Both the position numbers and the translations under genes were made by a program. The notes under the pieces were generated by a model. That model saw nothing but the letters and a program-made list of their open reading frames with translations, was not told the origin of the DNA and ran no database searches. A stretch of DNA of 64,000 nucleotides, taken from NCBI RefSeq assembly GCF_012911015.1, contig NZ_WVVV01000020.1, positions 737-64,736 of the forward strand, given 5' to 3'. Shown piece after piece: positions 1 through 64,000 of the stretch (position 1 is its first letter; every line of letters starts with the position of its first letter). The stretch comes from Chelativorans sp. ZYF759 (GTDB lineage Bacteria; Pseudomonadota; Alphaproteobacteria; Rhizobiales; Rhizobiaceae).

Positions 1-50
1 CCCCTTTCCCCCTCCCCCATACTCCCCCCGCCCAACCAACGGAGGCGGCG

Positions 51-1160
51 ATGGATGGAACTGCGGCAATCGAGGCAAACCGGGCAGCACTCATCCGCAT
101 TGTCGCGATGCTGGTCGAGATGGCCGGGCTGGCCGATGTTGCGCCTCTTACCTCCCCCTTGATGGGGGAGGTCGCGACGCAGTCGCGGGAGGGGGTGTCC
201 TCAGGGTCGCAACCCCCACCCGGCGCTTCGCGCCGACCTCCCCACAAGGGGGAGGTAGAGGGCCCCACCCTCCCCCGCATCCTCTGGCGCGCCATCCTCG
301 CCCTTCTGCGCCCCGCCGAATCCGCCGCGCGACGGCTGATCATCGCGGCATCGCGTGGCCTCACCGTCCCGCCGCCCCGCCTGCGCCAGCCAAAACCCGC
401 CACGATGGAACCGCTCCTCCGCCGCTTCGGCATTGCTGTCATGATGACCCGAGACGGCCGCGACGGCATATCCTCCCCTGCGAAGCGGGGGAGGGGGACC
501 ACGCAAAGCGTGGGGGAGGGGGCGCTTGCACCGGGCGCCGACGAACGCGGCGAACCCACCCAACCCCGCATCCCGGCCCTCCCGCTCTTCGACCCACCGC
601 GCCGCCTCGCCCTCCACGACCGGCGCCGCCCCACAATCCCCCCGCACGCCGCCCCGCGCATTTTCGTGCCCGGCCTCACCGAACCCGCACCCCTTCCGCC
701 GCCGCCCTCTTCCGACGATCTCGTGAGTGCGACGCGCCTGACCCAGCGCCTCGCAGCCCTTGCCGCGGCGCTCGACGATCTTCCCGGCCAGGCAAGGCGT
801 TTCGCAAGATGGCAGGCCGCCCGCGCGGCCGCAGGCGCCCGCCACCCCGCCGCCCCGCGCCGCATCCTGCCCATCCCCCGAATGTCCGCGAGATCGACGA
901 GATCCTCGCCCATGCCCATTCCCTCGCCCTCCACGCGCTCGAAAGCCCCGACACGTCGTGATGGGGGGAGGGCGCCCCCTCACCCTCCCCTTGATGGGGA
1001 GGGTCGTGGCGATGGCCGGAACGAAGTGGAGGCTATCGACGCGGGGTGGGGTGACCTCACCGCCGCTCACCCCCTCCCGCGACTGCGTCGCGACCTCCCC
1101 CATCAAGTGGGAGGTGATCACCTATCCCTCTGGTTGCAATCGCCCGCCATCCCGGCATAG
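51..1160 (+). CDS. Hypothetical protein invaded by palindromic repeats, probably frameshifted
   Basis: I cannot assign a function. The N-terminal block (residues 1-31, MDGTAAIEANRAALIRIVAM onward) and the block after the first repeat (TLPRILWRAILALLRPAESA) look like ordinary helical protein, and a GGAGG ribosome site at 41-45 precedes the ATG. Three GC-rich palindromic repeats sit inside the frame and are translated as low-complexity peptide. Near 800-870 the coding signal appears to move to another frame. That frame reads NVREIDEILAHAHSLALHALE and then PDTS, and stops with TGA at 959-961, directly before the third repeat. The native gene therefore probably ended at 961, and the open frame to 1160 reads repeat DNA after a frameshift. 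It may be a pseudogene or contain a sequencing error. I recall similar short hypothetical proteins in Rhizobiales, which is memory rather than a search. Confidence 0.5.
   Translation: MDGTAAIEANRAALIRIVAMLVEMAGLADVAPLTSPLMGEVATQSREGVSSGSQPPPGASRRPPHKGEVEGPTLPRILWRAILALLRPAESAARRLIIAASRGLTVPPPRLRQPKPATMEPLLRRFGIAVMMTRDGRDGISSPAKRGRGTTQSVGEGALAPGADERGEPTQPRIPALPLFDPPRRLALHDRRRPTIPPHAAPRIFVPGLTEPAPLPPPPSSDDLVSATRLTQRLAALAAALDDLPGQARRFARWQAARAAAGARHPAAPRRILPIPRMSARSTRSSPMPIPSPSTRSKAPTRRDGGRAPPHPPLDGEGRGDGRNEVEAIDAGWGDLTAAHPLPRLRRDLPHQVGGDHLSLWLQSPAIPA
150..256. repeat. GC-rich palindromic repeat, copy 1
   Basis: The unit starts with a hairpin (ACCTCCCCCTTGATGGGGGAGGT at 150-172 without its last bases) followed by GTCGCGACGCAGTCGCGGGA. 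It continues through a GGCGCTTCGCGCC hairpin and ends with CCTCCCCACAAGGGGGAGG. Bases 150-195 match the reverse complement of 1070-1115 at 45 of 46 positions. It lies inside the reading frame that begins at 51 and keeps it open. Repeats of this kind are common between genes in Mesorhizobium-like genomes, as far as I recall. Confidence 0.85.
471..532. repeat. GC-rich palindromic repeat, second type
   Basis: The segment reads TCCTCCCCTGCGAAGCGGGG, then GAGGGGGACC and ACGCAAAGCGTGGGGGAGGG. It holds two small hairpins (CCCCTGCGAAGCGGGG and CACGCAAAGCGTG), so it is a different repeat family from the copies at 150 and 963. It is also in frame within the hypothetical gene. Confidence 0.7.
963..1115. 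repeat. GC-rich palindromic repeat, inverted copy
   Basis: The segment begins near ACCCTCCCCTTGATGGGGAGGGT (982-1003) and ends at 1070-1115 with an inverted copy of the repeat at 150-195, with one mismatch in 46 bases. It starts immediately after the TGA at 959-961 that is proposed as the native stop of the upstream hypothetical gene. It ends 55 bases before the operator-like site at 1171. Confidence 0.8.
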
Positions 1161-1170
1161 TCTGGCCGCC

Positions 1171-1183
1171 TTAAATCGATTAG
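1171..1183 (+). promoter_or_regulatory. Operator-like site TTAAATCGATTAG before the sugar isomerase gene
   Basis: The 13 bases TTAAATCGATTAG sit just before the GGGAGG ribosome site of the isomerase gene. Their core AATCGATT is self-complementary, the style of site bound by LacI-family regulators. The identical 13 bases occur in reverse orientation at 52694-52706 upstream of zwf, and both copies are preceded by CTGGCC plus three variable bases. Function is inferred from that match. Confidence 0.55.
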
Positions 1184-1195
1184 GGAGGACAAACC

Positions 1196-2254
1196 ATGGC
1201 GACCAACATCAAGGGCCCGGCCATTTTCCTGGCCCAGTTCGCGGGCGACGCCGCGCCCTTCAACTCGCTTTCCGAGATTGCGAAATGGGCCGCCGGCCAC
1301 GGCTACAAGGGGGTGCAGGTCCCCACCTGGGATGCCCGCCTCTTCGATCTCGAAAAGGCCGCCGGCTCGAAGGATTATTGCGACGAGGTCAAGGGCATCT
1401 GCGCCGATGCCGGCGTCGAGATCACCGAGCTCTCGACCCATCTCCAGGGCCAGCTGGTCGCCGTCCACCCCGCCTATGACAGCCAGTTCGACGGGTTCGC
1501 GCCGGAGAAGGTGCATGGCAATCCGAAGGCCCGCCAGGAATGGGCCGTCGCGCAGATGCTGGCCGCGGCAAAGGCCTCGCGCCATCTCGGCCTCGATGTC
1601 TCGGTCTCCTTTTCCGGCTCGCTCGCCTTCCCCTATCTCTATCCCTGGCCGCAGCGCCCGGCCGGCCTCATCGAGGAGGCCTTCGACGAGCTGGCCAAAC
1701 GCTGGAAACCGATCCTCGACGCCTATGACGAGGTCGGCGTCGATGTCGGCTACGAGATCCATCCCGGCGAAGACCTTTTCGACGGCGCCACCTTCGAGAT
1801 GTTCCTGGACCGGCTGAAGGGCCACAAGCGCTGCACGATCAATTACGATCCGTCCCATTTCCTCCTGCAGCAGCTCGATTATCTGGCCTTCATCGACATC
1901 TATCACGAGCGCATTTCCGCCTTCCACGTGAAGGATGCCGAGTTCAATCCGACCGGTCGCCAGGGCGTCTATTCGGGCTATCAGGGCTGGGTGGACCGCG
2001 CCGGCCGCTTCCGGTCGCTGGGCGACGGGCAGGTCGATTTCTCCGGCATCTTCTCCAAGCTCGCCGAATACGGCTACGATTCCTGGGCGGTGCTGGAATG
2101 GGAATGCTGCCTGAAACACCCCGAGCAGGGGGCGGCCGAAGGCGCGCCCTTCATCCAGCATCACATCATCCAGGTCACCGAGCAGGCTTTTGACGATTTC
2201 GCCGGCGGCGCCGTCGACCGCGCGCAGATCCGCGCCATGCTCGGCCTGAAATAG
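1196..2254 (+). CDS. Sugar phosphate isomerase/epimerase family (TIM barrel)
   Basis: This 352-residue protein has the xylose isomerase-like TIM-barrel fold family features: an early GHGYKGVQVPTWDARLFDLE segment, a metal-site-like ELSTHLQGQ, VGYEIHPGED and NYDPSHFLLQQ, FHVKDAEFNP, and a late WAVLEWECCLKHPEQ. Proteins of this kind isomerise, epimerise or dehydrate sugars and keto-sugars with a divalent metal. The start is fixed by GGGAGGACAAACC directly before the ATG. It lies 19 bases before an oxidoreductase gene, so the two are probably one transcript, and an operator-like site precedes it. Related pairs act in glycoside 3-oxidation pathways such as levoglucosan breakdown, where the isomerase-like partner eliminates from the 3-keto sugar. 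That role here is only a possibility, and the substrate is unknown. Confidence 0.85.
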   Translation: MATNIKGPAIFLAQFAGDAAPFNSLSEIAKWAAGHGYKGVQVPTWDARLFDLEKAAGSKDYCDEVKGICADAGVEITELSTHLQGQLVAVHPAYDSQFDGFAPEKVHGNPKARQEWAVAQMLAAAKASRHLGLDVSVSFSGSLAFPYLYPWPQRPAGLIEEAFDELAKRWKPILDAYDEVGVDVGYEIHPGEDLFDGATFEMFLDRLKGHKRCTINYDPSHFLLQQLDYLAFIDIYHERISAFHVKDAEFNPTGRQGVYSGYQGWVDRAGRFRSLGDGQVDFSGIFSKLAEYGYDSWAVLEWECCLKHPEQGAAEGAPFIQHHIIQVTEQAFDDFAGGAVDRAQIRAMLGLK

Positions 2255-2273
2255 ACGGGGAGGGGAGGAGAAC

Positions 2274-3467
2274 ATGGTCAGCGCATCGAAATCATCGGGC
2301 GGCAACGGCCCCATCCGGCTCGGCATGGTCGGCGGCGGGCAGGGCGCCTTCATCGGCGGCGTCCACCGCATCGCGTCCCGCCTCGACGGCGAGTTTTCCC
2401 TCGTCGCCGGCGCCCTGTCGTCCGATCCCGAGCGAGCAAAGGCATCGGCGGCCGAACTCGGCCTCGACCCGGCGCGGTCCTACGGCTCGTTTGCCGAGAT
2501 GGCGAAGGTCGAGGCGGCGCGCGACGACGGCATCGAGGCCGTCGCCATCGTCACGCCCAACCACATGCATTTCGCACCCGCCAAGGCGTTCCTTCAAGCC
2601 GGCATCCACGTCATCTGCGACAAGCCGCTGACCTCGACGCTCGCCGAGGCGAAGAAGCTGGTGCAACTGGCGGAATCCTCGGCCAGCCTCTTCGTGCTCA
2701 CCCACAATTACACCGGCTATCCGATGGTGCGCCAGGCGCGCGAGATGGTGGCCGGCGGGGTGCTGGGCGACCTCCGCGTCGTCCATGTGGAATACCCGCA
2801 GGACTGGCTCACCGAGAAGGCCGAGGCGACCGGCTCCAAGCAGGCCGAATGGCGCACCGACCCCAAGCGCTCGGGCGCCGGTGGGGCGACCGGCGACATC
2901 GGCACCCATGCCTACAACCTCGCCCGCTTCGTGACCGGGCTGGAACTCGATGCGCTCGCCGCCGATCTCGATGCCTTCGTCGATGGCCGCCTGGTCGACG
3001 ACAACGCCCATGTTCTCCTGCGCTTCAAGGCAAACGGCAAAGCACGGCCGGCCAAGGGCATGCTGTGGGCCAGCCAGGTCGCGCCCGGCAACGAGAACGC
3101 CCTGGCACTCCGCGTCTACGGCACCAAGGGCGGGCTCGAATGGTCGCAGGAGCAGCCCAACCATCTCTGGTACACGCCCTTCGGCGAGCCGAAACGCCTG
3201 ATCACAAGGGGCGGGGCAGGCGCCGGCGAAGCCGCCGCGCGTGTCAGCCGCATCCCGCCCGGCCATCCGGAAGGCTATCTGGAGGGCTTTGCCAACATCT
3301 ATGCCGAGGCCGCGCGCGCCATCCGCGCGATGCGAAAAAAGGGCGGCAAGGTCGGCAAGGAGGTCGTGTTTCCCACCGTGCGCGACGGGCTGGAGGGGGT
3401 CGCCTTCGTCGATGCCTGCGTGCGTTCCTCGAAGAAGAACGGGGCGTGGACGAAGCTGGCTCTCTAG
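2274..3467 (+). CDS. Gfo/Idh/MocA family NAD(P)-dependent sugar oxidoreductase
   Basis: This 397-residue protein opens with a Rossmann motif (GMVGGGQGAFIGGVHR). It then has the family signature TPNHMHF and CDKPLTSTLAEAK, whose lysine is the usual catalytic Lys, and GATGDIGTHAYNLARF with the conserved Asp/His of the C-terminal domain. Such enzymes oxidise a sugar hydroxyl, often C3 of a glycoside or C1 of an aldose, using NAD(P). The start has a strong GGGGAGGGGAGGAG ribosome site. It follows the TIM-barrel isomerase by 19 bases, which suggests an oxidation-isomerisation pair for one sugar. The match to levoglucosan-dehydrogenase-type enzymes is suggestive only. Confidence 0.87.
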   Translation: MVSASKSSGGNGPIRLGMVGGGQGAFIGGVHRIASRLDGEFSLVAGALSSDPERAKASAAELGLDPARSYGSFAEMAKVEAARDDGIEAVAIVTPNHMHFAPAKAFLQAGIHVICDKPLTSTLAEAKKLVQLAESSASLFVLTHNYTGYPMVRQAREMVAGGVLGDLRVVHVEYPQDWLTEKAEATGSKQAEWRTDPKRSGAGGATGDIGTHAYNLARFVTGLELDALAADLDAFVDGRLVDDNAHVLLRFKANGKARPAKGMLWASQVAPGNENALALRVYGTKGGLEWSQEQPNHLWYTPFGEPKRLITRGGAGAGEAAARVSRIPPGHPEGYLEGFANIYAEAARAIRAMRKKGGKVGKEVVFPTVRDGLEGVAFVDACVRSSKKNGAWTKLAL

Positions 3468-3490
3468 GCCGGACGCGCGGGCGGCCCGGC

Positions 3491-3673
3491 TTAGAAATTG
3501 CCGGGCTGGCCCTGGCAATGCGGGTTGGACCAGTCCTCACAGGGATCGGCCCCCCGCTCCGTACCCGGCCGCGCGTCGGAACGCTCGACCAGCTCGGCAA
3601 AGCCGTAGCCAAAGGCGATCACCAGAAGGATGACGATGGAAAGGCGAAAACGCATATTCTGACCCGGCAGCAT
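3491..3673 (-). CDS. Short hypothetical membrane or exported protein
   Basis: This small protein (60 residues, or 54 from the internal Met at 3655, which starts MRFRLS) has one hydrophobic segment, RLSIVILLVIAFGYGFAELV. A short polar tail with two cysteines (DPCEDWSNPHCQGQ) follows. The hydrophobic segment could be a signal anchor. It sits between the oxidoreductase and hslO on the opposite strand from the former. No family is recognised. The first ATG has an AGGGGGC stretch just upstream. Confidence 0.5.
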   Translation of the reverse strand: MLPGQNMRFRLSIVILLVIAFGYGFAELVERSDARPGTERGADPCEDWSNPHCQGQPGNF

Positions 3674-3707
3674 GCCCCCTGCCGCAATCTTCCTTAAACA
3701 TGATCGC

Positions 3708-3723
3708 GGTTCCTTTAGGAACC
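3708..3723. repeat. Perfect inverted repeat GGTTCC-TTTA-GGAACC
   Basis: Six-base arms flank a four-base spacer. The site lies between the end of hslO and the start of the short membrane protein gene, both on the minus strand, 35 bases upstream of the latter. It is not followed by a T-run in either direction, so an operator or RNA hairpin is more likely than a terminator. Confidence 0.4.
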
Positions 3724-3772
3724 CTCAACGGCAAGTTTAATGCCTGTGGCGGCAATCTGTCCGGCCCGGAGC

Positions 3773-4783
3773 TCAGGCGTGGCCGTTGCCCTGCGAGGCG
3801 GACGGGAAGTCGGCGGGATCGAAGACATATTCCGTCGAGCAGAATTCGCACGACACCTTGATCCGGCCATCCTCGATGCTCTCGGCGATTTCTTCTTGCG
3901 TGAAGCCGTCGAGGATCGACTTGATGCGCTCGCGCGAACACGAGCAGTCGTCGCGCACCGGCGTGCCTTCGAACACGCGCACCCCGCGCTCGTGGAACAA
4001 CCGGAACAGGAGCCTTTCCGCCCCCACCGTGGGATCGAGCAGTTCGTCCGCCTCGATCGTCTCGAGCAGCGCCCGCACTTCGTGCCATGCATCGTCGGTC
4101 GGGTCGGTCCGCATTTCCATCTGGTCGTCGCCATCGCCGCCCGGCAGGTCCGGCAGGCGCATGCGCTCCGGTGCGTCGGGCAGGAACTGGGCGACCAGGC
4201 CGCCGGCACGCCAGTGCAGGCGCGCGCCGTCTCCCGGCACCATCTGGCGGGCGACCGCCAGCCTCACCTCGGTCGGCAATTGCTCCGACTGTCGGAAATA
4301 GGTGCGGGCGGCGTCTTCCAGCGAGATGCCGTTCAACTCGACGATGCCTTGGTAGCGCTGCATGTGGCGGCCCTGATCGACCGTCAGCGCCAGCACGCCC
4401 TTGCCCAGCAGATCCGGCGGCGCGTCCTTGCCGGCGGCAGTCGCCTCGGCGACGCGGTCCGGATCGAAGCTCGCATAGGCCCGCAGCGAATGCGGCGTCG
4501 CGAAATCGGCCACCAGCATGTCCACCGGCCCGTCGGAACGGGTCTGCAGGATGAACTTGCCCTCGAATTTCAGCGAGGTGCCCAGTATGACCGTCAGCGC
4601 CATCGCCTCGGCCAGCAGCCGGGCGACGGGTTCGGGATAGTCGTGGCGTTCGAGGATCTGGTCGACCACCGGGCCGAGTTGCACCACCCGGCCGCGCGCA
4701 TCGAGCGCTTCGACCTGGAACGGCACGACATGATCGTCGCCGGCGAAACCGAACTCGCCCAGCTTCCTGTCCGCTTCGGGCAC
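3773..4783 (-). CDS. hslO: Redox-regulated molecular chaperone Hsp33
   Basis: Hsp33 is a cytosolic holdase activated by oxidation. This 336-residue protein carries the zinc-binding cysteines near its C-terminus: CSC at residues 280-282 and CEFC at 312-315, the CxC...CxxC redox switch. The N-terminal region has the family's GTSLKFEGKFILQTRSDGPV and MLVADFATP segments. Translation probably starts at a GTG with a GAGGTAGG ribosome site. The gene sits downstream of argF-argD on the same strand, 108 bases after argF ends, a common arrangement in Rhizobiales. It is somewhat longer than the E. coli protein (about 290 residues), as is usual in this group. Confidence 0.95.
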   Translation of the reverse strand: MPEADRKLGEFGFAGDDHVVPFQVEALDARGRVVQLGPVVDQILERHDYPEPVARLLAEAMALTVILGTSLKFEGKFILQTRSDGPVDMLVADFATPHSLRAYASFDPDRVAEATAAGKDAPPDLLGKGVLALTVDQGRHMQRYQGIVELNGISLEDAARTYFRQSEQLPTEVRLAVARQMVPGDGARLHWRAGGLVAQFLPDAPERMRLPDLPGGDGDDQMEMRTDPTDDAWHEVRALLETIEADELLDPTVGAERLLFRLFHERGVRVFEGTPVRDDCSCSRERIKSILDGFTQEEIAESIEDGRIKVSCEFCSTEYVFDPADFPSASQGNGHA

Positions 4784-4890
4784 TGTACCTACCTCACGAT
4801 ATGAAACGAGAAGCCGCTGCCGCAGCCCGCCTGTTGTGCGGCTCTTCCGGGCCGCATGAAGGCGTCAGATAGTGCCTTGGGTCGGCACGA

Positions 4891-5820
4891 TCAACCGCGC
4901 GGATCGTGCCCCATGCACCACAAGAGGATCGCCTTCTGCGCATGCAGGCGGTTCTCCGCCTCGTCGAAGACCACCGAATGCGGGCCGTCTATCACCGCAT
5001 CCGTCACCTCCTCGCCGCGATGGGCGGGCAGGCAATGCATGAAGAGCGCGTCGGGCGCCGCCTTTGCCATCAGTTCCTCGTTGACCTGGTACGGCAGGAA
5101 GACGTTGTGACCGCGCGCGCGGTGTTCCTGCCCCATCGAGACCCAGGTGTCGGTGACCACGCAGTCGGCCCCGGTGACGGCCTCTTCGGCCGACGCCTTG
5201 AACTCGACGCGCCCGCCGCGCGTTCGCGCCCATTCGACGTAGTCCGACGCGGGTTCGCTGCCTTCCGGCACCGCGATGTTGAGGCGGAAGGAGAAGCGCG
5301 CGGAAGCTTCGACCAGCGAGTGCAGCACGTTGTTGCCGTCACCCGTCCAGGCGAAGAGCCGGTCGCGCACGGACCCGCGATGCTCCTCGTAGGTCATGAG
5401 GTCGGCCATGATCTGGCAGGGATGGGTGTCGTCGGTCAGCCCGTTGATGACCGGCACCGTCGCGTTTTCCGTCATCTCCCTGAGGCGATCGTGCGAGGTG
5501 GTGCGCATCATGATGATGTCGACATAGCGCGACAGCACGCGTGCCGTGTCGGCGATGGTCTCGGATCGGCCGAGCTGCATCTCGGTGCCGGTCAGCATCA
5601 GCGTCTCGCCGCCGAGCTGGCGCATGCCGACATCGAACGAGACGCGCGTGCGCGTCGACGGCTTGTCGAAGATCATCGCCAGCACCTTGCCATCGAGGGG
5701 GCGGTCGCGTTCTCCGGCCTTCAGCCTCTCCTTTCGGCCGATGGCGCCGTCCAGCATGGCGCGCAGGTCAGCGGCATCGGTCAGGGAAAGATCGGTGAAG
5801 TGGCGGGTGCCGTTCAGCAT
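4891..5820 (-). CDS. argF: Ornithine carbamoyltransferase
   Basis: This 309-residue enzyme condenses carbamoyl phosphate with ornithine to give citrulline in arginine synthesis. The carbamoyl-phosphate motif STRTR lies at residues 55-59, HPCQ at 133-136 and the ornithine-binding HCLP at 262-265. TWVSMGQE, also typical, lies at about 225-232. Length matches anabolic OTCases. It begins 10 bases after argD ends, so argD and argF form one operon. Confidence 0.97.
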
Positions 5821-5830
5821 ATGTCTCGTC

Positions 5831-7027
5831 CTAACCGTTGGTGCCGGTCGCCGGCATTGCCAGGCTTGCGGCGCCTTCGCGCAGCTTGTCCAGCGCCGCC
5901 CTGATATCCTCGTCGGTCACCGTCAGCGGCGGCAGCAGGCGCACCACGTTCTCGCCCGCCGGCACGGCCAGGAGACGGGCGTCGCGCAGCGCCGTGTTGA
6001 CGACCCCGTTCGGCTGCCGGCACTTCAGGCCAAGCATCAGGCCCGCGCCGCGGACATCCTCGAACACATCCGGGAACTCGTCGACGATGGAAGCAAGTCC
6101 TTGCTTCAGCAAAAGCGACTTGCGGGTGACCTCGTCGAGGAACCCGTCTTCCAGCACGATGTCGAGCACGGCGTTGCCGACCGCCATGGCCAGCGGATTG
6201 CCGCCGAAGGTCGTGCCGTGGGTGCCGGGCGTCATCGCCTCGGCCGCTGCTTCGGTCGACAGGCACGCGCCCATCGGAAATCCGCCGCCGATGCCCTTGG
6301 CGATCGCCATGATGTCGGGTGCTGCACCCGACCATTCATGGGCAAACAGCCGACCGGTCCGACCAATGCCGGACTGCACCTCGTCGTAGATCAGCAGCAT
6401 GTCGCGCTCGTCGCACAGCGCGCGCAGCTTCTGCAGGAATGCGGCGGGCACCGGGCGGATGCCGCCTTCACCCTGGACGGGCTCGATCAGGATCGCGGCG
6501 GTCGCGTCGCTGACGCAGGCCATCAGGGCGTCCCAGTCGTCGAAGGGTACCTGGTCGAAGCCGTCGACCTTGGGACCGAAACCCTCGAGATATTTCGCCT
6601 GGCCACCGGCTGCGATGGTGGCCAGCGTACGCCCGTGGAACGCGCCCTCGAAGGTCACGATCCGGAAGCGCTTCGGGTTGCCTTTCGCGTAATGGTAGCG
6701 ACGCGCCGTCTTGATGGCGCATTCCAGCGCCTCCGCACCCGAATTGGTGAAGAACACCCGGTCGGCGAAGGTGTTTGCCACCAGCCGTTCGCCCAGGCGG
6801 CGCTGTCCCGGAATCTCATAGAGGTTGGAGACATGCCAGAGCTTGCCGGCCTGCTCGGTCAAGGCGGCCACGAGATGGGGATGGCAATGTCCGAGTGAAT
6901 TCACCGCGATGCCGGCTGCGAAGTCGAGATATCGCTCGCCCGAAGCCGTCAGAAGCCAGGAGCCCTCACCCCGCTCGAATGCGAGGGGCGCGCGCGCGAA
7001 GGATTCATATAGCGCCGAACCGCTCAT
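5831..7027 (-). CDS. argD: Acetylornithine/succinylornithine aminotransferase
   Basis: This PLP enzyme makes N-acetylornithine in arginine synthesis and can also act as succinyl-diaminopimelate aminotransferase in the lysine route, whose dapD and dapE lie elsewhere in the window. Class III motifs are present: [37 protein letters not shown], and [11 protein letters not shown], whose lysine binds PLP (residue 249 counted from the upstream ATG). I chose the ATG at 7027 because GGAG lies six bases before it. An in-frame ATG at 7042 would add five residues and lacks such a site. argF follows 10 bases later. Confidence 0.96.
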
Positions 7028-7077
7028 CTTCGTCTCCGTCATCCGCTGAGGCGGCCAAATAACCGCCTAAAACCAAA

Positions 7078-7135
7078 ACGCCGCCTCGGCGGCGGCGTAA
7101 ACACCGTATATCCTGCGTTTGTCGGATCAAGTCAA
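7078..7135 (-). promoter_or_regulatory. Probable argD promoter and GC-rich hairpin at the 5' end of the transcript
   Basis: On the minus strand TTGACT (7135-7130) is followed 19 bases later by TATACG (7110-7105), a plausible sigma-70 promoter with a longish spacer. The expected start point, near 7098, coincides with the first base of an inverted repeat (ACGCCGCC / GGCGGCGT arms at 7098-7078, five-base loop) followed by TTTTGG. A second smaller hairpin (AGGCGG / CCGCCT, 7068-7049) comes before argD. Both promoter and hairpin roles are inferred. Confidence 0.4.
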
Positions 7136-7209
7136 CGTTCCGGCTTTGGCACAGATTGCCCGGCAATTGACAGCGCGCGAACTCCAAGCTGGGGAAAAAC
7201 GAAAAAAGC

Positions 7210-7356
7210 GATTCGCCTTGCCGCCCCGACTCTTGTCACGGAGTCAGCCGATAAGGTAGTTTCGCAACCTACAGACTATATTTGGTGCGGCAAAACCTTC
7301 CATCACCGTAGATGTGGTGTCACCCGACTGGGTCGGGCGGCGGTGGATTCGGATTC
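7210..7356. promoter_or_regulatory. Cluster of five GANTC (CcrM) sites in front of gcrA
   Basis: GANTC occurs at 7210-7214, 7228-7232, 7241-7245, 7346-7350 and 7352-7356. At this base composition about 0.5 would be expected in a stretch this long. GcrA acts at GANTC-methylated promoters in alphaproteobacteria, so the cluster fits methylation-dependent or autoregulated transcription of gcrA. The rest of the roughly 340-base gap between argD and gcrA holds the argD promoter region and nothing else that I recognise. Confidence 0.5.
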
Positions 7357-7383
7357 CGCAGGCAACAACAGGAGCCTGGCCAC

Positions 7384-7890
7384 ATGAACTGGACCGACGA
7401 GCGCGTCGAACTTCTCAAGAAGCTCTGGGCGGAGGGGTTGAGCGCCAGCCAGATCGCGACGCAGCTTGGTGGTGTCAGCCGGAATGCCGTGATCGGCAAG
7501 GTGCATCGCCTGAAGCTGTCGGGCCGCGGGCGAAACTCGGCGTCCACGCCACGCCCGAAAAAGACCGCGACGAATACCGGACCGCGTCCCGCCGCGCGCA
7601 CGCAGCGCCCGGTCACCACGACGGTCGGCGCGACCGCGTTGCAGGCCCGCTTCGACGCCGAGCCGGACGTTCAGGCCAGGGCGCGTCCGCAGGACAATGT
7701 CGTCATCCCGATCCCGCTGAAGCTGAAGCTGGTGGAACTGGGCGAGCGCACCTGCAAATGGCCGATCGGCGATCCGATGCATGACGATTTCGCCTTCTGC
7801 GGTGTGGATGTGGGGGAATGCGGACCCTATTGCAGCTATCACTCGCGGCTTGCCTACCAGCCCGCCAACGAGCGCCGCAAGGCTCGCTGA
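7384..7890 (+). CDS. gcrA: Cell-cycle regulator GcrA
   Basis: GcrA is a sigma-70-binding cell-cycle transcription regulator that works with CcrM methylation of GANTC. The 168-residue protein starts MNWTDERVELLKKLWAEGLS, followed by a helix-turn-helix (SASQIATQLGGVSRNAVIGKVHRLKLSGRG). It then has a basic linker and the C-terminal domain CKWPIGDP...FCG...GPYCSYHSRLAYQP with its conserved cysteines. The open frame extends upstream to 7312, but homology to the GcrA start and a CAGGAGCC ribosome site select the ATG at 7384. It is divergent from argD. Confidence 0.96.
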   Translation: MNWTDERVELLKKLWAEGLSASQIATQLGGVSRNAVIGKVHRLKLSGRGRNSASTPRPKKTATNTGPRPAARTQRPVTTTVGATALQARFDAEPDVQARARPQDNVVIPIPLKLKLVELGERTCKWPIGDPMHDDFAFCGVDVGECGPYCSYHSRLAYQPANERRKAR

Positions 7891-7904
7891 ATCGGACGTA
7901 GCGG

Positions 7905-9065
7905 TCACCCCGCCGCAGGCAGCAGCCGTTTCGCCTCGTCCCATAATTCAATGACGATTTCGCCCGCAGGGCGACATGGTGCCCGCGAGGCCGCCTGGCC
8001 GGCCCAGGCCTGGATGCGATCGATATCGTTTTCCCTCAATCCGCGGCTGCGCAATGCGCCGGTGAGGTTACGCTGAATGGGGTAGGGCGCGGGGGTCGGC
8101 GCACCCTCGTCTCGCCAGGCTTCTGCAAAGGCCGTTCTCAGGCTGCGTCCGAGGCGGCCGGAAAAGGCGCGCGTGGCCAGTGTGTGCTCGGGCCGTGCCT
8201 TTGACAGCGCATCCGCCCATGCGGGTGCGATCTCGGCTTCGGGTGATCGCAGCAGGGCCGTTCCGATCATGACTGCCGAGGCGCCCAGGATCAGCGCCGC
8301 CGCAACCGCCCGCCCGTCCGCAATGCCGCCGGCGGCAATGACAGGAAGGTCGACCGCATCGGCCACGGCCGGGATAAGCGCCATTGAGCCGACCAGATTG
8401 GTTTCGGCATCGCCTGCCGCGAAGGCGCCGCGATGCCCCCCGGCTTCCATTCCCTGCGCGATGATGGCGTCGGCGCCGGCCGCCTCGGCCTCGATCGCTT
8501 CCCCCACGGTGGTCGCCGTCGCGAACCAGGCGATGCCGGCCCGTTTCATCTCGACGACGAATGCCGGTGGATAGAGACCCATGATGGAAGAAACGACCTG
8601 CGGCCGGCTGGCAATCATCGCCCGGCACTGGGCTTCGAAATCGGGCATCGGCTGGTCTTCGGCGCCGGGCGCTGGCTCGGCTTCCCAGCCGGACAGGAAC
8701 CGGCGGACGGCCGCTTCGCCGGCTGCGTCGCGCAGGGGCGGCGGGTCGGGTATCCAGAGGTTCATCTGGAAGGCGCCGTTGGATCGTGCGCGAAAACTCT
8801 CTGCCCAATCCTTGATCTGGTCGGGCTCGAAGAGCAACGCCCCGCACGCGCCCATGCCGCCGGCATTGGCTGTGGCAGCCGCAAGAGCAGGCGGGCAGGC
8901 GCCGGCCATGGGCGCCATCAGGATCGGTCGCTGCAGACCGTATCGGTCGCAGAAATCGGCCGCTCTGTCTGTCGGCGATGGGGTCAGCTGTGCCTCCCTG
9001 CTGGAACCTTCCTGGCTCAGCACAGTTTCGCCGGTCCGGGCGCTTGGCACAAGCTTCGGTCTCAT
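7905..9065 (-). CDS. Nitronate monooxygenase (2-nitropropane dioxygenase-like) flavoprotein
   Basis: This FMN-dependent TIM-barrel enzyme oxidises nitronates. The family features are the early PILMAPMAGACPPALAAATANAGGMGACG, a central AQGMEAGGHRGAF loop with the likely catalytic His, PVIAAGGIADGRAVAAALILGA (phosphate-binding region) and VMIGTALLRSPE. The start is uncertain. The ATG at 9065 gives 386 residues. A GTG at 9023 would also fit the usual short distance before the first beta strand. The open frame continuing up to 9410 is antisense to the next gene and was not used. Physiological substrate unknown. Confidence 0.85.
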   Translation of the reverse strand: MRPKLVPSARTGETVLSQEGSSREAQLTPSPTDRAADFCDRYGLQRPILMAPMAGACPPALAAATANAGGMGACGALLFEPDQIKDWAESFRARSNGAFQMNLWIPDPPPLRDAAGEAAVRRFLSGWEAEPAPGAEDQPMPDFEAQCRAMIASRPQVVSSIMGLYPPAFVVEMKRAGIAWFATATTVGEAIEAEAAGADAIIAQGMEAGGHRGAFAAGDAETNLVGSMALIPAVADAVDLPVIAAGGIADGRAVAAALILGASAVMIGTALLRSPEAEIAPAWADALSKARPEHTLATRAFSGRLGRSLRTAFAEAWRDEGAPTPAPYPIQRNLTGALRSRGLRENDIDRIQAWAGQAASRAPCRPAGEIVIELWDEAKRLLPAAG

Positions 9066-9137
9066 TCGTGCGCCATCTAACCAATGAAGGCGGGGAAGCG
9101 ATTCGAAAGGCCGCGCCGGCAAAGGAAAGATGTGCCG

Positions 9138-9458
9138 ATGAAAGACCCTTCCAGCCAACTGGAATTCGTGATGTTCGACCTTGCTTTGCGCAGCGTCGAC
9201 CTGATGCGCAGGAGCTTTTCCGCAGCCTTGGCCGAGGCGCTCGAAGAGGCGCGGGGCACGTTGCTGTTTGACGAAAAGATGTATGACGACCCGGATTACC
9301 AGCGCTGCGCAGCGGTCCGACTGGGCACGGGAAAGGAAACGGTTTCGCTCGTCTTCCTGTCGAAAGACGGTCGGCAGATCTCCGTCGAGAATGCCTTGGG
9401 CAGTGACCATCCCATGGCAAGGAAGGCGCTGGAAACGGCGTTGCCAGAAGCGGACTGA
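9138..9458 (+). CDS. Hypothetical protein (106 residues)
   Basis: I recognise no family. The protein begins with MKDPSSQLEFVMFDLALRSV, probably two amphipathic helices, continues with EALEEARGTLLFDEKMYDDPDYQRC, and ends with a strand-rich segment (ETVSLVFLSKDGRQISVENALG). The composition is globular, not repetitive. AAGGAAAG lies about 12 bases before the ATG at 9138. An upstream in-frame ATG at 9084 has no such site. It is divergent from the nitronate monooxygenase gene and convergent with the DUF982 gene. Confidence 0.6.
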   Translation: MKDPSSQLEFVMFDLALRSVDLMRRSFSAALAEALEEARGTLLFDEKMYDDPDYQRCAAVRLGTGKETVSLVFLSKDGRQISVENALGSDHPMARKALETALPEAD

Positions 9459-9463
9459 CCCGC

Positions 9464-9697
9464 TCAGATCAATCGCGATTCCTGGGCAGCTTTTTCGAAG
9501 ACCGACCGCGCGACATGCGGCATGGTCTTTCCCTCACTTGCACGGGCGCAGGCGCGGGTGGCCGCGTGATACCATTTTCCGCGCGTGGCCGGCCAGGAAC
9601 GCTGCAAGAGCCGCGAGGCCTGCAGCGCGTCCTTGACGAGTTCAAACTGCTCGCCTTGGCGCAGGCGGACCGGCTGATCGAATTGCGTGTCGTGCAT
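9464..9697 (-). CDS. DUF982 family small protein
   Basis: The 77-residue protein fits the DUF982 pattern, a short family frequent in Rhizobiales: FDQPVRLRQG near the start, then a middle segment of the type ALQASRLLQRSWPATRGKWY, then AATRACARASEG and an ending like VARSVFEKAAQESRLI. Function is unknown. A GGAGA ribosome site lies seven bases before the ATG. It overlaps no other gene and ends only six bases from the convergent 106-residue gene. Confidence 0.65.
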   Translation of the reverse strand: MHDTQFDQPVRLRQGEQFELVKDALQASRLLQRSWPATRGKWYHAATRACARASEGKTMPHVARSVFEKAAQESRLI

Positions 9698-9811
9698 GGG
9701 ATGTCTCCTGTCCCCCGCTCAACGCGCGATGAGGCCGCGGAGTTCCCCACGGTCATGCCGTTTCGACGATCTGTCGAAGCGGCGTCGAGAGCGACCGCAG
9801 GACCGATGCGG

Positions 9812-10075
9812 CTAGCCGCCTCGTGTGGCCGACCAGAGCGCTGCGTTGGGACAGAAATCGGGCGCCTTCTCGGCGCCATCGGCATGGGCTTCCTGCCAGC
9901 CGGCGCATTCATCGCCATGGGAGCACATTGCGCATGCGCGGGCCGCGTTGCCGAGTTGCTGGCCACGTGCCAGCGTGTCGAAGGCGCCCGGATCGACGCC
10001 GAGCCGCTCCATCATCCCGCCCATCAGATCGCTGCGGCGGTCCAGGTGATTTGCCAGTCGTGAAAAAATGCCCAT
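9812..10075 (-). CDS. DUF6455 family cysteine-rich small protein
   Basis: This 87-residue protein starts MGIFSRLANHLDRRSDLMGG and has three spaced cysteines in RACAMCSHGDECAGW plus a fourth in DFCPNAALW. That is the usual layout of the DUF6455 family, which may bind metal or form disulfides. AGGGAG precedes the ATG at 10075. The upstream in-frame extension was not used, since it runs into the next gene's control region. It reads the same way as the DUF982 gene and the lactonase operon. Confidence 0.65.
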   Translation of the reverse strand: MGIFSRLANHLDRRSDLMGGMMERLGVDPGAFDTLARGQQLGNAARACAMCSHGDECAGWQEAHADGAEKAPDFCPNAALWSATRGG

Positions 10076-10173
10076 TTCCGTCTCCCTCGCTTCGATGGTC
10101 GCGCTCAAGATTGTGCGGATTGGCGGCGACCGTCTTTGACCGAGCGCAAAAATCCCGGGAGAAACGCCCTGCC

Positions 10174-11187
10174 TCACGCAGGCCAATGAGCCATCGGCAG
10201 CCCGGCGACGGGGCTGCGGAAACACGGAATCTTCGTGCCGCGCAGCGAGCCGATATAGACGGTCCTGAGATCCGGCCCGCCAAAGGTCACGGAAGCAAAC
10301 CACGGCGCGATCTCGCCCCCGCAGGCCAGCATCAGGTCGGGCGTCGCCTCGTCGCGCTCGAAGGCTTCGTAGAGCGCGCGGGAAGGAACCGGATTGTCGT
10401 CATCGAGGATCACGCGGAAATCACCCTGCGGCGTGATGGCGAAGATACGGTCCGACATCACATGCGTGCCCCACAGATTGCCATGGGCGTCGAAGGCGAT
10501 GCCGTCGATGAAGCCGCCCGTGTCGGACGGCCCGAAGATTTCGCGTGCGACCGACTCGCCCTTTTCGTCGATCCTCAGGCGCGTGATGCATCGTCCCGTG
10601 GTCTCCACCACATAGAGCCACTCTTCCCTGGCATCGAAACGGATCTCGTTGGTGAAGCGGAACCCGTCGGCGACGATCCTCGGCCCTCTCTCGTCGATGA
10701 CCGCCACGTAGCCGTCGGCGATCTTCGGGCTGATCGCCTCCATCCAGTTGACGATGCGGGTGGAGATTGTGAGCCAGATGCGGCCTTTGGAATCGCGCAG
10801 GACGAAATTGACCTTGCCGATCGGCGAACCGTCGATCGTGTCGAGCATCACCGTCGTCTCGCCGGTGCGGCTCATGCGCTCCAGCCGATCGGTGCCGAAA
10901 TTGGAGATCAGGATCGACCCGTCAGCATCGAAGGCGAGCCCGTTGGGAAGCGTTCCTTTGGTGAAGCGTTCCGCCTCGTCCTGCGTCGCGCCGAACGTGG
11001 TGGCGAGCGCTTGGGCAACCAGTTTCTGGCTGCCGTCGGGTCGGATATGCACGACGCCGCCCCGCGCATCCGCCGACCAGAGCGAGCCGTCCGGTTCGGC
11101 GAGGATACACTCGGGTCGTTGCAGGTCCTGGCCGACATAGGAAATGTCGGCCCGGGTGACGGTGAAGCCGTCAATGGAATTGGCCAT
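10174..11187 (-). CDS. SMP-30/gluconolactonase/LRE family lactonase
   Basis: This 337-residue beta-propeller enzyme hydrolyses sugar or small acid lactones using one metal ion. The signature lies in PECILAEPDGSLWSADARGG (metal-binding Glu), LPNGLAFDADGSILISNFG, FTNEIRFDAREEWLYVVETT (metal-binding Asn) and GFIDGIAFDAHGNLWGTHV (metal-binding Asp). A GAGGAGAG ribosome site sets the ATG at 11187. It is the last gene of the tetR-TRAP operon, 11 bases after the BKACE gene. There it probably opens a lactone intermediate of the same catabolic route. Substrate is unknown. Confidence 0.88.
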   Translation of the reverse strand: MANSIDGFTVTRADISYVGQDLQRPECILAEPDGSLWSADARGGVVHIRPDGSQKLVAQALATTFGATQDEAERFTKGTLPNGLAFDADGSILISNFGTDRLERMSRTGETTVMLDTIDGSPIGKVNFVLRDSKGRIWLTISTRIVNWMEAISPKIADGYVAVIDERGPRIVADGFRFTNEIRFDAREEWLYVVETTGRCITRLRIDEKGESVAREIFGPSDTGGFIDGIAFDAHGNLWGTHVMSDRIFAITPQGDFRVILDDDNPVPSRALYEAFERDEATPDLMLACGGEIAPWFASVTFGGPDLRTVYIGSLRGTKIPCFRSPVAGLPMAHWPA

Positions 11188-11198
11188 TGTCGCTCTCC

Positions 11199-12140
11199 TC
11201 AGAACGCGACCCTGTCGCCGCCCTTCAGCGCCAGCATCTCGCGGGCCTCGGCGGGCGACGCCACCTCGAGATCGAGCGATTCGATGATGGTGCGGATCTT
11301 GGCGACCTGCTCGGCATTGCTGGTCGCCAGCTTGCCGGGGCCGATATAGAGACTGTCTTCCAGCCCGACGCGCACATTGCCGCCAAGCACGAGAGCCTGG
11401 GTGAGCGTCGGCATCTGGTGACGGCCTGCCGCCAGCACCGACCATTGGTAGCTGTCCCGGCCGAACAGCTTATCGGCGGTGTTGCGCATGAAGGCGACAT
11501 TGTCGGGATCGGCGCCGATGCCGCCCAGGATGCCGAAGATGGTCTGGATCAGGAAGGGCGGCTTGACGAGGCCCCGGTCGACGAAATGGGCCAGATTGTA
11601 GAGATGGCCGACATCGTAGCATTCATATTCGAAGCGCGTGCCGTGGCCTTCGCCGAGCTCCCGGATCACATATTCGATGTCCTTGAACGTGTTGCGGAAG
11701 ATGAAGTCGTCGGAGGCGAGCAGGAAGGGTTTCTCCCACTCGTATTTCCACTCCTTGTATTTGGCCGCCATCGGGAAGATGCCGAAATTGATCGAGCCCA
11801 TGTTGAGCGAGCACATCTCCGGCGACGCGCGCAGAGCCGCCGCGAGGCGCTGCTCAAGCGTCATGCCGAGCCCGCCGCCCGTGGTGATGTTCACCACCGC
11901 ATCCGTCTGCTGCTTGATGATGGGCAGGAACTGCATGAAGACTTCCGGGTCGGGGGAGGGTCGCCCGTCATTGGGGTCGCGCGCATGCAGATGCAGGATC
12001 GAGGCGCCCGCCTTGGCGGCGTCGACCGCCTGTTCGGCGATCTCGGAGGGCGTGACCGGCAGCCCCTCGGACATTGTGGGCGTGTGGATGCCGCCCGTGA
12101 CGGCGCATGTGATGATGACCTTGCGCGCTTCCTTAGCCAT
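11199..12140 (-). CDS. BKACE family beta-keto acid cleavage enzyme (DUF849)
   Basis: Enzymes of this family condense a beta-keto acid with acetyl-CoA and cleave it, giving acetoacetate plus a new acyl-CoA. The founding member is 3-keto-5-aminohexanoate cleavage enzyme, Kce. The 313-residue protein shows the zinc site ILHLHARDP at about residues 48-56, VVNITTGGG, and an EFECYDVGHLYN-like FEYECYDVGHLYNLAHF. It begins MAKEARKVIITCAVTGGIHTP, typical of the family. It lies between the cyclase and lactonase genes, with small gaps (24 and 11 bases). The side-chain substrate cannot be read from sequence. Confidence 0.92.
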   Translation of the reverse strand: MAKEARKVIITCAVTGGIHTPTMSEGLPVTPSEIAEQAVDAAKAGASILHLHARDPNDGRPSPDPEVFMQFLPIIKQQTDAVVNITTGGGLGMTLEQRLAAALRASPEMCSLNMGSINFGIFPMAAKYKEWKYEWEKPFLLASDDFIFRNTFKDIEYVIRELGEGHGTRFEYECYDVGHLYNLAHFVDRGLVKPPFLIQTIFGILGGIGADPDNVAFMRNTADKLFGRDSYQWSVLAAGRHQMPTLTQALVLGGNVRVGLEDSLYIGPGKLATSNAEQVAKIRTIIESLDLEVASPAEAREMLALKGGDRVAF

Positions 12141-12164
12141 GGCTGGCCTCCTTGTTCTTGATTG

Positions 12165-12935
12165 TCAGTCTTCGAAAATGGCGACGGCGCGGATGAAGCC
12201 CGCCGAGGCTGCCCGGATCTTGAAGGGGAAGCAGGAGATCCTGAATCCCGTGGGCGGCAATTGATCCAGATTGGTCAGCTTCTCCATGTGGCAGTAGCCG
12301 ATATCCATGCTGGCGCGGTGGCCCTCCCAGACGATCGAGCCGTCGCCCGTCTCGGCGTAGCGCTTGCTGGTGAATGAAAACGGCGCATCCCAGCTCCAGC
12401 CGTCGGTGCCGGTGATGCGCACGCCGCGCTCGAGCAGCCACAGTGTCGCCTCGCGACCCATGCCGCAGCCCTTGTTGAGATAGTCGGGCTGGCCGTAGGC
12501 GGCACCCGCCGCCGTATTGACGACGACGATTTCCAGCGGTTTCAGCTCATGCCCGATGCGCGCCAGCTCGTCCTCGATGTCCTTGGCCGTGACGAGATAG
12601 CCGTCGTCGAAATGGCGGAAGTCGAGCTTCACGCCGGGCTGGAAGCACCATTCGAGCGGCACCTCGTCGATGGTGATGGCCCGCTTGCCGCCATCCATCG
12701 TGGAATGGTGGTGATAGGGCGCGTCCAGATGGGTGCCGTTATGGGTAATGATCTCCAGCTTCTCGATCGCCCAGCCCTCGCTGCCGGGAAGCTCCTCCGG
12801 CTTCATGCCGGGAAAGAAGCTTAGGACCTGATGCGCCGTCGATTTGTGGTCGAGATAGGTGATCTTGGGCTCGAAACCGGGCGGGTCGGAAGCGATTCCG
12901 GATTCGAGCGGCACGGACAGGTCGACAATGCGCAT
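12165..12935 (-). CDS. Cyclase family metal-dependent hydrolase (kynurenine formamidase-like)
   Basis: This 256-residue protein belongs to the cyclase superfamily (PF04199), metal hydrolases that include arylformamidases and isatin hydrolases. The metal motif is HNGTHLDAPYHH at about residues 83-94, and it begins MRIVDLSVPLESGIASDPPGF. I chose the ATG at 12935, where similarity to family N-termini begins and a GAGGAAT site is six bases upstream. The longer frame overlaps dctM. It is the fifth gene of the operon. The likely role is opening an amide or lactone-like ring of the imported compound. Confidence 0.85.
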   Translation of the reverse strand: MRIVDLSVPLESGIASDPPGFEPKITYLDHKSTAHQVLSFFPGMKPEELPGSEGWAIEKLEIITHNGTHLDAPYHHHSTMDGGKRAITIDEVPLEWCFQPGVKLDFRHFDDGYLVTAKDIEDELARIGHELKPLEIVVVNTAAGAAYGQPDYLNKGCGMGREATLWLLERGVRITGTDGWSWDAPFSFTSKRYAETGDGSIVWEGHRASMDIGYCHMEKLTNLDQLPPTGFRISCFPFKIRAASAGFIRAVAIFED

Positions 12936-12954
12936 CTGAAATTCCTCGTTTCGG

Positions 12955-14271
12955 TCAGAGCAGTCCCGTCGCGATCCAGGGGAAGGCGACGATGAGGATG
13001 AGGGCGAGAAGCATGATGAGCGCGAAGGGGGCCGCGCCCGCGAAAACGTCATTGAGGCTGATCGAACGGTCGTCGAGCGCGCCCTTGATGACATAGACCG
13101 ACAGGCCGAGCGGCGGCGTCAGCAGCCCGATCTCCACGGCCAGCACGGTGATGATGCCGAACCAGATCAGATCCATCTGGAGCGCCGCCGCGACCGGCAG
13201 GACGAGCGGCAGGGTGATCAGCATGATGGAGGATGAATCCAGGATGGTGCCGAGCAGGATCAGGATGGCGATGTAGAAGAGCAGGAAGCCGTAGACGCCG
13301 ACATCCATGCCGATGATCCACTGCGTCATGAAGACGGGTAGGCCCGACAGGGCCAGAAAGCGGCTGTACATGGTGGCGGCGATGATCAGGAAGCAGATGG
13401 CGGCGGTGATGTGGCCGGTCTCCAGCGTCACGCCCCACAGGGCGCGCGGCCCGAAGCGGCGCTTGGCGATGGCGATGACGATGGCGCCGAGTGCGCCGAT
13501 GGCACCCGCCTCGGTCGGCGTGAAAACGCCGCCATAGATGCCACCCAGCACCAGCACGACCAGCGCGACGATGGGCAGAAGCTTGGAGGCGGTGTCGCGC
13601 GCTGCTGCGCCGGCGCTCATCTTCCGTTCCTCGACGGGCTGCGGCGTGCCGGTGAAGCCCGCAAAGAAGCGCAGCATGACCCAGATGCCGACGCAGAAGG
13701 CGACCGAGAGCAGGATGCCCGGCCCGATGCCGGCTATGAACAGACGCCCCACCGACTGTTCCGCGATGATGCCGTAGAGGATCAGCAGCAGGCTGGGCGG
13801 GATCATCATGCCGAGGATCGAACTGCCAGCCACGATGCCGGCGGCAAAGCGGCGCGAATAGCCTATGCGCACCATCTCCGGGACGGCCACCTTCGAGAAG
13901 ACGGCGGCCGACGCGATCGAAATCCCTGTGATGGCAGCGAAGATCGAATTGGCGCCGACCGTGGCCATGCCCAGGCCTCCCCGGATGCGGCGGAAGGCGC
14001 GGTTGGCGACATCGAACGTATCGCGCCCGATATCGGCGCGACTGACGACGAGGCCCATGAGCACGAAGAGTGGCACGACGCCGAAGAGATAGCTGGAGAT
14101 GCTTTCGCGGGCGGCTAGCGACAGGATGCGCGCGGCCTGTTCGGGATTGTCGCGCAGAAGCCAGATGCCGACAAAGCTGACCAGCGCCAGCGCGATCGCG
14201 ACATGCATGCCGGTATAGATGAGGACGAGGATGGCCGCCAGCGAGGCAAGCCCGATCTCGATGCCGCTCAT
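12955..14271 (-). CDS. dctM: TRAP transporter large permease, DctM type
   Basis: This 438-residue inner-membrane protein has the hydrophobic multi-helix pattern of DctM, with the family segments IGIPSILGMMIPPS-like GSSILGMMIPPSLLLILYG and EIGLLTPPLGLSVYV. It forms the transport channel of a tripartite periplasmic, sodium-driven uptake system. It overlaps dctQ by four bases (ATGA), so translation is coupled. The cyclase gene follows 20 bases later. Confidence 0.94.
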   Translation of the reverse strand: MSGIEIGLASLAAILVLIYTGMHVAIALALVSFVGIWLLRDNPEQAARILSLAARESISSYLFGVVPLFVLMGLVVSRADIGRDTFDVANRAFRRIRGGLGMATVGANSIFAAITGISIASAAVFSKVAVPEMVRIGYSRRFAAGIVAGSSILGMMIPPSLLLILYGIIAEQSVGRLFIAGIGPGILLSVAFCVGIWVMLRFFAGFTGTPQPVEERKMSAGAAARDTASKLLPIVALVVLVLGGIYGGVFTPTEAGAIGALGAIVIAIAKRRFGPRALWGVTLETGHITAAICFLIIAATMYSRFLALSGLPVFMTQWIIGMDVGVYGFLLFYIAILILLGTILDSSSIMLITLPLVLPVAAALQMDLIWFGIITVLAVEIGLLTPPLGLSVYVIKGALDDRSISLNDVFAGAAPFALIMLLALILIVAFPWIATGLL

Positions 14272-14831
14272 TGGCCGGTCTCCGCATCCCTGCTGGCTGC
14301 CAGCACAAGCAGCGAGACCGTGCGCTGCAGGAAAACAAGAAAGAGCAGGCTGGAGCCGACAAGCACGACCAAATGGACCGGCCAGATCGGCGCGATGAAC
14401 TGACCGACTGTGCCCACCGTCTCGCCACGTCCATAGCTGCGCAGGAACAGCGGGTAGAAGGCGGTGATCAGGATACCGACCAGGACGGCGCCGGCGGCGT
14501 GCATCAGCGCGTCGATGAGGTCGGAAGTCCGGCGGTAGCGACTGCGCAGATAACCGAGAAGCGCGTCAGAACGGGTCAGCTTGCCACGCGCCAACGTGTT
14601 GGCGATCTGCAGGAAGACGATCGCCAGGATCGACATGGCGACCATCTCAGGCACCCCGGCAATCGGACGCCCGAATCCGAAGCGGCCAATCACATCGGTC
14701 GAGATCAGCAACATGATCGCCAGAATGCCGACTGTACCGATTGTACTGGCGAAAGCGGTCACCCGTTCGAGCAGGCCTGCGGCGATGTCGAGCGGACGGT
14801 ATCCCGTCTCGTGTTCGCTGGGCGAAATCAT
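14268..14831 (-). CDS. dctQ: TRAP transporter small permease, DctQ type
   Basis: The 187-residue protein has four hydrophobic segments, for example IGTVGILAIMLLISTDVIGR and HLVVLVGSSLLFLVFLQR. It has the DctQ motif VIGRFGFGRPIAGVPEM and partners DctM. The start at 14831 (MISPSEHE) avoids the stem-loop located just upstream. The longer open frame to 14936 would run through that hairpin and overlap dctP. Confidence 0.88.
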   Translation of the reverse strand: MISPSEHETGYRPLDIAAGLLERVTAFASTIGTVGILAIMLLISTDVIGRFGFGRPIAGVPEMVAMSILAIVFLQIANTLARGKLTRSDALLGYLRSRYRRTSDLIDALMHAAGAVLVGILITAFYPLFLRSYGRGETVGTVGQFIAPIWPVHLVVLVGSSLLFLVFLQRTVSLLVLAASRDAETGQ

Positions 14832-14856
14832 GCTGTCTGCAATCCGTTGGTGTTGG

Positions 14857-14885
14857 CGCCCGCCCCGGATCGACCGGAGCGGGCG
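14857..14885 (-). promoter_or_regulatory. Intercistronic stem-loop between dctP and dctQ
   Basis: Twelve-base arms (14857-14868 and 14874-14885, with one G-U pair in the minus-strand RNA) enclose a five-base loop. No U-run follows, so it is not a standard terminator. Such hairpins after the binding-protein gene of a transporter operon commonly protect the upstream mRNA and raise its level over the permease genes. That role is inferred. Confidence 0.6.
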
Positions 14886-14901
14886 GGAAATCGGCTGGCG
14901 A

Positions 14902-15966
14902 TCAGCGATCCGACCAGTCGCGCGGCAGGTCGACACCGGCGGCCTTCAGCGCGGCGATATAGGCGTCGAGCACCTCGGAGCCCGGCAGGCCGCGGCCATC
15001 GGCATCTTCCGCCCAGGCATTGGCAACGTTCGGCAAGGCATTGGCCCAGCGCGCGCGTTCCTCGTCCGACAGTTCGTTCACCTGGCCGCCGCCTTCGGCA
15101 AGTGCGTTCATCGAGGCTTCAATACGCTGCGCCTGCTCTTCCAGATAGGCGGCAGAGAAGGCGCGCGCGCCTTCCCGCATTGCGTCCTGAACGGTCTCGG
15201 ATTGCGCGTCGAACCAGCTTTTGTTGGCGACGATCGAACCGGCATATTGCGCGCCAAAATTGGTGATGGTGATGTGCGGCGCCACCTCCTGCAGGCGGGC
15301 CGGGGCCGCCGCAGTCGGAAACACGATCACCCCGTCGAAGACGCCTGTCTGGATATCGTTGTAGTAGGTGGTCAGATTGCCGGCGACACCAACCGCGCCG
15401 GTGCCCTCCAGCCAGTTTACCGCCGGTCCGGGCGCTGCGATGCGCCGGCCTTCGAGGTCGTCGATGGAGTTGACCGGGAAGTTCGTCATCAGCAGGTAGT
15501 TGTCGAGCGCAAAGCCGCCGCCGAGATACTCGACGTCATAGGCATGCCAGCTTTCCGCCATGCCGGGGATCTCGGCATGCAAATTGTCGATGACCTCCAG
15601 AATGAGGTTCGGATCCGGCGAGCCGAAGGGCGTGAAGTAGGTGACGTTCTGCAGCGGCAGGTTGGTCGGCTCGAAGACCGTCGGTACGCCCCCGATTTCC
15701 GCCAGCCCATCCTCGATGGCTTCCAGTTCGCCGCCGACCGAAGCCAGCGTGCCGCCATAGGCCTCGGTCCAGTCGACCGAATAGTCGGTGCCTTCCAGTG
15801 CCGCGTTGACGGTCGGGATGAAGGTCTCGCTCAGATGCTTCACCCAGAGGAAGATCGGCGGATGGCCGTTCACCACGGTCAGGTTGAGCGTCTCCGCTTT
15901 GGCCGAAATCGTGGCGCCAGCGAGAAGCGTCGATGCGAGCAGGGTTGACTTCAGGACATGTCTCAT
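14902..15966 (-). CDS. dctP: TRAP transporter solute-binding protein, DctP family
   Basis: This 354-residue periplasmic binding protein begins with a signal peptide (MRHVLKSTLLASTLLAGATI, likely cleaved after AKA). Family features include DWTEAYGGTLASVGGELEAIEDGLAEIGG and the segment around DDLEGRRIAAPGPAVNWLEG, where the usual ligand-salt-bridge Arg lies. The ribosome site AAGGAGG is strong, and the gene starts 17 bases after tetR ends. The ligand is unknown. The neighbouring hydrolase, BKACE and lactonase genes suggest a carboxylate or lactone degraded to acetoacetate and an acyl-CoA. Confidence 0.93.
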   Translation of the reverse strand: MRHVLKSTLLASTLLAGATISAKAETLNLTVVNGHPPIFLWVKHLSETFIPTVNAALEGTDYSVDWTEAYGGTLASVGGELEAIEDGLAEIGGVPTVFEPTNLPLQNVTYFTPFGSPDPNLILEVIDNLHAEIPGMAESWHAYDVEYLGGGFALDNYLLMTNFPVNSIDDLEGRRIAAPGPAVNWLEGTGAVGVAGNLTTYYNDIQTGVFDGVIVFPTAAAPARLQEVAPHITITNFGAQYAGSIVANKSWFDAQSETVQDAMREGARAFSAAYLEEQAQRIEASMNALAEGGGQVNELSDEERARWANALPNVANAWAEDADGRGLPGSEVLDAYIAALKAAGVDLPRDWSDR

Positions 15967-15982
15967 TGGGTGGTTTCCTCCT

Positions 15983-16663
15983 TCAGATCGGTTTGGTTGT
16001 TATTCTTGACGGATCGGCCAGCGCGCGGATGCCTGCGGCGATGAAGGCGCGCGCCCGTGCGATCACCTCCTCGACATCATCGTCCTGGCACTCCCCATCG
16101 GACAGGTCGGCTGCGCGGCCGGTGCGCGCCATCAGGATCACGCCCACCGAAACGCCCTGCAGATAGCCCCAGACCGCCCGTTCGCGGGTTAGGCCCGGCA
16201 CGATCTTGAGGATGGCGTCGACGAATTCGATGGCGATGGCGTCGTATTGTTGGCCCGTCATGCGCCGCGAGCGTTCATCCGTGCCGGTCGCGACATGGAC
16301 GAGGAGGCGCGTGTAATTGTGGCCGCCATGCTCCTCGTCGCGCCCGAGCTCGATGGTGGGACGCAGGAAGGCGTCGAGCAGGTCTTCGAGTTCCGGTGCT
16401 CCATCGTTTGCGAAGAGCGCGTCCTTCAGACGCCGGCGTCGGTCGTTGATGGCACCGGACCGGCGTGCGAACACCGCCTCGAAGAGGCGCTCCTTGCTGC
16501 GGAAATAATAGTGGATGAGCGCCGAGTTGACGCCGGCCGCTTCGGCGATGGCACGGGTGGTTGCACCATCGAAGCCGCTATTGGCGAAGACGGCTTCCGC
16601 CGCATCGAGAATGAGCTGCTGGGTGTCCTGCCGTTCGGAGACGGCAGCTTGTGCCTGAGCCAC
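15983..16663 (-). CDS. TetR/AcrR family transcriptional regulator of the TRAP operon
   Basis: The N-terminal helix-turn-helix reads QQLILDAAEAVFANSGFDGATTRAIAEAAGVNSALIHYYFRSKERLFEAVF in overlapping pieces, the standard TetR layout with a YYF recognition helix. The ligand-binding half ends in a C-terminal domain resembling CecR/YbiH regulators. I chose a GTG start at 16663 because GGGAGGAGG lies just before it. A TTG at 16693 would add ten residues but abuts the operator and lacks a ribosome site. It is the first gene of the operon that it probably represses. Confidence 0.88.
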   Translation of the reverse strand: MAQAQAAVSERQDTQQLILDAAEAVFANSGFDGATTRAIAEAAGVNSALIHYYFRSKERLFEAVFARRSGAINDRRRRLKDALFANDGAPELEDLLDAFLRPTIELGRDEEHGGHNYTRLLVHVATGTDERSRRMTGQQYDAIAIEFVDAILKIVPGLTRERAVWGYLQGVSVGVILMARTGRAADLSDGECQDDDVEEVIARARAFIAAGIRALADPSRITTKPI

Positions 16664-16699
16664 GACCGCCTCCTCCCTGCGTTCGTTGGTCAATTGATT

Positions 16700-16713
16700 T
16701 AATCAGATGATTA
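16700..16713. promoter_or_regulatory. Probable TetR operator TAATCA-GA-TGATTA
   Basis: A perfect inverted repeat with six-base arms and a two-base centre lies 37 bases upstream of the GTG chosen for tetR. It overlaps a second small palindrome (TGATT-T-AATCA). The position fits autorepression of the tetR-dctPQM-cyclase-BKACE-lactonase operon. Confidence 0.55.
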
Positions 16714-16967
16714 GACAGGCAGGGTCCGTTGTCAAGCTGGGAACTGCGGCCGCAAATCCGGTTGGCATCGGCGTGAGTGAATTTTGCGAGAAGGGACGGC
16801 TCGAGCTCACCCGGCTCGGCGCGATCGCCGCCCCGATCCGTCCCGGACTCATGTGCCGCATCAATGGCGAGAGAGGGTCCTGCCCGCGCGGGTCAAGCGC
16901 CAGAGTCCGCCAGGCGTTCCGCCTTCGCAGAGCCCACAACAATACCGCCGATCCTACAAAGAGAAGC

Positions 16968-17042
16968 TGGAGCGGGCGATGGGAATCGAACCCACGACAT
17001 CAAGCTTGGGAAGCTTGCGTTCTACCTCTGAACTACGCCCGC
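16968..17042 (-). tRNA. tRNA-Gly (anticodon CCC)
   Basis: The minus strand folds as a cloverleaf: acceptor GCGGGCG / CGCCCGC, D arm GTTC-AGAGGTA-GAAC, anticodon arm CAAGC-TTCCCAA-GCTTG, T arm GTGGG-TTCGATT-CCCAT, discriminator T and an encoded CCA. The loop TTCCCAA gives anticodon CCC, decoding GGG. The roughly 270 bases between it and the TetR operator hold nothing that I recognise. Confidence 0.95.
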
Positions 17043-17112
17043 GCCGGCATCATTAGTCCATTGAGGGAGGACCGTTTGTCAAGCGCCTGACGAGGCCCTC
17101 GAAACGGGGATG

Positions 17113-19086
17113 TTACGGTTGACGGTCGGCGACCGGTGTTTCATGCCGCGATCCGAAGAAGCGCCGCAGCCTCTCGCTTCTCTCGATCAGCAGCGCCCCG
17201 AAGACCTCTTCGCCCTTGGCTGACCAGTGGTCGGTGTCGGCATAGGTATACTCGCCGTCGATCACGAATTGCGAACGCCGCATCGGGCCCAGCAGGTCGA
17301 TCCGGGACAGATACTCAAACGAAGCCTGGCGTCGCTCGAGAACATCTTTGATCGTTTCATCGACGGAGATGATTTCGACGAGCCGGTCTCGCAGATAGTC
17401 AGGGCGGTCTCTTTTTCGCGAGACGGCGACAAATTTGTCGACTTCGAAATGTGGTTCCGATTTCGGCCCGACCCACAGGAGGGGAACGCCGTGACGGCCG
17501 ATTTCCTCGAGATAGGAAATGATCCTCTCCATGCCGTCTCGATCGACGGGAAGTCGCTCGTAATCTTCCAGCAGATAGCTTCCCTTCTGGGTGAAGACGA
17601 GGAGGTCGATCCTGTCGCTGTTGGCCGCAACGAATTCGCCCAGTTCGTCATAGAAGCAGGTCGGATCGGGATGGCTCGGTCGGCAGCCTGCAGCCTGGAC
17701 CGCGACGACATGCAGCCGCGAGCCCGCATGTGCCAGCGCATTGAACAGGTTCCCCGCGTGGCTGTCGCCGAAAACGAGAACGGCGTTGCCATGCCGCTCG
17801 AAGCAGCCATCGAATCGTTCCTGCAACTCTTCGGTCACCTGCGAACTGCGGAATTGACATTCGTCCTGAAGCTCGATCTGGCGGTGAGCGCTCGCCTGGA
17901 GACGCGCCGTCTCGGGTGGCAGCCGCCATTGCCAGCCCTCGCCAACAAGCACCGTGCCTCCGATTATCAGGAAAACAATGCCCGTCGCCGCCACGCCGGA
18001 CATGAAGCGGCGCTCTTCGCGCTTGCGACCGGCGGGATAGCGGAACGGCTGCTCGACCAGACGGTACATGGCGGCGGCCAGGATGAGCGAGACCGCCACC
18101 AGACCCAGCCGGTCGGCCGTCACCAGCGGCCGTCCGATCGTATAGCCGTAGAAGATCAGCAGCGGCCAGTGCACGAGATAGAGCGAATAGCTGATCCTGC
18201 CGATGCCCACCGCGAGAGAATTGGCAAGGAGCAGATGCGCCGTACGCGCTTGCCCCGCGTAGATCACCATGGCGGCACCGACCGTCGGCACCAGCATCAG
18301 GAGGCCGGGAAGATGCGTGTGTTCGGAATAGAGGTGGACCGCGCCGACGATCATGGCCAGGCCGATCAGGAAGACGGGTTCGAACCAGCGTCGATCAGCC
18401 GGCTGCAGGCGTACCGCCCATACCAGTGCGGCGCCGATGGCGAATTCGAAGGCACGGAAGGGGGTGAGGAAGAACGCTGCGGCGCGGTCTGCCCACAGCT
18501 CTGCCATGGCGAGGCTGGACAGGCCGACCACAAGCAGCCCCATGATCAGGACCGTCCGGCTGCGCAGCAGGACGAACACCAGCAGCAGGGGCCAGAACAG
18601 GTAGAACTGTTCTTCCACGCTGAGCGACCAGGTGTGCAGGAGTGCCTGGAACTCCTTGCCGACATCGAAATAGCCCTGCACGGAATAAAAGAAGATGTTG
18701 GATACCGACAGAACCGCGGTCATCAGTTCGCGTGCAAAGCGCTTCAGATGTTCGGGGGAGAAAATCAGGATCGCGGCGATGGAACTGGCCAGCAGCGTGA
18801 AGGCGAGCGCCGGGAAGAGCCTGCGGATGCGCCGCCCATAGAAGGGGGCGAACCGGAACGTTCCCGTGGCGGCATGTTCCTCCACGATAAGCCGAGTGAT
18901 CAGGAAGCCGCTGATGACGAAGAAGACATCGACGCCGACGAAGCCGCCGCCGAACCCCGGCCAGCCGAAATGAAACAGCACGACACTGAGCACCGCCACG
19001 GCACGCAACCCGTCAATGTCGGGGCGATAGTCGTGTCTGCGCGTGGGAACGGCGCTGGAGCGCGTCGAGTCTGAGGATTCTGGCAC
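17113..19086 (-). CDS. OafA/YrhL-type membrane acyltransferase with SGNH domain
   Basis: This 657-residue protein joins an N-terminal acyltransferase-3 domain to a C-terminal SGNH hydrolase-like domain. The first has about ten membrane segments, opens RPDIDGLRAVAVLSVVLFHFG, and has the conserved His-containing start and FFVISGFLITRLI. The second has VLVFGDSHAGNLFNAL near residue 430 and a late DTDHWS carrying the catalytic Asp/His. Such proteins O-acetylate lipopolysaccharide, exopolysaccharide or other surface glycans. A GTG start gives the N-terminus used here, with no clear ribosome site. It stands alone next to tRNA-Gly. Confidence 0.92.
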   Translation of the reverse strand: MPESSDSTRSSAVPTRRHDYRPDIDGLRAVAVLSVVLFHFGWPGFGGGFVGVDVFFVISGFLITRLIVEEHAATGTFRFAPFYGRRIRRLFPALAFTLLASSIAAILIFSPEHLKRFARELMTAVLSVSNIFFYSVQGYFDVGKEFQALLHTWSLSVEEQFYLFWPLLLVFVLLRSRTVLIMGLLVVGLSSLAMAELWADRAAAFFLTPFRAFEFAIGAALVWAVRLQPADRRWFEPVFLIGLAMIVGAVHLYSEHTHLPGLLMLVPTVGAAMVIYAGQARTAHLLLANSLAVGIGRISYSLYLVHWPLLIFYGYTIGRPLVTADRLGLVAVSLILAAAMYRLVEQPFRYPAGRKREERRFMSGVAATGIVFLIIGGTVLVGEGWQWRLPPETARLQASAHRQIELQDECQFRSSQVTEELQERFDGCFERHGNAVLVFGDSHAGNLFNALAHAGSRLHVVAVQAAGCRPSHPDPTCFYDELGEFVAANSDRIDLLVFTQKGSYLLEDYERLPVDRDGMERIISYLEEIGRHGVPLLWVGPKSEPHFEVDKFVAVSRKRDRPDYLRDRLVEIISVDETIKDVLERRQASFEYLSRIDLLGPMRRSQFVIDGEYTYADTDHWSAKGEEVFGALLIERSERLRRFFGSRHETPVADRQP

Positions 19087-19287
19087 GTCAGGCGAGTTGC
19101 ACAGCCCCCCCGGGCTGTCAATTCACGCTGCCCGTGATCGTGTAACAAGTTCGAGCATATCCGCGATCAGCGGTACGCCCGGGGCCACCGCGCGTCGGCG
19201 TCAGGCGGCCCGTCTGCCACGGCTTGACGGGCAGGCCGCCGCATCTCACTTCTGCCTTGAATCCAATCACGCCAGGGGACAGTGGCC

Positions 19288-20076
19288 ATGGCCGCACTCA
19301 AATCGCTCATCGAATCGCGCCGCTTCGACATGGTGATCACCGTACTGATCGTCATCAACGCAATCACGCTCGGGTTGGAGACCTCGGCCGAGGCCATGTC
19401 CGCTTTTGGGCCGGTGCTGATCGCCATCGACAGGCTCATTCTGGGTGTCTTCGTCCTGGAACTTCTGGCCCGCTTTGCGGTCTACCGGACTGATTTCTTC
19501 CGCGACCCGTGGCGCATCTTCGACCTCCTGGTGGTCTCCGTTGCTTTCGTGGCCGCAACCAGCAACCTGTCGGTGCTGCGCGCGCTGCGCATTCTGCGGG
19601 TCCTACGGCTGATCACCGTGGTGCCTTCCATGCGCCGGGTGGTCGGTGGGCTTGTCGCCGCCTTGCCGGGCATGGGATCGGTCGTCATGCTGCTCATGCT
19701 CGTCTATTACGTGTTTGCGGTGATGGCGACCAAGCTCTTCGCGGCCTCCTTCCCGGACTGGTTCGGATCACTCGGCGCGTCTGCCTATTCGCTGTTTCAG
19801 ATCATGACCCTGGAAAGCTGGTCGATGGGAATCGTGCGCCCCGTCATGGAAATCTACCCCTGGGCCTGGGTGTTCTTCATTCCTTTCATCGTGACGACGT
19901 CCTTTGCGGTCCTCAACCTGTTCATAGGCATCATCGTCTCGGCCATGCAGGAAGAAAGCGCGGAGGCAGCGGTGGCCGAGCGCGGGGCCGTGCATCACGA
20001 CCAGGAGGTTATCCTGGCGGAAATCCGCGCGCTACGCGAGGAAGTGAGGGCGTTGCGCTCGGGCAAGCCCGGCTGA
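19288..20076 (+). CDS. Bacterial voltage-gated sodium channel (BacNav type), copy 1
   Basis: This roughly 262-residue, six-helix ion channel has an S4 segment with arginines every third residue (RALRILRVLRLITVVPSMRR). Its selectivity-filter sequence TLESWSM is the TLESW signature of NaChBac-like sodium channels. It ends in a polar coiled coil (EEVRALRSG region) that tetramerises such channels. Translation may begin at the ATG at 19288 or at a GTG two codons earlier, with AGGGG upstream. A near-identical paralogue lies at 21324, after ppk2. The channel probably passes sodium in response to voltage and could serve motility or pH homeostasis. Confidence 0.9.
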   Translation: MAALKSLIESRRFDMVITVLIVINAITLGLETSAEAMSAFGPVLIAIDRLILGVFVLELLARFAVYRTDFFRDPWRIFDLLVVSVAFVAATSNLSVLRALRILRVLRLITVVPSMRRVVGGLVAALPGMGSVVMLLMLVYYVFAVMATKLFAASFPDWFGSLGASAYSLFQIMTLESWSMGIVRPVMEIYPWAWVFFIPFIVTTSFAVLNLFIGIIVSAMQEESAEAAVAERGAVHHDQEVILAEIRALREEVRALRSGKPG

Positions 20077-20177
20077 GTGCATGGACACACACCTGGCGCA
20101 ATTGATCTTGCGCAATTTCTTAGCCGGCTTCGCCTGTTAGGGTTGGACAGAGGACGTCGGTGCACGAGGGAACGCTG

Positions 20178-21215
20178 ATGGGGGAGGACAAGTCAGCCAC
20201 AAGCAGGGAGGGGCGCCTTGCGGCGAGGCGTCCCAGCCGCAATTCCCGCCCGCAGGAACCTGCCGGCGCGGCCGCCGAGCCTCTGGTGGCAGTTCTTGAG
20301 GAGAAGGCAGCTGCCGAGCCTGCCGCGTCGCCCGCCGGAACCCACCGACTTGCTGAACTGCGCCATGACCGGGACGAAATCCGGCGCCTTTTCGAGCAGG
20401 GTGAATATCCCTACCGCACCAAGGTCGCACGCCGCCCCTACGAGGCGAAGAAGGCGGAATTGCAGGTCGAGTTGCTGAAGCTCCAGGAATGGGTCAAGGC
20501 GAGCGGCGCCAAGATCGTGATGCTCTTCGAAGGGCGCGACGCTGCGGGCAAGGGCGGCACCATCAAACGCTTCACCGAGCATCTCAACCCGCGTGGGGCG
20601 CGGGTCGTCGCACTGGACAAGCCGACCGACCGGGAACGATCGCAATGGTACTTCCAACGCTATGTGGAGAACCTGCCGGCGGCCGGTGAAATGGTCTTGT
20701 TTGACCGATCCTGGTACAACCGCGCTGGCGTCGAGCGCGTGATGGGCTTCTGCACGCCAAACGAATATCTCGAATTCATGCGCCAGACGCCTGAGCTCGA
20801 GCGCATGATCGTGCGCAGCGGCATCATGCTTTTCAAATACTGGTTCTCGGTCACTCGGGACGAGCAGATACGCCGTTTCCAGTCCCGCGAGCACGAGCCG
20901 TTGAAACAGTGGAAGCTTTCGCCCATCGACCGGCAGTCGCTCGACAAGTGGGACGATTATACCGAGGCGAAGGAGGCGATGTTCTTCTATACCGACACCG
21001 CCGATGCCCCATGGACGATCATCAAGTCGAACGACAAGAAGAGGGCCCGCCTCAACTGCATGCGCCACTTCCTAAACTCGCTGCCTTATGACGGGAAGGA
21101 CCTGCAGGCCATCGGCCATGTGGACCCGCTGATCGTCGGGTCGGGCGGCGACGTGATCGGCAAGAGCGCGCATATTCTGGGCGCCAGCCTGCATCCCGGA
21201 CATCGCAAGTCCTGA
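20178..21215 (+). CDS. ppk2: Polyphosphate kinase 2
   Basis: PPK2 transfers phosphate between polyphosphate and nucleoside diphosphates, often forming GTP or ATP. The 345-residue protein has the Walker A-like EGRDAAGKGG at about residues 118-127, the Walker B-like DRSWYNR at about 176-182, and the lid segment QWYFQRYVENLPAAGEMVLF. A disordered Ala/Pro-rich head of about 60 residues precedes the domain. GAGGGAA before the ATG at 20178 favours that start over a GTG at 20160. The gene sits between two sodium-channel paralogues. Confidence 0.95.
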   Translation: MGEDKSATSREGRLAARRPSRNSRPQEPAGAAAEPLVAVLEEKAAAEPAASPAGTHRLAELRHDRDEIRRLFEQGEYPYRTKVARRPYEAKKAELQVELLKLQEWVKASGAKIVMLFEGRDAAGKGGTIKRFTEHLNPRGARVVALDKPTDRERSQWYFQRYVENLPAAGEMVLFDRSWYNRAGVERVMGFCTPNEYLEFMRQTPELERMIVRSGIMLFKYWFSVTRDEQIRRFQSREHEPLKQWKLSPIDRQSLDKWDDYTEAKEAMFFYTDTADAPWTIIKSNDKKRARLNCMRHFLNSLPYDGKDLQAIGHVDPLIVGSGGDVIGKSAHILGASLHPGHRKS

Positions 21216-21323
21216 CGCGGAACGGCTGACCGGTCCCGCGCCCTGCGATTGAAGCTTCCCGCTTGACTGGAATAGCGCGTCATCCCACTTGTGCGGCCAC
21301 TGGAATCGTTCGGGGAACAAGCC

Positions 21324-22115
21324 GTGGCCGCACTCAAGTCGCTCATCGAATCGCGTCGTTTCGAAATGGCGATCACGGTCCTTATCGTCATCAATGCCAT
21401 CACCTTGGGGCTTGAGACCTCTGCCGACGCGATGGCTGCCTTCGGCCCGTTGCTCGTCGCGCTCGACCGGATCATCCTGGCGGTATTCGTGCTGGAATTG
21501 CTGGCGCGCTTCGCGGTCTATCGGACCGAGTTCTTCCGCGATCCCTGGCGCATCTTCGATCTCCTGGTGGTGTCGATCGCCCTGGTTCCGGCCACGGGAA
21601 ACCTTTCGGTGTTGCGCGCCCTGAGAATCCTGCGCGTTCTGCGCCTCATCACCGTTGTTCCGTCGCTGAAGCGTGTCGTCGGCGGGCTGATGGCCGCGGT
21701 GCCGGGCATGGGGGCGGTCGTGCTTCTGCTGTCGCTCGTCTTCTACGTGTTCGCGGTGATGGCGACCAAGCTCTTTGCCGCCTCGTTCCCCGACTGGTTC
21801 GGCTCGATCGGCGCTTCAGCCTACTCGCTCTTTCAGATCATGACGCTCGAAAGCTGGTCGATGGGCATCGTGCGCCCGGTAATGGATGTCTATCCGTGGG
21901 CGTGGATTTTCTTCATCCCCTTCATCGTGACCACCTCCTTCGCCGTGCTCAATCTCTTCATCGGTATCATTGTCTCGGCGATGCAAGAGGAGAGCGAGGA
22001 GGCGGCCGTCGCCGAACGGGGCGCGATGCACCGCGAGCAGGAACTGATCCTTGCCGAGATCAGGGCGCTGCGCGACGAGGTGAAGGCATTGCGGACCGAC
22101 GCTCCGGGCGGATGA
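21324..22115 (+). CDS. Bacterial voltage-gated sodium channel (BacNav type), copy 2
   Basis: This is a paralogue of the channel at 19288, with long identical stretches such as SLIESRRF, ELLARFAVYRT, LRALRILRVLRLITVVPS and the filter TLESWSM. By eye the proteins are nearly nine-tenths identical and the DNA clearly less, so the duplication is not recent or codons have been re-sorted under selection. The start used here is a GTG at 21324, matching the first copy's VAALKS/MAALKS start, with GGGGA upstream. A GTG at 21291 is the alternative. The C-terminal coiled coil is preserved. Confidence 0.9.
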   Translation: MAALKSLIESRRFEMAITVLIVINAITLGLETSADAMAAFGPLLVALDRIILAVFVLELLARFAVYRTEFFRDPWRIFDLLVVSIALVPATGNLSVLRALRILRVLRLITVVPSLKRVVGGLMAAVPGMGAVVLLLSLVFYVFAVMATKLFAASFPDWFGSIGASAYSLFQIMTLESWSMGIVRPVMDVYPWAWIFFIPFIVTTSFAVLNLFIGIIVSAMQEESEEAAVAERGAMHREQELILAEIRALRDEVKALRTDAPGG

Positions 22116-22169
22116 CGCGGGTCCATGACCATGCTGCGGATTAACCATGTCCGGTATCGGTGCTTGATC

Positions 22170-22946
22170 ATGGTTAGCGGTTCCTTAATTTCGACGGTAG
22201 CCAATAGGAACCGTCTTTTGCCTTCCACCGCCATCCGCGCCGCGCGCGCCTTCTTCCAGCCCGTCGCCTCCAATCCCTACGAGAACGATCAGAGTCTGGA
22301 ATACAGTTTCCGCGCCCGGCGCTTCGCGCGCGTGCAATCACTTCTCGACGACATCATGCGCGAGAAGGAACATGTCGAAATCCTCGACATGGGCGGGACC
22401 GAGACCTACTGGCACATCGGTCGTGAGTTCCTTCGGCGCCACCGGTCACGGCTGCATATCACGCTGATAAACCCCCAGGAGCAGACGGTCTCGGACCGCG
22501 ACCTGTTCTCGGCGAGCCGTGAAAGCGCAGTGGATCCGCAACTGATGGCGGAGCGGCGGTTCGATTTGGTCCATTCCAATTCTGTGATCGAGCATGTCGG
22601 CAGCTGGTCCGAATTCGAGCTGTTTGCCCGGAACACCCGCCGGCTCGCGCCCCGCTATTTCGTCCAGACACCCAATTTCTGGTTTCCCTACGAGCCGCAT
22701 TTCCGCTTCCCCGGGTTCCAGTATCTGCCCAAGCGCCTGCGCGCCGAACTGCTGACCCGCTTCCAACTCGGCTTTTTCGACCGTATCGGTTCGCTGGAAG
22801 AGGCGCGCGAGATCGTCCACTACCACCGCCTGTTGTCGACGCGGGAGATGGGGACGCTCTTTCCAGACGGCGAGGTCGTTCATGAGAAATGGATGGGCGT
22901 CAACAAGTCGATCATGGCGATCCGGTCCGAGCCGCCGCTGACCTAG
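22170..22946 (+). CDS. Class I SAM-dependent methyltransferase-like protein
   Basis: The core VEILDMGGTETYWHIGREFL resembles the SAM-binding glycine loop, followed by RLHITLINPQE (second-strand region) and FDLVHSNSVIEHVGSWSEF (fourth-strand motif with the SNSVIEH of Methyltransf_11/12 proteins). The substrate is unknown. Start codons at 22125, 22170 and 22218 (a TTG preceded by AGGAA) are all possible. I give the middle one. An inverted repeat (TAACCATG / CATGGTTA, 22142-22176) covers the first two, which argues mildly for the TTG. The gene follows the second channel and is convergent with the dCTP deaminase gene. Confidence 0.7.
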   Translation: MVSGSLISTVANRNRLLPSTAIRAARAFFQPVASNPYENDQSLEYSFRARRFARVQSLLDDIMREKEHVEILDMGGTETYWHIGREFLRRHRSRLHITLINPQEQTVSDRDLFSASRESAVDPQLMAERRFDLVHSNSVIEHVGSWSEFELFARNTRRLAPRYFVQTPNFWFPYEPHFRFPGFQYLPKRLRAELLTRFQLGFFDRIGSLEEAREIVHYHRLLSTREMGTLFPDGEVVHEKWMGVNKSIMAIRSEPPLT

Positions 22947-22952
22947 TGGCGC

Positions 22953-24044
22953 TCAGGCGGCGCGAAAATGTTTCGACAGCTTCAGGCCCTGCGCCTGGTA
23001 ATTTGACTTGAGGTCCGTCCCGTAGAGCGCCTTCGGCAGCGCGGCCATGCGTTCGTAGACGAGCCGGCCGACGATCTGGCCATGCTCCAGGATGAAGGGC
23101 ACCTCGTGGCTGCGCACTTCGAGCACGGCTCGGCTGCCTGTCCCGCCTGCTGCTGAATGGCCGAAACCGGGATCAAAGAAGCCCGCATAATGCACCCGGA
23201 ATTCGCCCACCAGCGGGTCGAATGGGGTCATTTCAGCGGCGTAGCCGGGCGGTACATGGACTGCCTCGCGAGAGACCAGGATGTAGAACTCGTCGGGATC
23301 GAGGATGAGCTCGTTGCGCCCGCGCACCCTGACCGGTTCCCAATAGTCGAGAATGTCGTGGGCATCGCGCCTGTCGACGTCGATCAGGCCGGTATGTCGC
23401 TTGCCGCGATAGCCGACGAGACCGCCAACCTCACCCGAAAGGTCGATGGAGAGGGCGATGCCGCCGCCCGATATGTTCGGGCGTTCGGCAGCGACCAGCG
23501 TCTCGGCGGCATGGAGATCGTGAAGTTCGGCCTCGCTCAGCGTGCCGCCGCCCTGGCGGAACCGGACCTGAGACAGCCGCGAGCCGGCACGCGCCAGGAT
23601 CGGAAAGGTCCGCGGGCTGATTTCCAGGTAGAGCGGCCCGGAATAGCCGGCCGGGATCTTGTCGAATTCCTCGCCATTGTCCGACATGACGCGGGTGAAG
23701 ATGTCGAGCCTGCCCGTGGAGCTCTTCGGATTGGCGGAGGCCGAGATGTGGGCGGGAAGCTCCAGACTTTCCATCAGCGGCACGATGTAGACGCAGCCGG
23801 TTTCAAGGACCGCGCCCTCGGTGAGGTCGAACTGGTGCAGCTTCAGCCGCTCGAGCTTGTCGACCACGAGGCTGTCGGGACCCGGCAGGAAAGAGGCGCG
23901 CACCCGCCATGCCATGGCGCCCAGCCTCAGATCGAGGCTCGCCGGCTGAATCTGGTCCGCGTCCAGCGCACGCGTTGCCGTCAGTGCGCCCGTGTCGAAC
24001 AGGGCCGCGATCTCGTGGTCCGGGAGTATGCCTGCTTCGGCCAC
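22953..24044 (-). CDS. dcd: 2'-deoxycytidine 5'-triphosphate deaminase, long alphaproteobacterial form
   Basis: This enzyme converts dCTP to dUTP for thymidylate synthesis. The 363-residue protein is about twice the length of E. coli Dcd and looks like two Dcd/dUTPase-fold halves. The first is LDLRLGAMAWRVRASF to SSTGRLDIFTRVMSDNG, and the second is YFILVSREAVHVPPGYAAEM-like ILVSREAVHVPPGYAAEMTP to HYAGFFDPGFG. The latter resembles the Dcd catalytic region with its conserved AGFIDPG-type motif. It starts at GTG with GGAGAAACAG upstream. It is divergent from the metZ riboswitch, which begins only 80 bases away. Confidence 0.85.
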   Translation of the reverse strand: MAEAGILPDHEIAALFDTGALTATRALDADQIQPASLDLRLGAMAWRVRASFLPGPDSLVVDKLERLKLHQFDLTEGAVLETGCVYIVPLMESLELPAHISASANPKSSTGRLDIFTRVMSDNGEEFDKIPAGYSGPLYLEISPRTFPILARAGSRLSQVRFRQGGGTLSEAELHDLHAAETLVAAERPNISGGGIALSIDLSGEVGGLVGYRGKRHTGLIDVDRRDAHDILDYWEPVRVRGRNELILDPDEFYILVSREAVHVPPGYAAEMTPFDPLVGEFRVHYAGFFDPGFGHSAAGGTGSRAVLEVRSHEVPFILEHGQIVGRLVYERMAALPKALYGTDLKSNYQAQGLKLSKHFRAA

Positions 24045-24123
24045 CTGTTTCTCCGCATCTGGTCGGGTTCCTGCTTAGCTTTCCCGGCGATTGACGCAAG
24101 AAGCACGACGCACTAAAGCAGAT

Positions 24124-24182
24124 TTATCCCGTGGTGATTTGGCCGGCCGGCTTGCAGCCACGTTAAACAAGTCGCTAAATAG
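24124..24182 (+). promoter_or_regulatory. SAM-II (SAM-alpha) riboswitch upstream of metZ
   Basis: The stretch contains the conserved SAM-II core: CGTGGTGATTTGGCCGGCCG, then GCTTGCAGCCACG, then TTAAACAAGTCGCTAAA. CGTGG (24130-24134) pairs with CCACG (24158-24162), and the 3' part provides the pseudoknot strand. SAM-II riboswitches turn off methionine-synthesis genes in alphaproteobacteria when S-adenosylmethionine is plentiful. It lies 63 bases before the metZ start. Confidence 0.93.
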
Positions 24183-24244
24183 GGCCGAATTTCGGACCGG
24201 TTGCGACTTCCCGCGGCCGGTTTTTTGTTGTTTGGAACAGGCAT

Positions 24245-25435
24245 ATGACCGACAGGACCAAGGATTGGAAGCCGGCAACCGCTCTGGTGCATGGCGGCAC
24301 GCTGCGCTCCGGATTTGGCGAGACCTCCGAGGCGATTTTCCTCACCCAGGGCTTCGTCTACGAAAGCGGCGAAGCGGCGGAGGCGCGCTTTAAGGGCGAC
24401 GAACCGGGCTTCATCTACTCGCGCTATGCCAATCCCACCGTCGACATGTTCGAGAAGCGCATGTGCCTTCTGGAGGGCGCGGAGGACGCCCGTGCAACGG
24501 CTTCCGGTATGGCCGCGGTCTCGGCAGCGCTTTTGTGCGGCATCCGAGCCGGCGATCATGTGGTTGCAGCCCGCGCCCTGTTCGGCTCGTGCCGGTGGGT
24601 CGTGGAAAAGCTGATGCCGCAATATGGCGTCGAGACCACGCTCGTCGACGGTACACGCATGGAAGAATGGGAGCAGGCGGTCAGGCCGAACACCAAGCTG
24701 TTCTTCCTGGAGAGCCCCACGAACCCGACGCTTGAAGTGGTCGACGTCGCGGCGGTATCCCGTCTCGCCAATTCCGTCGGCGCGCGCGTCGTTGTCGACA
24801 ATGTCTTTGCCACGCCGCTGTTTCAGAAGCCGCTGGAACTGGGCGCCCATATCGTCGTCTATTCGGCGACCAAACACATTGACGGCCAGGGGCGTTGCCT
24901 GGGCGGTGTCATCCTGTCCGACAAGGCGTGGATCGACGAGAATCTGCACGACTACTATCGCCACACCGGCCCCGCCCTGTCGCCCTTCAATGCCTGGACG
25001 CTGCTCAAGGGGCTCGAGACTTTGCCGCTGCGGGTACGCCAGCAGACCCAAAGCGCGGCCGCCATCGCCGATCACCTCGCCGATCATCCGAAGATCGGGC
25101 GCGTCATCTATCCGGGCCGCAAGGACCATCCCCAGGCAGACATCGTGGCACGGCAGATGAGCGGTGGCTCGACCCTGATCTGCATGGAACTCAAGGGCGG
25201 CAAGGAGGCCGCCTTCGCCTTCCAGAACGCGCTCGAGATCGTGCGCATTTCCAATAATCTGGGCGACGCCAAGAGCCTCATCACGCATCCAGCCACCACG
25301 ACGCACAAGAATCTTGCAGAGGAAGCACGCATCGAACTCGGCATTAACCCCGGTACGTTGCGGCTTTCAGTGGGTCTGGAGGACGTCGGTGACCTTATCG
25401 ATGACCTCGATCGCGCCCTTGATCGTTCTGCTTAA
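24245..25435 (+). CDS. metZ: O-succinylhomoserine sulfhydrylase
   Basis: This 396-residue PLP enzyme makes homocysteine directly from O-succinylhomoserine and sulfide. Cys/Met-metabolism family motifs are present: YSRYANPTVDMFEKR, ATASGMAA, FLESPTNPTLEVVD, VVVDNVFATPLFQKPL, and YSATKHIDGQGR with the PLP lysine at residue 210. The C-terminal SKSLITHPATTTH variant (AKSLITHPATTTHKN) is typical. Control by the SAM-II riboswitch fits the methionine pathway. It stands as a single gene, with the sRNA next downstream. Confidence 0.95.
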   Translation: MTDRTKDWKPATALVHGGTLRSGFGETSEAIFLTQGFVYESGEAAEARFKGDEPGFIYSRYANPTVDMFEKRMCLLEGAEDARATASGMAAVSAALLCGIRAGDHVVAARALFGSCRWVVEKLMPQYGVETTLVDGTRMEEWEQAVRPNTKLFFLESPTNPTLEVVDVAAVSRLANSVGARVVVDNVFATPLFQKPLELGAHIVVYSATKHIDGQGRCLGGVILSDKAWIDENLHDYYRHTGPALSPFNAWTLLKGLETLPLRVRQQTQSAAAIADHLADHPKIGRVIYPGRKDHPQADIVARQMSGGSTLICMELKGGKEAAFAFQNALEIVRISNNLGDAKSLITHPATTTHKNLAEEARIELGINPGTLRLSVGLEDVGDLIDDLDRALDRSA

Positions 25436-25500
25436 TAACTGTTCACGATGCGACAATTGTGCGCTGCAAAAAACGCATAGGTGCCATGCACAACACAGCG

Positions 25501-25528
25501 TTGTGGGCACGCGGGGGAGAGGCTAGAT
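25501..25528 (+). promoter_or_regulatory. Probable promoter of the alpha-r14 sRNA
   Basis: A -35-like TTGTGG at 25501-25506 and a -10-like CTAGAT at 25523-25528 are 16 bases apart, and transcription would start near 25536, just before the first hairpin. An imperfect inverted repeat (CACAAC / GTTGTG, about 25490-25505) overlaps the -35 and might bind a regulator. Confidence 0.5.
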
Positions 25529-25535
25529 AAATACC

Positions 25536-25648
25536 CATGACGCATCTACCTCCTCCCAGATGCTGATTACCCGAATGCGGTGCACCTCCTCCCGCGCCGC
25601 ATTTGAGATCCAGCCCGCTGCCACCTCCTCCCGGCAGCGGGCTTTTTC
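25536..25648 (+). ncRNA. Alpha-r14 (SuhB-type) small regulatory RNA
   Basis: Three successive hairpins each present the loop ACCTCCTCCC, an anti-Shine-Dalgarno sequence. Their arms are GCATCT/AGATGC (25542-25563), AATGCGGTGC/GCGCCGCATT (25574-25603) and AGCCCGCTGCC/GGCAGCGGGCT (25612-25643). The last is followed by TTTTT and serves as terminator. This is the layout of the alpha-r14 family in rhizobia, trans-acting sRNAs that block ribosome binding on target mRNAs. A promoter (TTGTGG, 16 bases, CTAGAT at 25501-25528) sits just upstream. The 230-base gap between metZ and the next gene is explained by it. Confidence 0.92.
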
Positions 25649-25663
25649 TTTTTGCGCTCTTGC

Positions 25664-26269
25664 TCATCCGAATAGCCGTCGGGCCTCCAGTATGCGCCAG
25701 AACGCCGTCCAGAAGCACATGGCGGCGAACACCAATGCCAGCGGGGCGAATGATCCGGGAAAAAGGCAGAAGAGGACGAAGAACAGGATCGTTTCCGTTC
25801 CTTCGGCCAGTCCTGTCGTGAAGTAGATCGATTTCGGCCCGCGCACGCGTGTTTCCATGCCCAGCCGCGCAGCAATGGCCGAGAACGCCAGAAAACTGGC
25901 GCCGTTGACGTAGAAGGAAACCAGCAACACGGCGCCCGCCAGCGCGTTCGCCCCCGGCTCGGCCAGGATGAAACCAAGTGGAACCGCGCCGTAGATGGCG
26001 AAATCCAGCACGATGTCGAGATAGCCTCCGAGTTCAGTGGACCCCTTCAGCCGCGCGATGGCGCCGTCGAGGCCGTCTCCAAGACGGTTGAGAAGAAAGA
26101 GCGCCAGCCCGAGCACATACCATTCGAATGCGATGGCGGCGGCTGCGGCGAGGCCCAGGACCCATGAGGCTACTGTCACCTGGTTGGCTGTTATGCCGAT
26201 ACCCGCCAAGCGCTCTGCGGAATGCTCCATGAGCGGATCGATCCGCGATTTCGCCCAGCCGTCAAGCAT
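25664..26269 (-). CDS. CDP-alcohol phosphatidyltransferase family protein
   Basis: This 201-residue membrane enzyme carries the family signature [25 protein letters not shown] with its paired DG..AR and G...D...D aspartates, followed by five or six hydrophobic helices. Family members join a CDP-linked lipid or alcohol to a second alcohol during phospholipid synthesis. The exact product (for example phosphatidylglycerol phosphate or a phosphatidylinositol-like lipid) cannot be told. It is divergent from apaG and convergent with the sRNA. Confidence 0.88.
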
Positions 26270-26416
26270 TGTTCATTCCCTTCGATCCGCTTCTATCTAC
26301 AGTCGTCGCGGGGGATCACACAGGGGCATCATGCGGAAGTCTGGTCACTTTCAGGAGACGGCCCGTTGACCGCAGGCGTTTGGTTGCCAAGATCAGATGG
26401 CGAAAGGCAGTTTGAC

Positions 26417-26809
26417 ATGTACAGCACCACCACACGCGGGATCGCCGTTGAGGTCGAATCCTTCTTCCTCGAGGACAGGTCCGATCCCGGCGAGGATCAC
26501 TATGTCTGGGGCTACCGAATCACCATCGCCAACAACTCCGACCAGGAAGTTCAGCTTCTGTCGCGATACTGGCGCATCACCGACGGACACGGACGCGTGG
26601 AGGAGGTGAAGGGCCCGGGCGTGGTTGGGGAGCAGCCCGAACTCGCGCCTGGTGACAGCTTCCAGTACACGTCCGGATGCCCTTTGAAGACCTCGTCCGG
26701 CATCATGGTGGGCAGCTACACCATGCGTACGGCTGGCGGTGAAATCTTCGACGTCGCCATTCCCGCTTTTTCGCTGGACCTGCCGGGCGCCAGGCGCTCC
26801 GTCAATTGA
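26417..26809 (+). CDS. apaG: ApaG protein
   Basis: The 130-residue protein matches the ApaG family, a fibronectin-III-like beta-sandwich. It has a start like [20 protein letters not shown], then [41 protein letters not shown], and [21 protein letters not shown]. ApaG has been linked to cobalt and magnesium efflux and to diadenosine tetraphosphate levels, but its biochemical role is unsettled. The ATG at 26417 gives the standard length. The longer open frame upstream is not supported. Confidence 0.95.
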
Positions 26810-26815
26810 GGTCTG

Positions 26816-28075
26816 TCAGAGCGGGCGGGCGGGCATTCGCATTGCGGTGTAGGTCAGCAGCGCCGAGGCCGCGTAGATTACCGCAAAGGCGCCGTTAAGC
26901 CACAACACCATCTCCGCCTCGGCGGTAAAGAGCGTGAGGATCCAGGCGAGCAGGACAGCCTTCACGCCAGCCAGCAGCGCCAGGTTAAAGGCGCGGACGA
27001 GAGTCTGGCCGCGCGCATAGAGAAGCTCAGCGTGGTACTCGACGAGATTGCGCAGGCCCGGCACGAGCAGGGCCAGCAGCACCAGTGGCGCAGCTTGCGC
27101 GATATTGGCACCCAGCAGGCCGGGGCGGATGTGCAGGATGAGCGCCAGTGCCGAGATGCCGAGTGTCGAGACAGCGAAGACACCCACTTCGAGCAGCGCG
27201 CGTGTCGAAAGCGCAGATGCGCGGTCGGGCCGCTTCATGATCGATTGCACGAGCATCATCGAGAAAGTCCGGATGGGCACTGCGGTCAGATCGACCAGCC
27301 GCATGATGATGGCGTAGATGCCCGCGAGCTGCGCCCCGCCAAGCGCCAGCACCATCAGCTTGTCGAGTTCCATCTGGACGTAGAAGAGGATGTCGGACAG
27401 GCACACAGAGAGGGAGTCTCGCAGGTGCCGCAGGCAGAGTCGCGGTCGCAGCCTGAGCCTCTGGCGCGGCTGGAACGCAACCACCGCCAGCGCCAGCACG
27501 GCCGCGTTGGCCAGAAGATAGAGCAGCGCCCAATCGGCAAGCGTCTGGCTGGCCGAAAGCATCAGCGCCAGCGCGGCGAGCGCGCGCATGACCGTCCCGG
27601 CGACGACGAGGATCGCGCCGCGCCCGAACCTGCCCATTCCGTTATTGACGATAATCACGGCTTCCGTCGGCCGCCAGAGTAGTGCCTCGGCCCCAACGAT
27701 GAGCAGGAAGGTGAGGATCGCCATCTGTCCGGCGAAGACCAGCTCGAACATCGCGTAGGCCGCAATCGCCAGCACAGGCAGCGAAAGCAGCGACATGAAG
27801 AGAAAGCCGGCCGTATAGGTGCCGATGAGGGACGGGCGCACGGTCGCGATACGATAGAGCGGCGACACATAGCCGAACGACAATATGCGCGACAGCACCA
27901 CGCCGGTCGCAGATGCCGTCGCGAACAGGCCGAATTCGGCGATGGACAGCGTATTGGCAAGCACAACGAAATAGAGAAGCGAGAAGACGAGCCGTCCGCC
28001 CGACCCGCTGAGCGCGGCCAGGTAATCGCGGACGACCCGGCCCGGATTGGCGATAGCCTGCAGATTGAAGGCCAT
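26816..28075 (-). CDS. Lipopolysaccharide/exopolysaccharide flippase-like membrane protein
   Basis: This 419-residue protein has about 12 to 14 hydrophobic helices and the oligosaccharide-flippase (Wzx/RfbX, MOP exporter) composition. It includes an N-terminal LSGSGGRLVFSLLYFVVLANTLS and a mid-protein IYAIIMRLVDLTAVPIRTFS. Such proteins flip lipid-linked sugars across the inner membrane. It is divergent from the chain-length gene at 28264, which suggests shared control. No glycosyltransferase genes adjoin the pair, so other parts of the pathway lie elsewhere. Confidence 0.78.
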   Translation of the reverse strand: MAFNLQAIANPGRVVRDYLAALSGSGGRLVFSLLYFVVLANTLSIAEFGLFATASATGVVLSRILSFGYVSPLYRIATVRPSLIGTYTAGFLFMSLLSLPVLAIAAYAMFELVFAGQMAILTFLLIVGAEALLWRPTEAVIIVNNGMGRFGRGAILVVAGTVMRALAALALMLSASQTLADWALLYLLANAAVLALAVVAFQPRQRLRLRPRLCLRHLRDSLSVCLSDILFYVQMELDKLMVLALGGAQLAGIYAIIMRLVDLTAVPIRTFSMMLVQSIMKRPDRASALSTRALLEVGVFAVSTLGISALALILHIRPGLLGANIAQAAPLVLLALLVPGLRNLVEYHAELLYARGQTLVRAFNLALLAGVKAVLLAWILTLFTAEAEMVLWLNGAFAVIYAASALLTYTAMRMPARPL

Positions 28076-28263
28076 TGGCTGGCGCTACCTCGGCACAATG
28101 GTGAAGCTCAATCCGAGGTCTAGCGGAGAAAGCTTAACGCGCCGTTGGGTGAGCGATCGTTGGCGCAACCCCAGTTAACCTTTCATTTTCCATGCGCGTT
28201 TACATTCGCTTCAGGAATCGCGGCGCGTATGGCCCGCATGGGTTTTCCTTGGTGAGAGGCGTC

Positions 28264-30459
28264 ATGGCGTCGGATTACGGGCAAGGCAGGGGCTCGGGCT
28301 CCCTTCTTACGGTGGACGAAGCGCCGCCGCGCGCCGCGCCACGCGATCGTGTCGTGACGTCGCCCGTGCCCGCCCCGCCTGAGACCCCTTCGGCGCCAAT
28401 CGAAGCATCCTCCCCCGAGCCGCGGTCTTTGTGGTCCCGGCTTGCAGGACGGTGGAGACCGTCCGGGAACGCTCCCAAGGAAAGCGCGCGTGCGGAGGAG
28501 GTCCCAGCCAAGCCCTCCCGCCCTATGTCGGCTCCTGTCCCGCAGACGTCAGAGGACCACCTCGATCACCAGGAATTGAACCCGGCGAAGGGCCGCGCGA
28601 GCGAGCCTGTCCGACGCGCCGAACGGCGGCGCGATCCTGAACCCAGCCGTATGCGCGGCCAGGCAGTCTGGCGCCCCCTGGTCGACCCGGCGGCGGTTAT
28701 CGGGGAGGTCTGGCGGTCCAAGGGGCTCATTATCGGCTGTGCCATTCTGGGCACGGTGCTGGGAATCGCGGTCGCGCTGTCGACACCTCGTGCCTATTAT
28801 GCTGCCACTGACATCCTCATCGATCCGCGCGAATGGACCGTGCTTGATCGCGATGCCGGTCGCGGCGGTCTCCAGGCCGATGCCGCACTGGCCATGATCG
28901 AGAACCAGATCCGGGTGATGACATCACGCCCCGTCCTGCGTGAGACCGTTGACCGGCTAAACCTCACCGCCGATCAGGAATTCAACGGCCAGGGATCGGC
29001 AGGCATTTCGCCGATGGCTCTGTTGGATGCGCTGAGAAGCCTTCTTTCGTCCGCAGGCGTAGCCGGAGAGGATAGCCGTGAAGCGATCGCCATCGTCAAT
29101 CTCGGTCGAGCCCTGAGCGTCAGCCGCGGCGGTCGAACCTTCGTCGTCAGTGTCGGCGTCCTTTCCAACGACCCGGAAAAATCCGCCCTGATCGCCAACA
29201 CGCTTACCGATGTATATCTCGACGCTTCCGCCCGCATTCAGGCCGGGTCGACGGGCCGTGCGGCCGACGAACTCACCGCCCGGCTGGACGAGTTGCGCCT
29301 CGGCGTCGAACAGGCCGAACGTGCGGTCGAAACCTTCAAGGCCGAGAATCAGATCATCGACGCCCAGGGTCGGCTCATTACCGATGACGAGATCACCCGG
29401 CTGAACGACCAGCTGTCCCAGGCTCGTGCGCGAACCGTTGAATTGCGTGCCCGCGCCCAGTCCGCCCGCGACCTGGATGTACAGGCGGTGGTCAACGGTT
29501 CCTTGCCGGAACAGATTGCCTCCGGCTCGATAGCCGAACTGCGAGCCCAATACACGAACCTCCAGCTGTCGGGCGACCGGCTCGCGGTGCGATTGGGGCC
29601 GCGGCATCCCGAACAACTCGCCATCCAGGCGCAGCTTCGCGGCGCCGAACAGCAGATACGCACCGAACTGTCGCGGATCGTCGCATCGCTGCAGGTTGAT
29701 CTCAGCCGCGCGCAGCAGCAGGAACAGGAACTGTCCACCGAACTCAACCGGCTCAAGCTCCGTCAGGGAGATCTCGGCAACGAGCTCGTCACATTGCGCG
29801 AACTCGAGCGCGAGGCAGCAGCCAAGCGTGCCGTCTACGAAGCCTTCCTCCTGCGCGCTCGCGAGACCGGCGAGCAACGCGAACTCAACACGGCCAACGT
29901 GGCAATCATCTCGGAGGCGGTGCCGCCCTTGCTGCCGAGCGGCGTGTCGCGCGCCGTGATCAGCGCGGGCGGGCTGGTCTTCGGCCTACTGCTGGGTATC
30001 GGATTCGCCGGTGCCCGTGGCGCGTGGATCGGCTGGCAGAACCCGCCCCGGCATACGCACGACGAGCGCGCCGATGACCGCGTTGCCCTCGCAGCCGCGG
30101 AAGAAGCAGGCGGACCCCAGGGTGCGGGCCGACCCTTCCCCGCTGACGGGTGGACCCCCGACACCCACGGCTATACTTCGTCGCGCCATGCGCCAGACGC
30201 GGCACGACGTACCTATCCGCCAACGGCGCACCCCCCGGCTGCTGACCCGGCGATTGCCCGCAGCACCTATCCCGTGGGTTCTTACCGAAGCCGGCAGCAA
30301 GACCGGCATTCGTCGGAACCGCTTGGCAAGACGACTGACATTCCGCAAGAGCGCGAGGCGGAGAGCTTCGACGACATTCGCGAAGGTCTGCGCGAGTGCC
30401 GCGAAGCCATCGAGCAATTGGCCCGTCAGCGTGCCGATCGCAGCCGCTACGGCACATGA
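28264..30459 (+). CDS. GumC/Wzz-family polysaccharide chain-length protein without kinase domain
   Basis: The 731-residue protein starts with a disordered Pro/Ser-rich head of about 120 residues. A first membrane helix follows (KGLIIGCAILGTVLGIAVAL), then a long periplasmic coiled coil, the Wzz-type RLGPRHPEQLAIQAQL segment, and a second membrane helix (GGLVFGLLLGIGFAGARG). It ends in a hydrophilic tail of about 140 residues. There is no Walker-type tyrosine-kinase domain, so it is the GumC-like form. It probably sets polymer length in exopolysaccharide export. GAGAGG precedes the ATG at 28264. An upstream ATG at 28192 is less likely. Confidence 0.8.
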   Translation: MASDYGQGRGSGSLLTVDEAPPRAAPRDRVVTSPVPAPPETPSAPIEASSPEPRSLWSRLAGRWRPSGNAPKESARAEEVPAKPSRPMSAPVPQTSEDHLDHQELNPAKGRASEPVRRAERRRDPEPSRMRGQAVWRPLVDPAAVIGEVWRSKGLIIGCAILGTVLGIAVALSTPRAYYAATDILIDPREWTVLDRDAGRGGLQADAALAMIENQIRVMTSRPVLRETVDRLNLTADQEFNGQGSAGISPMALLDALRSLLSSAGVAGEDSREAIAIVNLGRALSVSRGGRTFVVSVGVLSNDPEKSALIANTLTDVYLDASARIQAGSTGRAADELTARLDELRLGVEQAERAVETFKAENQIIDAQGRLITDDEITRLNDQLSQARARTVELRARAQSARDLDVQAVVNGSLPEQIASGSIAELRAQYTNLQLSGDRLAVRLGPRHPEQLAIQAQLRGAEQQIRTELSRIVASLQVDLSRAQQQEQELSTELNRLKLRQGDLGNELVTLRELEREAAAKRAVYEAFLLRARETGEQRELNTANVAIISEAVPPLLPSGVSRAVISAGGLVFGLLLGIGFAGARGAWIGWQNPPRHTHDERADDRVALAAAEEAGGPQGAGRPFPADGWTPDTHGYTSSRHAPDAARRTYPPTAHPPAADPAIARSTYPVGSYRSRQQDRHSSEPLGKTTDIPQEREAESFDDIREGLRECREAIEQLARQRADRSRYGT

Positions 30460-30559
30460 ATTTTCGTCATCGCGCCATAGGAAGGCGCGAACGCGGGATT
30501 GTATACAGCTCGTTCGACCATTATGCAGCCCTTGAACATCTGTAGATGGAAGGGTTGAG

Positions 30560-31459
30560 ATGGCTGAGATTCTGGATGGCAAGGCAGTGGCGGGCGAGGT
30601 CGTGGCGACCGTCAAGCAAGCTGCCGCGGAACTGATCTCCGAGACCGGTGTGACACCTGGCATCGCGGTGGTCATCGTCGGCAAGGACCCCGCGAGCCAG
30701 GTCTACGTTTCCTCGAAATCGCGCAAGGCCAAGGAATGCGGTTTCCATTCCGTTCAGCACGAACTGGGCGAGGATACGTCCGAGGACGAATTGCTGGGGC
30801 TGATCGACGAACTCAATCGCGACGATGCCATCCATGGCATTCTTGTGCAGCTTCCGTTGCCCGACCACATCGATTCCGGACGAGTCATACAGACGATCGC
30901 CCCGGACAAGGATGTCGACGGCTTCCACTTCATCAATGTGGGCAGGCTTGGCACGGGCGAGTTGGCGAGTGCCTTCGTGCCCTGTACCCCCGCCGGTTCC
31001 ATGCTGCTTGTCGAGCGCGTGCGCGGGACCGACCTGTCCGGCCTGAGCGCCGTCGTGGTCGGTCGTTCCAACATCGTTGGCAAGCCCATGGCCCATCTTC
31101 TCCTGGCGGCAAACGCCACCGTCACCATCGCGCATTCGCGCACGAAGGATCTACCGGGTCTTTGCGCGACGGCAGATATTCTTGTCGCTGCCGTCGGTCG
31201 CCCGGAGATGGTCAAGGGCGACTGGATCAAACCTGGCGCCACCGTCATCGACGTCGGCATCAACCGCATTCCGGCCCCCGAGAAGGGGGAGGGGAAGACA
31301 AGGCTGGTTGGCGATGTGGCCTATGAGGAGGCTGCGGCCAAGGCGGGTGCGATCACGCCGGTCCCCGGCGGCGTCGGCCCCATGACGATCGCCATGCTGA
31401 TGGCCAACACGCTGGTCTCTGCCTGCCGCACTGCCGGGCGCGAGCCGCCCAAGTTCTAG
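30560..31459 (+). CDS. folD: Bifunctional methylenetetrahydrofolate dehydrogenase/cyclohydrolase
   Basis: FolD interconverts 5,10-methylene-THF and 10-formyl-THF with NADP. The 299-residue protein has [14 protein letters not shown] with the catalytic Lys, [26 protein letters not shown], the NADP-binding [18 protein letters not shown] and the C-terminal [18 protein letters not shown]. Length and motifs match well. GGAAGGG lies before the ATG. It is convergent with the SLC13 permease gene, only one base apart. Confidence 0.97.
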
Positions 31460-31460
31460 G

Positions 31461-33242
31461 CTAGAGCGGCCAGACGAACAGGATTGTGGGCACCGCCACG
31501 ACGATGATCAGGATTTCCAGCGGCAGGCCCATGCGCCAGTAGTCGCCAAAGCGATAGCCGCCGGGTCCCATGATGATCGTATTGTTCTGGTGCCCGATCG
31601 GCGTCAGGAAGGCGCAGGAGGCTGCCACCGCGACCCCCATCAGGAAGGGATCGGGCGAGACCTGCAGCGCGTCTGCGATGTTGATCGAGATCGGGGCGGC
31701 CACCAGCGCCGTGGCGACGTTGTTCAGGAAGTCCGACATCGTCATGGTCACCACCATGACCAGCGCCAGGATGGCCCAGGGCGGCAGATCGGACGAAACC
31801 GCAAGCACGGACTGGGCGATCAGCAGCGTGCCACCGGACTCTTCCAGCGCAACGCCGATGGGAATGAGCGATGCCAGGAGCACGATGACGGGCCAGTCGA
31901 CCGCCTCGTAGACCTCCCGTGGTCCCACGATGTTGAAGATCGCGTAGAGGCCAACCGCCACGGCCAGGGCGATCGGCAACGAGGTCAGCCCCATCACGGC
32001 CGCGGCCACCGCGGCGAGGAAGACGCCGATCGTCAGAAGCGCCTTGTGGCGCTGGATCACCGGATGGCGACCCTGTTCGATCGGCCACAGCCCGAACCAC
32101 TCGACCGATTGGGCGACCCGGGCTTCCGGGCCGAGCAGGAGCACCACGTCGCCGGCCTTGATCGACAGATTTCGCACGCGCTGGCGGAAGCGCCTGCCCT
32201 GTCGCGACAGGCCGAGCAGCGTGACCCCGCGCCGCTGGATCAGCCGCAGATCGTGTGCGGTGCGGCCGATCATGCGCGATTCATGGGGCACCACGGCTTC
32301 CACCAGTGTCATGGATTTCCCGGTCAGCCCGCCATGCGCGTCCTGTCCAGGAGCGCTCAGTTGGGCCGCGCCGATGAAGGCCTCGATGGACTTGGTGTTG
32401 CCTTCCAGAACGAGAAAATCGTTCTTGCGGATTTCCTCGCCGGCGGCAAAGCCGTTCAGCCTCCTGCCGCGCCTGACGATCCCGAGAATGGAAACGTCGT
32501 TGTCATCGCCCAGTTCATAGAGATCTCGCGGCCGCTGGCCGATGCTCTTGGAATCCTCCGGCACCTTGGCTTCCGCCACGAAGCGTTCGGTGTCGGAATT
32601 CTCGCCACCGGCATTGTTCTTGCGGCTGACGGGGATGAGGCGCCAGCCGACTGTCGCCACGAAGATGATGCCGGCCAGCGCGCAGACGAGACCCACCGGC
32701 GTGAAATCGAACATGCCGAAGGGTTCGCCGACGGCGCGCTCGCGGATCTGCGCGACGACGATATTGGGCGGCGTGCCGATCATGGTGATCATTCCGCCGA
32801 GGATCGCCGCGAAGGACAAAGGCATCAGCGACAGAGCCACGGCGCGCTTGGCTTTCTTGGCCGCATCCATGTCGATGGTCATCAGGACGGCGAGTGCGGC
32901 GACGTTGTTGATGACGGCCGACAGGCCCGCCCCCACCAGCGACATGATGCCGATATGGGCCGGCAGGCTTCGATCGGCCGACACGACGTAGCGCGCGATG
33001 AATTCCACCGAACCCGACGACAGCAACGCGCGCGAGACGATCAGCACCAGGGCGATGATCACCACGGCCGGATTGCCGAAGCCCATGAAGGCTTCGTCGG
33101 CGGGCACCACGCCGGCCAGCACCGCGACGATCAGGGCCCCGAAAGCCACGAGGTCGAAGCGTACGCGACCCCAGATGAGGAGTGCGAATACCCCGCCTAT
33201 CAGCGCGAAGAGAAAACCCTGCTCGAACGTCATGCGTGCCAT
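31461..33242 (-). CDS. SLC13 family permease with two internal TrkA-C domains
   Basis: This roughly 593-residue protein has two hydrophobic halves, each like the DASS/SLC13 anion transporter fold (for example IITMIGTPPNIVVAQ and LTPIGHQNNTIIMGPGGYRF). Between them lie two TrkA-C (RCK_C) regulatory domains at about residues 200-370. The SNT/SGHQN signature near the C-terminus marks sodium-coupled carboxylate or sulfate transport. The substrate is uncertain. The ATG at 33242 (MARMTFEQG) follows GGGGG. The longer frame starting at TTG was not used. Confidence 0.85.
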   Translation of the reverse strand: MARMTFEQGFLFALIGGVFALLIWGRVRFDLVAFGALIVAVLAGVVPADEAFMGFGNPAVVIIALVLIVSRALLSSGSVEFIARYVVSADRSLPAHIGIMSLVGAGLSAVINNVAALAVLMTIDMDAAKKAKRAVALSLMPLSFAAILGGMITMIGTPPNIVVAQIRERAVGEPFGMFDFTPVGLVCALAGIIFVATVGWRLIPVSRKNNAGGENSDTERFVAEAKVPEDSKSIGQRPRDLYELGDDNDVSILGIVRRGRRLNGFAAGEEIRKNDFLVLEGNTKSIEAFIGAAQLSAPGQDAHGGLTGKSMTLVEAVVPHESRMIGRTAHDLRLIQRRGVTLLGLSRQGRRFRQRVRNLSIKAGDVVLLLGPEARVAQSVEWFGLWPIEQGRHPVIQRHKALLTIGVFLAAVAAAVMGLTSLPIALAVAVGLYAIFNIVGPREVYEAVDWPVIVLLASLIPIGVALEESGGTLLIAQSVLAVSSDLPPWAILALVMVVTMTMSDFLNNVATALVAAPISINIADALQVSPDPFLMGVAVAASCAFLTPIGHQNNTIIMGPGGYRFGDYWRMGLPLEILIIVVAVPTILFVWPL

Positions 33243-33306
33243 CGCCCCCGTATCGGCGCACAACGCCGCCGCTGCCGTCCGCGTTCCCGGGCCAACGCGC
33301 TATTTC

Positions 33307-34056
33307 TCAGATGCAGCGGCCGCCGTCGACTTCCAGCGCGACGCCTGTGATGAAGGCCGCCTCGTCCGATGCCAACCACAAGGCCGCATTGGCGATGTCG
33401 AGCGGGGTTGAAAGCCTGCCGAGCGGGATGGAGGCCCTGAACAGCGCCCGCTTCTCGGGCGTGTCCTCGCCCATGAAGGAAGCCAGCATGCCGGTCTCGC
33501 CGGCAACCGGGCACAGGCAGTTGACGCGGATGTTCCGGGGCGCCAGTTCCACTGCCATCGACTTGGTGGCCGTCACCGTCCAGCCCTTGGAGGCGTTGTA
33601 CCAGGTCAGGCCAGGTCGCGGTCGCAGTGCCGCAGTCGATGCGGTGGTGATGATGGATCCGCCGCCCTGGGCCTCCATGACCGGCACCACGGCCCGGGTG
33701 GCGTGGTAGATCGCCTTCATGTTGACGTTGTAGATGCGGTCGAAGGTTTCCTCGTCGACCTCGCTCAGCGGGCCGTTGAGGTGGGTGTAGCCGGCATTGT
33801 TGATCATGATGTCGAGCCGGCCGAAATTGTCGGTCGCAGCCTTGACCATGGCGTCCGTGTCTTCACGGCTGGAGACGTCCGCGCCAATGGCAATCGCGCT
33901 AGCACCGATCTGCGCCGCTACCGCTTTGGCCCCGTCGGCATTGAGGTCCGCCACGACGACCTTGGCGCCTTCCTGTGCAAAACGGGCCGCAATGCCCGCG
34001 CCGAAACCCGATGCTCCTCCGGTCACGATTGCGACCTTGCCCTGCAGTCGATCCAC
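33307..34056 (-). CDS. SDR family oxidoreductase
   Basis: The 249-residue protein has every classic SDR motif: TGGASGFGAGIA (cofactor loop), NNAGYTH, Ser in ITTASTAALRPRPG, and the catalytic YNASK, ending with LEVDGGRCI. Classical SDRs reduce or oxidise alcohols and sugars with NAD(P). The substrate is unknown. It is separate from the permease gene by about 65 bases and reads in the same direction. Confidence 0.92.
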   Translation of the reverse strand: MDRLQGKVAIVTGGASGFGAGIAARFAQEGAKVVVADLNADGAKAVAAQIGASAIAIGADVSSREDTDAMVKAATDNFGRLDIMINNAGYTHLNGPLSEVDEETFDRIYNVNMKAIYHATRAVVPVMEAQGGGSIITTASTAALRPRPGLTWYNASKGWTVTATKSMAVELAPRNIRVNCLCPVAGETGMLASFMGEDTPEKRALFRASIPLGRLSTPLDIANAALWLASDEAAFITGVALEVDGGRCI

Positions 34057-34232
34057 GCCGCTCTCCTTCGATGCTTTTGATCGAAGGCCTATTAGACCAA
34101 GCGCTGGTTCTTGTCGTCCCCCAACTCAAGGGCGGCTGGGTGGACTTGAGCCTAGCTCGTACAAGGGGGAGGAGTAACTGGGCCTCTCGGGGGACCAGCA
34201 AGTGGCGGCCGACCTTTGCCGGCCGCGGCCGA

Positions 34233-34424
34233 TCAACTGCTCGCCATCGGCTCCGATTGCTCAAGCCGCGCCAGCAACTGGCGCAGATGATCGGGTAGGT
34301 ATTCGACCGGCTGAAACGCCGGCATACGGGACAGTTGACGGCGATTAGCGCCCTTGCCGATCTCCTTGCGGATGGTTCGGCTTACATCAACATTTCCGTT
34401 CTGATTGCTCTTGGCTGCCATCAT
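34233..34424 (-). CDS. Short hypothetical protein (63 residues)
   Basis: No function is recognised. The sequence (MMAAKSNQNGNVDVSRTIRK at the start, ending LPDHLRQLLARLEQSEPMASS) is polar with a basic middle (EIGKGANRRQLSRMPAF) and one amphipathic helix, and looks like a small soluble protein. It is probably a real gene, because it is not antisense to anything. The 170 bases between it and the SDR gene include a GCGGCCG/CCGGCCGC hairpin without a T-run. The 130 bases before hrcA show no further feature. Confidence 0.5.
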   Translation of the reverse strand: MMAAKSNQNGNVDVSRTIRKEIGKGANRRQLSRMPAFQPVEYLPDHLRQLLARLEQSEPMASS

Positions 34425-34560
34425 GTCGCTCTTTCCGATTCTGATGGGGAAACAAGCCCGCCGACATGATGGTTCCCCATCCTGGCCCGAGCATCAAGAA
34501 GATGCGTCCAACAGGGTAAAATTTGAATTAAATACCCGGGGTCGCGTTCGCCGCGAAACT

Positions 34561-35631
34561 CTATTTCAGGATGCGGCTGACGAGTTGCGCGGTGTAGTCG
34601 ACCATGGGCACGATGCGCGCATAGTTGAGCCGTGTCGGGCCAATGACGCCCAACGCGCCGATGACGCGGGCATCCTTGTCGCGGTAAGGGGCAACGACGA
34701 GCGAGGAGCCCGACAACGAGAAAAGCTTGTTTTCCGAGCCTATGAAGATGCGTACCCCCGATCCCTCTTCGGCGAGATTGAGCAAGCGCACCAGGCCTTC
34801 ATTGGTCTCCAGATCTTCGAAAAGAAGCTTCAGCCGCTCCAGATCCTCCTGAGCGGTCACGTTCTCGAGCAGGTTTGCGCGCCCGCGCACAATGAGGCGT
34901 GAGGGGAGGCCGCTTTCCGAGCCCGCCCAGATCGCCAGCCCGCGCGCCACGAGGTCCTGCGACAGCGTGTCGAGAGCCGTCTTGATCTCGGCCGCCAGCA
35001 ACGCCACCTCCTCGCGCGCCTCCGAAAGTGTACGACCTCGGATATGCGCGTTCAGGAAGTTGCTCGCCTCACCCAGTTGAGAGGCCGTGACGCCGGCGGG
35101 AAGTTCGATGACCCGGTTCTCGACATCCCCGTTCTGGGAGACGAGGATCGCCAAGGCGCGGGACGGTTCAAGCTGGATGAATTCGATGTGCTTGAGCGGA
35201 ACCTCGTGCTTGGTTGTCATCACGAGGCCCGCACCGCGCGACATGCCCGACAGCATCTGGCTTGCCTCGGTCAGCATGTGCTCGATGGTCTGGTTGCGTC
35301 CTGAAGCCTCCACCTGCGCCTCGATTACCCGCCTTTCGTCGTCAGAGATGTCCCCGATCTCCAGAAAGGCGTCGACGAAGAAGCGCAGGCCCTGTTGCGT
35401 CGGCAGCCGGCCCGCAGAGATATGGGGCGCATGGATCAGGCCCAACTGCTCCAGGTCGCTCATCACATTGCGGATGGTTGCAGGCGATAGCGACTGCGGC
35501 AGCATCCGTGACAGCGAACGAGAGCCGATCGGCTCTCCTTCCTTCAGGTAGCTGTCGACGATCAGCCGAAAGATGTCGCGCGAACGCTGGTCCAGATTGA
35601 GCAGACTTTGATCGCCGGGTTGATGTGTCAT
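34561..35631 (-). CDS. hrcA: Heat-inducible transcription repressor HrcA
   Basis: HrcA binds CIRCE inverted repeats to repress groES-groEL and related chaperone genes. This 356-residue protein has the winged-helix start ([20 protein letters not shown], then [30 protein letters not shown]) and the GAF-like C-terminal half with [31 protein letters not shown]. No CIRCE (TTAGCACTC type) lies upstream here. An inverted repeat (TGAAAGCC / GGCTTTCA, 35635-35661) occupies the leader instead. The usual neighbour grpE is not in the window. Confidence 0.96.
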
Positions 35632-35699
35632 GGCTGAAAGCCCCGTATGTACAGGCTTTCAAGGATATAGTCCGGCGGGCGCCGAACACAACCGGCTCC

Positions 35700-36455
35700 T
35701 CAGGCTGCGGACGCGCTTAGGGTAGAGCCGCGCGGGAGGACGGCGCGGTTTCTCCCGGCCTTCTTCGCCTCGTAGAGCCGCTTGTCCGCCAGGCGCATGA
35801 CGGAGGACGCATCGCTGCTGCTGCTCAGGGCCGCTGCACCGATCGACACCGTGAGCCTCGCGCCGTCGTGACCCGGGATGTCGAGCCGCATCGATTCGAC
35901 TTCGCGCCGAAGGCGCTCGGCCAAGGCGCGCGCCTCGGCTGGCGAGGTTTCGGACAGGATGACGGCGAACTCTTCTCCCCCGATCCGCCCGCAGATATCC
36001 CTGGAGCGCAAGGAGCGGCCCATGGCGTGAGCAATCGCCACCAGCGCCTGGTCACCCGCATCGTGGCCGAAACGGTCATTGATGCTCTTGAAGTCGTCCG
36101 CGTCGACCATGAGCAGCATGCCATCCGAGGCATCGGGTCCGCGGCATGCCGCCTCTATCGCGGTAAGAAAGGCACCGCGGTTCAGAAGCCCGGTGAGAGA
36201 ATCACGCCGCGCGCTTTCGGCGAGAGATTGATGTGCTTCCGCAAGGCTCTCGAGGGCCGCCTGCAGCCGCAATTTCTGGACTGAACTGTGGTAGCTGATG
36301 GGGAAGGCAATCAACATCGGCGCGGCGATGCACATCACGAGCGTTATGATGGTAGGCTGCTTCCCCATCAGCGGCAGCGCGACAGCGGTGAGCACGAGGG
36401 AACCCGCCATGGCGATCGCTGCGATGCCGACCGATCTTTTCAGTGCCCCGACCAT
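35700..36455 (-). CDS. Diguanylate cyclase (GGDEF domain) with membrane anchor
   Basis: This 251-residue protein should make cyclic di-GMP. Two hydrophobic segments (IAAIAMAGSLVLTAVALPLMG and TLVMCIAAPMLIAFPI) anchor a C-terminal GGDEF domain whose active-site motif is GGEEF. An RxxD inhibitory site (RSRD) sits five residues earlier, so product feedback is likely. SLTGLLNRGAFL and LLMVDADDFKSINDRFGHDAGD are also standard. GGGAG before the ATG at 36455 favours that start over the ATG at 36491. Confidence 0.92.
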   Translation of the reverse strand: MVGALKRSVGIAAIAMAGSLVLTAVALPLMGKQPTIITLVMCIAAPMLIAFPISYHSSVQKLRLQAALESLAEAHQSLAESARRDSLTGLLNRGAFLTAIEAACRGPDASDGMLLMVDADDFKSINDRFGHDAGDQALVAIAHAMGRSLRSRDICGRIGGEEFAVILSETSPAEARALAERLRREVESMRLDIPGHDGARLTVSIGAAALSSSSDASSVMRLADKRLYEAKKAGRNRAVLPRGSTLSASAA

Positions 36456-36560
36456 GCCTATCTCCCGTTGGGGAAACCAGTTAGGGGGCAAGCGTTAATC
36501 CTTGGTGGAAATCGGCAATGGGAAATTGGCGCGCGGCGCTGCCGGATGCGATAAAGCCTC

Positions 36561-37271
36561 ATGACCAATATCCCCGACCCCTCCCGCTTCGGCCACATCC
36601 GCGAATGGGTATTCGACCTCGATAACACGCTATATCCGCATCATTCCAACCTGTTCTCGCAGATCGATGTCAAGATGACGGGATACGTGTCGGAACTTCT
36701 GCAGCTTCCCAGGGAAGAAGCGCGAAAGATCCAGAAGGAGCTCTACAAGGAGTATGGAACGACCCTGAACGGGTTGATCAGCCTGCACGGAATCGATCCC
36801 GACGACTTTCTGGAGAAGGTCCATGACATCGATTATTCCTGGCTCGATCCCGATCCGGCCCTTGGTGAGGCGATCAGGGAACTGCCTGGTCGAAAGTTCA
36901 TCTTCACCAATGGCGATCGGCCCCACGCGGAGCGCGCTGCCCGCCAGCTTGGCATTCTGGACCATTTCGACGAGATCTTCGACATCGTGGCCGCCGGTCT
37001 GGTGCCAAAGCCGGCCCACTCGACATACGACAAATTCACTGCACTGCATCGCGTCGACACAAAACGGGCGGTGATGTTCGAGGATCTGGCGCGAAATCTA
37101 GCCGTCCCGAAAGCGCTGGGCATGACGACTGTCCTCATCGTGCCGCGCAATTTTGAGCCGACCTTTTCGGAAATATGGGAAAGCGACCCGGATCAGGAGG
37201 ACGATGTCGATTACGTCACCGATGATCTGACGACCTTTCTTAAGACCATCATTCCGGCGGTGGCGGGCTGA
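36561..37271 (+). CDS. Pyrimidine 5'-nucleotidase (HAD superfamily)
   Basis: The 236-residue protein has HAD motif I in VFDLDNTLYPHHSN, motif II in FIFTNGDRPHAERAARQLGI, and motifs III/IV around VPKPAHSTY and AVMFEDLARNLAVPKAL. It matches the pyrimidine 5'-nucleotidase group related to yeast Sdt1, which dephosphorylates UMP, CMP and similar. It lies within 2.4 kb of dapD, an arrangement I recall from Rhizobiales. The next gene is convergent and ends two bases away. Confidence 0.85.
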   Translation: MTNIPDPSRFGHIREWVFDLDNTLYPHHSNLFSQIDVKMTGYVSELLQLPREEARKIQKELYKEYGTTLNGLISLHGIDPDDFLEKVHDIDYSWLDPDPALGEAIRELPGRKFIFTNGDRPHAERAARQLGILDHFDEIFDIVAAGLVPKPAHSTYDKFTALHRVDTKRAVMFEDLARNLAVPKALGMTTVLIVPRNFEPTFSEIWESDPDQEDDVDYVTDDLTTFLKTIIPAVAG

Positions 37272-37273
37272 AA

Positions 37274-37474
37274 CTATTGCCGAGGCTTGCGCCGCCTCGC
37301 CGCGTCGCGCTGGGCCTCGTCGTCGCGACCCGTTTCCTCTCCACCGATCTTGCCCGAGCCCGTGTGGCTCGCCCGGGCGCGGTCGGCGCCGCCGGGCTTC
37401 AGGACCTCGTGACCGAGATCTTCTTCCTGCTGATGACGGACGACGTCGTCGTCGGAGTTCGTTCGACCGGACAT
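37274..37474 (-). CDS. Short hydrophilic hypothetical protein (66 residues)
   Basis: The protein is highly charged and rich in Asp, Arg, Gly and Glu (for example SDDDVVRHQQEEDLGHEVLK, then GGADRARASHTGSGKIGGEE and TGRDDEAQRDAARRRKPRQ). It is predicted disordered, and no domain is recognised. A clear AAAGGAGA ribosome site before the ATG at 37474 and a single clean frame support translation. Similar short hydrophilic proteins are frequent in Rhizobiales; function unknown. Confidence 0.6.
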   Translation of the reverse strand: MSGRTNSDDDVVRHQQEEDLGHEVLKPGGADRARASHTGSGKIGGEETGRDDEAQRDAARRRKPRQ

Positions 37475-37526
37475 GGGCGTTCTCCTTTGCTTGAAAACGC
37501 CCGCGTCCGGTCGCGGTTCCGCACGA

Positions 37527-38141
37527 TCAGTGGCCGTGCGTGTGACCTTCCCCATCGTCCTGATCGTGACCGTGACCTTGGGCTCCCTGATGCCCGTGAT
37601 CGTGTCCCTGATCCTGCCCATGCGCAGCCGACCGGCCATGCGCCATGCCGCGCACCTCGAACTCCAGGTCGACGCGTCCGGCATCCTCGAACTCCAGCGT
37701 GACCGGCACGATCTGGCCTTCCACAAAGGCGTCCGCCACACCGAGGAACATGACGTGGTATCCGCCGGGCTCGAGGTTCAGTGTTTCGCCGGCCGCGATT
37801 TCCAGGCCGCCCTCGACGGGCCGCATCGTCATCACGTCGTTGACGATCTCCATCGAGTGGATTTCGGTACGCGTTGCGCGCGGGGTGCTGGCATGGACCA
37901 GGCGGTCGGCCTCCTGCCCACGGTTGGTGACGGTGAGATAGCCGCCGCCGGCCTGCTGGCCAGGCTGCATGACACGGATCCAGGGATCACCGAGTTCCAG
38001 ATCATCGAGAACCACGGTGCGAAGTTCGACGCAGCCCTGGGCATCGCTCTGTCGTTCGTCGCAATTTGCGAGCCCCTGAGGGAAGGGAAGGGTGACCGCC
38101 AGCAACGCGGCGGCGGTGAATGAAATCAATGCACGGTTCAT
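37527..38141 (-). CDS. Periplasmic copper chaperone PCu(A)C family protein with His-rich tail
   Basis: This 204-residue secreted protein (signal peptide about 1-25, MNRALISFTAAALLAVTLPF) has the PCu(A)C domain. The copper-binding pattern HSMEIVNDVMTMRPV followed by GGYHVMF is visible. A C-terminal tail of about 30 residues is very rich in His, Gly and Asp (pattern GHDHGHQGAQGHGHDQDDGE) and could bind more copper. PCu(A)C proteins deliver copper to cytochrome oxidase CuA or CuB sites. AAGGAA precedes the ATG at 38141. The DUF2946 gene upstream may form an operon with it. Confidence 0.9.
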   Translation of the reverse strand: MNRALISFTAAALLAVTLPFPQGLANCDERQSDAQGCVELRTVVLDDLELGDPWIRVMQPGQQAGGGYLTVTNRGQEADRLVHASTPRATRTEIHSMEIVNDVMTMRPVEGGLEIAAGETLNLEPGGYHVMFLGVADAFVEGQIVPVTLEFEDAGRVDLEFEVRGMAHGRSAAHGQDQGHDHGHQGAQGHGHDQDDGEGHTHGH

Positions 38142-38200
38142 GGAAGTTTCCTTGTCGTCGGAATGCAATAACGCTCTTGGGCGCGGATGTTTCACTGCAA

Positions 38201-38569
38201 TCAGGCGAAAGGCGGGCCGCGAATGGAATCGGCATGGACAGTCGGCCGCCTGGGCAGGCCCGCATCACGGTATTGCCACGGGAAATCGCCGGTCAGGCCT
38301 GGCACGGGGTTTTTGACGGCGTGAGACGTGCCGAGTGTGGCAAGGCCGCCGGAACACGAGGCCGACACCAGGCAGATGGGACAGGAGTGCGCCGCCTCGA
38401 CCGGTTGGCCTCGCTCGCCATCAAAGGTGCAGATGATGGCCGCTGCGTGGGCCGGCCCGTGCGTGAGGGGAAGCGCGTGGAAGGCCAGCAAAAGGGTGGC
38501 CACCGCGGCGAACAGACGTCTGTCGCGACGCAGCAGCGCAAACCAGCTCTGTGCGGGTTTCGAGCTCAT
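38201..38569 (-). CDS. DUF2946-like exported cysteine-rich protein
   Basis: The 122-residue protein has a hydrophobic segment (LFAAVATLLLAFHALPLT) resembling a signal anchor. A short region follows with the cysteine and histidine cluster HSCPICLVSASCSG, as in DUF2946 proteins, which occur next to copper genes. It lies 59 bases upstream of the PCu(A)C gene and reads the same way, suggesting joint copper handling. The family call is from the pattern and the neighbour, not a search. Confidence 0.6.
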   Translation of the reverse strand: MSSKPAQSWFALLRRDRRLFAAVATLLLAFHALPLTHGPAHAAAIICTFDGERGQPVEAAHSCPICLVSASCSGGLATLGTSHAVKNPVPGLTGDFPWQYRDAGLPRRPTVHADSIRGPPFA

Positions 38570-38632
38570 GTCCGGCTCTTAGAGCATTTGCATAGCCGCA
38601 CAAGGCCGTCTGGCAGCGGCGCCGCGTCGCAA

Positions 38633-39484
38633 TCAGCTCTTGTTGTCGTCGGCGTAGAAGCGCGAGATGATGCCCCAGGCCTCCTCGGCGGTGTCGACGG
38701 CATCGATGATGTGCTGGTCGCCTGGCGAGATCGTGCCCTGGTCTGCCAGGTAGTCGAGATCGATCGCCCGGTCCCAGAATTCCTTGCCGAACAGAAGCAC
38801 CGGGACGCGTTCCATGCGACCGGTCTGGATCAGTGTCAGCGTCTCGAACAACTCGTCCATCGTGCCGAATCCGCCGGGAAAGACCGCAACGGCTTTCGCA
38901 CGCATGATGAAATGCATCTTGCGGATCGCGAAATAGTGGAAGTTGAAGCAAAGCTCCGGTGTCACGTAGAGGTTCGGCGCCTGCTCGTGCGGCAGGACGA
39001 TGTTGAGGCCGATCGAGGGCGCGCCAACATCGGCCGCGCCGCGATTGCCGGCTTCCATGACGCCCGGACCGCCGCCCGTGACGACCACGAACTCACGAAA
39101 ATCATGTTCGGCCGAATGCTTCGAGCACAGCTGCGCGAATTCGCGCGCTTCCTGGTAGTAGCGCGCATTGGCTTCGAGGTTCTTCTTCTGGGTCTCGTTC
39201 TTGGCTGCCCAGGCTGGGCCGCCCGGCTCCGGAATGCGCGCGCCGCCAAACAGCACGACAGTGGATTCGATGCCGCGCTCGGCCAGGATCAGTTCCGGCT
39301 TCAGCAGCTCCAGCTGGAGGCGCACCGGGCGCAGATCCCGCTGCGTCATGAAGTCTTCGTCGCTCCATGCCAGCCTATAGCTGGGTGCCATGGTCTGTGG
39401 TGTTTCAGGTACGCTTTTCGCCCGTTCCCGGTCTTCCTTGGAATGTGGCAGTGGCGACCAGCTTGGCTTGCGGCTGGATCTCAT
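38633..39484 (-). CDS. LOG family protein (TIGR00730, Rossmann-fold nucleotide hydrolase-like)
   Basis: The 283-residue protein shows FVVVTGGGPGVMEAGNRGA and AVAVFPGGFGTMDELFETLT, the GGGxGxME and PGGxGTxxE motifs of LOG proteins. Plant and some bacterial LOGs release adenine cytokinins from nucleotide monophosphates, while many bacterial homologues act as AMP or pyrimidine-nucleotide hydrolases. It belongs to the long form with an extra N-terminal stretch. The start at 39484 follows GGGAAG. The upstream frame to 39541 is unlikely. Confidence 0.85.
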   Translation of the reverse strand: MRSSRKPSWSPLPHSKEDRERAKSVPETPQTMAPSYRLAWSDEDFMTQRDLRPVRLQLELLKPELILAERGIESTVVLFGGARIPEPGGPAWAAKNETQKKNLEANARYYQEAREFAQLCSKHSAEHDFREFVVVTGGGPGVMEAGNRGAADVGAPSIGLNIVLPHEQAPNLYVTPELCFNFHYFAIRKMHFIMRAKAVAVFPGGFGTMDELFETLTLIQTGRMERVPVLLFGKEFWDRAIDLDYLADQGTISPGDQHIIDAVDTAEEAWGIISRFYADDNKS

Positions 39485-39637
39485 CTTGTTCTTCCCATCC
39501 CGGCCAGCAGCTACTTGCCGACCTCCTGCAATTGACCGCATGTGGCGCTTCGCATAGTTTCCGCGCCGGTCGCGGTATCCCCGACGCGTGATCGTAAGTC
39601 CACCCCCCTTAACAGCACCTTCCCTGCGGAGTTCCCG

Positions 39638-40492
39638 ATGTCGAAAACGGATATCGCCAGCCTCGAAACCACAATCGAACGAGCTTTCGAGGAGCGAGAG
39701 GCACTCGGCTTCGACACGCGCGGCGAAGTGCGCGAGGCGGTCGAGTCAGCACTCGACATGCTGGATCGCGGTCAGGCGCGTGTTGCCGAGCGCCGCGAAG
39801 ATGGTAGCTGGCATGTCAATCAGTGGCTGAAGAAGGCAGTGCTGCTCTCCTTCCGGCTCAACCCGATGGAAGTCATCAAGGGCGGGCCGGGCGAATCGTC
39901 CTGGTGGGACAAAGTGCCTTCGAAATTCGACGGCTGGGGCGCTGTGGATTTCGACAAGGCCGGTTTCAGGGCCGTTCCCAATTGCATTGTCCGCCGTTCC
40001 GCCTTTGTGGCGCCGGGCGTCGTGCTCATGCCGTCTTTCGTCAATCTCGGCGCCTATGTCGGGGAGGGCACCATGGTCGACACCTGGGCCACCGTCGGCT
40101 CCTGCGCGCAGATCGGCAAGAATGTGCATCTGTCAGGCGGCGTGGGCATTGGCGGCGTGCTGGAGCCGCTGCAGGCAGGTCCGACCATCATCGAGGACAA
40201 TTGCTTCATCGGCGCCCGCTCCGAGGTGGTCGAGGGCTGCATCGTGCGCGAAGGCGCGGTCCTCGGCATGGGGGTCTATATCGGAAAGTCGACCAAGATC
40301 GTTGACCGCGAGACCGGCCAGATCCACATGGGAGAGGTTCCGCCCTATTCGGTGGTCGTCGCCGGCACCATGCCCGGCAAGCCCATGGGTAATGGCGAGC
40401 CGGGTCCCGGCCTTTATTGCGCCGTCATCGTCAAGAAGGTGGACGAGAAGACGCGTTCCAAGACGTCCATCAACGAACTTCTGAGGGATTGA
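39638..40492 (+). CDS. dapD: 2,3,4,5-tetrahydropyridine-2,6-dicarboxylate N-succinyltransferase
   Basis: DapD succinylates tetrahydrodipicolinate in lysine and diaminopimelate synthesis. The 284-residue protein has an N-terminal helical domain ([14 protein letters not shown]) and a left-handed beta-helix of hexapeptide repeats, for example [20 protein letters not shown] and [20 protein letters not shown], then [12 protein letters not shown]. The ATG at 39638 is chosen because the family starts there and GGAG is close upstream. dapE lies downstream, after a DUF805 gene. Confidence 0.96.
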
Positions 40493-40493
40493 G

Positions 40494-40862
40494 GTGAACC
40501 AGAACCCCATCGTCTGGCTGTTCTTCGGCATATCGGGGCGGGTGAGCCGGCTGGCCTATTTCCTGGCCGGCCTGTTTTTGGCGGTGGTCCAGGCTTTCCT
40601 GCTCTACCGCTTCACGCTGGTGCCGGAGGATTCCACGGCGGGGCAGTTCTGGGCGTTCCTCTTCTGGGTGGCGGTCGTCCTGTCGATCTGGTCCAATGTC
40701 GCGCTCGGCATCAAGCGGCTGCATGACATGGACAAGCCAGGTCTCTTCGCCGTCGCCCTCTTCATCCCGGTGGTCTCCATCCTTGCCTTCCTGATCCTGT
40801 GCCTGTTTCCTGGCACCACAGGCCCCAACCAATACGGCCAGGATACCAACCGTCCGGCATGA
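40494..40862 (+). CDS. DUF805 family membrane protein
   Basis: The 122-residue protein has four hydrophobic segments and the DUF805 pattern: NPIVWLFFGISGRVSRLAYF with the GR.sR..f start, then IKRLHDMDKPG with the conserved RLHD, and a C-terminal LFPGTTGPNQYG. Function is unknown; such proteins are thought to be small inner-membrane proteins. It starts with GTG one base after dapD ends, using GAGGGA inside dapD, so it is translationally coupled. Confidence 0.92.
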   Translation: MNQNPIVWLFFGISGRVSRLAYFLAGLFLAVVQAFLLYRFTLVPEDSTAGQFWAFLFWVAVVLSIWSNVALGIKRLHDMDKPGLFAVALFIPVVSILAFLILCLFPGTTGPNQYGQDTNRPA

Positions 40863-41011
40863 ACGCAGAATTGTCCGACGCGCGCCCTGGTCGCCGCGTG
40901 CGGTCGCTGGACCTTTTCGAGGCATGCCTTCGCGCTGCTTGCCGGCTGGTCCAGCCACCGGCAGAACTGGATGGATGACAGCTCGCGCCGGTTGCATTAT
41001 CCCTGCCGGTC

Positions 41012-42214
41012 ATGACCCTGCCTATTGATCCCGTCGCCAATCTCTCCGCCCTCATCCGCTGCCCCTCGGTTACGCCCGAGGAGGGCGGTGCCATGGGCGT
41101 GCTGCAGGCCATGCTTGAGCCGATGGGCTTTTCTGTAGACCGCCCTGTTTTCTCCGACGCCGACACGCCCGATGTCGAGAATCTCTATGCGCGGTTGGGC
41201 GATGGCGGCCCGCACCTGATGTTTGCCGGCCACACAGATGTTGTCCCGCCGGGGGATGCAGCCTCCTGGACCTACCCTCCTTTTTCGGCCGAGATCGCGG
41301 AAGGCCGGCTCTATGGCCGCGGCGCGGTCGACATGAAGGGCGGCATCGCCTGCTTCGTGGCCGCCGTCGCACGTCTGAAGGCCGAGAGCGCGCTGGCGGC
41401 GGGCTCGATCTCGCTTTTGATCACGGGCGACGAGGAAGGTCCGTCGATCAACGGCACGTCCAAGCTGCTGGACTGGGCCGTGGCGCGCGGCGAGGCCTGG
41501 GATGCGGCGGTTGTCGGGGAGCCGACCAATCCGAACGAACTCGGCGACATGATCAAGATCGGCCGGCGCGGGACGCTGTCGGCCAATCTCGTCGTCAAGG
41601 GACGGCAGGGCCACGTCGCCTATCCGCATCTCGCCGACAATCCCGTGCGTGGCATCATGACGTTGCTCGATGCGCTTCTGGACCCGCCTTTCGATCAGGG
41701 TTCCGAGCATTTCCAGCCAACCAATCTCGAAGTCACCACCGTCGATGTCGGCAATCCGGCGGTCAATGTGGTGGCGGAGACCGCGCGCGCCTCCTTCAAT
41801 CTGCGCTTCAACGACAACTGGACGGCCGAAACGCTGAAGGCTGAGATCACCTCGCGCCTTGAACGCGCGGCCTCCGAGCGGCGGCTGCGTCCGACAGCCA
41901 GCGCCGACATCGTCTGGGAGATTGCCTGGCGCGATCGCCCCAGCCCTTGCTTTCTGACCCGCAACGATGCCCTCAGCGGCACGCTGGCGGATGCCGTCGA
42001 GAAGGTCACGGGCCGCCGCCCCAACCTGTCCACCTCAGGTGGCACCTCCGACGCGCGCTACATCAAGGACCACTGCCCGGTCGTCGAATTCGGGCTTGTG
42101 GGGCAGACCATGCACATGGTCGACGAGAACGTCGCCCTTGCCGATCTGGAGACGCTGACCGAGATATACCGCCAGTTTCTCCTCGACTGGATGGCCAGGC
42201 ATGCCGAGCGGTGA
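41012..42214 (+). CDS. dapE: Succinyl-diaminopimelate desuccinylase
   Basis: DapE is a zinc-dependent M20-type amidohydrolase that removes succinate in lysine and diaminopimelate synthesis. The 400-residue protein has LIRCPSVTPEEG, the zinc ligands in MFAGHTDVVPPGD and RGAVDMKGGIACF, the catalytic Glu in GDEEGPSINGT, and TSGGTSDARYIKDH near the end. It is slightly longer than E. coli DapE at the N-terminus. The start has no obvious ribosome site. It overlaps the next gene by 14 bases. Confidence 0.96.
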   Translation: MTLPIDPVANLSALIRCPSVTPEEGGAMGVLQAMLEPMGFSVDRPVFSDADTPDVENLYARLGDGGPHLMFAGHTDVVPPGDAASWTYPPFSAEIAEGRLYGRGAVDMKGGIACFVAAVARLKAESALAAGSISLLITGDEEGPSINGTSKLLDWAVARGEAWDAAVVGEPTNPNELGDMIKIGRRGTLSANLVVKGRQGHVAYPHLADNPVRGIMTLLDALLDPPFDQGSEHFQPTNLEVTTVDVGNPAVNVVAETARASFNLRFNDNWTAETLKAEITSRLERAASERRLRPTASADIVWEIAWRDRPSPCFLTRNDALSGTLADAVEKVTGRRPNLSTSGGTSDARYIKDHCPVVEFGLVGQTMHMVDENVALADLETLTEIYRQFLLDWMARHAER

Positions 42215-42788
42215 TTACGTCCACAACGCACTGACCGCCTCCTGGCGCATGATGTGGGGTCGGCGCGAAGCCATCCGCATGCACGATCTGTCGGCAGACG
42301 GTTTCTGGACCTCCTTCTTCGCGATAGTGGTGGCCCTGCCGCCGCTGGTGGTAGGTTGGGTGGCCGTGGCCGATGACCTTGCAGGTTTTCCGGGCGGTTT
42401 TGGCAGCCGCTTGGGCGTGGTCGTGCGTCTGGCGATTGTCGACATTGGCACCTGGCTCTTTCCGCTTGCCCTACTGGCGGTGGTTTCGCCCTATGCCGGT
42501 ATCCAGAAACGCTTCGTGCATTACGTCGTCTCGGCCAATTGGGGCACCGCCATCACCGCCTGGATCATGCTGCCGCCATCGCTTTTGCGCCTCGTCTATG
42601 GCGAGCCGGGCGAGGGGGTCGTCTTCATCTCGATCCTGCTTTTCGTCTTCACCCTGGTGCTCATATGGCGCCTGACCGACGCGGCTTATGAACGCGGCCC
42701 CGCGGTGGCGAGCGCCGTCTTTGCCGGCATGCTGGTCGCCTCTCTGTTCACGCTGTTCTCACTTCAGCGCATCCTGGGACTGACCTGA
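42201..42788 (+). CDS. Conserved membrane protein of unknown function
   Basis: This 195-residue protein has about five hydrophobic segments (such as FFAIVVALPPLVVGWVAVAD, WLFPLALLAVVSPYAGIQKR and ISILLFVFTLVLIWRLTDAA). It is probably an integral inner-membrane protein. It starts inside the end of dapE, so it is probably translated with it. I recall a similar protein between dapE and truA in other Rhizobiales. No functional motif is seen. Confidence 0.75.
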   Translation: MPSGDYVHNALTASWRMMWGRREAIRMHDLSADGFWTSFFAIVVALPPLVVGWVAVADDLAGFPGGFGSRLGVVVRLAIVDIGTWLFPLALLAVVSPYAGIQKRFVHYVVSANWGTAITAWIMLPPSLLRLVYGEPGEGVVFISILLFVFTLVLIWRLTDAAYERGPAVASAVFAGMLVASLFTLFSLQRILGLT

Positions 42789-42796
42789 CACCCGGC

Positions 42797-43543
42797 TTAG
42801 CGATAATCGACCGCCACGAGATAGAGCCCGCCAGGCGGGGCCACGGGTCCGCAGGCCGACCGGTCGCGCGCCTCTAGTGCCACGGCTACGTCCTGTGGCG
42901 TCCAGGCGCCGGCGCCGACGCGCTCCAGCGTGCCCACCAGGGAACGTACCTGGTTGTGCAGGAAGGAGCGCGCCGAAGCGCGGATCGCGATGATGTCGCC
43001 GTCGCGGCTTACATCCAGGAGGTCCAGCGTCTTGACCGGGCTTTTCGACTGGCACTGGACCGAACGGAAGGTGGTGAAGTCGTGATGACCCACCAGTTCC
43101 TGCGCCGCTTGATGCATCGCCTCAGGATCGAGCGGGCGAGGCACGTGCCAGACGCGATCCTTCTCCAGCGTTGCCGGGGCGCGCCGGTTGAGGATCAGGT
43201 AGAGGTAGTGGCGTGCCGTGGCCGAGAAGCGGGCGTCGAATGTCTCTTCCACCTTCGTCGCCGCAAGGATGGCGACCGCCGCTCCCGCCCGCGCCAGATG
43301 GGCGTTGAGTGCCCCTTGCACCTTGTCGGCAGGCCAGTCGCGGGAAAGATCGAGATGCGCCACCTGGCCGCGGGCATGTACCCCGGCATCGGTGCGCCCC
43401 GCGCCGCGGATGCGTATCTCTTCTCCGCAGAAGCCGAGAATGGCTGTCTCGATCGACTCCTGGACCGATGCCTGCCCGGCCTGGCGCTGCCAGCCGGAGA
43501 AGGCGCTTCCGTCATATTCGATGTCGAGGCGATAGCGGGGCAT
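42797..43543 (-). CDS. truA: tRNA pseudouridine(38-40) synthase TruA
   Basis: TruA converts uridines 38-40 of tRNA to pseudouridine. The 248-residue protein has [17 protein letters not shown] at its start, the catalytic [19 protein letters not shown] with the essential Asp, and [17 protein letters not shown] near the end. Length is normal. The ATG at 43543 fits the family. It is convergent with the membrane protein gene and reads the same way as the acetyltransferase and fmt genes. Confidence 0.96.
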
Positions 43544-43668
43544 GGGATGGCTTCTGTGGGCCGCACGGTGCCGGGAACGGACAAGCGAATGGCTGACGGT
43601 CTCCATAAGCGCCCACGTCGCCGATGCCAACCCGGCGGCTTTCGGTGTTCAAACACCTCTGCCGCCGA

Positions 43669-44172
43669 TCAGAGCTCCGAAAATGCGCCGGGATGGGTCA
43701 GGCGTCCTTTCTGCGGCGCTTCGCCCCAAGCCAGTGCCTGCAATGCCGGCCCCTGGTAGTCGCTTTCGAACTTCGACGCCCGATCATGCGTGTAGCCAAA
43801 GCGGCCATAATAGGCGGGGTCGCCCAGCACCACGCAGAGCCGCTCGCCGCGCTCCTCAAGCATGTGATGCGCGTTCTCCAGCAGCGACTTGCCGACACCG
43901 GAGCCTTGGCGATCGGGCGCCACCGCCATGGGGGCAAGTGCCAGCGCATCGAAGTGGTCGGGTTCAACCGCGATATCCAGTCGGGAAAAGGCGATATGGC
44001 CGACCAGTTCGCCCGCATTGGTGGCGACCAGTTCGAGCACCATGTCGCCATCTTCGCGCAGCTTTTCCACCAGCCGTGCCTCGGCGGGCCGCCCGAAGGC
44101 AGCCTCGACCAGCTTTGCGATCGCCAGATGGTCTTTGGATTCCGCTTCGCGGATCACCAGCCCCCGGATCAT
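43669..44172 (-). CDS. GNAT family N-acetyltransferase
   Basis: The 167-residue protein shows the GNAT acetyl-CoA loop as [24 protein letters not shown] (Q/R-x-x-G-x-G/A) and a later [15 protein letters not shown] segment resembling the YhbS subgroup. It starts inside the end of fmt with a four-base ATGA overlap, so translation is coupled to fmt. Substrate is unknown. Confidence 0.9.
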
Positions 44173-45098
44173 GGAACGATCCTCTCGGGCCGCGCGCCGC
44201 GAAGAAATTCCTCGGCCGCCAGCGCCTTGCCGCCCGCCCGCTGCAATTGGGTAAGACGCACCGCGCTTTCGCCGCAGGCAACGGTCAGCTGGTCGTCGAG
44301 CAGGGTGCCGGGTGCGCCTTCGTCTTTGGTCACCGTGGCGCGCAACACCTTCACCCGCTCGGCCTTGTCACCGAACATCATCTCGCACCAAGCGCCGGGA
44401 AAGGGAGAAAGCCCGCGAATGTGATCGTGCACCTCGCGTGCTGGCCGCGACCAGTCGATGCGCGTCTCCGCCTTGGAGATCTTCGCGGCATAGGTTGCGC
44501 CTTCATCGAGCTGCGACGCGAGCGGCAGGTCGCCGGCCTCCAGTCTCGCAAGCGCATCGACCATCAGATCGGCACCTTTGGCCATGAGTGTGTCGTGAAG
44601 TTCCCCGGCGCTCGTCTGCGGATCGATCGCCACGCGGACTGTCATCGCCACCGGCCCGGTATCGAGACCAGCATCCATCTTCATCACCATGACACCGGTC
44701 TCCGCATCGCCCGCCATGATCGCCCGCTGGATCGGGGCCGCCCCGCGCCAGCGCGGCAGGAGCGAGGCGTGGAGATTGAAGGCCCCCAGCCGGGTGCCCT
44801 CAAGGATGGGTTGCGGCAGGATGAGCCCGTAGGCCACCACGACCGCGACATCGGCTCCAAGCGCCGAGAAGGCCTGTTGTTCCGCTTCGCCCTTCAATGA
44901 GGCAGGCGTGCGCACGGCGAGGCCCAGTTCCTCTGCAGCGCGGTGAACGGGCGAACGGGTGAGTTCCAGCCCACGCCGGCCGGCAGGCCGCGGCGGCTGG
45001 GAGTAGACGGTGACGATCTCGTGGCCAGCAAGATGGATCGCGCGCAAGGTCGCAGCCGCGAAGTCGGGTGTCCCCATGAAGATGATGCGTAGGCTCAT
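44169..45098 (-). CDS. fmt: Methionyl-tRNA formyltransferase
   Basis: Fmt formylates initiator Met-tRNA with 10-formyl-THF. The 309-residue protein has [14 protein letters not shown], then [20 protein letters not shown] with the catalytic His, [12 protein letters not shown], and a C-terminal tRNA-binding domain beginning near [20 protein letters not shown]. It is 78 bases downstream of def, the usual partner that removes the formyl group later. Confidence 0.97.
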
Positions 45099-45176
45099 GC
45101 GCCCGTTTCAAACGGGTTTGTCAGCTTCACGTCAAGGCCGACCTGGCTTCGATGACGCCCAAAGCACGTCAGCGCC

Positions 45177-45695
45177 TCAGGCGGTGGCCTTTTCGCGTGC
45201 CAGCTTCTTGAAGCGGCGCACGACCATCTCGCGCTTGAGCCGGGAGATATGGTCGATGAAGAGTACCCCGTTGAGGTGGTCGATTTCGTGCTGCAGGCAG
45301 GTGGCGAGGAGCCCATCGGCCTGCATCTCATGGCTTTCGCCATCGAGGCCGACATAACGAACCGTTACCTCGGCCGGCCGCTGCACCTCGGCATAATAGT
45401 CCGGGATGGAAAGGCAGCCTTCCTCGTGGACGTTGGTGGCGTCGCCCGTGGCAACAATCTCCGGGTTGACGAAAACCTGCGGTGCCTTGGCATCCTCGTC
45501 CTTCGACACGTCCAGAACCAGCATGCGGATCGGCTCACCGACCTGGATCGCGGCAAGCCCGATGCCCGGCGCGTCATACATGGTCTCCAGCATGTCGTCG
45601 GCGAAGGCGCGCAACTGATCGTCGACACGCTCCAACGGCTTGGAGACCTGACGCAGTATGGGATCGGGAAGAATGATGAGGGGCCGGATCGTCAT
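45177..45695 (-). CDS. def: Peptide deformylase
   Basis: Def removes the N-formyl group from nascent proteins. The 172-residue protein has the three motifs: GIGLAAIQ (residues 44-51), EGCLS (92-96) and the metal-binding HEIDH (136-140). The ATG at 45695 ([16 protein letters not shown]) is the normal start. The open frame to 45752 adds an unsupported head. It heads the def-fmt-GNAT run and is divergent from rmuC. Confidence 0.97.
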
Positions 45696-45796
45696 GGCGC
45701 TCACGTAATCGGTCCCAATGCGGTCGTCAACATGGGCTGGGGAAGCGTTCACCTTTTGGTCTTATAACTCCAAGCCAAAATTGCTAGGCTGCGCAC

Positions 45797-47041
45797 ATGA
45801 ATGATCCCTCCGCCTTCCTGACTGTCCCCATCCTTCAGATCGGGGGCACCGGCTTCTCTCTGGGCGAAGTGCTGGCTGTCGCGCTGGCCTCGATGCTTGT
45901 TCTTTGCGTCCTTCTGGTGTGGCTCGCTGCGCGCGCCGCCACCTCAAGGCGCCAGGCGGCGGAGGAATCAGTGCGTCTTGCCCGCGAGGCGGAGGCACGC
46001 ATGGCCGAGATCACGCGTGCTCAGGCGGAGATGCAGGGCCGCATGGGAACGATGGCGGAGATCTTTTCCACCCGCCAGGCAGAACTCAACAAGGCCATCG
46101 GCGAGCGCCTCGACGGCATGACCTCGCGCCTCGGTCACTCGATCACCGAGCAGACCAGATCGACCCACGAGAATCTGGCGAAGCTGCAGGAGCGGCTTGC
46201 CGTCATCGACACCGCCCAGAACAATATCCAGCCGCTCGCCGGGCAGGTGGTTCAGCTTCAGCACATCCTCTCCAACAAGCAGACGCGCGGCGCGTTCGGC
46301 CAGTCGCGGATGGAGGCGATCGTGGCCGATGGCCTTCCGATGGGCGGCTACACCTTCCAGGCAACGCTGTCGAACGGCACCCGGCCGGACTGTGTGGTGA
46401 AGATGCCCAATGACACGCCGGACCTGGTCATCGATGCGAAATTTCCGCTTGAAGCGTGGAACGCGATCCGAGCCGCCGGGGAGGCGGAAGGCGGAGATGC
46501 CGCGACGCGTGCGGCGGCCTCCTTCCGCCGCGACGTCGAGGTCCACATCAAGGTGATTGCCGAGAAATACCTTATCCCCGGCGAGACGCAGGACGTTGCC
46601 TTCATGTTCGTGCCGTCGGAATCGATCTTCGCCGAGATTCACGAGAATTTCGAGGGCCTGATCCATCGCGCCCACCGTGCCCGCATCGTCATCGTCTCGC
46701 CATCGCTACTCATGCTGTCGATCCAGGTCATCCAGTCTGTCTTGAAGGACGCCCGCATGCGCGAGCAGGCCCATCTCATCCAGCATGAGGTCATCCGGCT
46801 GATGGAGGATGTGAACCGCCTCGATGATCGTGTCCGCAAGCTGCAGGGCCATTTCCTTCAGACCGGCAAGGACATCGACCAGATTCTCACCTCGACGGAA
46901 AAGATCACCCGGCGGGGTCAGAAGATCGAAGCGCTGGAACTGGGATCAGCCGAAGCCGCGTTGCCGGAGGACGCCGACCAGACACGCGCCGCGGCCTCCA
47001 CCACAGGCAAGCTGCGGCTGCGCGTTATCGATGACGAGTGA
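45797..47041 (+). CDS. rmuC: DNA recombination protein RmuC
   Basis: The 414-residue protein starts with a hydrophobic helix (FSLGEVLAVALASMLVLCVLLVWLAARAA). A coiled coil follows (about 50-150), then the RmuC nuclease-like domain with RGAFGQSRMEAIVADGLPMG, DLVIDAKFPLEAW and VAFMFVPSESIFAEI. RmuC limits inversions between short repeats and is probably a PD-(D/E)xK-like nuclease. Divergent from def, with 101 bases between their starts. Confidence 0.93.
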   Translation: MNDPSAFLTVPILQIGGTGFSLGEVLAVALASMLVLCVLLVWLAARAATSRRQAAEESVRLAREAEARMAEITRAQAEMQGRMGTMAEIFSTRQAELNKAIGERLDGMTSRLGHSITEQTRSTHENLAKLQERLAVIDTAQNNIQPLAGQVVQLQHILSNKQTRGAFGQSRMEAIVADGLPMGGYTFQATLSNGTRPDCVVKMPNDTPDLVIDAKFPLEAWNAIRAAGEAEGGDAATRAAASFRRDVEVHIKVIAEKYLIPGETQDVAFMFVPSESIFAEIHENFEGLIHRAHRARIVIVSPSLLMLSIQVIQSVLKDARMREQAHLIQHEVIRLMEDVNRLDDRVRKLQGHFLQTGKDIDQILTSTEKITRRGQKIEALELGSAEAALPEDADQTRAAASTTGKLRLRVIDDE

Positions 47042-47117
47042 CCAATTGCCTCCATGCCCGCCTCTCGCCATGATTGACGTTATGTCGGTGGGAAAACTCT
47101 CCCTGTTTCGGATTCGC

Positions 47118-47621
47118 ATGAACCAGCCGCTACCCCGCCCGATCCGCCGCACCGCGGTCCTCGCCACTCTCATGACCTGTCTCTTGGCTCTAGCCTCCTG
47201 CCAGTCGATCTTCGCCGGGATAGGTGGTCCGTCCGGCACCGTCGCCAGTGCACAGGCGGCCGCGTCAGTGGCCGAGATCCGCGCCGCCAACGGATTGCCG
47301 CCCTTGCGACCGGACCGGGACCTGGAGCGTGCGGCCCTTGCTCAGGCCTCGAACATGGCTTCCGCCGGCCGCATGGCGCACAACACCGGCACACGCCGCG
47401 ATTTCCCGAGCCGCATGCGGGCCGGCGGCATCCGTGGCACCGCGGCGGAAAACATCGCCCATGGCCGTTTCGACACAGGTCGTGTCATCAATGTCTGGAT
47501 GAATTCGGCCGGTCACCGCCGCAACATGCTCGACGAGCGTTTCTCCCGTTTCGGGCTCGCCTATGTGCTGGATCCGGGGGATGGGGGGCGGCGTTATTGG
47601 GCCATGGTGTTGAGTGAATAG
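47118..47621 (+). CDS. CAP-domain (SCP/PR1-like) lipoprotein
   Basis: The 167-residue protein begins with a lipoprotein signal (MNQPLPRPIRRTAVLATLMT followed by CLLALASC, lipobox LASC). The CAP domain then shows EIRAANGLPPLRPDRDLERAAL, AQASNMASAGRMAHN with the conserved His, GTAAENIAHG and WMNSAGHRRNMLDERFSRFG. CAP proteins are secreted and their bacterial role is poorly known. The ATGs at 47070 and 47082 are alternative starts. It lies 77 bases after rmuC. Confidence 0.9.
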   Translation: MNQPLPRPIRRTAVLATLMTCLLALASCQSIFAGIGGPSGTVASAQAAASVAEIRAANGLPPLRPDRDLERAALAQASNMASAGRMAHNTGTRRDFPSRMRAGGIRGTAAENIAHGRFDTGRVINVWMNSAGHRRNMLDERFSRFGLAYVLDPGDGGRRYWAMVLSE

Positions 47622-47623
47622 GC

Positions 47624-48610
47624 CTACACCTCGACCCAGCCGCCGGCTTCGCCTGCATCGTAGATGGCGTCGATGGCGCGCTGGTTCTTCACCGATTCCT
47701 CCAGCGTGAAGACGGGCGAGAATTCTCCCTCGGCCGCGCGGGCGAAGGCCTCGACCTGCATGCGATACTGACTGGCACCGGGAAAGCGCAAGCTCCGCGT
47801 CTCGCCACGCTTCTGGTCGTGCAAATCGATGCGATGATGGTCGTAGAGCCCCGCGTTGAAGGGCGATGCGACCTCGATGAACCCTTCGTCGCCATGGAAG
47901 ACCATGGCCTGGCGCGCCGCCATCTGGGTCGATACGTAGAAGGAGAGTTCGAATTCATCGAAATCGGCCTTCACGCTGGCATAGATGTCGGTGCCGAATG
48001 CGGGATCGCGTTCCACGCTCGCCTGCATGCGCACAGGCTCGCCGCCGGTCGCAAGCCGCGTCGTGACGATCGGATAGACCCCGATATCCGGCAGCGCCCC
48101 GCCGCCCAGTTCCGGACGGTTGCGCATGTTGGCAGGGTCGACATTGTGATAGCTGAACGCGCCCTGCACATGGCGAAGCCGGCCGATCGCGCCATCGGCG
48201 ATGAGCTCGCGCACCTTGTGCCACTGGGGATGGTAGAAGACCATGAAGGCTTCCGAGACCACGACGCCGTTGCGGTCCCGCGCGTCGATCACGGCGTCGA
48301 TCTCGTCGGCCGTCATCGCCAGCGGCTTTTCGACCAGGACGTGCTTGCCCGCGTCAGCCGCCTTGATCGCCCATTCCACGTGCTGGGCCGTCGGCAGCGG
48401 TATGTAAACGCCATCGATCGTGTCGGAAGCCAGCATGTCCTCGTAGGAACCGAAGGCGTGGGCCGCATTGACCCGCCGCGCCAGTGCGGCAGCCCGCTTC
48501 TCGTCGCGGCTGGCGATCGCCGCCACGACGCCATTGTCGGAATCCAGAATGGCCGGAATCACGTGCTCGCGCGCGATCCTGGCTGTCGACAGTATGCCCC
48601 AGCGAAACAT
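47624..48610 (-). CDS. Gfo/Idh/MocA family oxidoreductase
   Basis: The 328-residue protein has the family's [20 protein letters not shown] with the catalytic Lys, and [22 protein letters not shown]-terminal domain begins [25 protein letters not shown], where Asp and a later residue act as the usual acid/base pair. It follows edd by 18 bases and so probably belongs to the zwf-pgl-edd operon. It may oxidise a sugar or sugar-like acid that feeds the pathway, such as glucose or an aldose. Substrate is unknown. Confidence 0.88.
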
Positions 48611-48628
48611 TGCATCCTCCCCCCATTC

Positions 48629-50437
48629 TCAAAAGACTGCCGCGCCGGCACCGGCCCGGCCCGCCATGCGGCGAAATCCCTCGAAGAGCTCACGCCCCAT
48701 GCCGAAACCATTGGCCGAAAGATCCGGCGCAACCACCCTTCGCGCCGAAAACTCCGCTGCATCCACAAGCGCCTCCAGCACGCCTGTCTCCGGATCGAGC
48801 CGGACCAGGTCGCCGTCCCTGAGCTTGCCGATCGGTCCGCCATCGAGCGCCTCCGGCGTCACGTGGATCGCCGCCGGCACCTTGCCGGAAGCGCCGGACA
48901 TGCGCCCGTCGGTCACCAGCGCGACCTTGTGGCCGCGATCCTGCAGGATGCCGAGCACGGTGGTCAGTCTATGCAGCTCAGGCATGCCGTTGGCCTTCGG
49001 ACCCTGATAGCGCACCACCGCGATCATGTCGCCAGTCAGTTCGCCCGCCTTGAAGGCGGCATTCAGCTCTTCCTGGTCGTGGAAGATCCGGGCAGGCGCC
49101 TCGATCACCCTGTTTTCGGGTTTCACCGCCGAGACCTTGACGATGGCGCTGCCCAGATTGCCGGCGAGCAGCCGGATACCGCCATTGGGCTGGAAAGCCT
49201 TGGGGTAGGGCGCCAGCACCTTCTCGTCGCCGCTGTGGGCAGGTGCCGGCCGCCGCGCCACCGTCCCGTCCTCGGCGAGATGGGCCTCGACCGTATAGTT
49301 CCTCAGCCCCTCGCCCCAGATCGTGCGGACATCCTCATGCAGGAGACCGGCGTCGAGCAGTTCGCGGATCAGGAAGCCCATGCCGCCGGCGGCGTTGAAA
49401 TGGTTCACGTCGGCAAGCCCGTTCGGATAGACCCGGGCCAGGAGCGGTACGTGATCGGAGATGTCGGAGATATCCTGCCACGTGATCGCGATACCCGCCG
49501 CCGCCGCCATGGCGATCAGGTGGATCGTGTGATTGGTCGAACCACCCGTTGCGTTCAGACCAACGATCCCGTTGACGATGGAGCGTTCGTCGATCATCCG
49601 GCCAGCTGGCGTGTATTCGTTGCCGAGCTGCGTGATCGACAGCGCCCGCTTCACGGCCTCCCGGGTCAGCGCCTCCCGCAGCGGCGTGTTCGGATTGACA
49701 AAGGAGGCGCCGGGCGCGTGCAGGCCCATGATCTCCATCAGCATCTGGTTGGAATTGGCCGTGCCGTAGAAGGTGCAGGTGCCCGGCCCGTGATAGGACT
49801 TGGATTCCGCCTCCAGCAGTTCGGCCCGGCCGACCTTGCCTTCGGCAAAGAGCTGGCGGATTCGGGCCTTCTCGTCATTGGGCAGACCGGTGGTCATCGG
49901 CCCGGCGGGAATGAAGATCGCCGGCAGATGCCCGAAGGTGAGAGCGGCGATGGTGAGCCCCGGCACGATCTTGTCGCAGATGCCGAGATAGACGGCGGCG
50001 TCGAACATGTTGTGCGAAAGGCCGATCGCCGCCGCCATGGCGATCACGTCGCGCGAGAAAAGCGACAACTCCATGCCCGGCCGTCCCTGCGTGACGCCAT
50101 CGCACATGGCCGGTACGCCGCCGGCCACCTGCGCCACGCCGCCGGCGTCGCGAGCCGCTTCCTTGATGAGCGCGGGAAACGTCTCGTAGGGCTGATGTGC
50201 CGACAACATGTCGTTGTAGGCCGTCACGATGCCGAGATTGGGCACGATGTCGCCGGAAAGGGCCGCCTTGTCGCCCGGACCACAGGCGGCGAAGCCATGC
50301 GCGAGGTTGCCGCAGGACAAGACCCCGCGCCGCGGCCCCTGGTCCGCCGCGGCATCTATCCGTGCCAGATAGGCTTCGCGCTGGGGCCCCGAGCGCTCGC
50401 GGATGCGCTTCGTGATGGCTTCGATTTCGCGTCTCAT
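48629..50437 (-). CDS. edd: Phosphogluconate dehydratase
   Basis: Edd converts 6-phosphogluconate to 2-keto-3-deoxy-6-phosphogluconate. The 602-residue protein is of the ILVD/EDD iron-sulfur type, with [39 protein letters not shown] with a cluster cysteine, [17 protein letters not shown], and [19 protein letters not shown]. Its length is the expected one. It starts 18 bases after pgl ends. The aldolase gene eda is not in the window. Confidence 0.96.
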
Positions 50438-50455
50438 CTCGGCTCCTTGTTCGAT

Positions 50456-51169
50456 TCAGGCCGCGTGAAAGATATGGAGGGGACCCACCGCGTGGTCGAG
50501 AACCGCGCGGATCGGCAGTTCGCGGGCTGTGGCGCCGGCGAGCGCGCGGTCGAGCACGCGCTGCTTTTCGGCGCCCTCGATATGCAGCGCCAGGAACCGC
50601 GCCTGGACGATCACCGGCAGGGTCAGGGTCAGCCGCGGTTCGCCCGCCGATTCGGCATGGACCGGCAGGACCGGAACGGGGCAGGTCGGGTCGGTCAGGA
50701 GATCGAAGCCCTCGGCATCAGCGAAGAAAGAGGCTGTATGCCCGTCTGTACCCATGCCCAGCACGACGACGTCGAAGGGGGTCGGCAGCCTGGCGATATC
50801 CCGCAGCGCTTCCTGGGCGGCCTGCTCGACGCGATGTCCCTCGCGCCACAGCCCCGTGAAACGTGCCACCGACGGCCGGCCCTGAAGCAGGTGTCGGCGC
50901 ACCAACGCCTCGTTGGAGCGCTCATGCCCCGGCGGGACGAAACGCTCGTCGACGAGCGTGACGGTGACCTTTGCCCAGTCGAGCTCCTTTTCCGAAAGCG
51001 CCTGGAAAAAGCGCACAGGCGTCGTGCCGCCGGATACGGCGAGCGTGGCGTGGTCCCGCGCGACGATGGCCTTCCGAAGCTCGTCCGCGACGGTGTCGCC
51101 CAGCGCCGCGGCAAGATCGTTACGCGACGAGAATTCGTGCCGTTCGATCCGCTTGCTGGTTTCAGTCAT
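50456..51169 (-). CDS. pgl: 6-phosphogluconolactonase
   Basis: The 237-residue protein (SOL/DevB type) hydrolyses 6-phosphogluconolactone. Its motifs are AVSGGTTPVRFFQAL, VTVTLVDERFVPPGHERSNE and LGMGTDGHTASFFADAE, all characteristic. It lies between zwf (6 bases away) and edd (18 bases away). Confidence 0.96.
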   Translation of the reverse strand: MTETSKRIERHEFSSRNDLAAALGDTVADELRKAIVARDHATLAVSGGTTPVRFFQALSEKELDWAKVTVTLVDERFVPPGHERSNEALVRRHLLQGRPSVARFTGLWREGHRVEQAAQEALRDIARLPTPFDVVVLGMGTDGHTASFFADAEGFDLLTDPTCPVPVLPVHAESAGEPRLTLTLPVIVQARFLALHIEGAEKQRVLDRALAGATARELPIRAVLDHAVGPLHIFHAA

Positions 51170-51175
51170 CTCGCC

Positions 51176-52648
51176 CTAACCGTTCTCGTGCCATGTCCGG
51201 CCGTCACGCTCAATCAGCGCGATGGCCGCTGACGGTCCCCATGTGCCTGCCGTATAGCCTTGCACCTTCTGGCCGTTTTCTTCCCATGCGGCCAGGATCG
51301 GGTCGATCCACTGCCATGCGGCTTCCACTTCGTCACGGCGCATGAACAGGGTCTGGTTGCCACGGATGACATCCATGATCAGGCGCTCATAGGCATCCGG
51401 GTTGCGCACGTCGAAGGACTGAGCAAAACTCATGTCGAGCGGCACGTGCCTGAGCCGCATGCCGCCGGGACCTGGATCCTTTATCATGATCCACTGCTTA
51501 ACGCCCTCGTCCGGCTGAAGGCGGATGACCAACTGGTTGGCGACGACCGGACCCGCGGCCTCACCGAAAATGGAATGGGGGATCGGCTTGAAGGAAATGA
51601 CGATCTCGGAGACGCGCTCAGACAGTCTTTTGCCTGTCCGCAGATAGAAAGGTACGCCCGCCCAACGCCAGTTTGCGATCTCGGCCTTGATGGCGACGAA
51701 GGTCTCCGTGTCGCTGGTGGCGCTTTCGAGGTCTTCGAGATAGCCCTTCACCGCGCCACCGGCCGACGCGCCGGCCCTGTACTGGCCGCGTACCGTTGAC
51801 TTGCCGGCCTGGCCGTTCGTGACGGGCTTCAGCGCCTTCAGGACCTTGAGCTTTTCGTCGCGCACGCCATCGGCATCGAGCGAGAAGGGGGCCTCCATGG
51901 CGACGAGGCAGAGGAGTTGCAGGATGTGGTTCTGCACCATGTCGCGAAGCGCACCGGCCTTGTCGTAATAGCCGGCACGCCCCTCCAGACCGACGGTCTC
52001 GGCAACGGTGATCTGTACATGGTCGATATGCGCGGAGTTCCACAGCGGCTCGTAGAGCGCGTTGGCAAACCGAAGCGCCATGAGGTTCTGGACGGTTTCC
52101 TTGCCGAGATAGTGGTCAATGCGAAAGGTCTGGTCTTCCGAAAAGACCGCTCCGATCTCGTCATTCAACACGCGCGCCGAGGCGAGGCTCCTGCCGATCG
52201 GCTTTTCTACCACGATACGCGCCTTCTCGTTCACCAGTCCGTGGCCGGAGAGGTTCTTGGCGATATCACCAAAAAGGGCAGGGCCCACGGCAAGGTAGTA
52301 GGCGCGGATGCGGTTCTCGCCGTCGATTTCCTCTTTCAGCCGGTCAAAACCCTCGCCCGCCTGGGCATCCACCTGCACGTAGGAAATCCTCTCGAGAAAG
52401 CGCTTCAGTTCCGCCTGATCGATCTCGCTCGGCTTCACGTGGTCGGAGATCGCGCGGGCTGCGAAGTCGCGATATTCATCGGAGGAATGGGAAGTGCGCG
52501 AGGCACCAATGATGCGGGTCGGTTCCGAGAACTGCCCCGCACGCTGCCGCTGGTAGAGGGCGGGCAGGAGCTTGCGCTCAGCAAGGTCGCCCGTGGCACC
52601 GAAAATGACGAAGTCGAACGGATCGACCGGGATGATCTGGCTGGTCAT
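51176..52648 (-). CDS. zwf: Glucose-6-phosphate dehydrogenase
   Basis: Zwf oxidises glucose 6-phosphate with NADP (or NAD). The 490-residue protein has the cofactor loop GATGDLA (residues 17-23) and the active-site RIDHYLGKE (176-184), then the C-terminal TWGPSAAIALIERDGRTWH. It is the first gene of zwf-pgl-edd-Gfo/Idh, giving the upper Entner-Doudoroff route, usual for sugar use in this order. The operator-like site at 52694 lies 46 bases before the start. Confidence 0.97.
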   Translation of the reverse strand: MTSQIIPVDPFDFVIFGATGDLAERKLLPALYQRQRAGQFSEPTRIIGASRTSHSSDEYRDFAARAISDHVKPSEIDQAELKRFLERISYVQVDAQAGEGFDRLKEEIDGENRIRAYYLAVGPALFGDIAKNLSGHGLVNEKARIVVEKPIGRSLASARVLNDEIGAVFSEDQTFRIDHYLGKETVQNLMALRFANALYEPLWNSAHIDHVQITVAETVGLEGRAGYYDKAGALRDMVQNHILQLLCLVAMEAPFSLDADGVRDEKLKVLKALKPVTNGQAGKSTVRGQYRAGASAGGAVKGYLEDLESATSDTETFVAIKAEIANWRWAGVPFYLRTGKRLSERVSEIVISFKPIPHSIFGEAAGPVVANQLVIRLQPDEGVKQWIMIKDPGPGGMRLRHVPLDMSFAQSFDVRNPDAYERLIMDVIRGNQTLFMRRDEVEAAWQWIDPILAAWEENGQKVQGYTAGTWGPSAAIALIERDGRTWHENG

Positions 52649-52693
52649 GAGTGCTTGTGTCCACGCGTCCCTGATGATGGACAGGGATATAGT

Positions 52694-52706
52694 CTAATCG
52701 ATTTAA
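52694..52706 (-). promoter_or_regulatory. Operator-like site upstream of zwf, identical to that at 1171
   Basis: Reading toward zwf, the minus strand is TTAAATCGATTAG, the exact 13 bases found at 1171-1183. The match extends outward to CTGGCC separated by three variable bases. It sits within the 197-base zwf / aldehyde dehydrogenase gap, closer to zwf. I see nothing else in the gap except the aldehyde dehydrogenase start region. Confidence 0.6.
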
Positions 52707-52845
52707 AATGGCCAGTCCGAATGGGCCTCGGGGCGAGCCTTGACAGGCGGACAGGGCGCTGGTTTGTCGAATGTGAAGCCACAAGATGACGTTGTGAAGA
52801 CCGTCGCCGCCAAAGCGGCGCCAGGTCGCGAAAAGCCGGAGCCAA

Positions 52846-54324
52846 ATGATGGGTACACATCCAGCCACCACGATCGCCCAGGGCGAAGCCTTCATGCAGA
52901 TCGTCGACGGCCAGAAGGTCGATGCCCTGTCCGGCAATCGGATCGACGTGGTCTGCCCGTCCGATGGAAAAGTCTTCGCCTCGATTCCGGCGGCCGGCGA
53001 GGCCGATGTCGACCGCGCCGTGCGGGCCGCCCACCATGCTTTCCACGAAGGTCCCTGGGCGCGCATGCCGGCGGTGGAACGCGGGCGCTGCCTGACCCGT
53101 CTTTTCCACCTGGTGGAAAAGCATGCAGATGAACTGGCCGCGCTCGAATCGCGCGACACGGGAAAGCCGGTGCGACAGGGAAGGGCGGACGTCACCGCCA
53201 CCATGCGCTACTACGAGTTCTATGGCGGCGCCGGCGACAAGATTCACGGCGACACGATTCCCTTCCTCGATGGCTACACCGCCCTCACGCTTCGCGAGCC
53301 GCATGGTGTGGTGGCGGGCATCATTCCCTGGAACTATCCGCTGCAGATTCTCGCCCGCGTGGCGGGTGCCGCACTGGCGATGGGCAACACGCTTGTGGTC
53401 AAGCCGGCCGAGGATGCCTCGCTGACCACCATCCGCATGGCGGAACTGGCGCTTGAGGCGGGCATACCGGCCGGCGTCTTCAACGTGATTACGGGTTATG
53501 GTGCCGAGGCGGGCGCAGCACTTTCGTCCCATCCGCTGGTCGATTACGTGACCTTCACGGGCTCGACAGCCACCGGCACGGCCATCCAGAAGGCGGCGGC
53601 CGCCAACAACCGGGGCGTGACGATGGAACTGGGCGGCAAGTCGCCCCAGATCGTCTTCGCCGATGCCGATATCGAGGCAGCACTGCCCGTGCTCGTCAAC
53701 GCCATCATCCAGAACGGCGGCCAGACCTGTTCTGCAGGCAGCCGCGTGCTGATCGAGAAGCTGGTCTACGAGAAAGTTGCCGCCGCGCTTGCCGAACGTT
53801 TCTCCAAGCTGGTGGCCGGGCCCCACGAGGCCGATCTCGACCTGGGTCCGCTGGTCAACCAGCGCCAGGCCGAGCGCGTGGCACGCATGGTTGCAGACGC
53901 CAAGGCAGCAGGCATCGAGATGCTCGCGGAGGGGACGGTGCACAAGGACGCACCGGCCGGAGGCTTCTACCAACCGCCGGTCCTGTTCGGATCCGTCGAT
54001 CCCGAGGCCGAAATTGCCCGCGAGGAGGTGTTCGGCCCGGTGCTGGCCCTGTTCTCCTTCGAGACCGAGGACGAAGCGATCCGACTGGCCAACGGCACCG
54101 ACTACGGGCTGGTGGCCGGCATCTGGACGAAGGACGGTGCCCGCCAGCACCGGCTTGCCAAGCGGGTGCGCGCGGGCCAGGTCTTCGTCAATGGATATGG
54201 TGCCGGCGGCGGCATCGAACTGCCATTCGGCGGCTTCGGCAAGTCGGGACATGGCCGCGAGAAGGGTTTCGAGGCCCTCTATGACATGAGCGCCACCAAG
54301 ACAATAGTCTTCAACCACGGCTGA
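52846..54324 (+). CDS. NAD(P)-dependent aldehyde dehydrogenase family protein
   Basis: The 492-residue protein oxidises an aldehyde to an acid. Motifs are GIIPWNYPLQ, VVKPAEDASLT, FTGSTATGTAI, the general-base Glu in TMELGGKSPQIVF, and the catalytic Cys in NGGQTCSAGSRVL. It ends in PFGGFGKSGHGREKG. GGAG precedes two tandem ATGs (52846 and 52849). An internal Met at 52894 is less likely. It is divergent from zwf, and its substrate is unknown; members closest in style use betaine aldehyde, GABA semialdehyde or lactaldehyde. Confidence 0.93.
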   Translation: MMGTHPATTIAQGEAFMQIVDGQKVDALSGNRIDVVCPSDGKVFASIPAAGEADVDRAVRAAHHAFHEGPWARMPAVERGRCLTRLFHLVEKHADELAALESRDTGKPVRQGRADVTATMRYYEFYGGAGDKIHGDTIPFLDGYTALTLREPHGVVAGIIPWNYPLQILARVAGAALAMGNTLVVKPAEDASLTTIRMAELALEAGIPAGVFNVITGYGAEAGAALSSHPLVDYVTFTGSTATGTAIQKAAAANNRGVTMELGGKSPQIVFADADIEAALPVLVNAIIQNGGQTCSAGSRVLIEKLVYEKVAAALAERFSKLVAGPHEADLDLGPLVNQRQAERVARMVADAKAAGIEMLAEGTVHKDAPAGGFYQPPVLFGSVDPEAEIAREEVFGPVLALFSFETEDEAIRLANGTDYGLVAGIWTKDGARQHRLAKRVRAGQVFVNGYGAGGGIELPFGGFGKSGHGREKGFEALYDMSATKTIVFNHG

Positions 54325-54331
54325 GATCGGG

Positions 54332-54568
54332 TCAGGCCTGGCCGTCCTGATCGCCGCCGTCTTCTTCTTCTTCGGGGGGGACGGGAATCCTGTAGGCGCC
54401 CGACAGCCAGCGATTGAGATCGATCGCCTTGCAGCGCGGGGAGCAGAAGGGGAAGCTTGCGCGCTCCGAAGGCCGGCCGCATTCGGGGCACGGGCGCTTG
54501 GGGCGCAGGGGCGTTACCTTGGGATCCAGTGCCACGTCAGATGCGGGCCCCGGCCAGCCAGTTGACAT
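54332..54568 (-). CDS. yacG: DNA gyrase inhibitor YacG (small zinc-binding protein)
   Basis: The 78-residue protein holds the YacG zinc site CPECGRPS...[19 protein letters not shown], with four cysteines. YacG binds GyrB and limits gyrase activity in E. coli. The ATG at 54568 overlaps the end of maf by 32 bases. A GTG at 54535 that touches the maf stop is an alternative, giving 67 residues. The C-terminus is Glu/Asp-rich. It is the last gene of the murA run and is convergent with the aldehyde dehydrogenase gene. Confidence 0.93.
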
Positions 54569-55166
54569 GCACCTTGAAACCGTCGCCGGTCAGAAGGTTC
54601 ACCGTCTCGTAGAGCGGCAGGCCGACCACGTTCGTGTAGGACCCGACGAGCTTCACCACGAAGGTGCCGGCCAGGCCCTGTATGGCATAACCGCCGGCCT
54701 TGCCGCGCCACTCGCCCGAGGCGAGATAACTTTCGAGTTCCTCGCGCGACAGGCGTTTGAAGCGCACGCGGGTCTCGACCACGCTCTGGCGGAACTTGCC
54801 CGACGGGGTGACCATGCAGAGACCGGTGAACACCCGGTGCGAGCGCCCCGACAGGAGGCGGAGGCAGTTCGACGCCTCATCGATGAGGTCCGCCTTTGGC
54901 AGGATGCGCCGACCGACCGACACCACCGTGTCGGCGGCAAGGATATAGGGAGGCTCGTCCCCGCCTTCCTCGCGAATGATCGCGTAGGCCCTGTCCGCCT
55001 TCGAGTGCGACAGCCGCTTGGCAAGCGAGCGTGGGTGCTCGGCGCGCTGCGGTGTCTCGTCGACATCGGCTGGGAGGATGCGGTCCGGCTCGACTCCAGC
55101 CTGCTGCAGGAGTTCGATGCGCCGCGGAGAGCCTGAGGCAAGAACGAGCTTCTGGAATGGGCTCAT
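54537..55166 (-). CDS. maf: Maf family nucleotide pyrophosphatase
   Basis: Maf proteins hydrolyse modified nucleoside triphosphates such as m5UTP, dTTP and m7GTP. The 209-residue protein has the opening [19 protein letters not shown] and the catalytic segment [20 protein letters not shown]. It lies 40 bases after infA and overlaps yacG, as is common in alphaproteobacteria. Confidence 0.93.
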
Positions 55167-55206
55167 CGGATTCCCGTCAGTGTCAGGCGGCGAGCGGCCA
55201 AGGCCG

Positions 55207-55425
55207 CTACTTGAAGCGGTAGGTGATGCGGCCCTTGGTCAGGTCGTAGGGGGTCATCTCCACCAGAACCTTGTCGCCGGTCAGCACGCGGATGCGGTTC
55301 TTGCGCATGCGTCCGGCGGTGTGGGCGATGATCTCGTGTTCGTTCTCGAGCTTGACCCGGAACATGGCGTTGGGCAACAGTTCCGTGACCACGCCCGGAA
55401 ATTCCAGTACTTCTTCTTTCGGCAT
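55207..55425 (-). CDS. infA: Translation initiation factor IF-1
   Basis: The 72-residue OB-fold protein is nearly canonical: [20 protein letters not shown], then [40 protein letters not shown] and [11 protein letters not shown]. The ATG at 55425 gives the standard length. The longer open frame to 55506 has no support. Confidence 0.98.
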
Positions 55426-55512
55426 CCGATACCTTCGGCTTGATGGCGGACCGGCCCCTGGCCGGAAGTCGCGGAACCTATAGCATTGTCGTTTCGATGT
55501 GAACACGCTTAT

Positions 55513-55980
55513 TCACGAGGGTTCCTCAAGCGTTTTGCGGCCGAAACGGAGCTCGATCCGATCCTTCAGGCGCATCAGCACATCGCGATAGGCCTCCACG
55601 ATCTGGGTGCGGGTGCCGGTGGCCACGGAAGGGTCGGGGGTGGGCCAGTATTCCACGTCGATCGCCATGGTGCGCGTCAACTCGAGCGCGGCGTGATGGG
55701 CTTCGGGCGCCAGCGTCACGATGAGATCGAAATAGGCGTCTTCCATGTCCTCGAGCGCGACCGACTGCTGCGCGCGCGCCGGCAGGCCCGCCTCTTCGAG
55801 AACCGCGTCCACGAAGGGATCGCGCTCGCCGGCCCGCACGCCGGCCGACGCGATGAAGGTGGAGGAAGGCAGGAGGGACCGCGCCAGGCTCTCGGCGATC
55901 GGCGAGCGGATGGAATTGTGGCCGCACAGAAAGAGCACCGACCGGGGAACGGCGCTGCTGTCCTTGGTCGCCCCGTCCAT
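55513..55980 (-). CDS. Low-molecular-weight protein tyrosine phosphatase-like protein
   Basis: The 155-residue protein has the CX5R active-site loop in VLFLCGHNSIRSPIAESLAR and the later aspartate-containing VEYWPTPDPS. This is the fold shared by low-molecular-weight tyrosine phosphatases and ArsC-type arsenate reductases. It is conserved between UPF0262 and infA in this order. Substrate is unknown. It starts two bases after the UPF0262 gene ends. Confidence 0.88.
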   Translation of the reverse strand: MDGATKDSSAVPRSVLFLCGHNSIRSPIAESLARSLLPSSTFIASAGVRAGERDPFVDAVLEEAGLPARAQQSVALEDMEDAYFDLIVTLAPEAHHAALELTRTMAIDVEYWPTPDPSVATGTRTQIVEAYRDVLMRLKDRIELRFGRKTLEEPS

Positions 55981-55982
55981 CT

Positions 55983-56468
55983 CTATCCGCGCCAGTGCAG
56001 CACGCAGACCAGCGTGAAAAGCCGGCGAGCCGTGTCGAAATCGACTTCGATCTTGCCCGACAGCCGGTCCATCAGCGTCTGGGAGCCCTCGTTGTGGAGT
56101 CCGCGTCGCCCCATGTCGATCGCCTCGATCTGGCTCGGGGTCGAGGATCTGATGGCCTCGAAATAGCTCTCGCAGATCATGAAATAGTCCTTCACCACGC
56201 GCCGGAAGGGCGTCAGCGACAGGATGTGGGTCACGACAGGCTGGCCATCCTCGCGGCTGATCGCCATCACGAGGCGGGACTCGACCAGCGACAGATGCAG
56301 GCGGTACGGGCCGCCGGCCTTGTCATCCACCGGCCGAAAGCTGTTCTCCTCGATGAGGTCGAAGATCGCGACCGCACGCTCATGTTCGACATCGGGCGTG
56401 GAGCGACCGATGGATTCGTCAAGAACCACATCGACAAGCCTGTCACGCTCGACGCCGCCCGGACTCAT
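55983..56468 (-). CDS. UPF0262 family protein
   Basis: The 161-residue protein matches UPF0262, a family of unknown function found next to hisD in Rhizobiales. It has [60 protein letters not shown], and [20 protein letters not shown]. The start at 56468 overlaps the stop of hisD in an ATGA, so it is translationally coupled. The ORF upstream of that Met is antisense-like filler. Confidence 0.92.
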
Positions 56469-57772
56469 CCGTCCGGACCTTGCTGGGTGAGGCGCACCGA
56501 GACCGAGCGCCCATGCGCTTCCAGACCCTCGGTTTCGGCCAGTTGCACCGTCGCATCCGCCAGTGCGGCCAGTGCCGACGGGGTGCACCCCAGAAGCGAG
56601 GTGCGCTTCATGAAGTCGAGGACACCGAGGCCGGAGGCGAACCGTGCCGTGCGTGCCGTCGGCAGCACGTGGTTGGTTCCGCCGACATAGTCGCCAATGG
56701 CTTCCGGCGTGTGGTGGCCCAGGAAGATGGCGCCCGCTTCCCGGATGCGGGGCCACCAGGCCTGGGGATCCGCGACGGCGAGTTCGACATGTTCGGAAGC
56801 GATGATGTTGGCGACCTCGACGGCCTGATCCATGGTCTCGACCAGGATGACCGCGCCATGCCGCTCCCAGCCCTCGCGGGCCAGGTCCGGTGCGCGCAAC
56901 CGGCCGAGCTGGTCTTCGATCTGGCGTTCCACGGTGGCCGCGAGTTCGGGGCTGTCGGTCAACAGGATCGACTGAGCGCCCATGCCGTGTTCGGACTGGG
57001 CGAGAAGGTCGGCAGCCACCCATTCCGCTCGCGCCGTGCCGTCCGCGATCACGAGCACCTCCGAGGGCCCGGCGATCATGTCGATGCCGACCGTCCCGAA
57101 GACCTGGCGCTTGGCTTCGGCCACATAGGCATTGCCGGGGCCGACAATCTTGGAGACAGGCGCGATCGTCTGGGTGCCGTAGGCGAGCGCGGCGACCGCC
57201 TGCGCACCGCCGATGCGGTAGATCTCGGTGATGCCGGCGATCGAGGCGGCGGCGAGCACGGCCTGGTTGATCTGGCCCCGCGGCGTGGGCATGACCATCG
57301 CCAGGCGGGAGGCGCCGGCGACCCGCGCGGGCACCGCATTCATCAATACGGAGGAAGGATAGGAAGCGAGCCCGCCCGGCACGTAGAGCCCGACCGCCTC
57401 GATGGGGGTCCAGCGCGTACCGAGGGTGACGCCGAGATCGTCCTCGTAGATGTGGTCGGCGGGCTTCTGTTTTTCATGATGGGCGGTGATGCGGGCATGC
57501 GCCAGCCGCAGTGCCGCGAGTGTCTCGGCCGGGATGCGGGAGGGCGCCTCGTCTATCTCCTCGCGCGAGACCGCAAGTCCGACATTTCCGACGTCGGTCC
57601 CGTCGAAACGAAGCGTGAGTTCCGCCAGCGCCGCGTCGCCGCGTCGGCGAACGTCGGCGACGATATCGCGCACGGCGTTCCCGACATCCTGCTCGGCGTC
57701 CCGGCGTGCCGCGAGAAATGCGTCGAATGCGTCGCCGAACCCTGCCGCGCTGCGATTGAGCCTCGTCACCAT
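56465..57772 (-). CDS. hisD: Histidinol dehydrogenase
   Basis: HisD oxidises histidinol to histidine with NAD. The 435-residue protein has [42 protein letters not shown], and [34 protein letters not shown], which carry the active-site and zinc-binding residues, then [11 protein letters not shown] and [13 protein letters not shown]. It lies in the murA-to-yacG run rather than in a his operon. Confidence 0.97.
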
Positions 57773-57799
57773 CAGTCCACTGTTGCCCTTGCTACCTTG

Positions 57800-58234
57800 T
57801 CAGACCTGGTGAACAGGCCGCGCGCCCGTATCCCATGCCGCGCCCAGATCGGTCAGACGCCCTTCGATGCACTCGACATCCAGCCGGACCGTCGAGCCGC
57901 CGGAAAAGTCGAGTTCGACGATGCCCGCCGGCGCCTCGGTCGGCCGAAAGCGGATCGCCAGCAGCGACAGAACCTCGTCCGTCCGGCCAAGGTCGATACC
58001 TGTCGAGCGTACGGATGCGACACGCGCGAAATGGATGAGACTGCGGCGGCGTTCGTGGCGGCGCTTGAACCAGCGGGGTTTCACTTCCCACGCAAAGCGG
58101 TTCATCGACATGACAAAATGCTGCCGCCTGGCGTCATAGGTCATGTCGCCAACCTTGAGCACGGCATCCTGCACATGCGCCGAGATGATCTTGAGGTCTT
58201 CCTCGTCGAGTGCGACGAGCTTCAGGTCAGACAT
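57800..58234 (-). CDS. DUF2948 family protein
   Basis: The 144-residue protein matches DUF2948, an uncharacterised alphaproteobacterial family found between murA and hisD. It opens MSDLKLVALDEEDLKIISAH and contains FVMSMNRFAWEVKPRWFKRR and LSLLAIRFRPTEAPAGIVEL. The ATG at 58234 is the family start. The longer frame to 58291 is not supported. No functional motif is visible. Confidence 0.9.
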   Translation of the reverse strand: MSDLKLVALDEEDLKIISAHVQDAVLKVGDMTYDARRQHFVMSMNRFAWEVKPRWFKRRHERRRSLIHFARVASVRSTGIDLGRTDEVLSLLAIRFRPTEAPAGIVELDFSGGSTVRLDVECIEGRLTDLGAAWDTGARPVHQV

Positions 58235-58349
58235 GACAAAACGCTTTGTTTGATCGTTCACGCGGCCGGGGGGCCGCGATGCCGTGTCCATTTATATGCA
58301 GCGCAAGAAAAACGCCACAGGGGCAATCAATCTCCCCTTATCCGCCAGA

Positions 58350-59639
58350 TCAAGAAGACAGCCGCTCGATTTCGGCGCCGCAAGCCTGCAACTTGGCCTC
58401 CAGACGCTCGAAACCGCGGTCCAGATGGTAGACGCGGTTGACGACCGTCTCGCCTTCGGCGGCCAGGCCCGCAATCACCAGGGAGACCGACGCGCGCAGG
58501 TCGGTCGCCATCACCTGGGCGCCCTTGAGCTTCTCGACGCCCTCGACGATCGCCGTCTGGCCATTGAGGCTAATGCGAGCCCCCAGGCGCGCCAGTTCCT
58601 GAACGTGCATGAAGCGGTTCTCGAAAATGGTCTCGCGGATCGTGGAACGGCCCTTGGCCCGGGTCATGAGGCCCATGAACTGGGCCTGGAGATCGGTCGG
58701 GAAGCCGGGGAAGGGCTGCGTCTCGATATCCACGGGGGCGATACCGCCGCCATTGCGCCGCACGCGTATGCCGGAATTGAGGGGCGTAATCTCGGTGCCG
58801 GTGCGCTCCAGCACCTCAAGCGCGCTTTCCAGAAGGTCGGCACGCGCCCCTTCGAGCGTCACGTCGCCGCCCGTCATGGCCACCGCCATCGCGTAGGTTC
58901 CCGTCTCGATCCGATCGGGAAGAACGGTATGGGTGGCGCCGCCCAGAGACGTGACACCCTCGATCTGGATCGTCGAGGTGCCGGCGCCCGAAATCCTGGC
59001 GCCCATGGCGTTGAGGCATTCGGCGAGATTTACGATCTCGGGCTCGCGGGCGGCGTTTTCCAGCACGGTGTCGCCACGCGCCAGGGCGGCAGCCATCATC
59101 AGCACGTGGGTCGCGCCCACCGAAACCTTGGGGAAGACGTAGCGGTTGCCGGTCAGGCCCTTGCGCGTGCGGGCGACGGCATAGCCGCTTTCGATCTCGA
59201 TATCGGCGCCGAGCGCATTCAGCCCGTCGATGAAGATGTCGACCGGCCGCGTGCCGATAGCGCAGCCGCCGGGCAGCGAGACGCGGGCCTCGCCCATGCG
59301 GGCGAGCAGGGGTCCGATCACCCAGAAACTGGCGCGCATCTTCGACACCAGCTCGTAGGGCGCGGTCGTATCGACGATCGACTCGGCACGAAAATTGATG
59401 GTGCGGCCGTAGTGGGTGTCCTGGCCCTCGCGGCGACCGTTGACGGAATGATCCACGCCATGATTGCCGAGAATGCCGATCAGCTGCTCGACATCGGCCA
59501 GCCGTGGCACGTTGTCCAGCGTCAGGGTCTCCGACGTCAGCATTGATGCGATCATCAACGGCAGCGCGGCATTCTTCGCCCCCGAAACGGGAATGGTGCC
59601 GGACAGCGTATTGCCTCCGACGATTCTGATGCGGTCCAT
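58350..59639 (-). CDS. murA: UDP-N-acetylglucosamine 1-carboxyvinyltransferase
   Basis: MurA starts peptidoglycan synthesis by adding enolpyruvate to UDP-GlcNAc. The 429-residue protein has the conserved Lys at 22 ([11 protein letters not shown]) and the catalytic Cys at 126 ([12 protein letters not shown]). The Cys, not Asp, means it should be fosfomycin-sensitive. It heads the run of DUF2948, hisD, UPF0262, phosphatase, infA, maf and yacG. Confidence 0.98.
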
Positions 59640-59757
59640 CTACCCTCACTTCGCCGCGATCGTCTTCGCGGGTCCCCGTCAATCTTTGCCGGCTCGTGGC
59701 GTCCGTCCAGCACTCATGCGTGCGAAAACGGGCGCAACGATGGCGTCGGCGTCGGCA

Positions 59758-59919
59758 TCAGCGCGAAACGGTTTCCGGGCCCGTCGGTTCCGTCGGCTCG
59801 GCTTTCCCGGCATCCCTGCGCCCGCGCGTCTGTTCCTTGCGGCGTTTCAGATTGGCCCGCAACTGCTCCGCGAGCCGTGCCTTGCGGGCATCGTCGCCGC
59901 TCTTTTGCTTGTCGCTCAT
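59758..59919 (-). CDS. Short basic hypothetical protein (53 residues)
   Basis: The reading frame gives MSDKQKSGDDARKARLAEQL, a basic middle (RANLKRRKEQTRGRRDAGKA) and a polar end (EPTEPTGPETVSR). Its start at 59919 follows GGAGGCCTG. It is too short for common ORF cut-offs. The Lys/Arg-rich helical composition suggests a nucleic-acid or ribosome-binding small protein, but function is unknown. It reads toward murA, 118 bases away. Confidence 0.65.
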   Translation of the reverse strand: MSDKQKSGDDARKARLAEQLRANLKRRKEQTRGRRDAGKAEPTEPTGPETVSR

Positions 59920-60074
59920 CAGGCCTCCCACGTGTCGTCGCGCAAGATGATCCAGCCCTGCAAATGCCCAACCCGCGTGCCGATGGCAAGACCCGCCACA
60001 AATCGGAACGAGCGGCCCTTGCAGCGCTTGCGCTTGTTCAGACGTTGTGGCAGAAGCCCCGGCATATCGTCAGG

Positions 60075-60149
<75 letters not shown>

Positions 60150-60298
60150 GCCTTCAGGGCTTTCAGCTTCCGCTGGACAGGCACCTGACGCGAATCCTGA
60201 CCAAGTCCCCAACTAACTTCTGATCATGGCGGGTTACGGCCTCTTCGAGGCGCGGAGATCTGCAGCCATGGCGCCGCGCGTTCAACGTTGGCGCAGAC

Positions 60299-60327
60299 AA
60301 AAAAAAAGGGGCGCCGTCAGGCGCCCC
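60299..60327 (-). terminator. Rho-independent terminator of the outer-membrane protein gene
   Basis: On the minus strand an eight-base stem GGGGCGCC / GGCGCCCC with a TGAC loop (60327-60308) is followed by nine Ts. It lies 23 bases downstream of the beta-barrel gene stop. Confidence 0.92.
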
Positions 60328-60349
60328 TTCGTCCGAATGCACGGCGCGG

Positions 60350-61102
60350 TCAGAACCGGAAGTTCAAGCCGGTCCGCACGGTGTGGAAGTTCACGCGGCG
60401 ATCGAAGGTCAGGGTGTCGCCGGCGAAATCAATGGTGGCAATGTTGCTGCGGCCGAGATCGGTGTAGAGATACTCGGTCTTGAGGCTGAGGGCGTCCGTG
60501 AGGGCGTACTCGGCGCCAGCACCGACCGTCCAGCCCCACTTGGTGCTGCGTGCAGATTCGTCGATCCCGGCAAAGCCGCCCGAGCCGCGCGCATAGCTGG
60601 TCATGCCGCCATAGGCGAAGCCGCCCGTTCCATAGACCATCAGGCGATCGACCGGCGTGAAGCCGAGGCGGGCACGCACAGTGCCGAACCAGTTGACTTC
60701 GGTGCCGAGCGCCAGATTGCCCCCGGGCGGAATTGCGGCCGCCGAGACCGAAAGGTCTGCCTGGCTGCGGATGTTCGTCCACTGGATGTCGGCTTCCACG
60801 CCGGCGACGAATTTGTCGAACTGCATGTTGTAGCCGACCTGGCCGCCCAGCACGAAGCCGCTGGCGGTCACGTTCAGCGAGCCGAGTTCCGTGCCGTCGA
60901 AGGAGAGCGGATGCCTGAAGGAGCCGCCGCCGTAGCCGGCATTCACGCCAGCGTAAAAGCCGGTCCAGTCATAGACCGAGACGGGGGACATGATCGGTGC
61001 AGAGGGGGAGGGCTCGTAGAACACGGGATCCGCCGCGAGCGCCTGGGACGAAGAAGCGGCTGCAAGCAGAAGAGCTGCTGCCGGTACAATCAATCTGTTC
61101 AT
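60350..61102 (-). CDS. Outer-membrane beta-barrel protein (Omp25/Ropb-like)
   Basis: The 250-residue protein has a signal peptide (MNRLIVPAAALLLAAASSSQ, then ALAAD), a linker (FYEPSPSAPIMSPVSVYDWT), and an eight-stranded barrel: GFYAGVNAGYGGGSF, FVLGGQVGYNMQ, VWFGTVRARLG-type NWFGTVRARLGFTPVDRLMVYGTGG, GWTVGAGAEYAL, and TGLNFRF ending in Phe. This is the Omp25/OmpA-like surface protein family common in rhizobia. GGAGAG precedes the ATG at 61102. It has its own terminator and a leader inverted repeat. Confidence 0.92.
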   Translation of the reverse strand: MNRLIVPAAALLLAAASSSQALAADPVFYEPSPSAPIMSPVSVYDWTGFYAGVNAGYGGGSFRHPLSFDGTELGSLNVTASGFVLGGQVGYNMQFDKFVAGVEADIQWTNIRSQADLSVSAAAIPPGGNLALGTEVNWFGTVRARLGFTPVDRLMVYGTGGFAYGGMTSYARGSGGFAGIDESARSTKWGWTVGAGAEYALTDALSLKTEYLYTDLGRSNIATIDFAGDTLTFDRRVNFHTVRTGLNFRF

Positions 61103-61153
61103 TTGAGCTCTCCAAGAAGGGAAGCGCTCTATACTGCGCCGCGGGGCCGGAGT

Positions 61154-61173
61154 CTGTTGCGCGGTTGCAACAG
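61154..61173 (-). promoter_or_regulatory. Inverted repeat upstream of the outer-membrane protein gene
   Basis: Seven-base arms CTGTTGC and GCAACAG flank a six-base spacer, 52 bases upstream of the ATG. It could be an operator or a leader hairpin. The 180-base gap to hmuV holds nothing else that I recognise. Confidence 0.35.
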
Positions 61174-61285
61174 TCGTAGACAACAACGCTGGCGTTAAAA
61201 GTTGCCGTCCGTCGAGGGCGGGAATTTCGCTCCGAAACGCAGGGCGAATGGTGTCGCTCGCTGCGATGTTGCGGCTCTCAGCGGA

Positions 61286-62074
61286 TCACAGCGCCGACTG
61301 CGGCAGGACGAAGGGTGTGCCCGGCGCGGGAACCGCGCCGACACGCAGCCGGCAGTCGAAGACCCGTTCCACCAGCTGATCGTTCAATACGTCTCGCGGG
61401 GCCCCCGCGGCCACGATGCGGCCCTTGTGGAAGACGGCAACCTTGTCTGCGAACATCGCCATCAGGTTGAGGTCGTGCAGCACGGCAATCACCCCGCCGC
61501 CGCGCCTCGCATAGTCCCGGGAAACCTGCATGATCGCGATCTGGTGCTTGATATCCAGGCTGGAGACGGGCTCATCGAGAAACAGGAAGCGCGGCACGCC
61601 GTCCATCACGGGCGCCCAAACCTGGCACAGCACGCGGGCAAGCTGCACGCGTTGCTGCTCCCCGCCCGACAACTCCTGGTAGTAGCGACCGGCAAAGCCT
61701 TTCAGATCGACGGCCTCGAGCGCGCGTTCGGGCAATTGTTCGATTTCGCCGGGCCGTGCTCCGGAAAATCCGCCCGTGAGCCCCAGACGCACGATCTCAC
61801 GCACCGTGAAGGGGAAGGAAAGCGTGGTCTGTTGCGCCATCACCGCACGGCGCGATGCCGCCTGCCACGGTTTGAGGGAATGCAGCGGCTGGCCGTTCAG
61901 GAAGATTTCACCATGATGGACGATTTCGCCCGCAAGCGCCTTCAGGAAGGTCGACTTGCCGGAGCCGTTCGGTCCCACGATCGCCGTGAACTCGCGCGGC
62001 GCGGCCTCGAAATCGATTCCGTGCAGGATCTGCTTGCGGCCGATGAAGACATCGACATTGCTGGCGGTGATCAT
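61286..62074 (-). CDS. hmuV: Haem ABC transporter ATP-binding protein
   Basis: The 262-residue ATPase has Walker A in GPNGSGKSTFLKAL, the signature LSGGEQQRVQLARVL and Walker B in RFLFLDEPVSSLD, and lacks long extensions. It powers haem (or siderophore) uptake with the FecCD-type permease just upstream, whose gene ends six bases away. The order substrate-binding protein, permease, ATPase fits hmuTUV. Confidence 0.93.
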   Translation of the reverse strand: MITASNVDVFIGRKQILHGIDFEAAPREFTAIVGPNGSGKSTFLKALAGEIVHHGEIFLNGQPLHSLKPWQAASRRAVMAQQTTLSFPFTVREIVRLGLTGGFSGARPGEIEQLPERALEAVDLKGFAGRYYQELSGGEQQRVQLARVLCQVWAPVMDGVPRFLFLDEPVSSLDIKHQIAIMQVSRDYARRGGGVIAVLHDLNLMAMFADKVAVFHKGRIVAAGAPRDVLNDQLVERVFDCRLRVGAVPAPGTPFVLPQSAL

Positions 62075-62080
62075 CGCGCC

Positions 62081-63181
62081 TCACAAATCGAGAATGCCGC
62101 GTCTGCGCAGCAGGATCCAAAGGAAGAAGGGGGCGCCGACGGCCGCCGTCACGATGCCGATCGGCAGTTCGGCGGGCGCCACGATGGTGCGGCTCACCGA
62201 ATCGGCCATGACCAGCAGCGCGGCGCCCAGGAGCGCCGAGGCCGGCAGCAGGTAGCGGTGGTCCGGACCGATCAGCAGCCGAAGCAGATGCGGCACGACG
62301 ATGCCCACGAACCCTATCCCCCCCGACACGGCCACCGCCGCGCCGGTCGCGGCCGCCACGGCGACGATGGCGATCGACTTCAGCCGCTGCACGGGCACGC
62401 CGAGATGCCCGGCCGAGGCTTCACCCAGGGCCAGCGCGTTGAGCCCGCGCGCGATGAAGGGTGCGGCGAGCAGCGCGAGGGCGATGATCGGGCCGGCAGA
62501 CAGCACCTTGGTCCACGTCGCCCCCGCCAGCGAGCCGAGCCCCCAGAAGGTCAGGTCGCGCAGCTGGCGATCGTCGGCGACATAGACCATGAGGCCGGAA
62601 AACGCGCCGGCCATGGCGCCCAGCGCGATGCCCGCCAGAAGCATGGTGGCGACCGATGTACGTCCGGCGCGGGTGGCGACCCGGTACAGGATGAGGGTCG
62701 AGGCCAGACCGCCCAGGAATGCGGCCATGGGCAGCGCGTAGATGCCGAACAGGGCGATGACGGGAGCAAGAGCGGTCCCGCCCAGAACGATGACCGAGAT
62801 CGCGCCAAGCCCCGCGCCGGCGGAAACGCCGACGATGCCAGGATCTGCGAGCGGGTTCCTGAACAGGCCCTGCATCACCGCGCCGGACACGGCAAGCGCA
62901 GCCCCGACGAGCATGCCGAGCACCACGCGGGGCAGCCTGATCTCGTAGATGATGATGCGGTCGCGCGCCGACAGCGCCGATTCCCCACGCACGGTCCAGT
63001 CGTGCACGAGGTTCCACATCGAGGCGTCGGAGGCCCCCCACGCCAGGCCGAACAGTGCTGCCAGTGCCAGGACGAGAGCCAGCAGGACCAGCACCAGCCG
63101 GGCAAGCTGGGAGCGATCTCCGGCGGCCGCCCGCGTCCTGGCGAGGTCGAGCCGCGTCGTCATGGGTTGCAGGAGGCTCAC
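62081..63181 (-). CDS. hmuU: FecCD-type iron/haem ABC transporter permease
   Basis: The 366-residue protein has about nine membrane segments and FecCD motifs: [66 protein letters not shown] and [20 protein letters not shown]. It is the membrane channel of the haem importer. The GTG at 63181 is the first start. An ATG at 63163 is possible. It begins four bases after hmuT ends. Confidence 0.93.
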
Positions 63182-63185
63182 CGGT

Positions 63186-64000
63186 TCACTCGCTGGCGGT
63201 CTCGGCGTGGAGCGCTTCGGCCAGATCGCGCACGGCGGCCGCCGTGCGCGGGCCGAATCCCAGCAGATAGGAGCCGTTCATCCGGATGATGCGGTCCGCC
63301 GCACCCGCCGGCGTCGTGGCGACGGCCGGGATGGACGCCACCTCGCCGGGGCTCGGGTCGTGTTCGCCGCTCCTGTCCATCATGAGTATGAAGTCGGGCG
63401 CGGCTTCGATCACCGCTTCGTCGGTCAGCTGACGGTAGCCCTCATATTCGGTGATCGCATTGCGCGCGCCGGCCAGTTCGATGATGCCGTTCGCCGCCGT
63501 GCCGGTACCCGAGGCCATGATGCGGCCGTCCTGAACCGAGAGGATGAACATGACCGACGGCTCGCGGCCGGACGCCGCGGCGATGTCCTGGGCGGCGGAG
63601 ATGTCGGCTTCCACCCGCTCGGCCATCGCGGCGGCCACTTCGCTCACGCCGAGAGCGGCGCCGACGATCTCGATCTTGTCCACGACGCCGTCGCGATCAT
63701 AGGTCTCGGGGACGAAGACGATCGGCACGCTGGCACGCTTCAAGACCTCGATCGTCTCGGGCGGCCCGGCGCCCACGAGCGCGATGATGAGGTCCGGATC
63801 GACCGACAGAACGCCCTCGGGCGAAAGCGCGCGCATGTAGCCCACATCGGGCAATGCGGCGACGTCGGCGGGAAACTGGCTGGTGGAATCGCGCGCCACC
63901 AGCCGGTGTTCCTGCTCGAGTTCGAAGACGATCTCGGTAAGCGAGCCGCCAATCGTCACCACCTTCGTCGCGTTGCCGCTCGACTGGTCGACGGCCAGCG
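63186..64000 (-). CDS. hmuT: Haem ABC transporter substrate-binding protein, 5' end outside the window
   Basis: The visible 271 residues are the C-terminal part of a periplasmic binding protein of the FhuD/BtuF fold. They read VTIGGSLTEIVFELEQEHRL, then DVGYMRALSPEGVLSVDPDLIIALVGAGPPE, VPIVFVPETYDRDGVVDKIE and, near the end, GSYLLGFGPRTAAAVRDLAE. The frame stays open to the window edge, so the signal peptide is beyond it. It begins the hmuTUV run. Confidence 0.9.
   Translation of the reverse strand, partial: LAVDQSSGNATKVVTIGGSLTEIVFELEQEHRLVARDSTSQFPADVAALPDVGYMRALSPEGVLSVDPDLIIALVGAGPPETIEVLKRASVPIVFVPETYDRDGVVDKIEIVGAALGVSEVAAAMAERVEADISAAQDIAAASGREPSVMFILSVQDGRIMASGTGTAANGIIELAGARNAITEYEGYRQLTDEAVIEAAPDFILMMDRSGEHDPSPGEVASIPAVATTPAGAADRIIRMNGSYLLGFGPRTAAAVRDLAEALHAETASE

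Follow-up and report, generated by a model that had tools for sequence, protein, structure and literature searches.

Bacterial sodium channels (BacNavs) serve as the chief structural models for their eukaryotic relatives and are regarded as homotetramers. The closest described systems, NavAb (PDB id: 5vb2) and NavMs (PDB ids: 5hvx, 6sxg), share with the two channels reported here a six-helix fold, the TLESWSM filter, four arginines in S4 and a C-terminal helix that follows S6. Unlike NavAb and NavMs, the present channels are two paralogues of one genome, which lie a single gene, ppk2, apart. The product of this gene belongs to the P. aeruginosa type of polyphosphate kinase 2 (PPK2; TIGR03707), whose curated cut-off it exceeds (391.7 bits versus 301.8, over a match that spans 227 residues), but it carries an N-terminal extension of ~80 residues outside the family match and its gene sits between two channel genes. 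In alkaliphilic Bacillus, such channels are described as serving the sodium cycle, pH homeostasis and motility (PMC4225499), and by analogy the present pair may have a similar role in the sodium cycle.

The locus lies in a 64-kb (64,000-nucleotide) stretch of a contig of Chelativorans sp. ZYF759, referred to here as the window (Table 1). The GTDB family of this genome includes Mesorhizobium microcysteis and Aliihoeflea aestuarii. A sequence-only reading had described two BacNav paralogues that bracket ppk2 and run in one direction. Profile searches confirm that the observation is real: channels A and B match PF00520 (Ion_trans) with E-values of 1.6e-40 and 7.7e-42 (139 and 144 bits, cut-off 25), ppk2 matches PF03976 (E 2e-106) in addition to TIGR03707, and all three genes are on the forward strand. 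The start of channel A in that reading was an in-frame GTG at 19282, two codons upstream of 19288, and ppk2 likewise has an in-frame GTG upstream, at 20160. There is no third PF00520 match in the genome at E ≤ 0.001, channels A and B being all of its Ion_trans genes, and one further PPK2 is encoded on another contig. The pair is not an assembly repeat: 22% of the bases differ, and no identical run exceeds 23 nt.

Table 1. Features of the channel–ppk2–channel region of the window, and channel loci of relatives with the TLEGWSD filter.
Feature	Position	Strand	Remarks
hslO, argF, argD, gcrA block	3773–7890		upstream of the channels in the window; after apaG in relatives
tRNA-Gly (CCC)	16968–17042	-	adjoins acyltransferase-SGNH gene
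Candidate sigma70-like promoter of A	19223–19251	+	CTTGAC-N17-TCACTT; ends 36 nt before start codon
Channel A	19288–20076	+	262 aa; predicted NavAb/NavMs-like voltage-gated sodium channel; faster-evolving copy
Weak terminator-like hairpin, channel A–ppk2 gap	20096–20113	+	-8.5 kcal/mol, z -1.6; 17/200 shuffles fold as well
ppk2	20178–21215	+	345 aa; polyphosphate kinase 2, P. aeruginosa type
Candidate sigma70-like promoter of B	21262–21290	+	CTTGAC-N17-CCACTT; in ppk2–B gap; ends 33 nt before start codon
Channel B	21324–22115	+	263 aa, GTG start; slower-evolving copy; adjoins the family's usual downstream neighbours
ORF between channel B and dcd	22125–22946	+	273 aa; no family match
Slot neighbours	22953–26809		dcd (-), metZ-like Cys/Met PLP enzyme (+), CDP-alcohol phosphotransferase-like (-), apaG-like (+)
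TLEGWSD channel loci			L007-L009, L011-L015, L018, L020-L022, L024, L026, L031, L035, L047, L058, L063, L096

The two channel proteins align without gaps, with 226 of 262 residues identical (86%) and 252 positives, and are a further example of the well-known BacNav kind. The alignment upholds the identity of the TLESWSM filter and of S4 in the two copies, as first read from the sequence: residues 93–114, within which S4 lies, are the same in both. The S4 arginines R98, R101, R104 and R107 are invariant among 37 aligned channels. The closest PDB sequences are those of NavMs (5hvx, E 1.6e-75) and NavAb (5vb2, E 3.4e-75), and NavAb 5vb2 is also the top fold match (E 2e-16, TM 0.77) of an AlphaFold2 monomer model of channel A (mean pLDDT 85.9, pTM 0.58). 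A helix of residues 74–85, a loop of residues 86–91 and a helix of residues 92–111 are read in this model as S3, the S3–S4 loop and S4, respectively. The C-terminal helix (residues 191–257) comes from a monomer prediction only, and the heptad register of its coiled coil was assigned by eye; in this register A and B have identical core letters (positions 242, 246, 249, 253 and 256), so mixing of the two is possible.

Compared with 35 other channels, channel A alone is without L87 (present in 94% of them) and P89 (100%) and has the further changes G92S and E225A, while the changes of channel B are L126V and S131A. Positions 87, 89 and 92 are in or at the S3–S4 loop of the model, and copy A thus lacks the loop Pro and Leu of the compared relatives. 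Three of the five private changes of A fall inside six residues, for which the simulated chance is 0.009, a value computed after the fact and with F140Y counted; the latter is private to A relative to the 35 channels, but Tyr is the commoner residue (10/18) among 18 near relatives. Since the three loop changes private to A are clustered, a difference in gating is a fair guess, and altered gating of copy A through the lost S3–S4 loop residues is plausible.

In relatives, the genes that come after the channel are dcd (-), that of a Cys/Met PLP enzyme (+), one that we take to be CDP-alcohol phosphotransferase-like (-) and one that is presumably apaG-like, and then hslO, argF, argD and gcrA (the names dcd, PLP enzyme, hslO, argF, argD and gcrA are Pfam-based). 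Of 108 channel loci, 54 have dcd no more than 3 kb from the channel, and 60 have it somewhere in the available flank. In the window, a 273-aa ORF comes next after channel B, ahead of dcd and its companions, so it is B that occupies the downstream side of this slot. The ORF has no Pfam or NCBIfam match at E ≤ 0.001, and nothing related to it occurs in the 108 channel loci; by eye, we take it to be methyltransferase-like. The hslO–gcrA block is displaced to the far side of the channels, which shows that the region is rearranged, and none of the usual upstream neighbours of relatives' channels is found upstream of A. In four relatives, a second PPK2 subfamily is encoded 10–12 kb from the channel (L083–L086, loci picked for their PPK2 matches). 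In the Chelativorans genome, this second PPK2 is found on another contig (L087, C5) along with three of the genes that neighbour it, so the ancestral block has been broken. The ORFs that overlap the tRNA-Gly gene of the window are probably not genes.

In a tree of 102 channels (110 rows, from which four with stops and four identical to others were dropped), A and B are sisters with support of 100/99. The channel nearest to A is B (86%), any other channel found being at most 78% identical. The local duplication supposed in the sequence-only reading is supported. Judging from these sequences, the pair is specific to the lineage of the Chelativorans genome. By branch length and unique changes, copy A is the faster-evolving one: the terminal branches are 0.17 for A and 0.053 for B, and in each of 18 comparisons with near relatives, which are mutually non-independent, A shows the greater number of unique changes (12–20 versus 6–11). 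The largest contrast (20 versus 8) corresponds to p of ~0.02 and the smallest (12 versus 11) to nothing. At the DNA level the copies are 78% identical. Their four-fold sites are saturated (identity of 0.439 at 139 shared sites, compared to 0.401 ± 0.036 for re-dealt third bases), and a recent duplication is rejected on this ground. The same saturation makes the dN/dS of ~0.07 (dN 0.088, dS 1.19) a rough value and dS a rough lower bound on age. Silent divergence between A and B is at about the level seen between genera, whereas their proteins diverge about half as far as those of different genera (dN 0.088 versus 0.15–0.22). Silent saturation combined with low protein divergence implies that purifying selection has preserved the two copies intact over a long time.

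A search for repeats at the edges of the duplication found nothing clear. The local match between A and B is weak upstream (z 1.9) and absent downstream, which leaves no duplication boundary visible. The stretch upstream of A matches those of two relatives (L105, z 6.7; L084, z 4.7), and that upstream of B reaches a z of at most 3.6 (L110). That BacNav genes are usually single copy holds in the family, where two copies (E ≤ 1e-60) are present in 4 of the 128 genomes that have a channel, and less so in the order, where two or three copies are found in 15 of 151 (E ≤ 1e-55). Another family of the order contains a tandem BacNav pair (G708, locus L142; 8160–8978 and 9520–10347) that is arranged head to tail like A and B and arose independently of them. 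Unlike A and B, its members are 604 bp apart and 70% identical, with one TLESWSM and one TLEGWSD filter, and have no ppk2 match within their 19 kb.

The filters of the 102 channels are TLESWSM (80), TLEGWSD (20), TLDGWSS (1) and TLENWSM (1). Nineteen of the TLEGWSD rows group in a single clade (Mesorhizobium, Pseudaminobacter and others), to which the TLDGWSS channel (L005) is a weakly supported sister, and the twentieth (Pannonibacter, L058) stands apart, so TLEGWSD appears from the tree to have arisen at least twice. These channels fall inside the canonical clade, several of them in the same dcd slot. The native calcium channel CavMr carries the filter TLEGWVD and depends on Gly4; according to its authors, canonical BacNavs are not seen to combine Gly4 with a polar or charged seventh residue (PMC7041947). 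The filter of CavMr is close to that of the 20 canonical-clade channels, which are possibly, by this likeness, convergent calcium channels within BacNav. The literature searched yielded no mention of TLEGWSD or TLEGWS.

Each channel is preceded by a candidate promoter. The two share the -35 box and spacing of the Sinorhizobium/rhizobial sigma70 consensus, CTTGAC-N17-CTATAT (PMC2873474). Their common pattern, CTTGAC-N17-YCACHT, has two matches on both strands of the 64-kb window, one before A and one before B. Of the upstream stretches of other channels, 104 distinct ones, 12 also match it (shuffles: 0.0, with a maximum of 0 in 50 rounds) and 34 match CTTGAC alone (shuffles: 4.3). The pattern was drawn by eye from 25 upstream rows that include A and B, and 11 of the 12 matches are within those rows, which makes the enrichment partly circular and the pattern a feature of near relatives at best; the sole match outside is L097. 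A scan for E. coli-type promoters found none (0.9 expected). Terminator-like sites in the region number five, compared to 2.6 ± 2.0 in shuffles. The candidate promoter in the ppk2–B gap and the weak hairpin after A favour separate transcription of B, and each channel probably has its own promoter.

The likely explanation of the locus is a duplication in place, within the lineage of the Chelativorans genome, of a regular chromosomal BacNav gene from the Mesorhizobium group together with its promoter; an unrelated ppk2 would have ended up between the copies at that time or later. Each gene, probably from its own promoter, would give rise to a NavAb-like, voltage-gated, sodium-selective tetramer that passes Na+ inward on depolarisation and so feeds a sodium cycle of antiporters, symporters and perhaps flagella. 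Both copies would have been held for long by purifying selection while A diverged in the S3–S4 loop of its voltage sensor, and the pair would most likely provide two gating behaviours or more channel, and not a polyphosphate-coupled device. The ppk2 product would be a separate enzyme, predicted to phosphorylate nucleotides from polyphosphate. Import of copy A, or of A with ppk2, from a close relative would agree with the missing upstream neighbours of A and with the rearrangement of the region (the hslO/argF/argD/gcrA block at 3.7–7.9 kb), but the identity of A to B and their sisterhood in the tree disfavour any transfer of A from elsewhere and make such an origin very unlikely.

It is even harder to believe in a single operon of all three genes, with nucleotides or polyphosphate made by ppk2 acting as regulators of the channels or with polyphosphate use triggered by sodium entry. 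A common transcript is possible for genes on one strand with gaps of ~100 nt, but a candidate promoter of B lies in the second gap and a weak hairpin follows A. Over 394 family genomes (channel match at E ≤ 1e-60, ppk2 match at E ≤ 1e-120), 128 have the channel, 60 a P. aeruginosa-type ppk2 and 29 both, with 19.5 expected; ppk2 is present in 29 of 128 genomes with a channel and in 31 of 266 without (Fisher p 0.007, relatedness uncontrolled). The notion that the two genes never occur together elsewhere thus fails for co-occurrence, seen slightly above chance in 28 other genomes, and stands for adjacency: the next closest pair is 36.5 kb apart, and nine genomes besides Chelativorans have both genes on one contig, separated by 36 kb to 2.7 Mb. 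Inspection of 126 other channel loci, which comprise 122 distinct channel sequences and of which 94 have at least 5 kb on each side, finds no P. aeruginosa-type ppk2, and adjacency is found neither in 151 relatives, among the ppk2 matches listed, nor in 80 named loci. The channel–ppk2–channel order occurs in no other genome searched, the compared genomes being all outside the genus, so that the second copy may be confined either to this assembly, which the sequence-only reading had named as a refutation, or to the genus. Furthermore, ppk2 moves independently of the channel: among 11 ppk2 loci, whole neighbourhoods are common only within a genus (L114 with L115, L117 with L122), two stray matches connect genera, and the window shares nothing but ppk2. 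Because adjacency is absent elsewhere and the ppk2 neighbourhood is not conserved, the two genes are best read as accidental neighbours. The linkage at 10–12 kb in four relatives might be counted in favour of an operon, but it concerns a different PPK2, separated from the channel by eight or so genes within a long stretch of chromosome that is conserved. The literature searched contains no joint mention of polyphosphate kinase 2 and a bacterial sodium channel. The link to polyphosphate metabolism that the sequence-only reading had raised is not borne out, and a sodium–polyphosphate system is not supported.

The duplicated channels could also meet in mixed tetramers and form a natural heteromeric BacNav with gating set by the A:B ratio, a possible but rather doubtful arrangement. 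The shared coiled-coil core, the identical filter and S4, and proteins that are still 86% alike despite saturated silent sites are consistent with it, but selection on each copy alone would give the same similarity, and such channels are called homotetrameric in the literature. The best-ranked literature matches include no native BacNav paralogue pair or heteromer. A full two-subunit BacNav, in which A and B co-assemble, the S3–S4 loop of A shifts voltage dependence and sodium entry is tuned by the A:B ratio from two promoters, is unlikely.

As a long-kept natural pair with mostly conservative differences and with private voltage-sensor loop changes in one copy, the two channels would offer a clean natural experiment on how gating diverges and subunits mix. 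A polyphosphate link would have been more surprising, but it does not hold up. Co-assembly of A and B, if true, would make this the first native heteromeric bacterial sodium channel.
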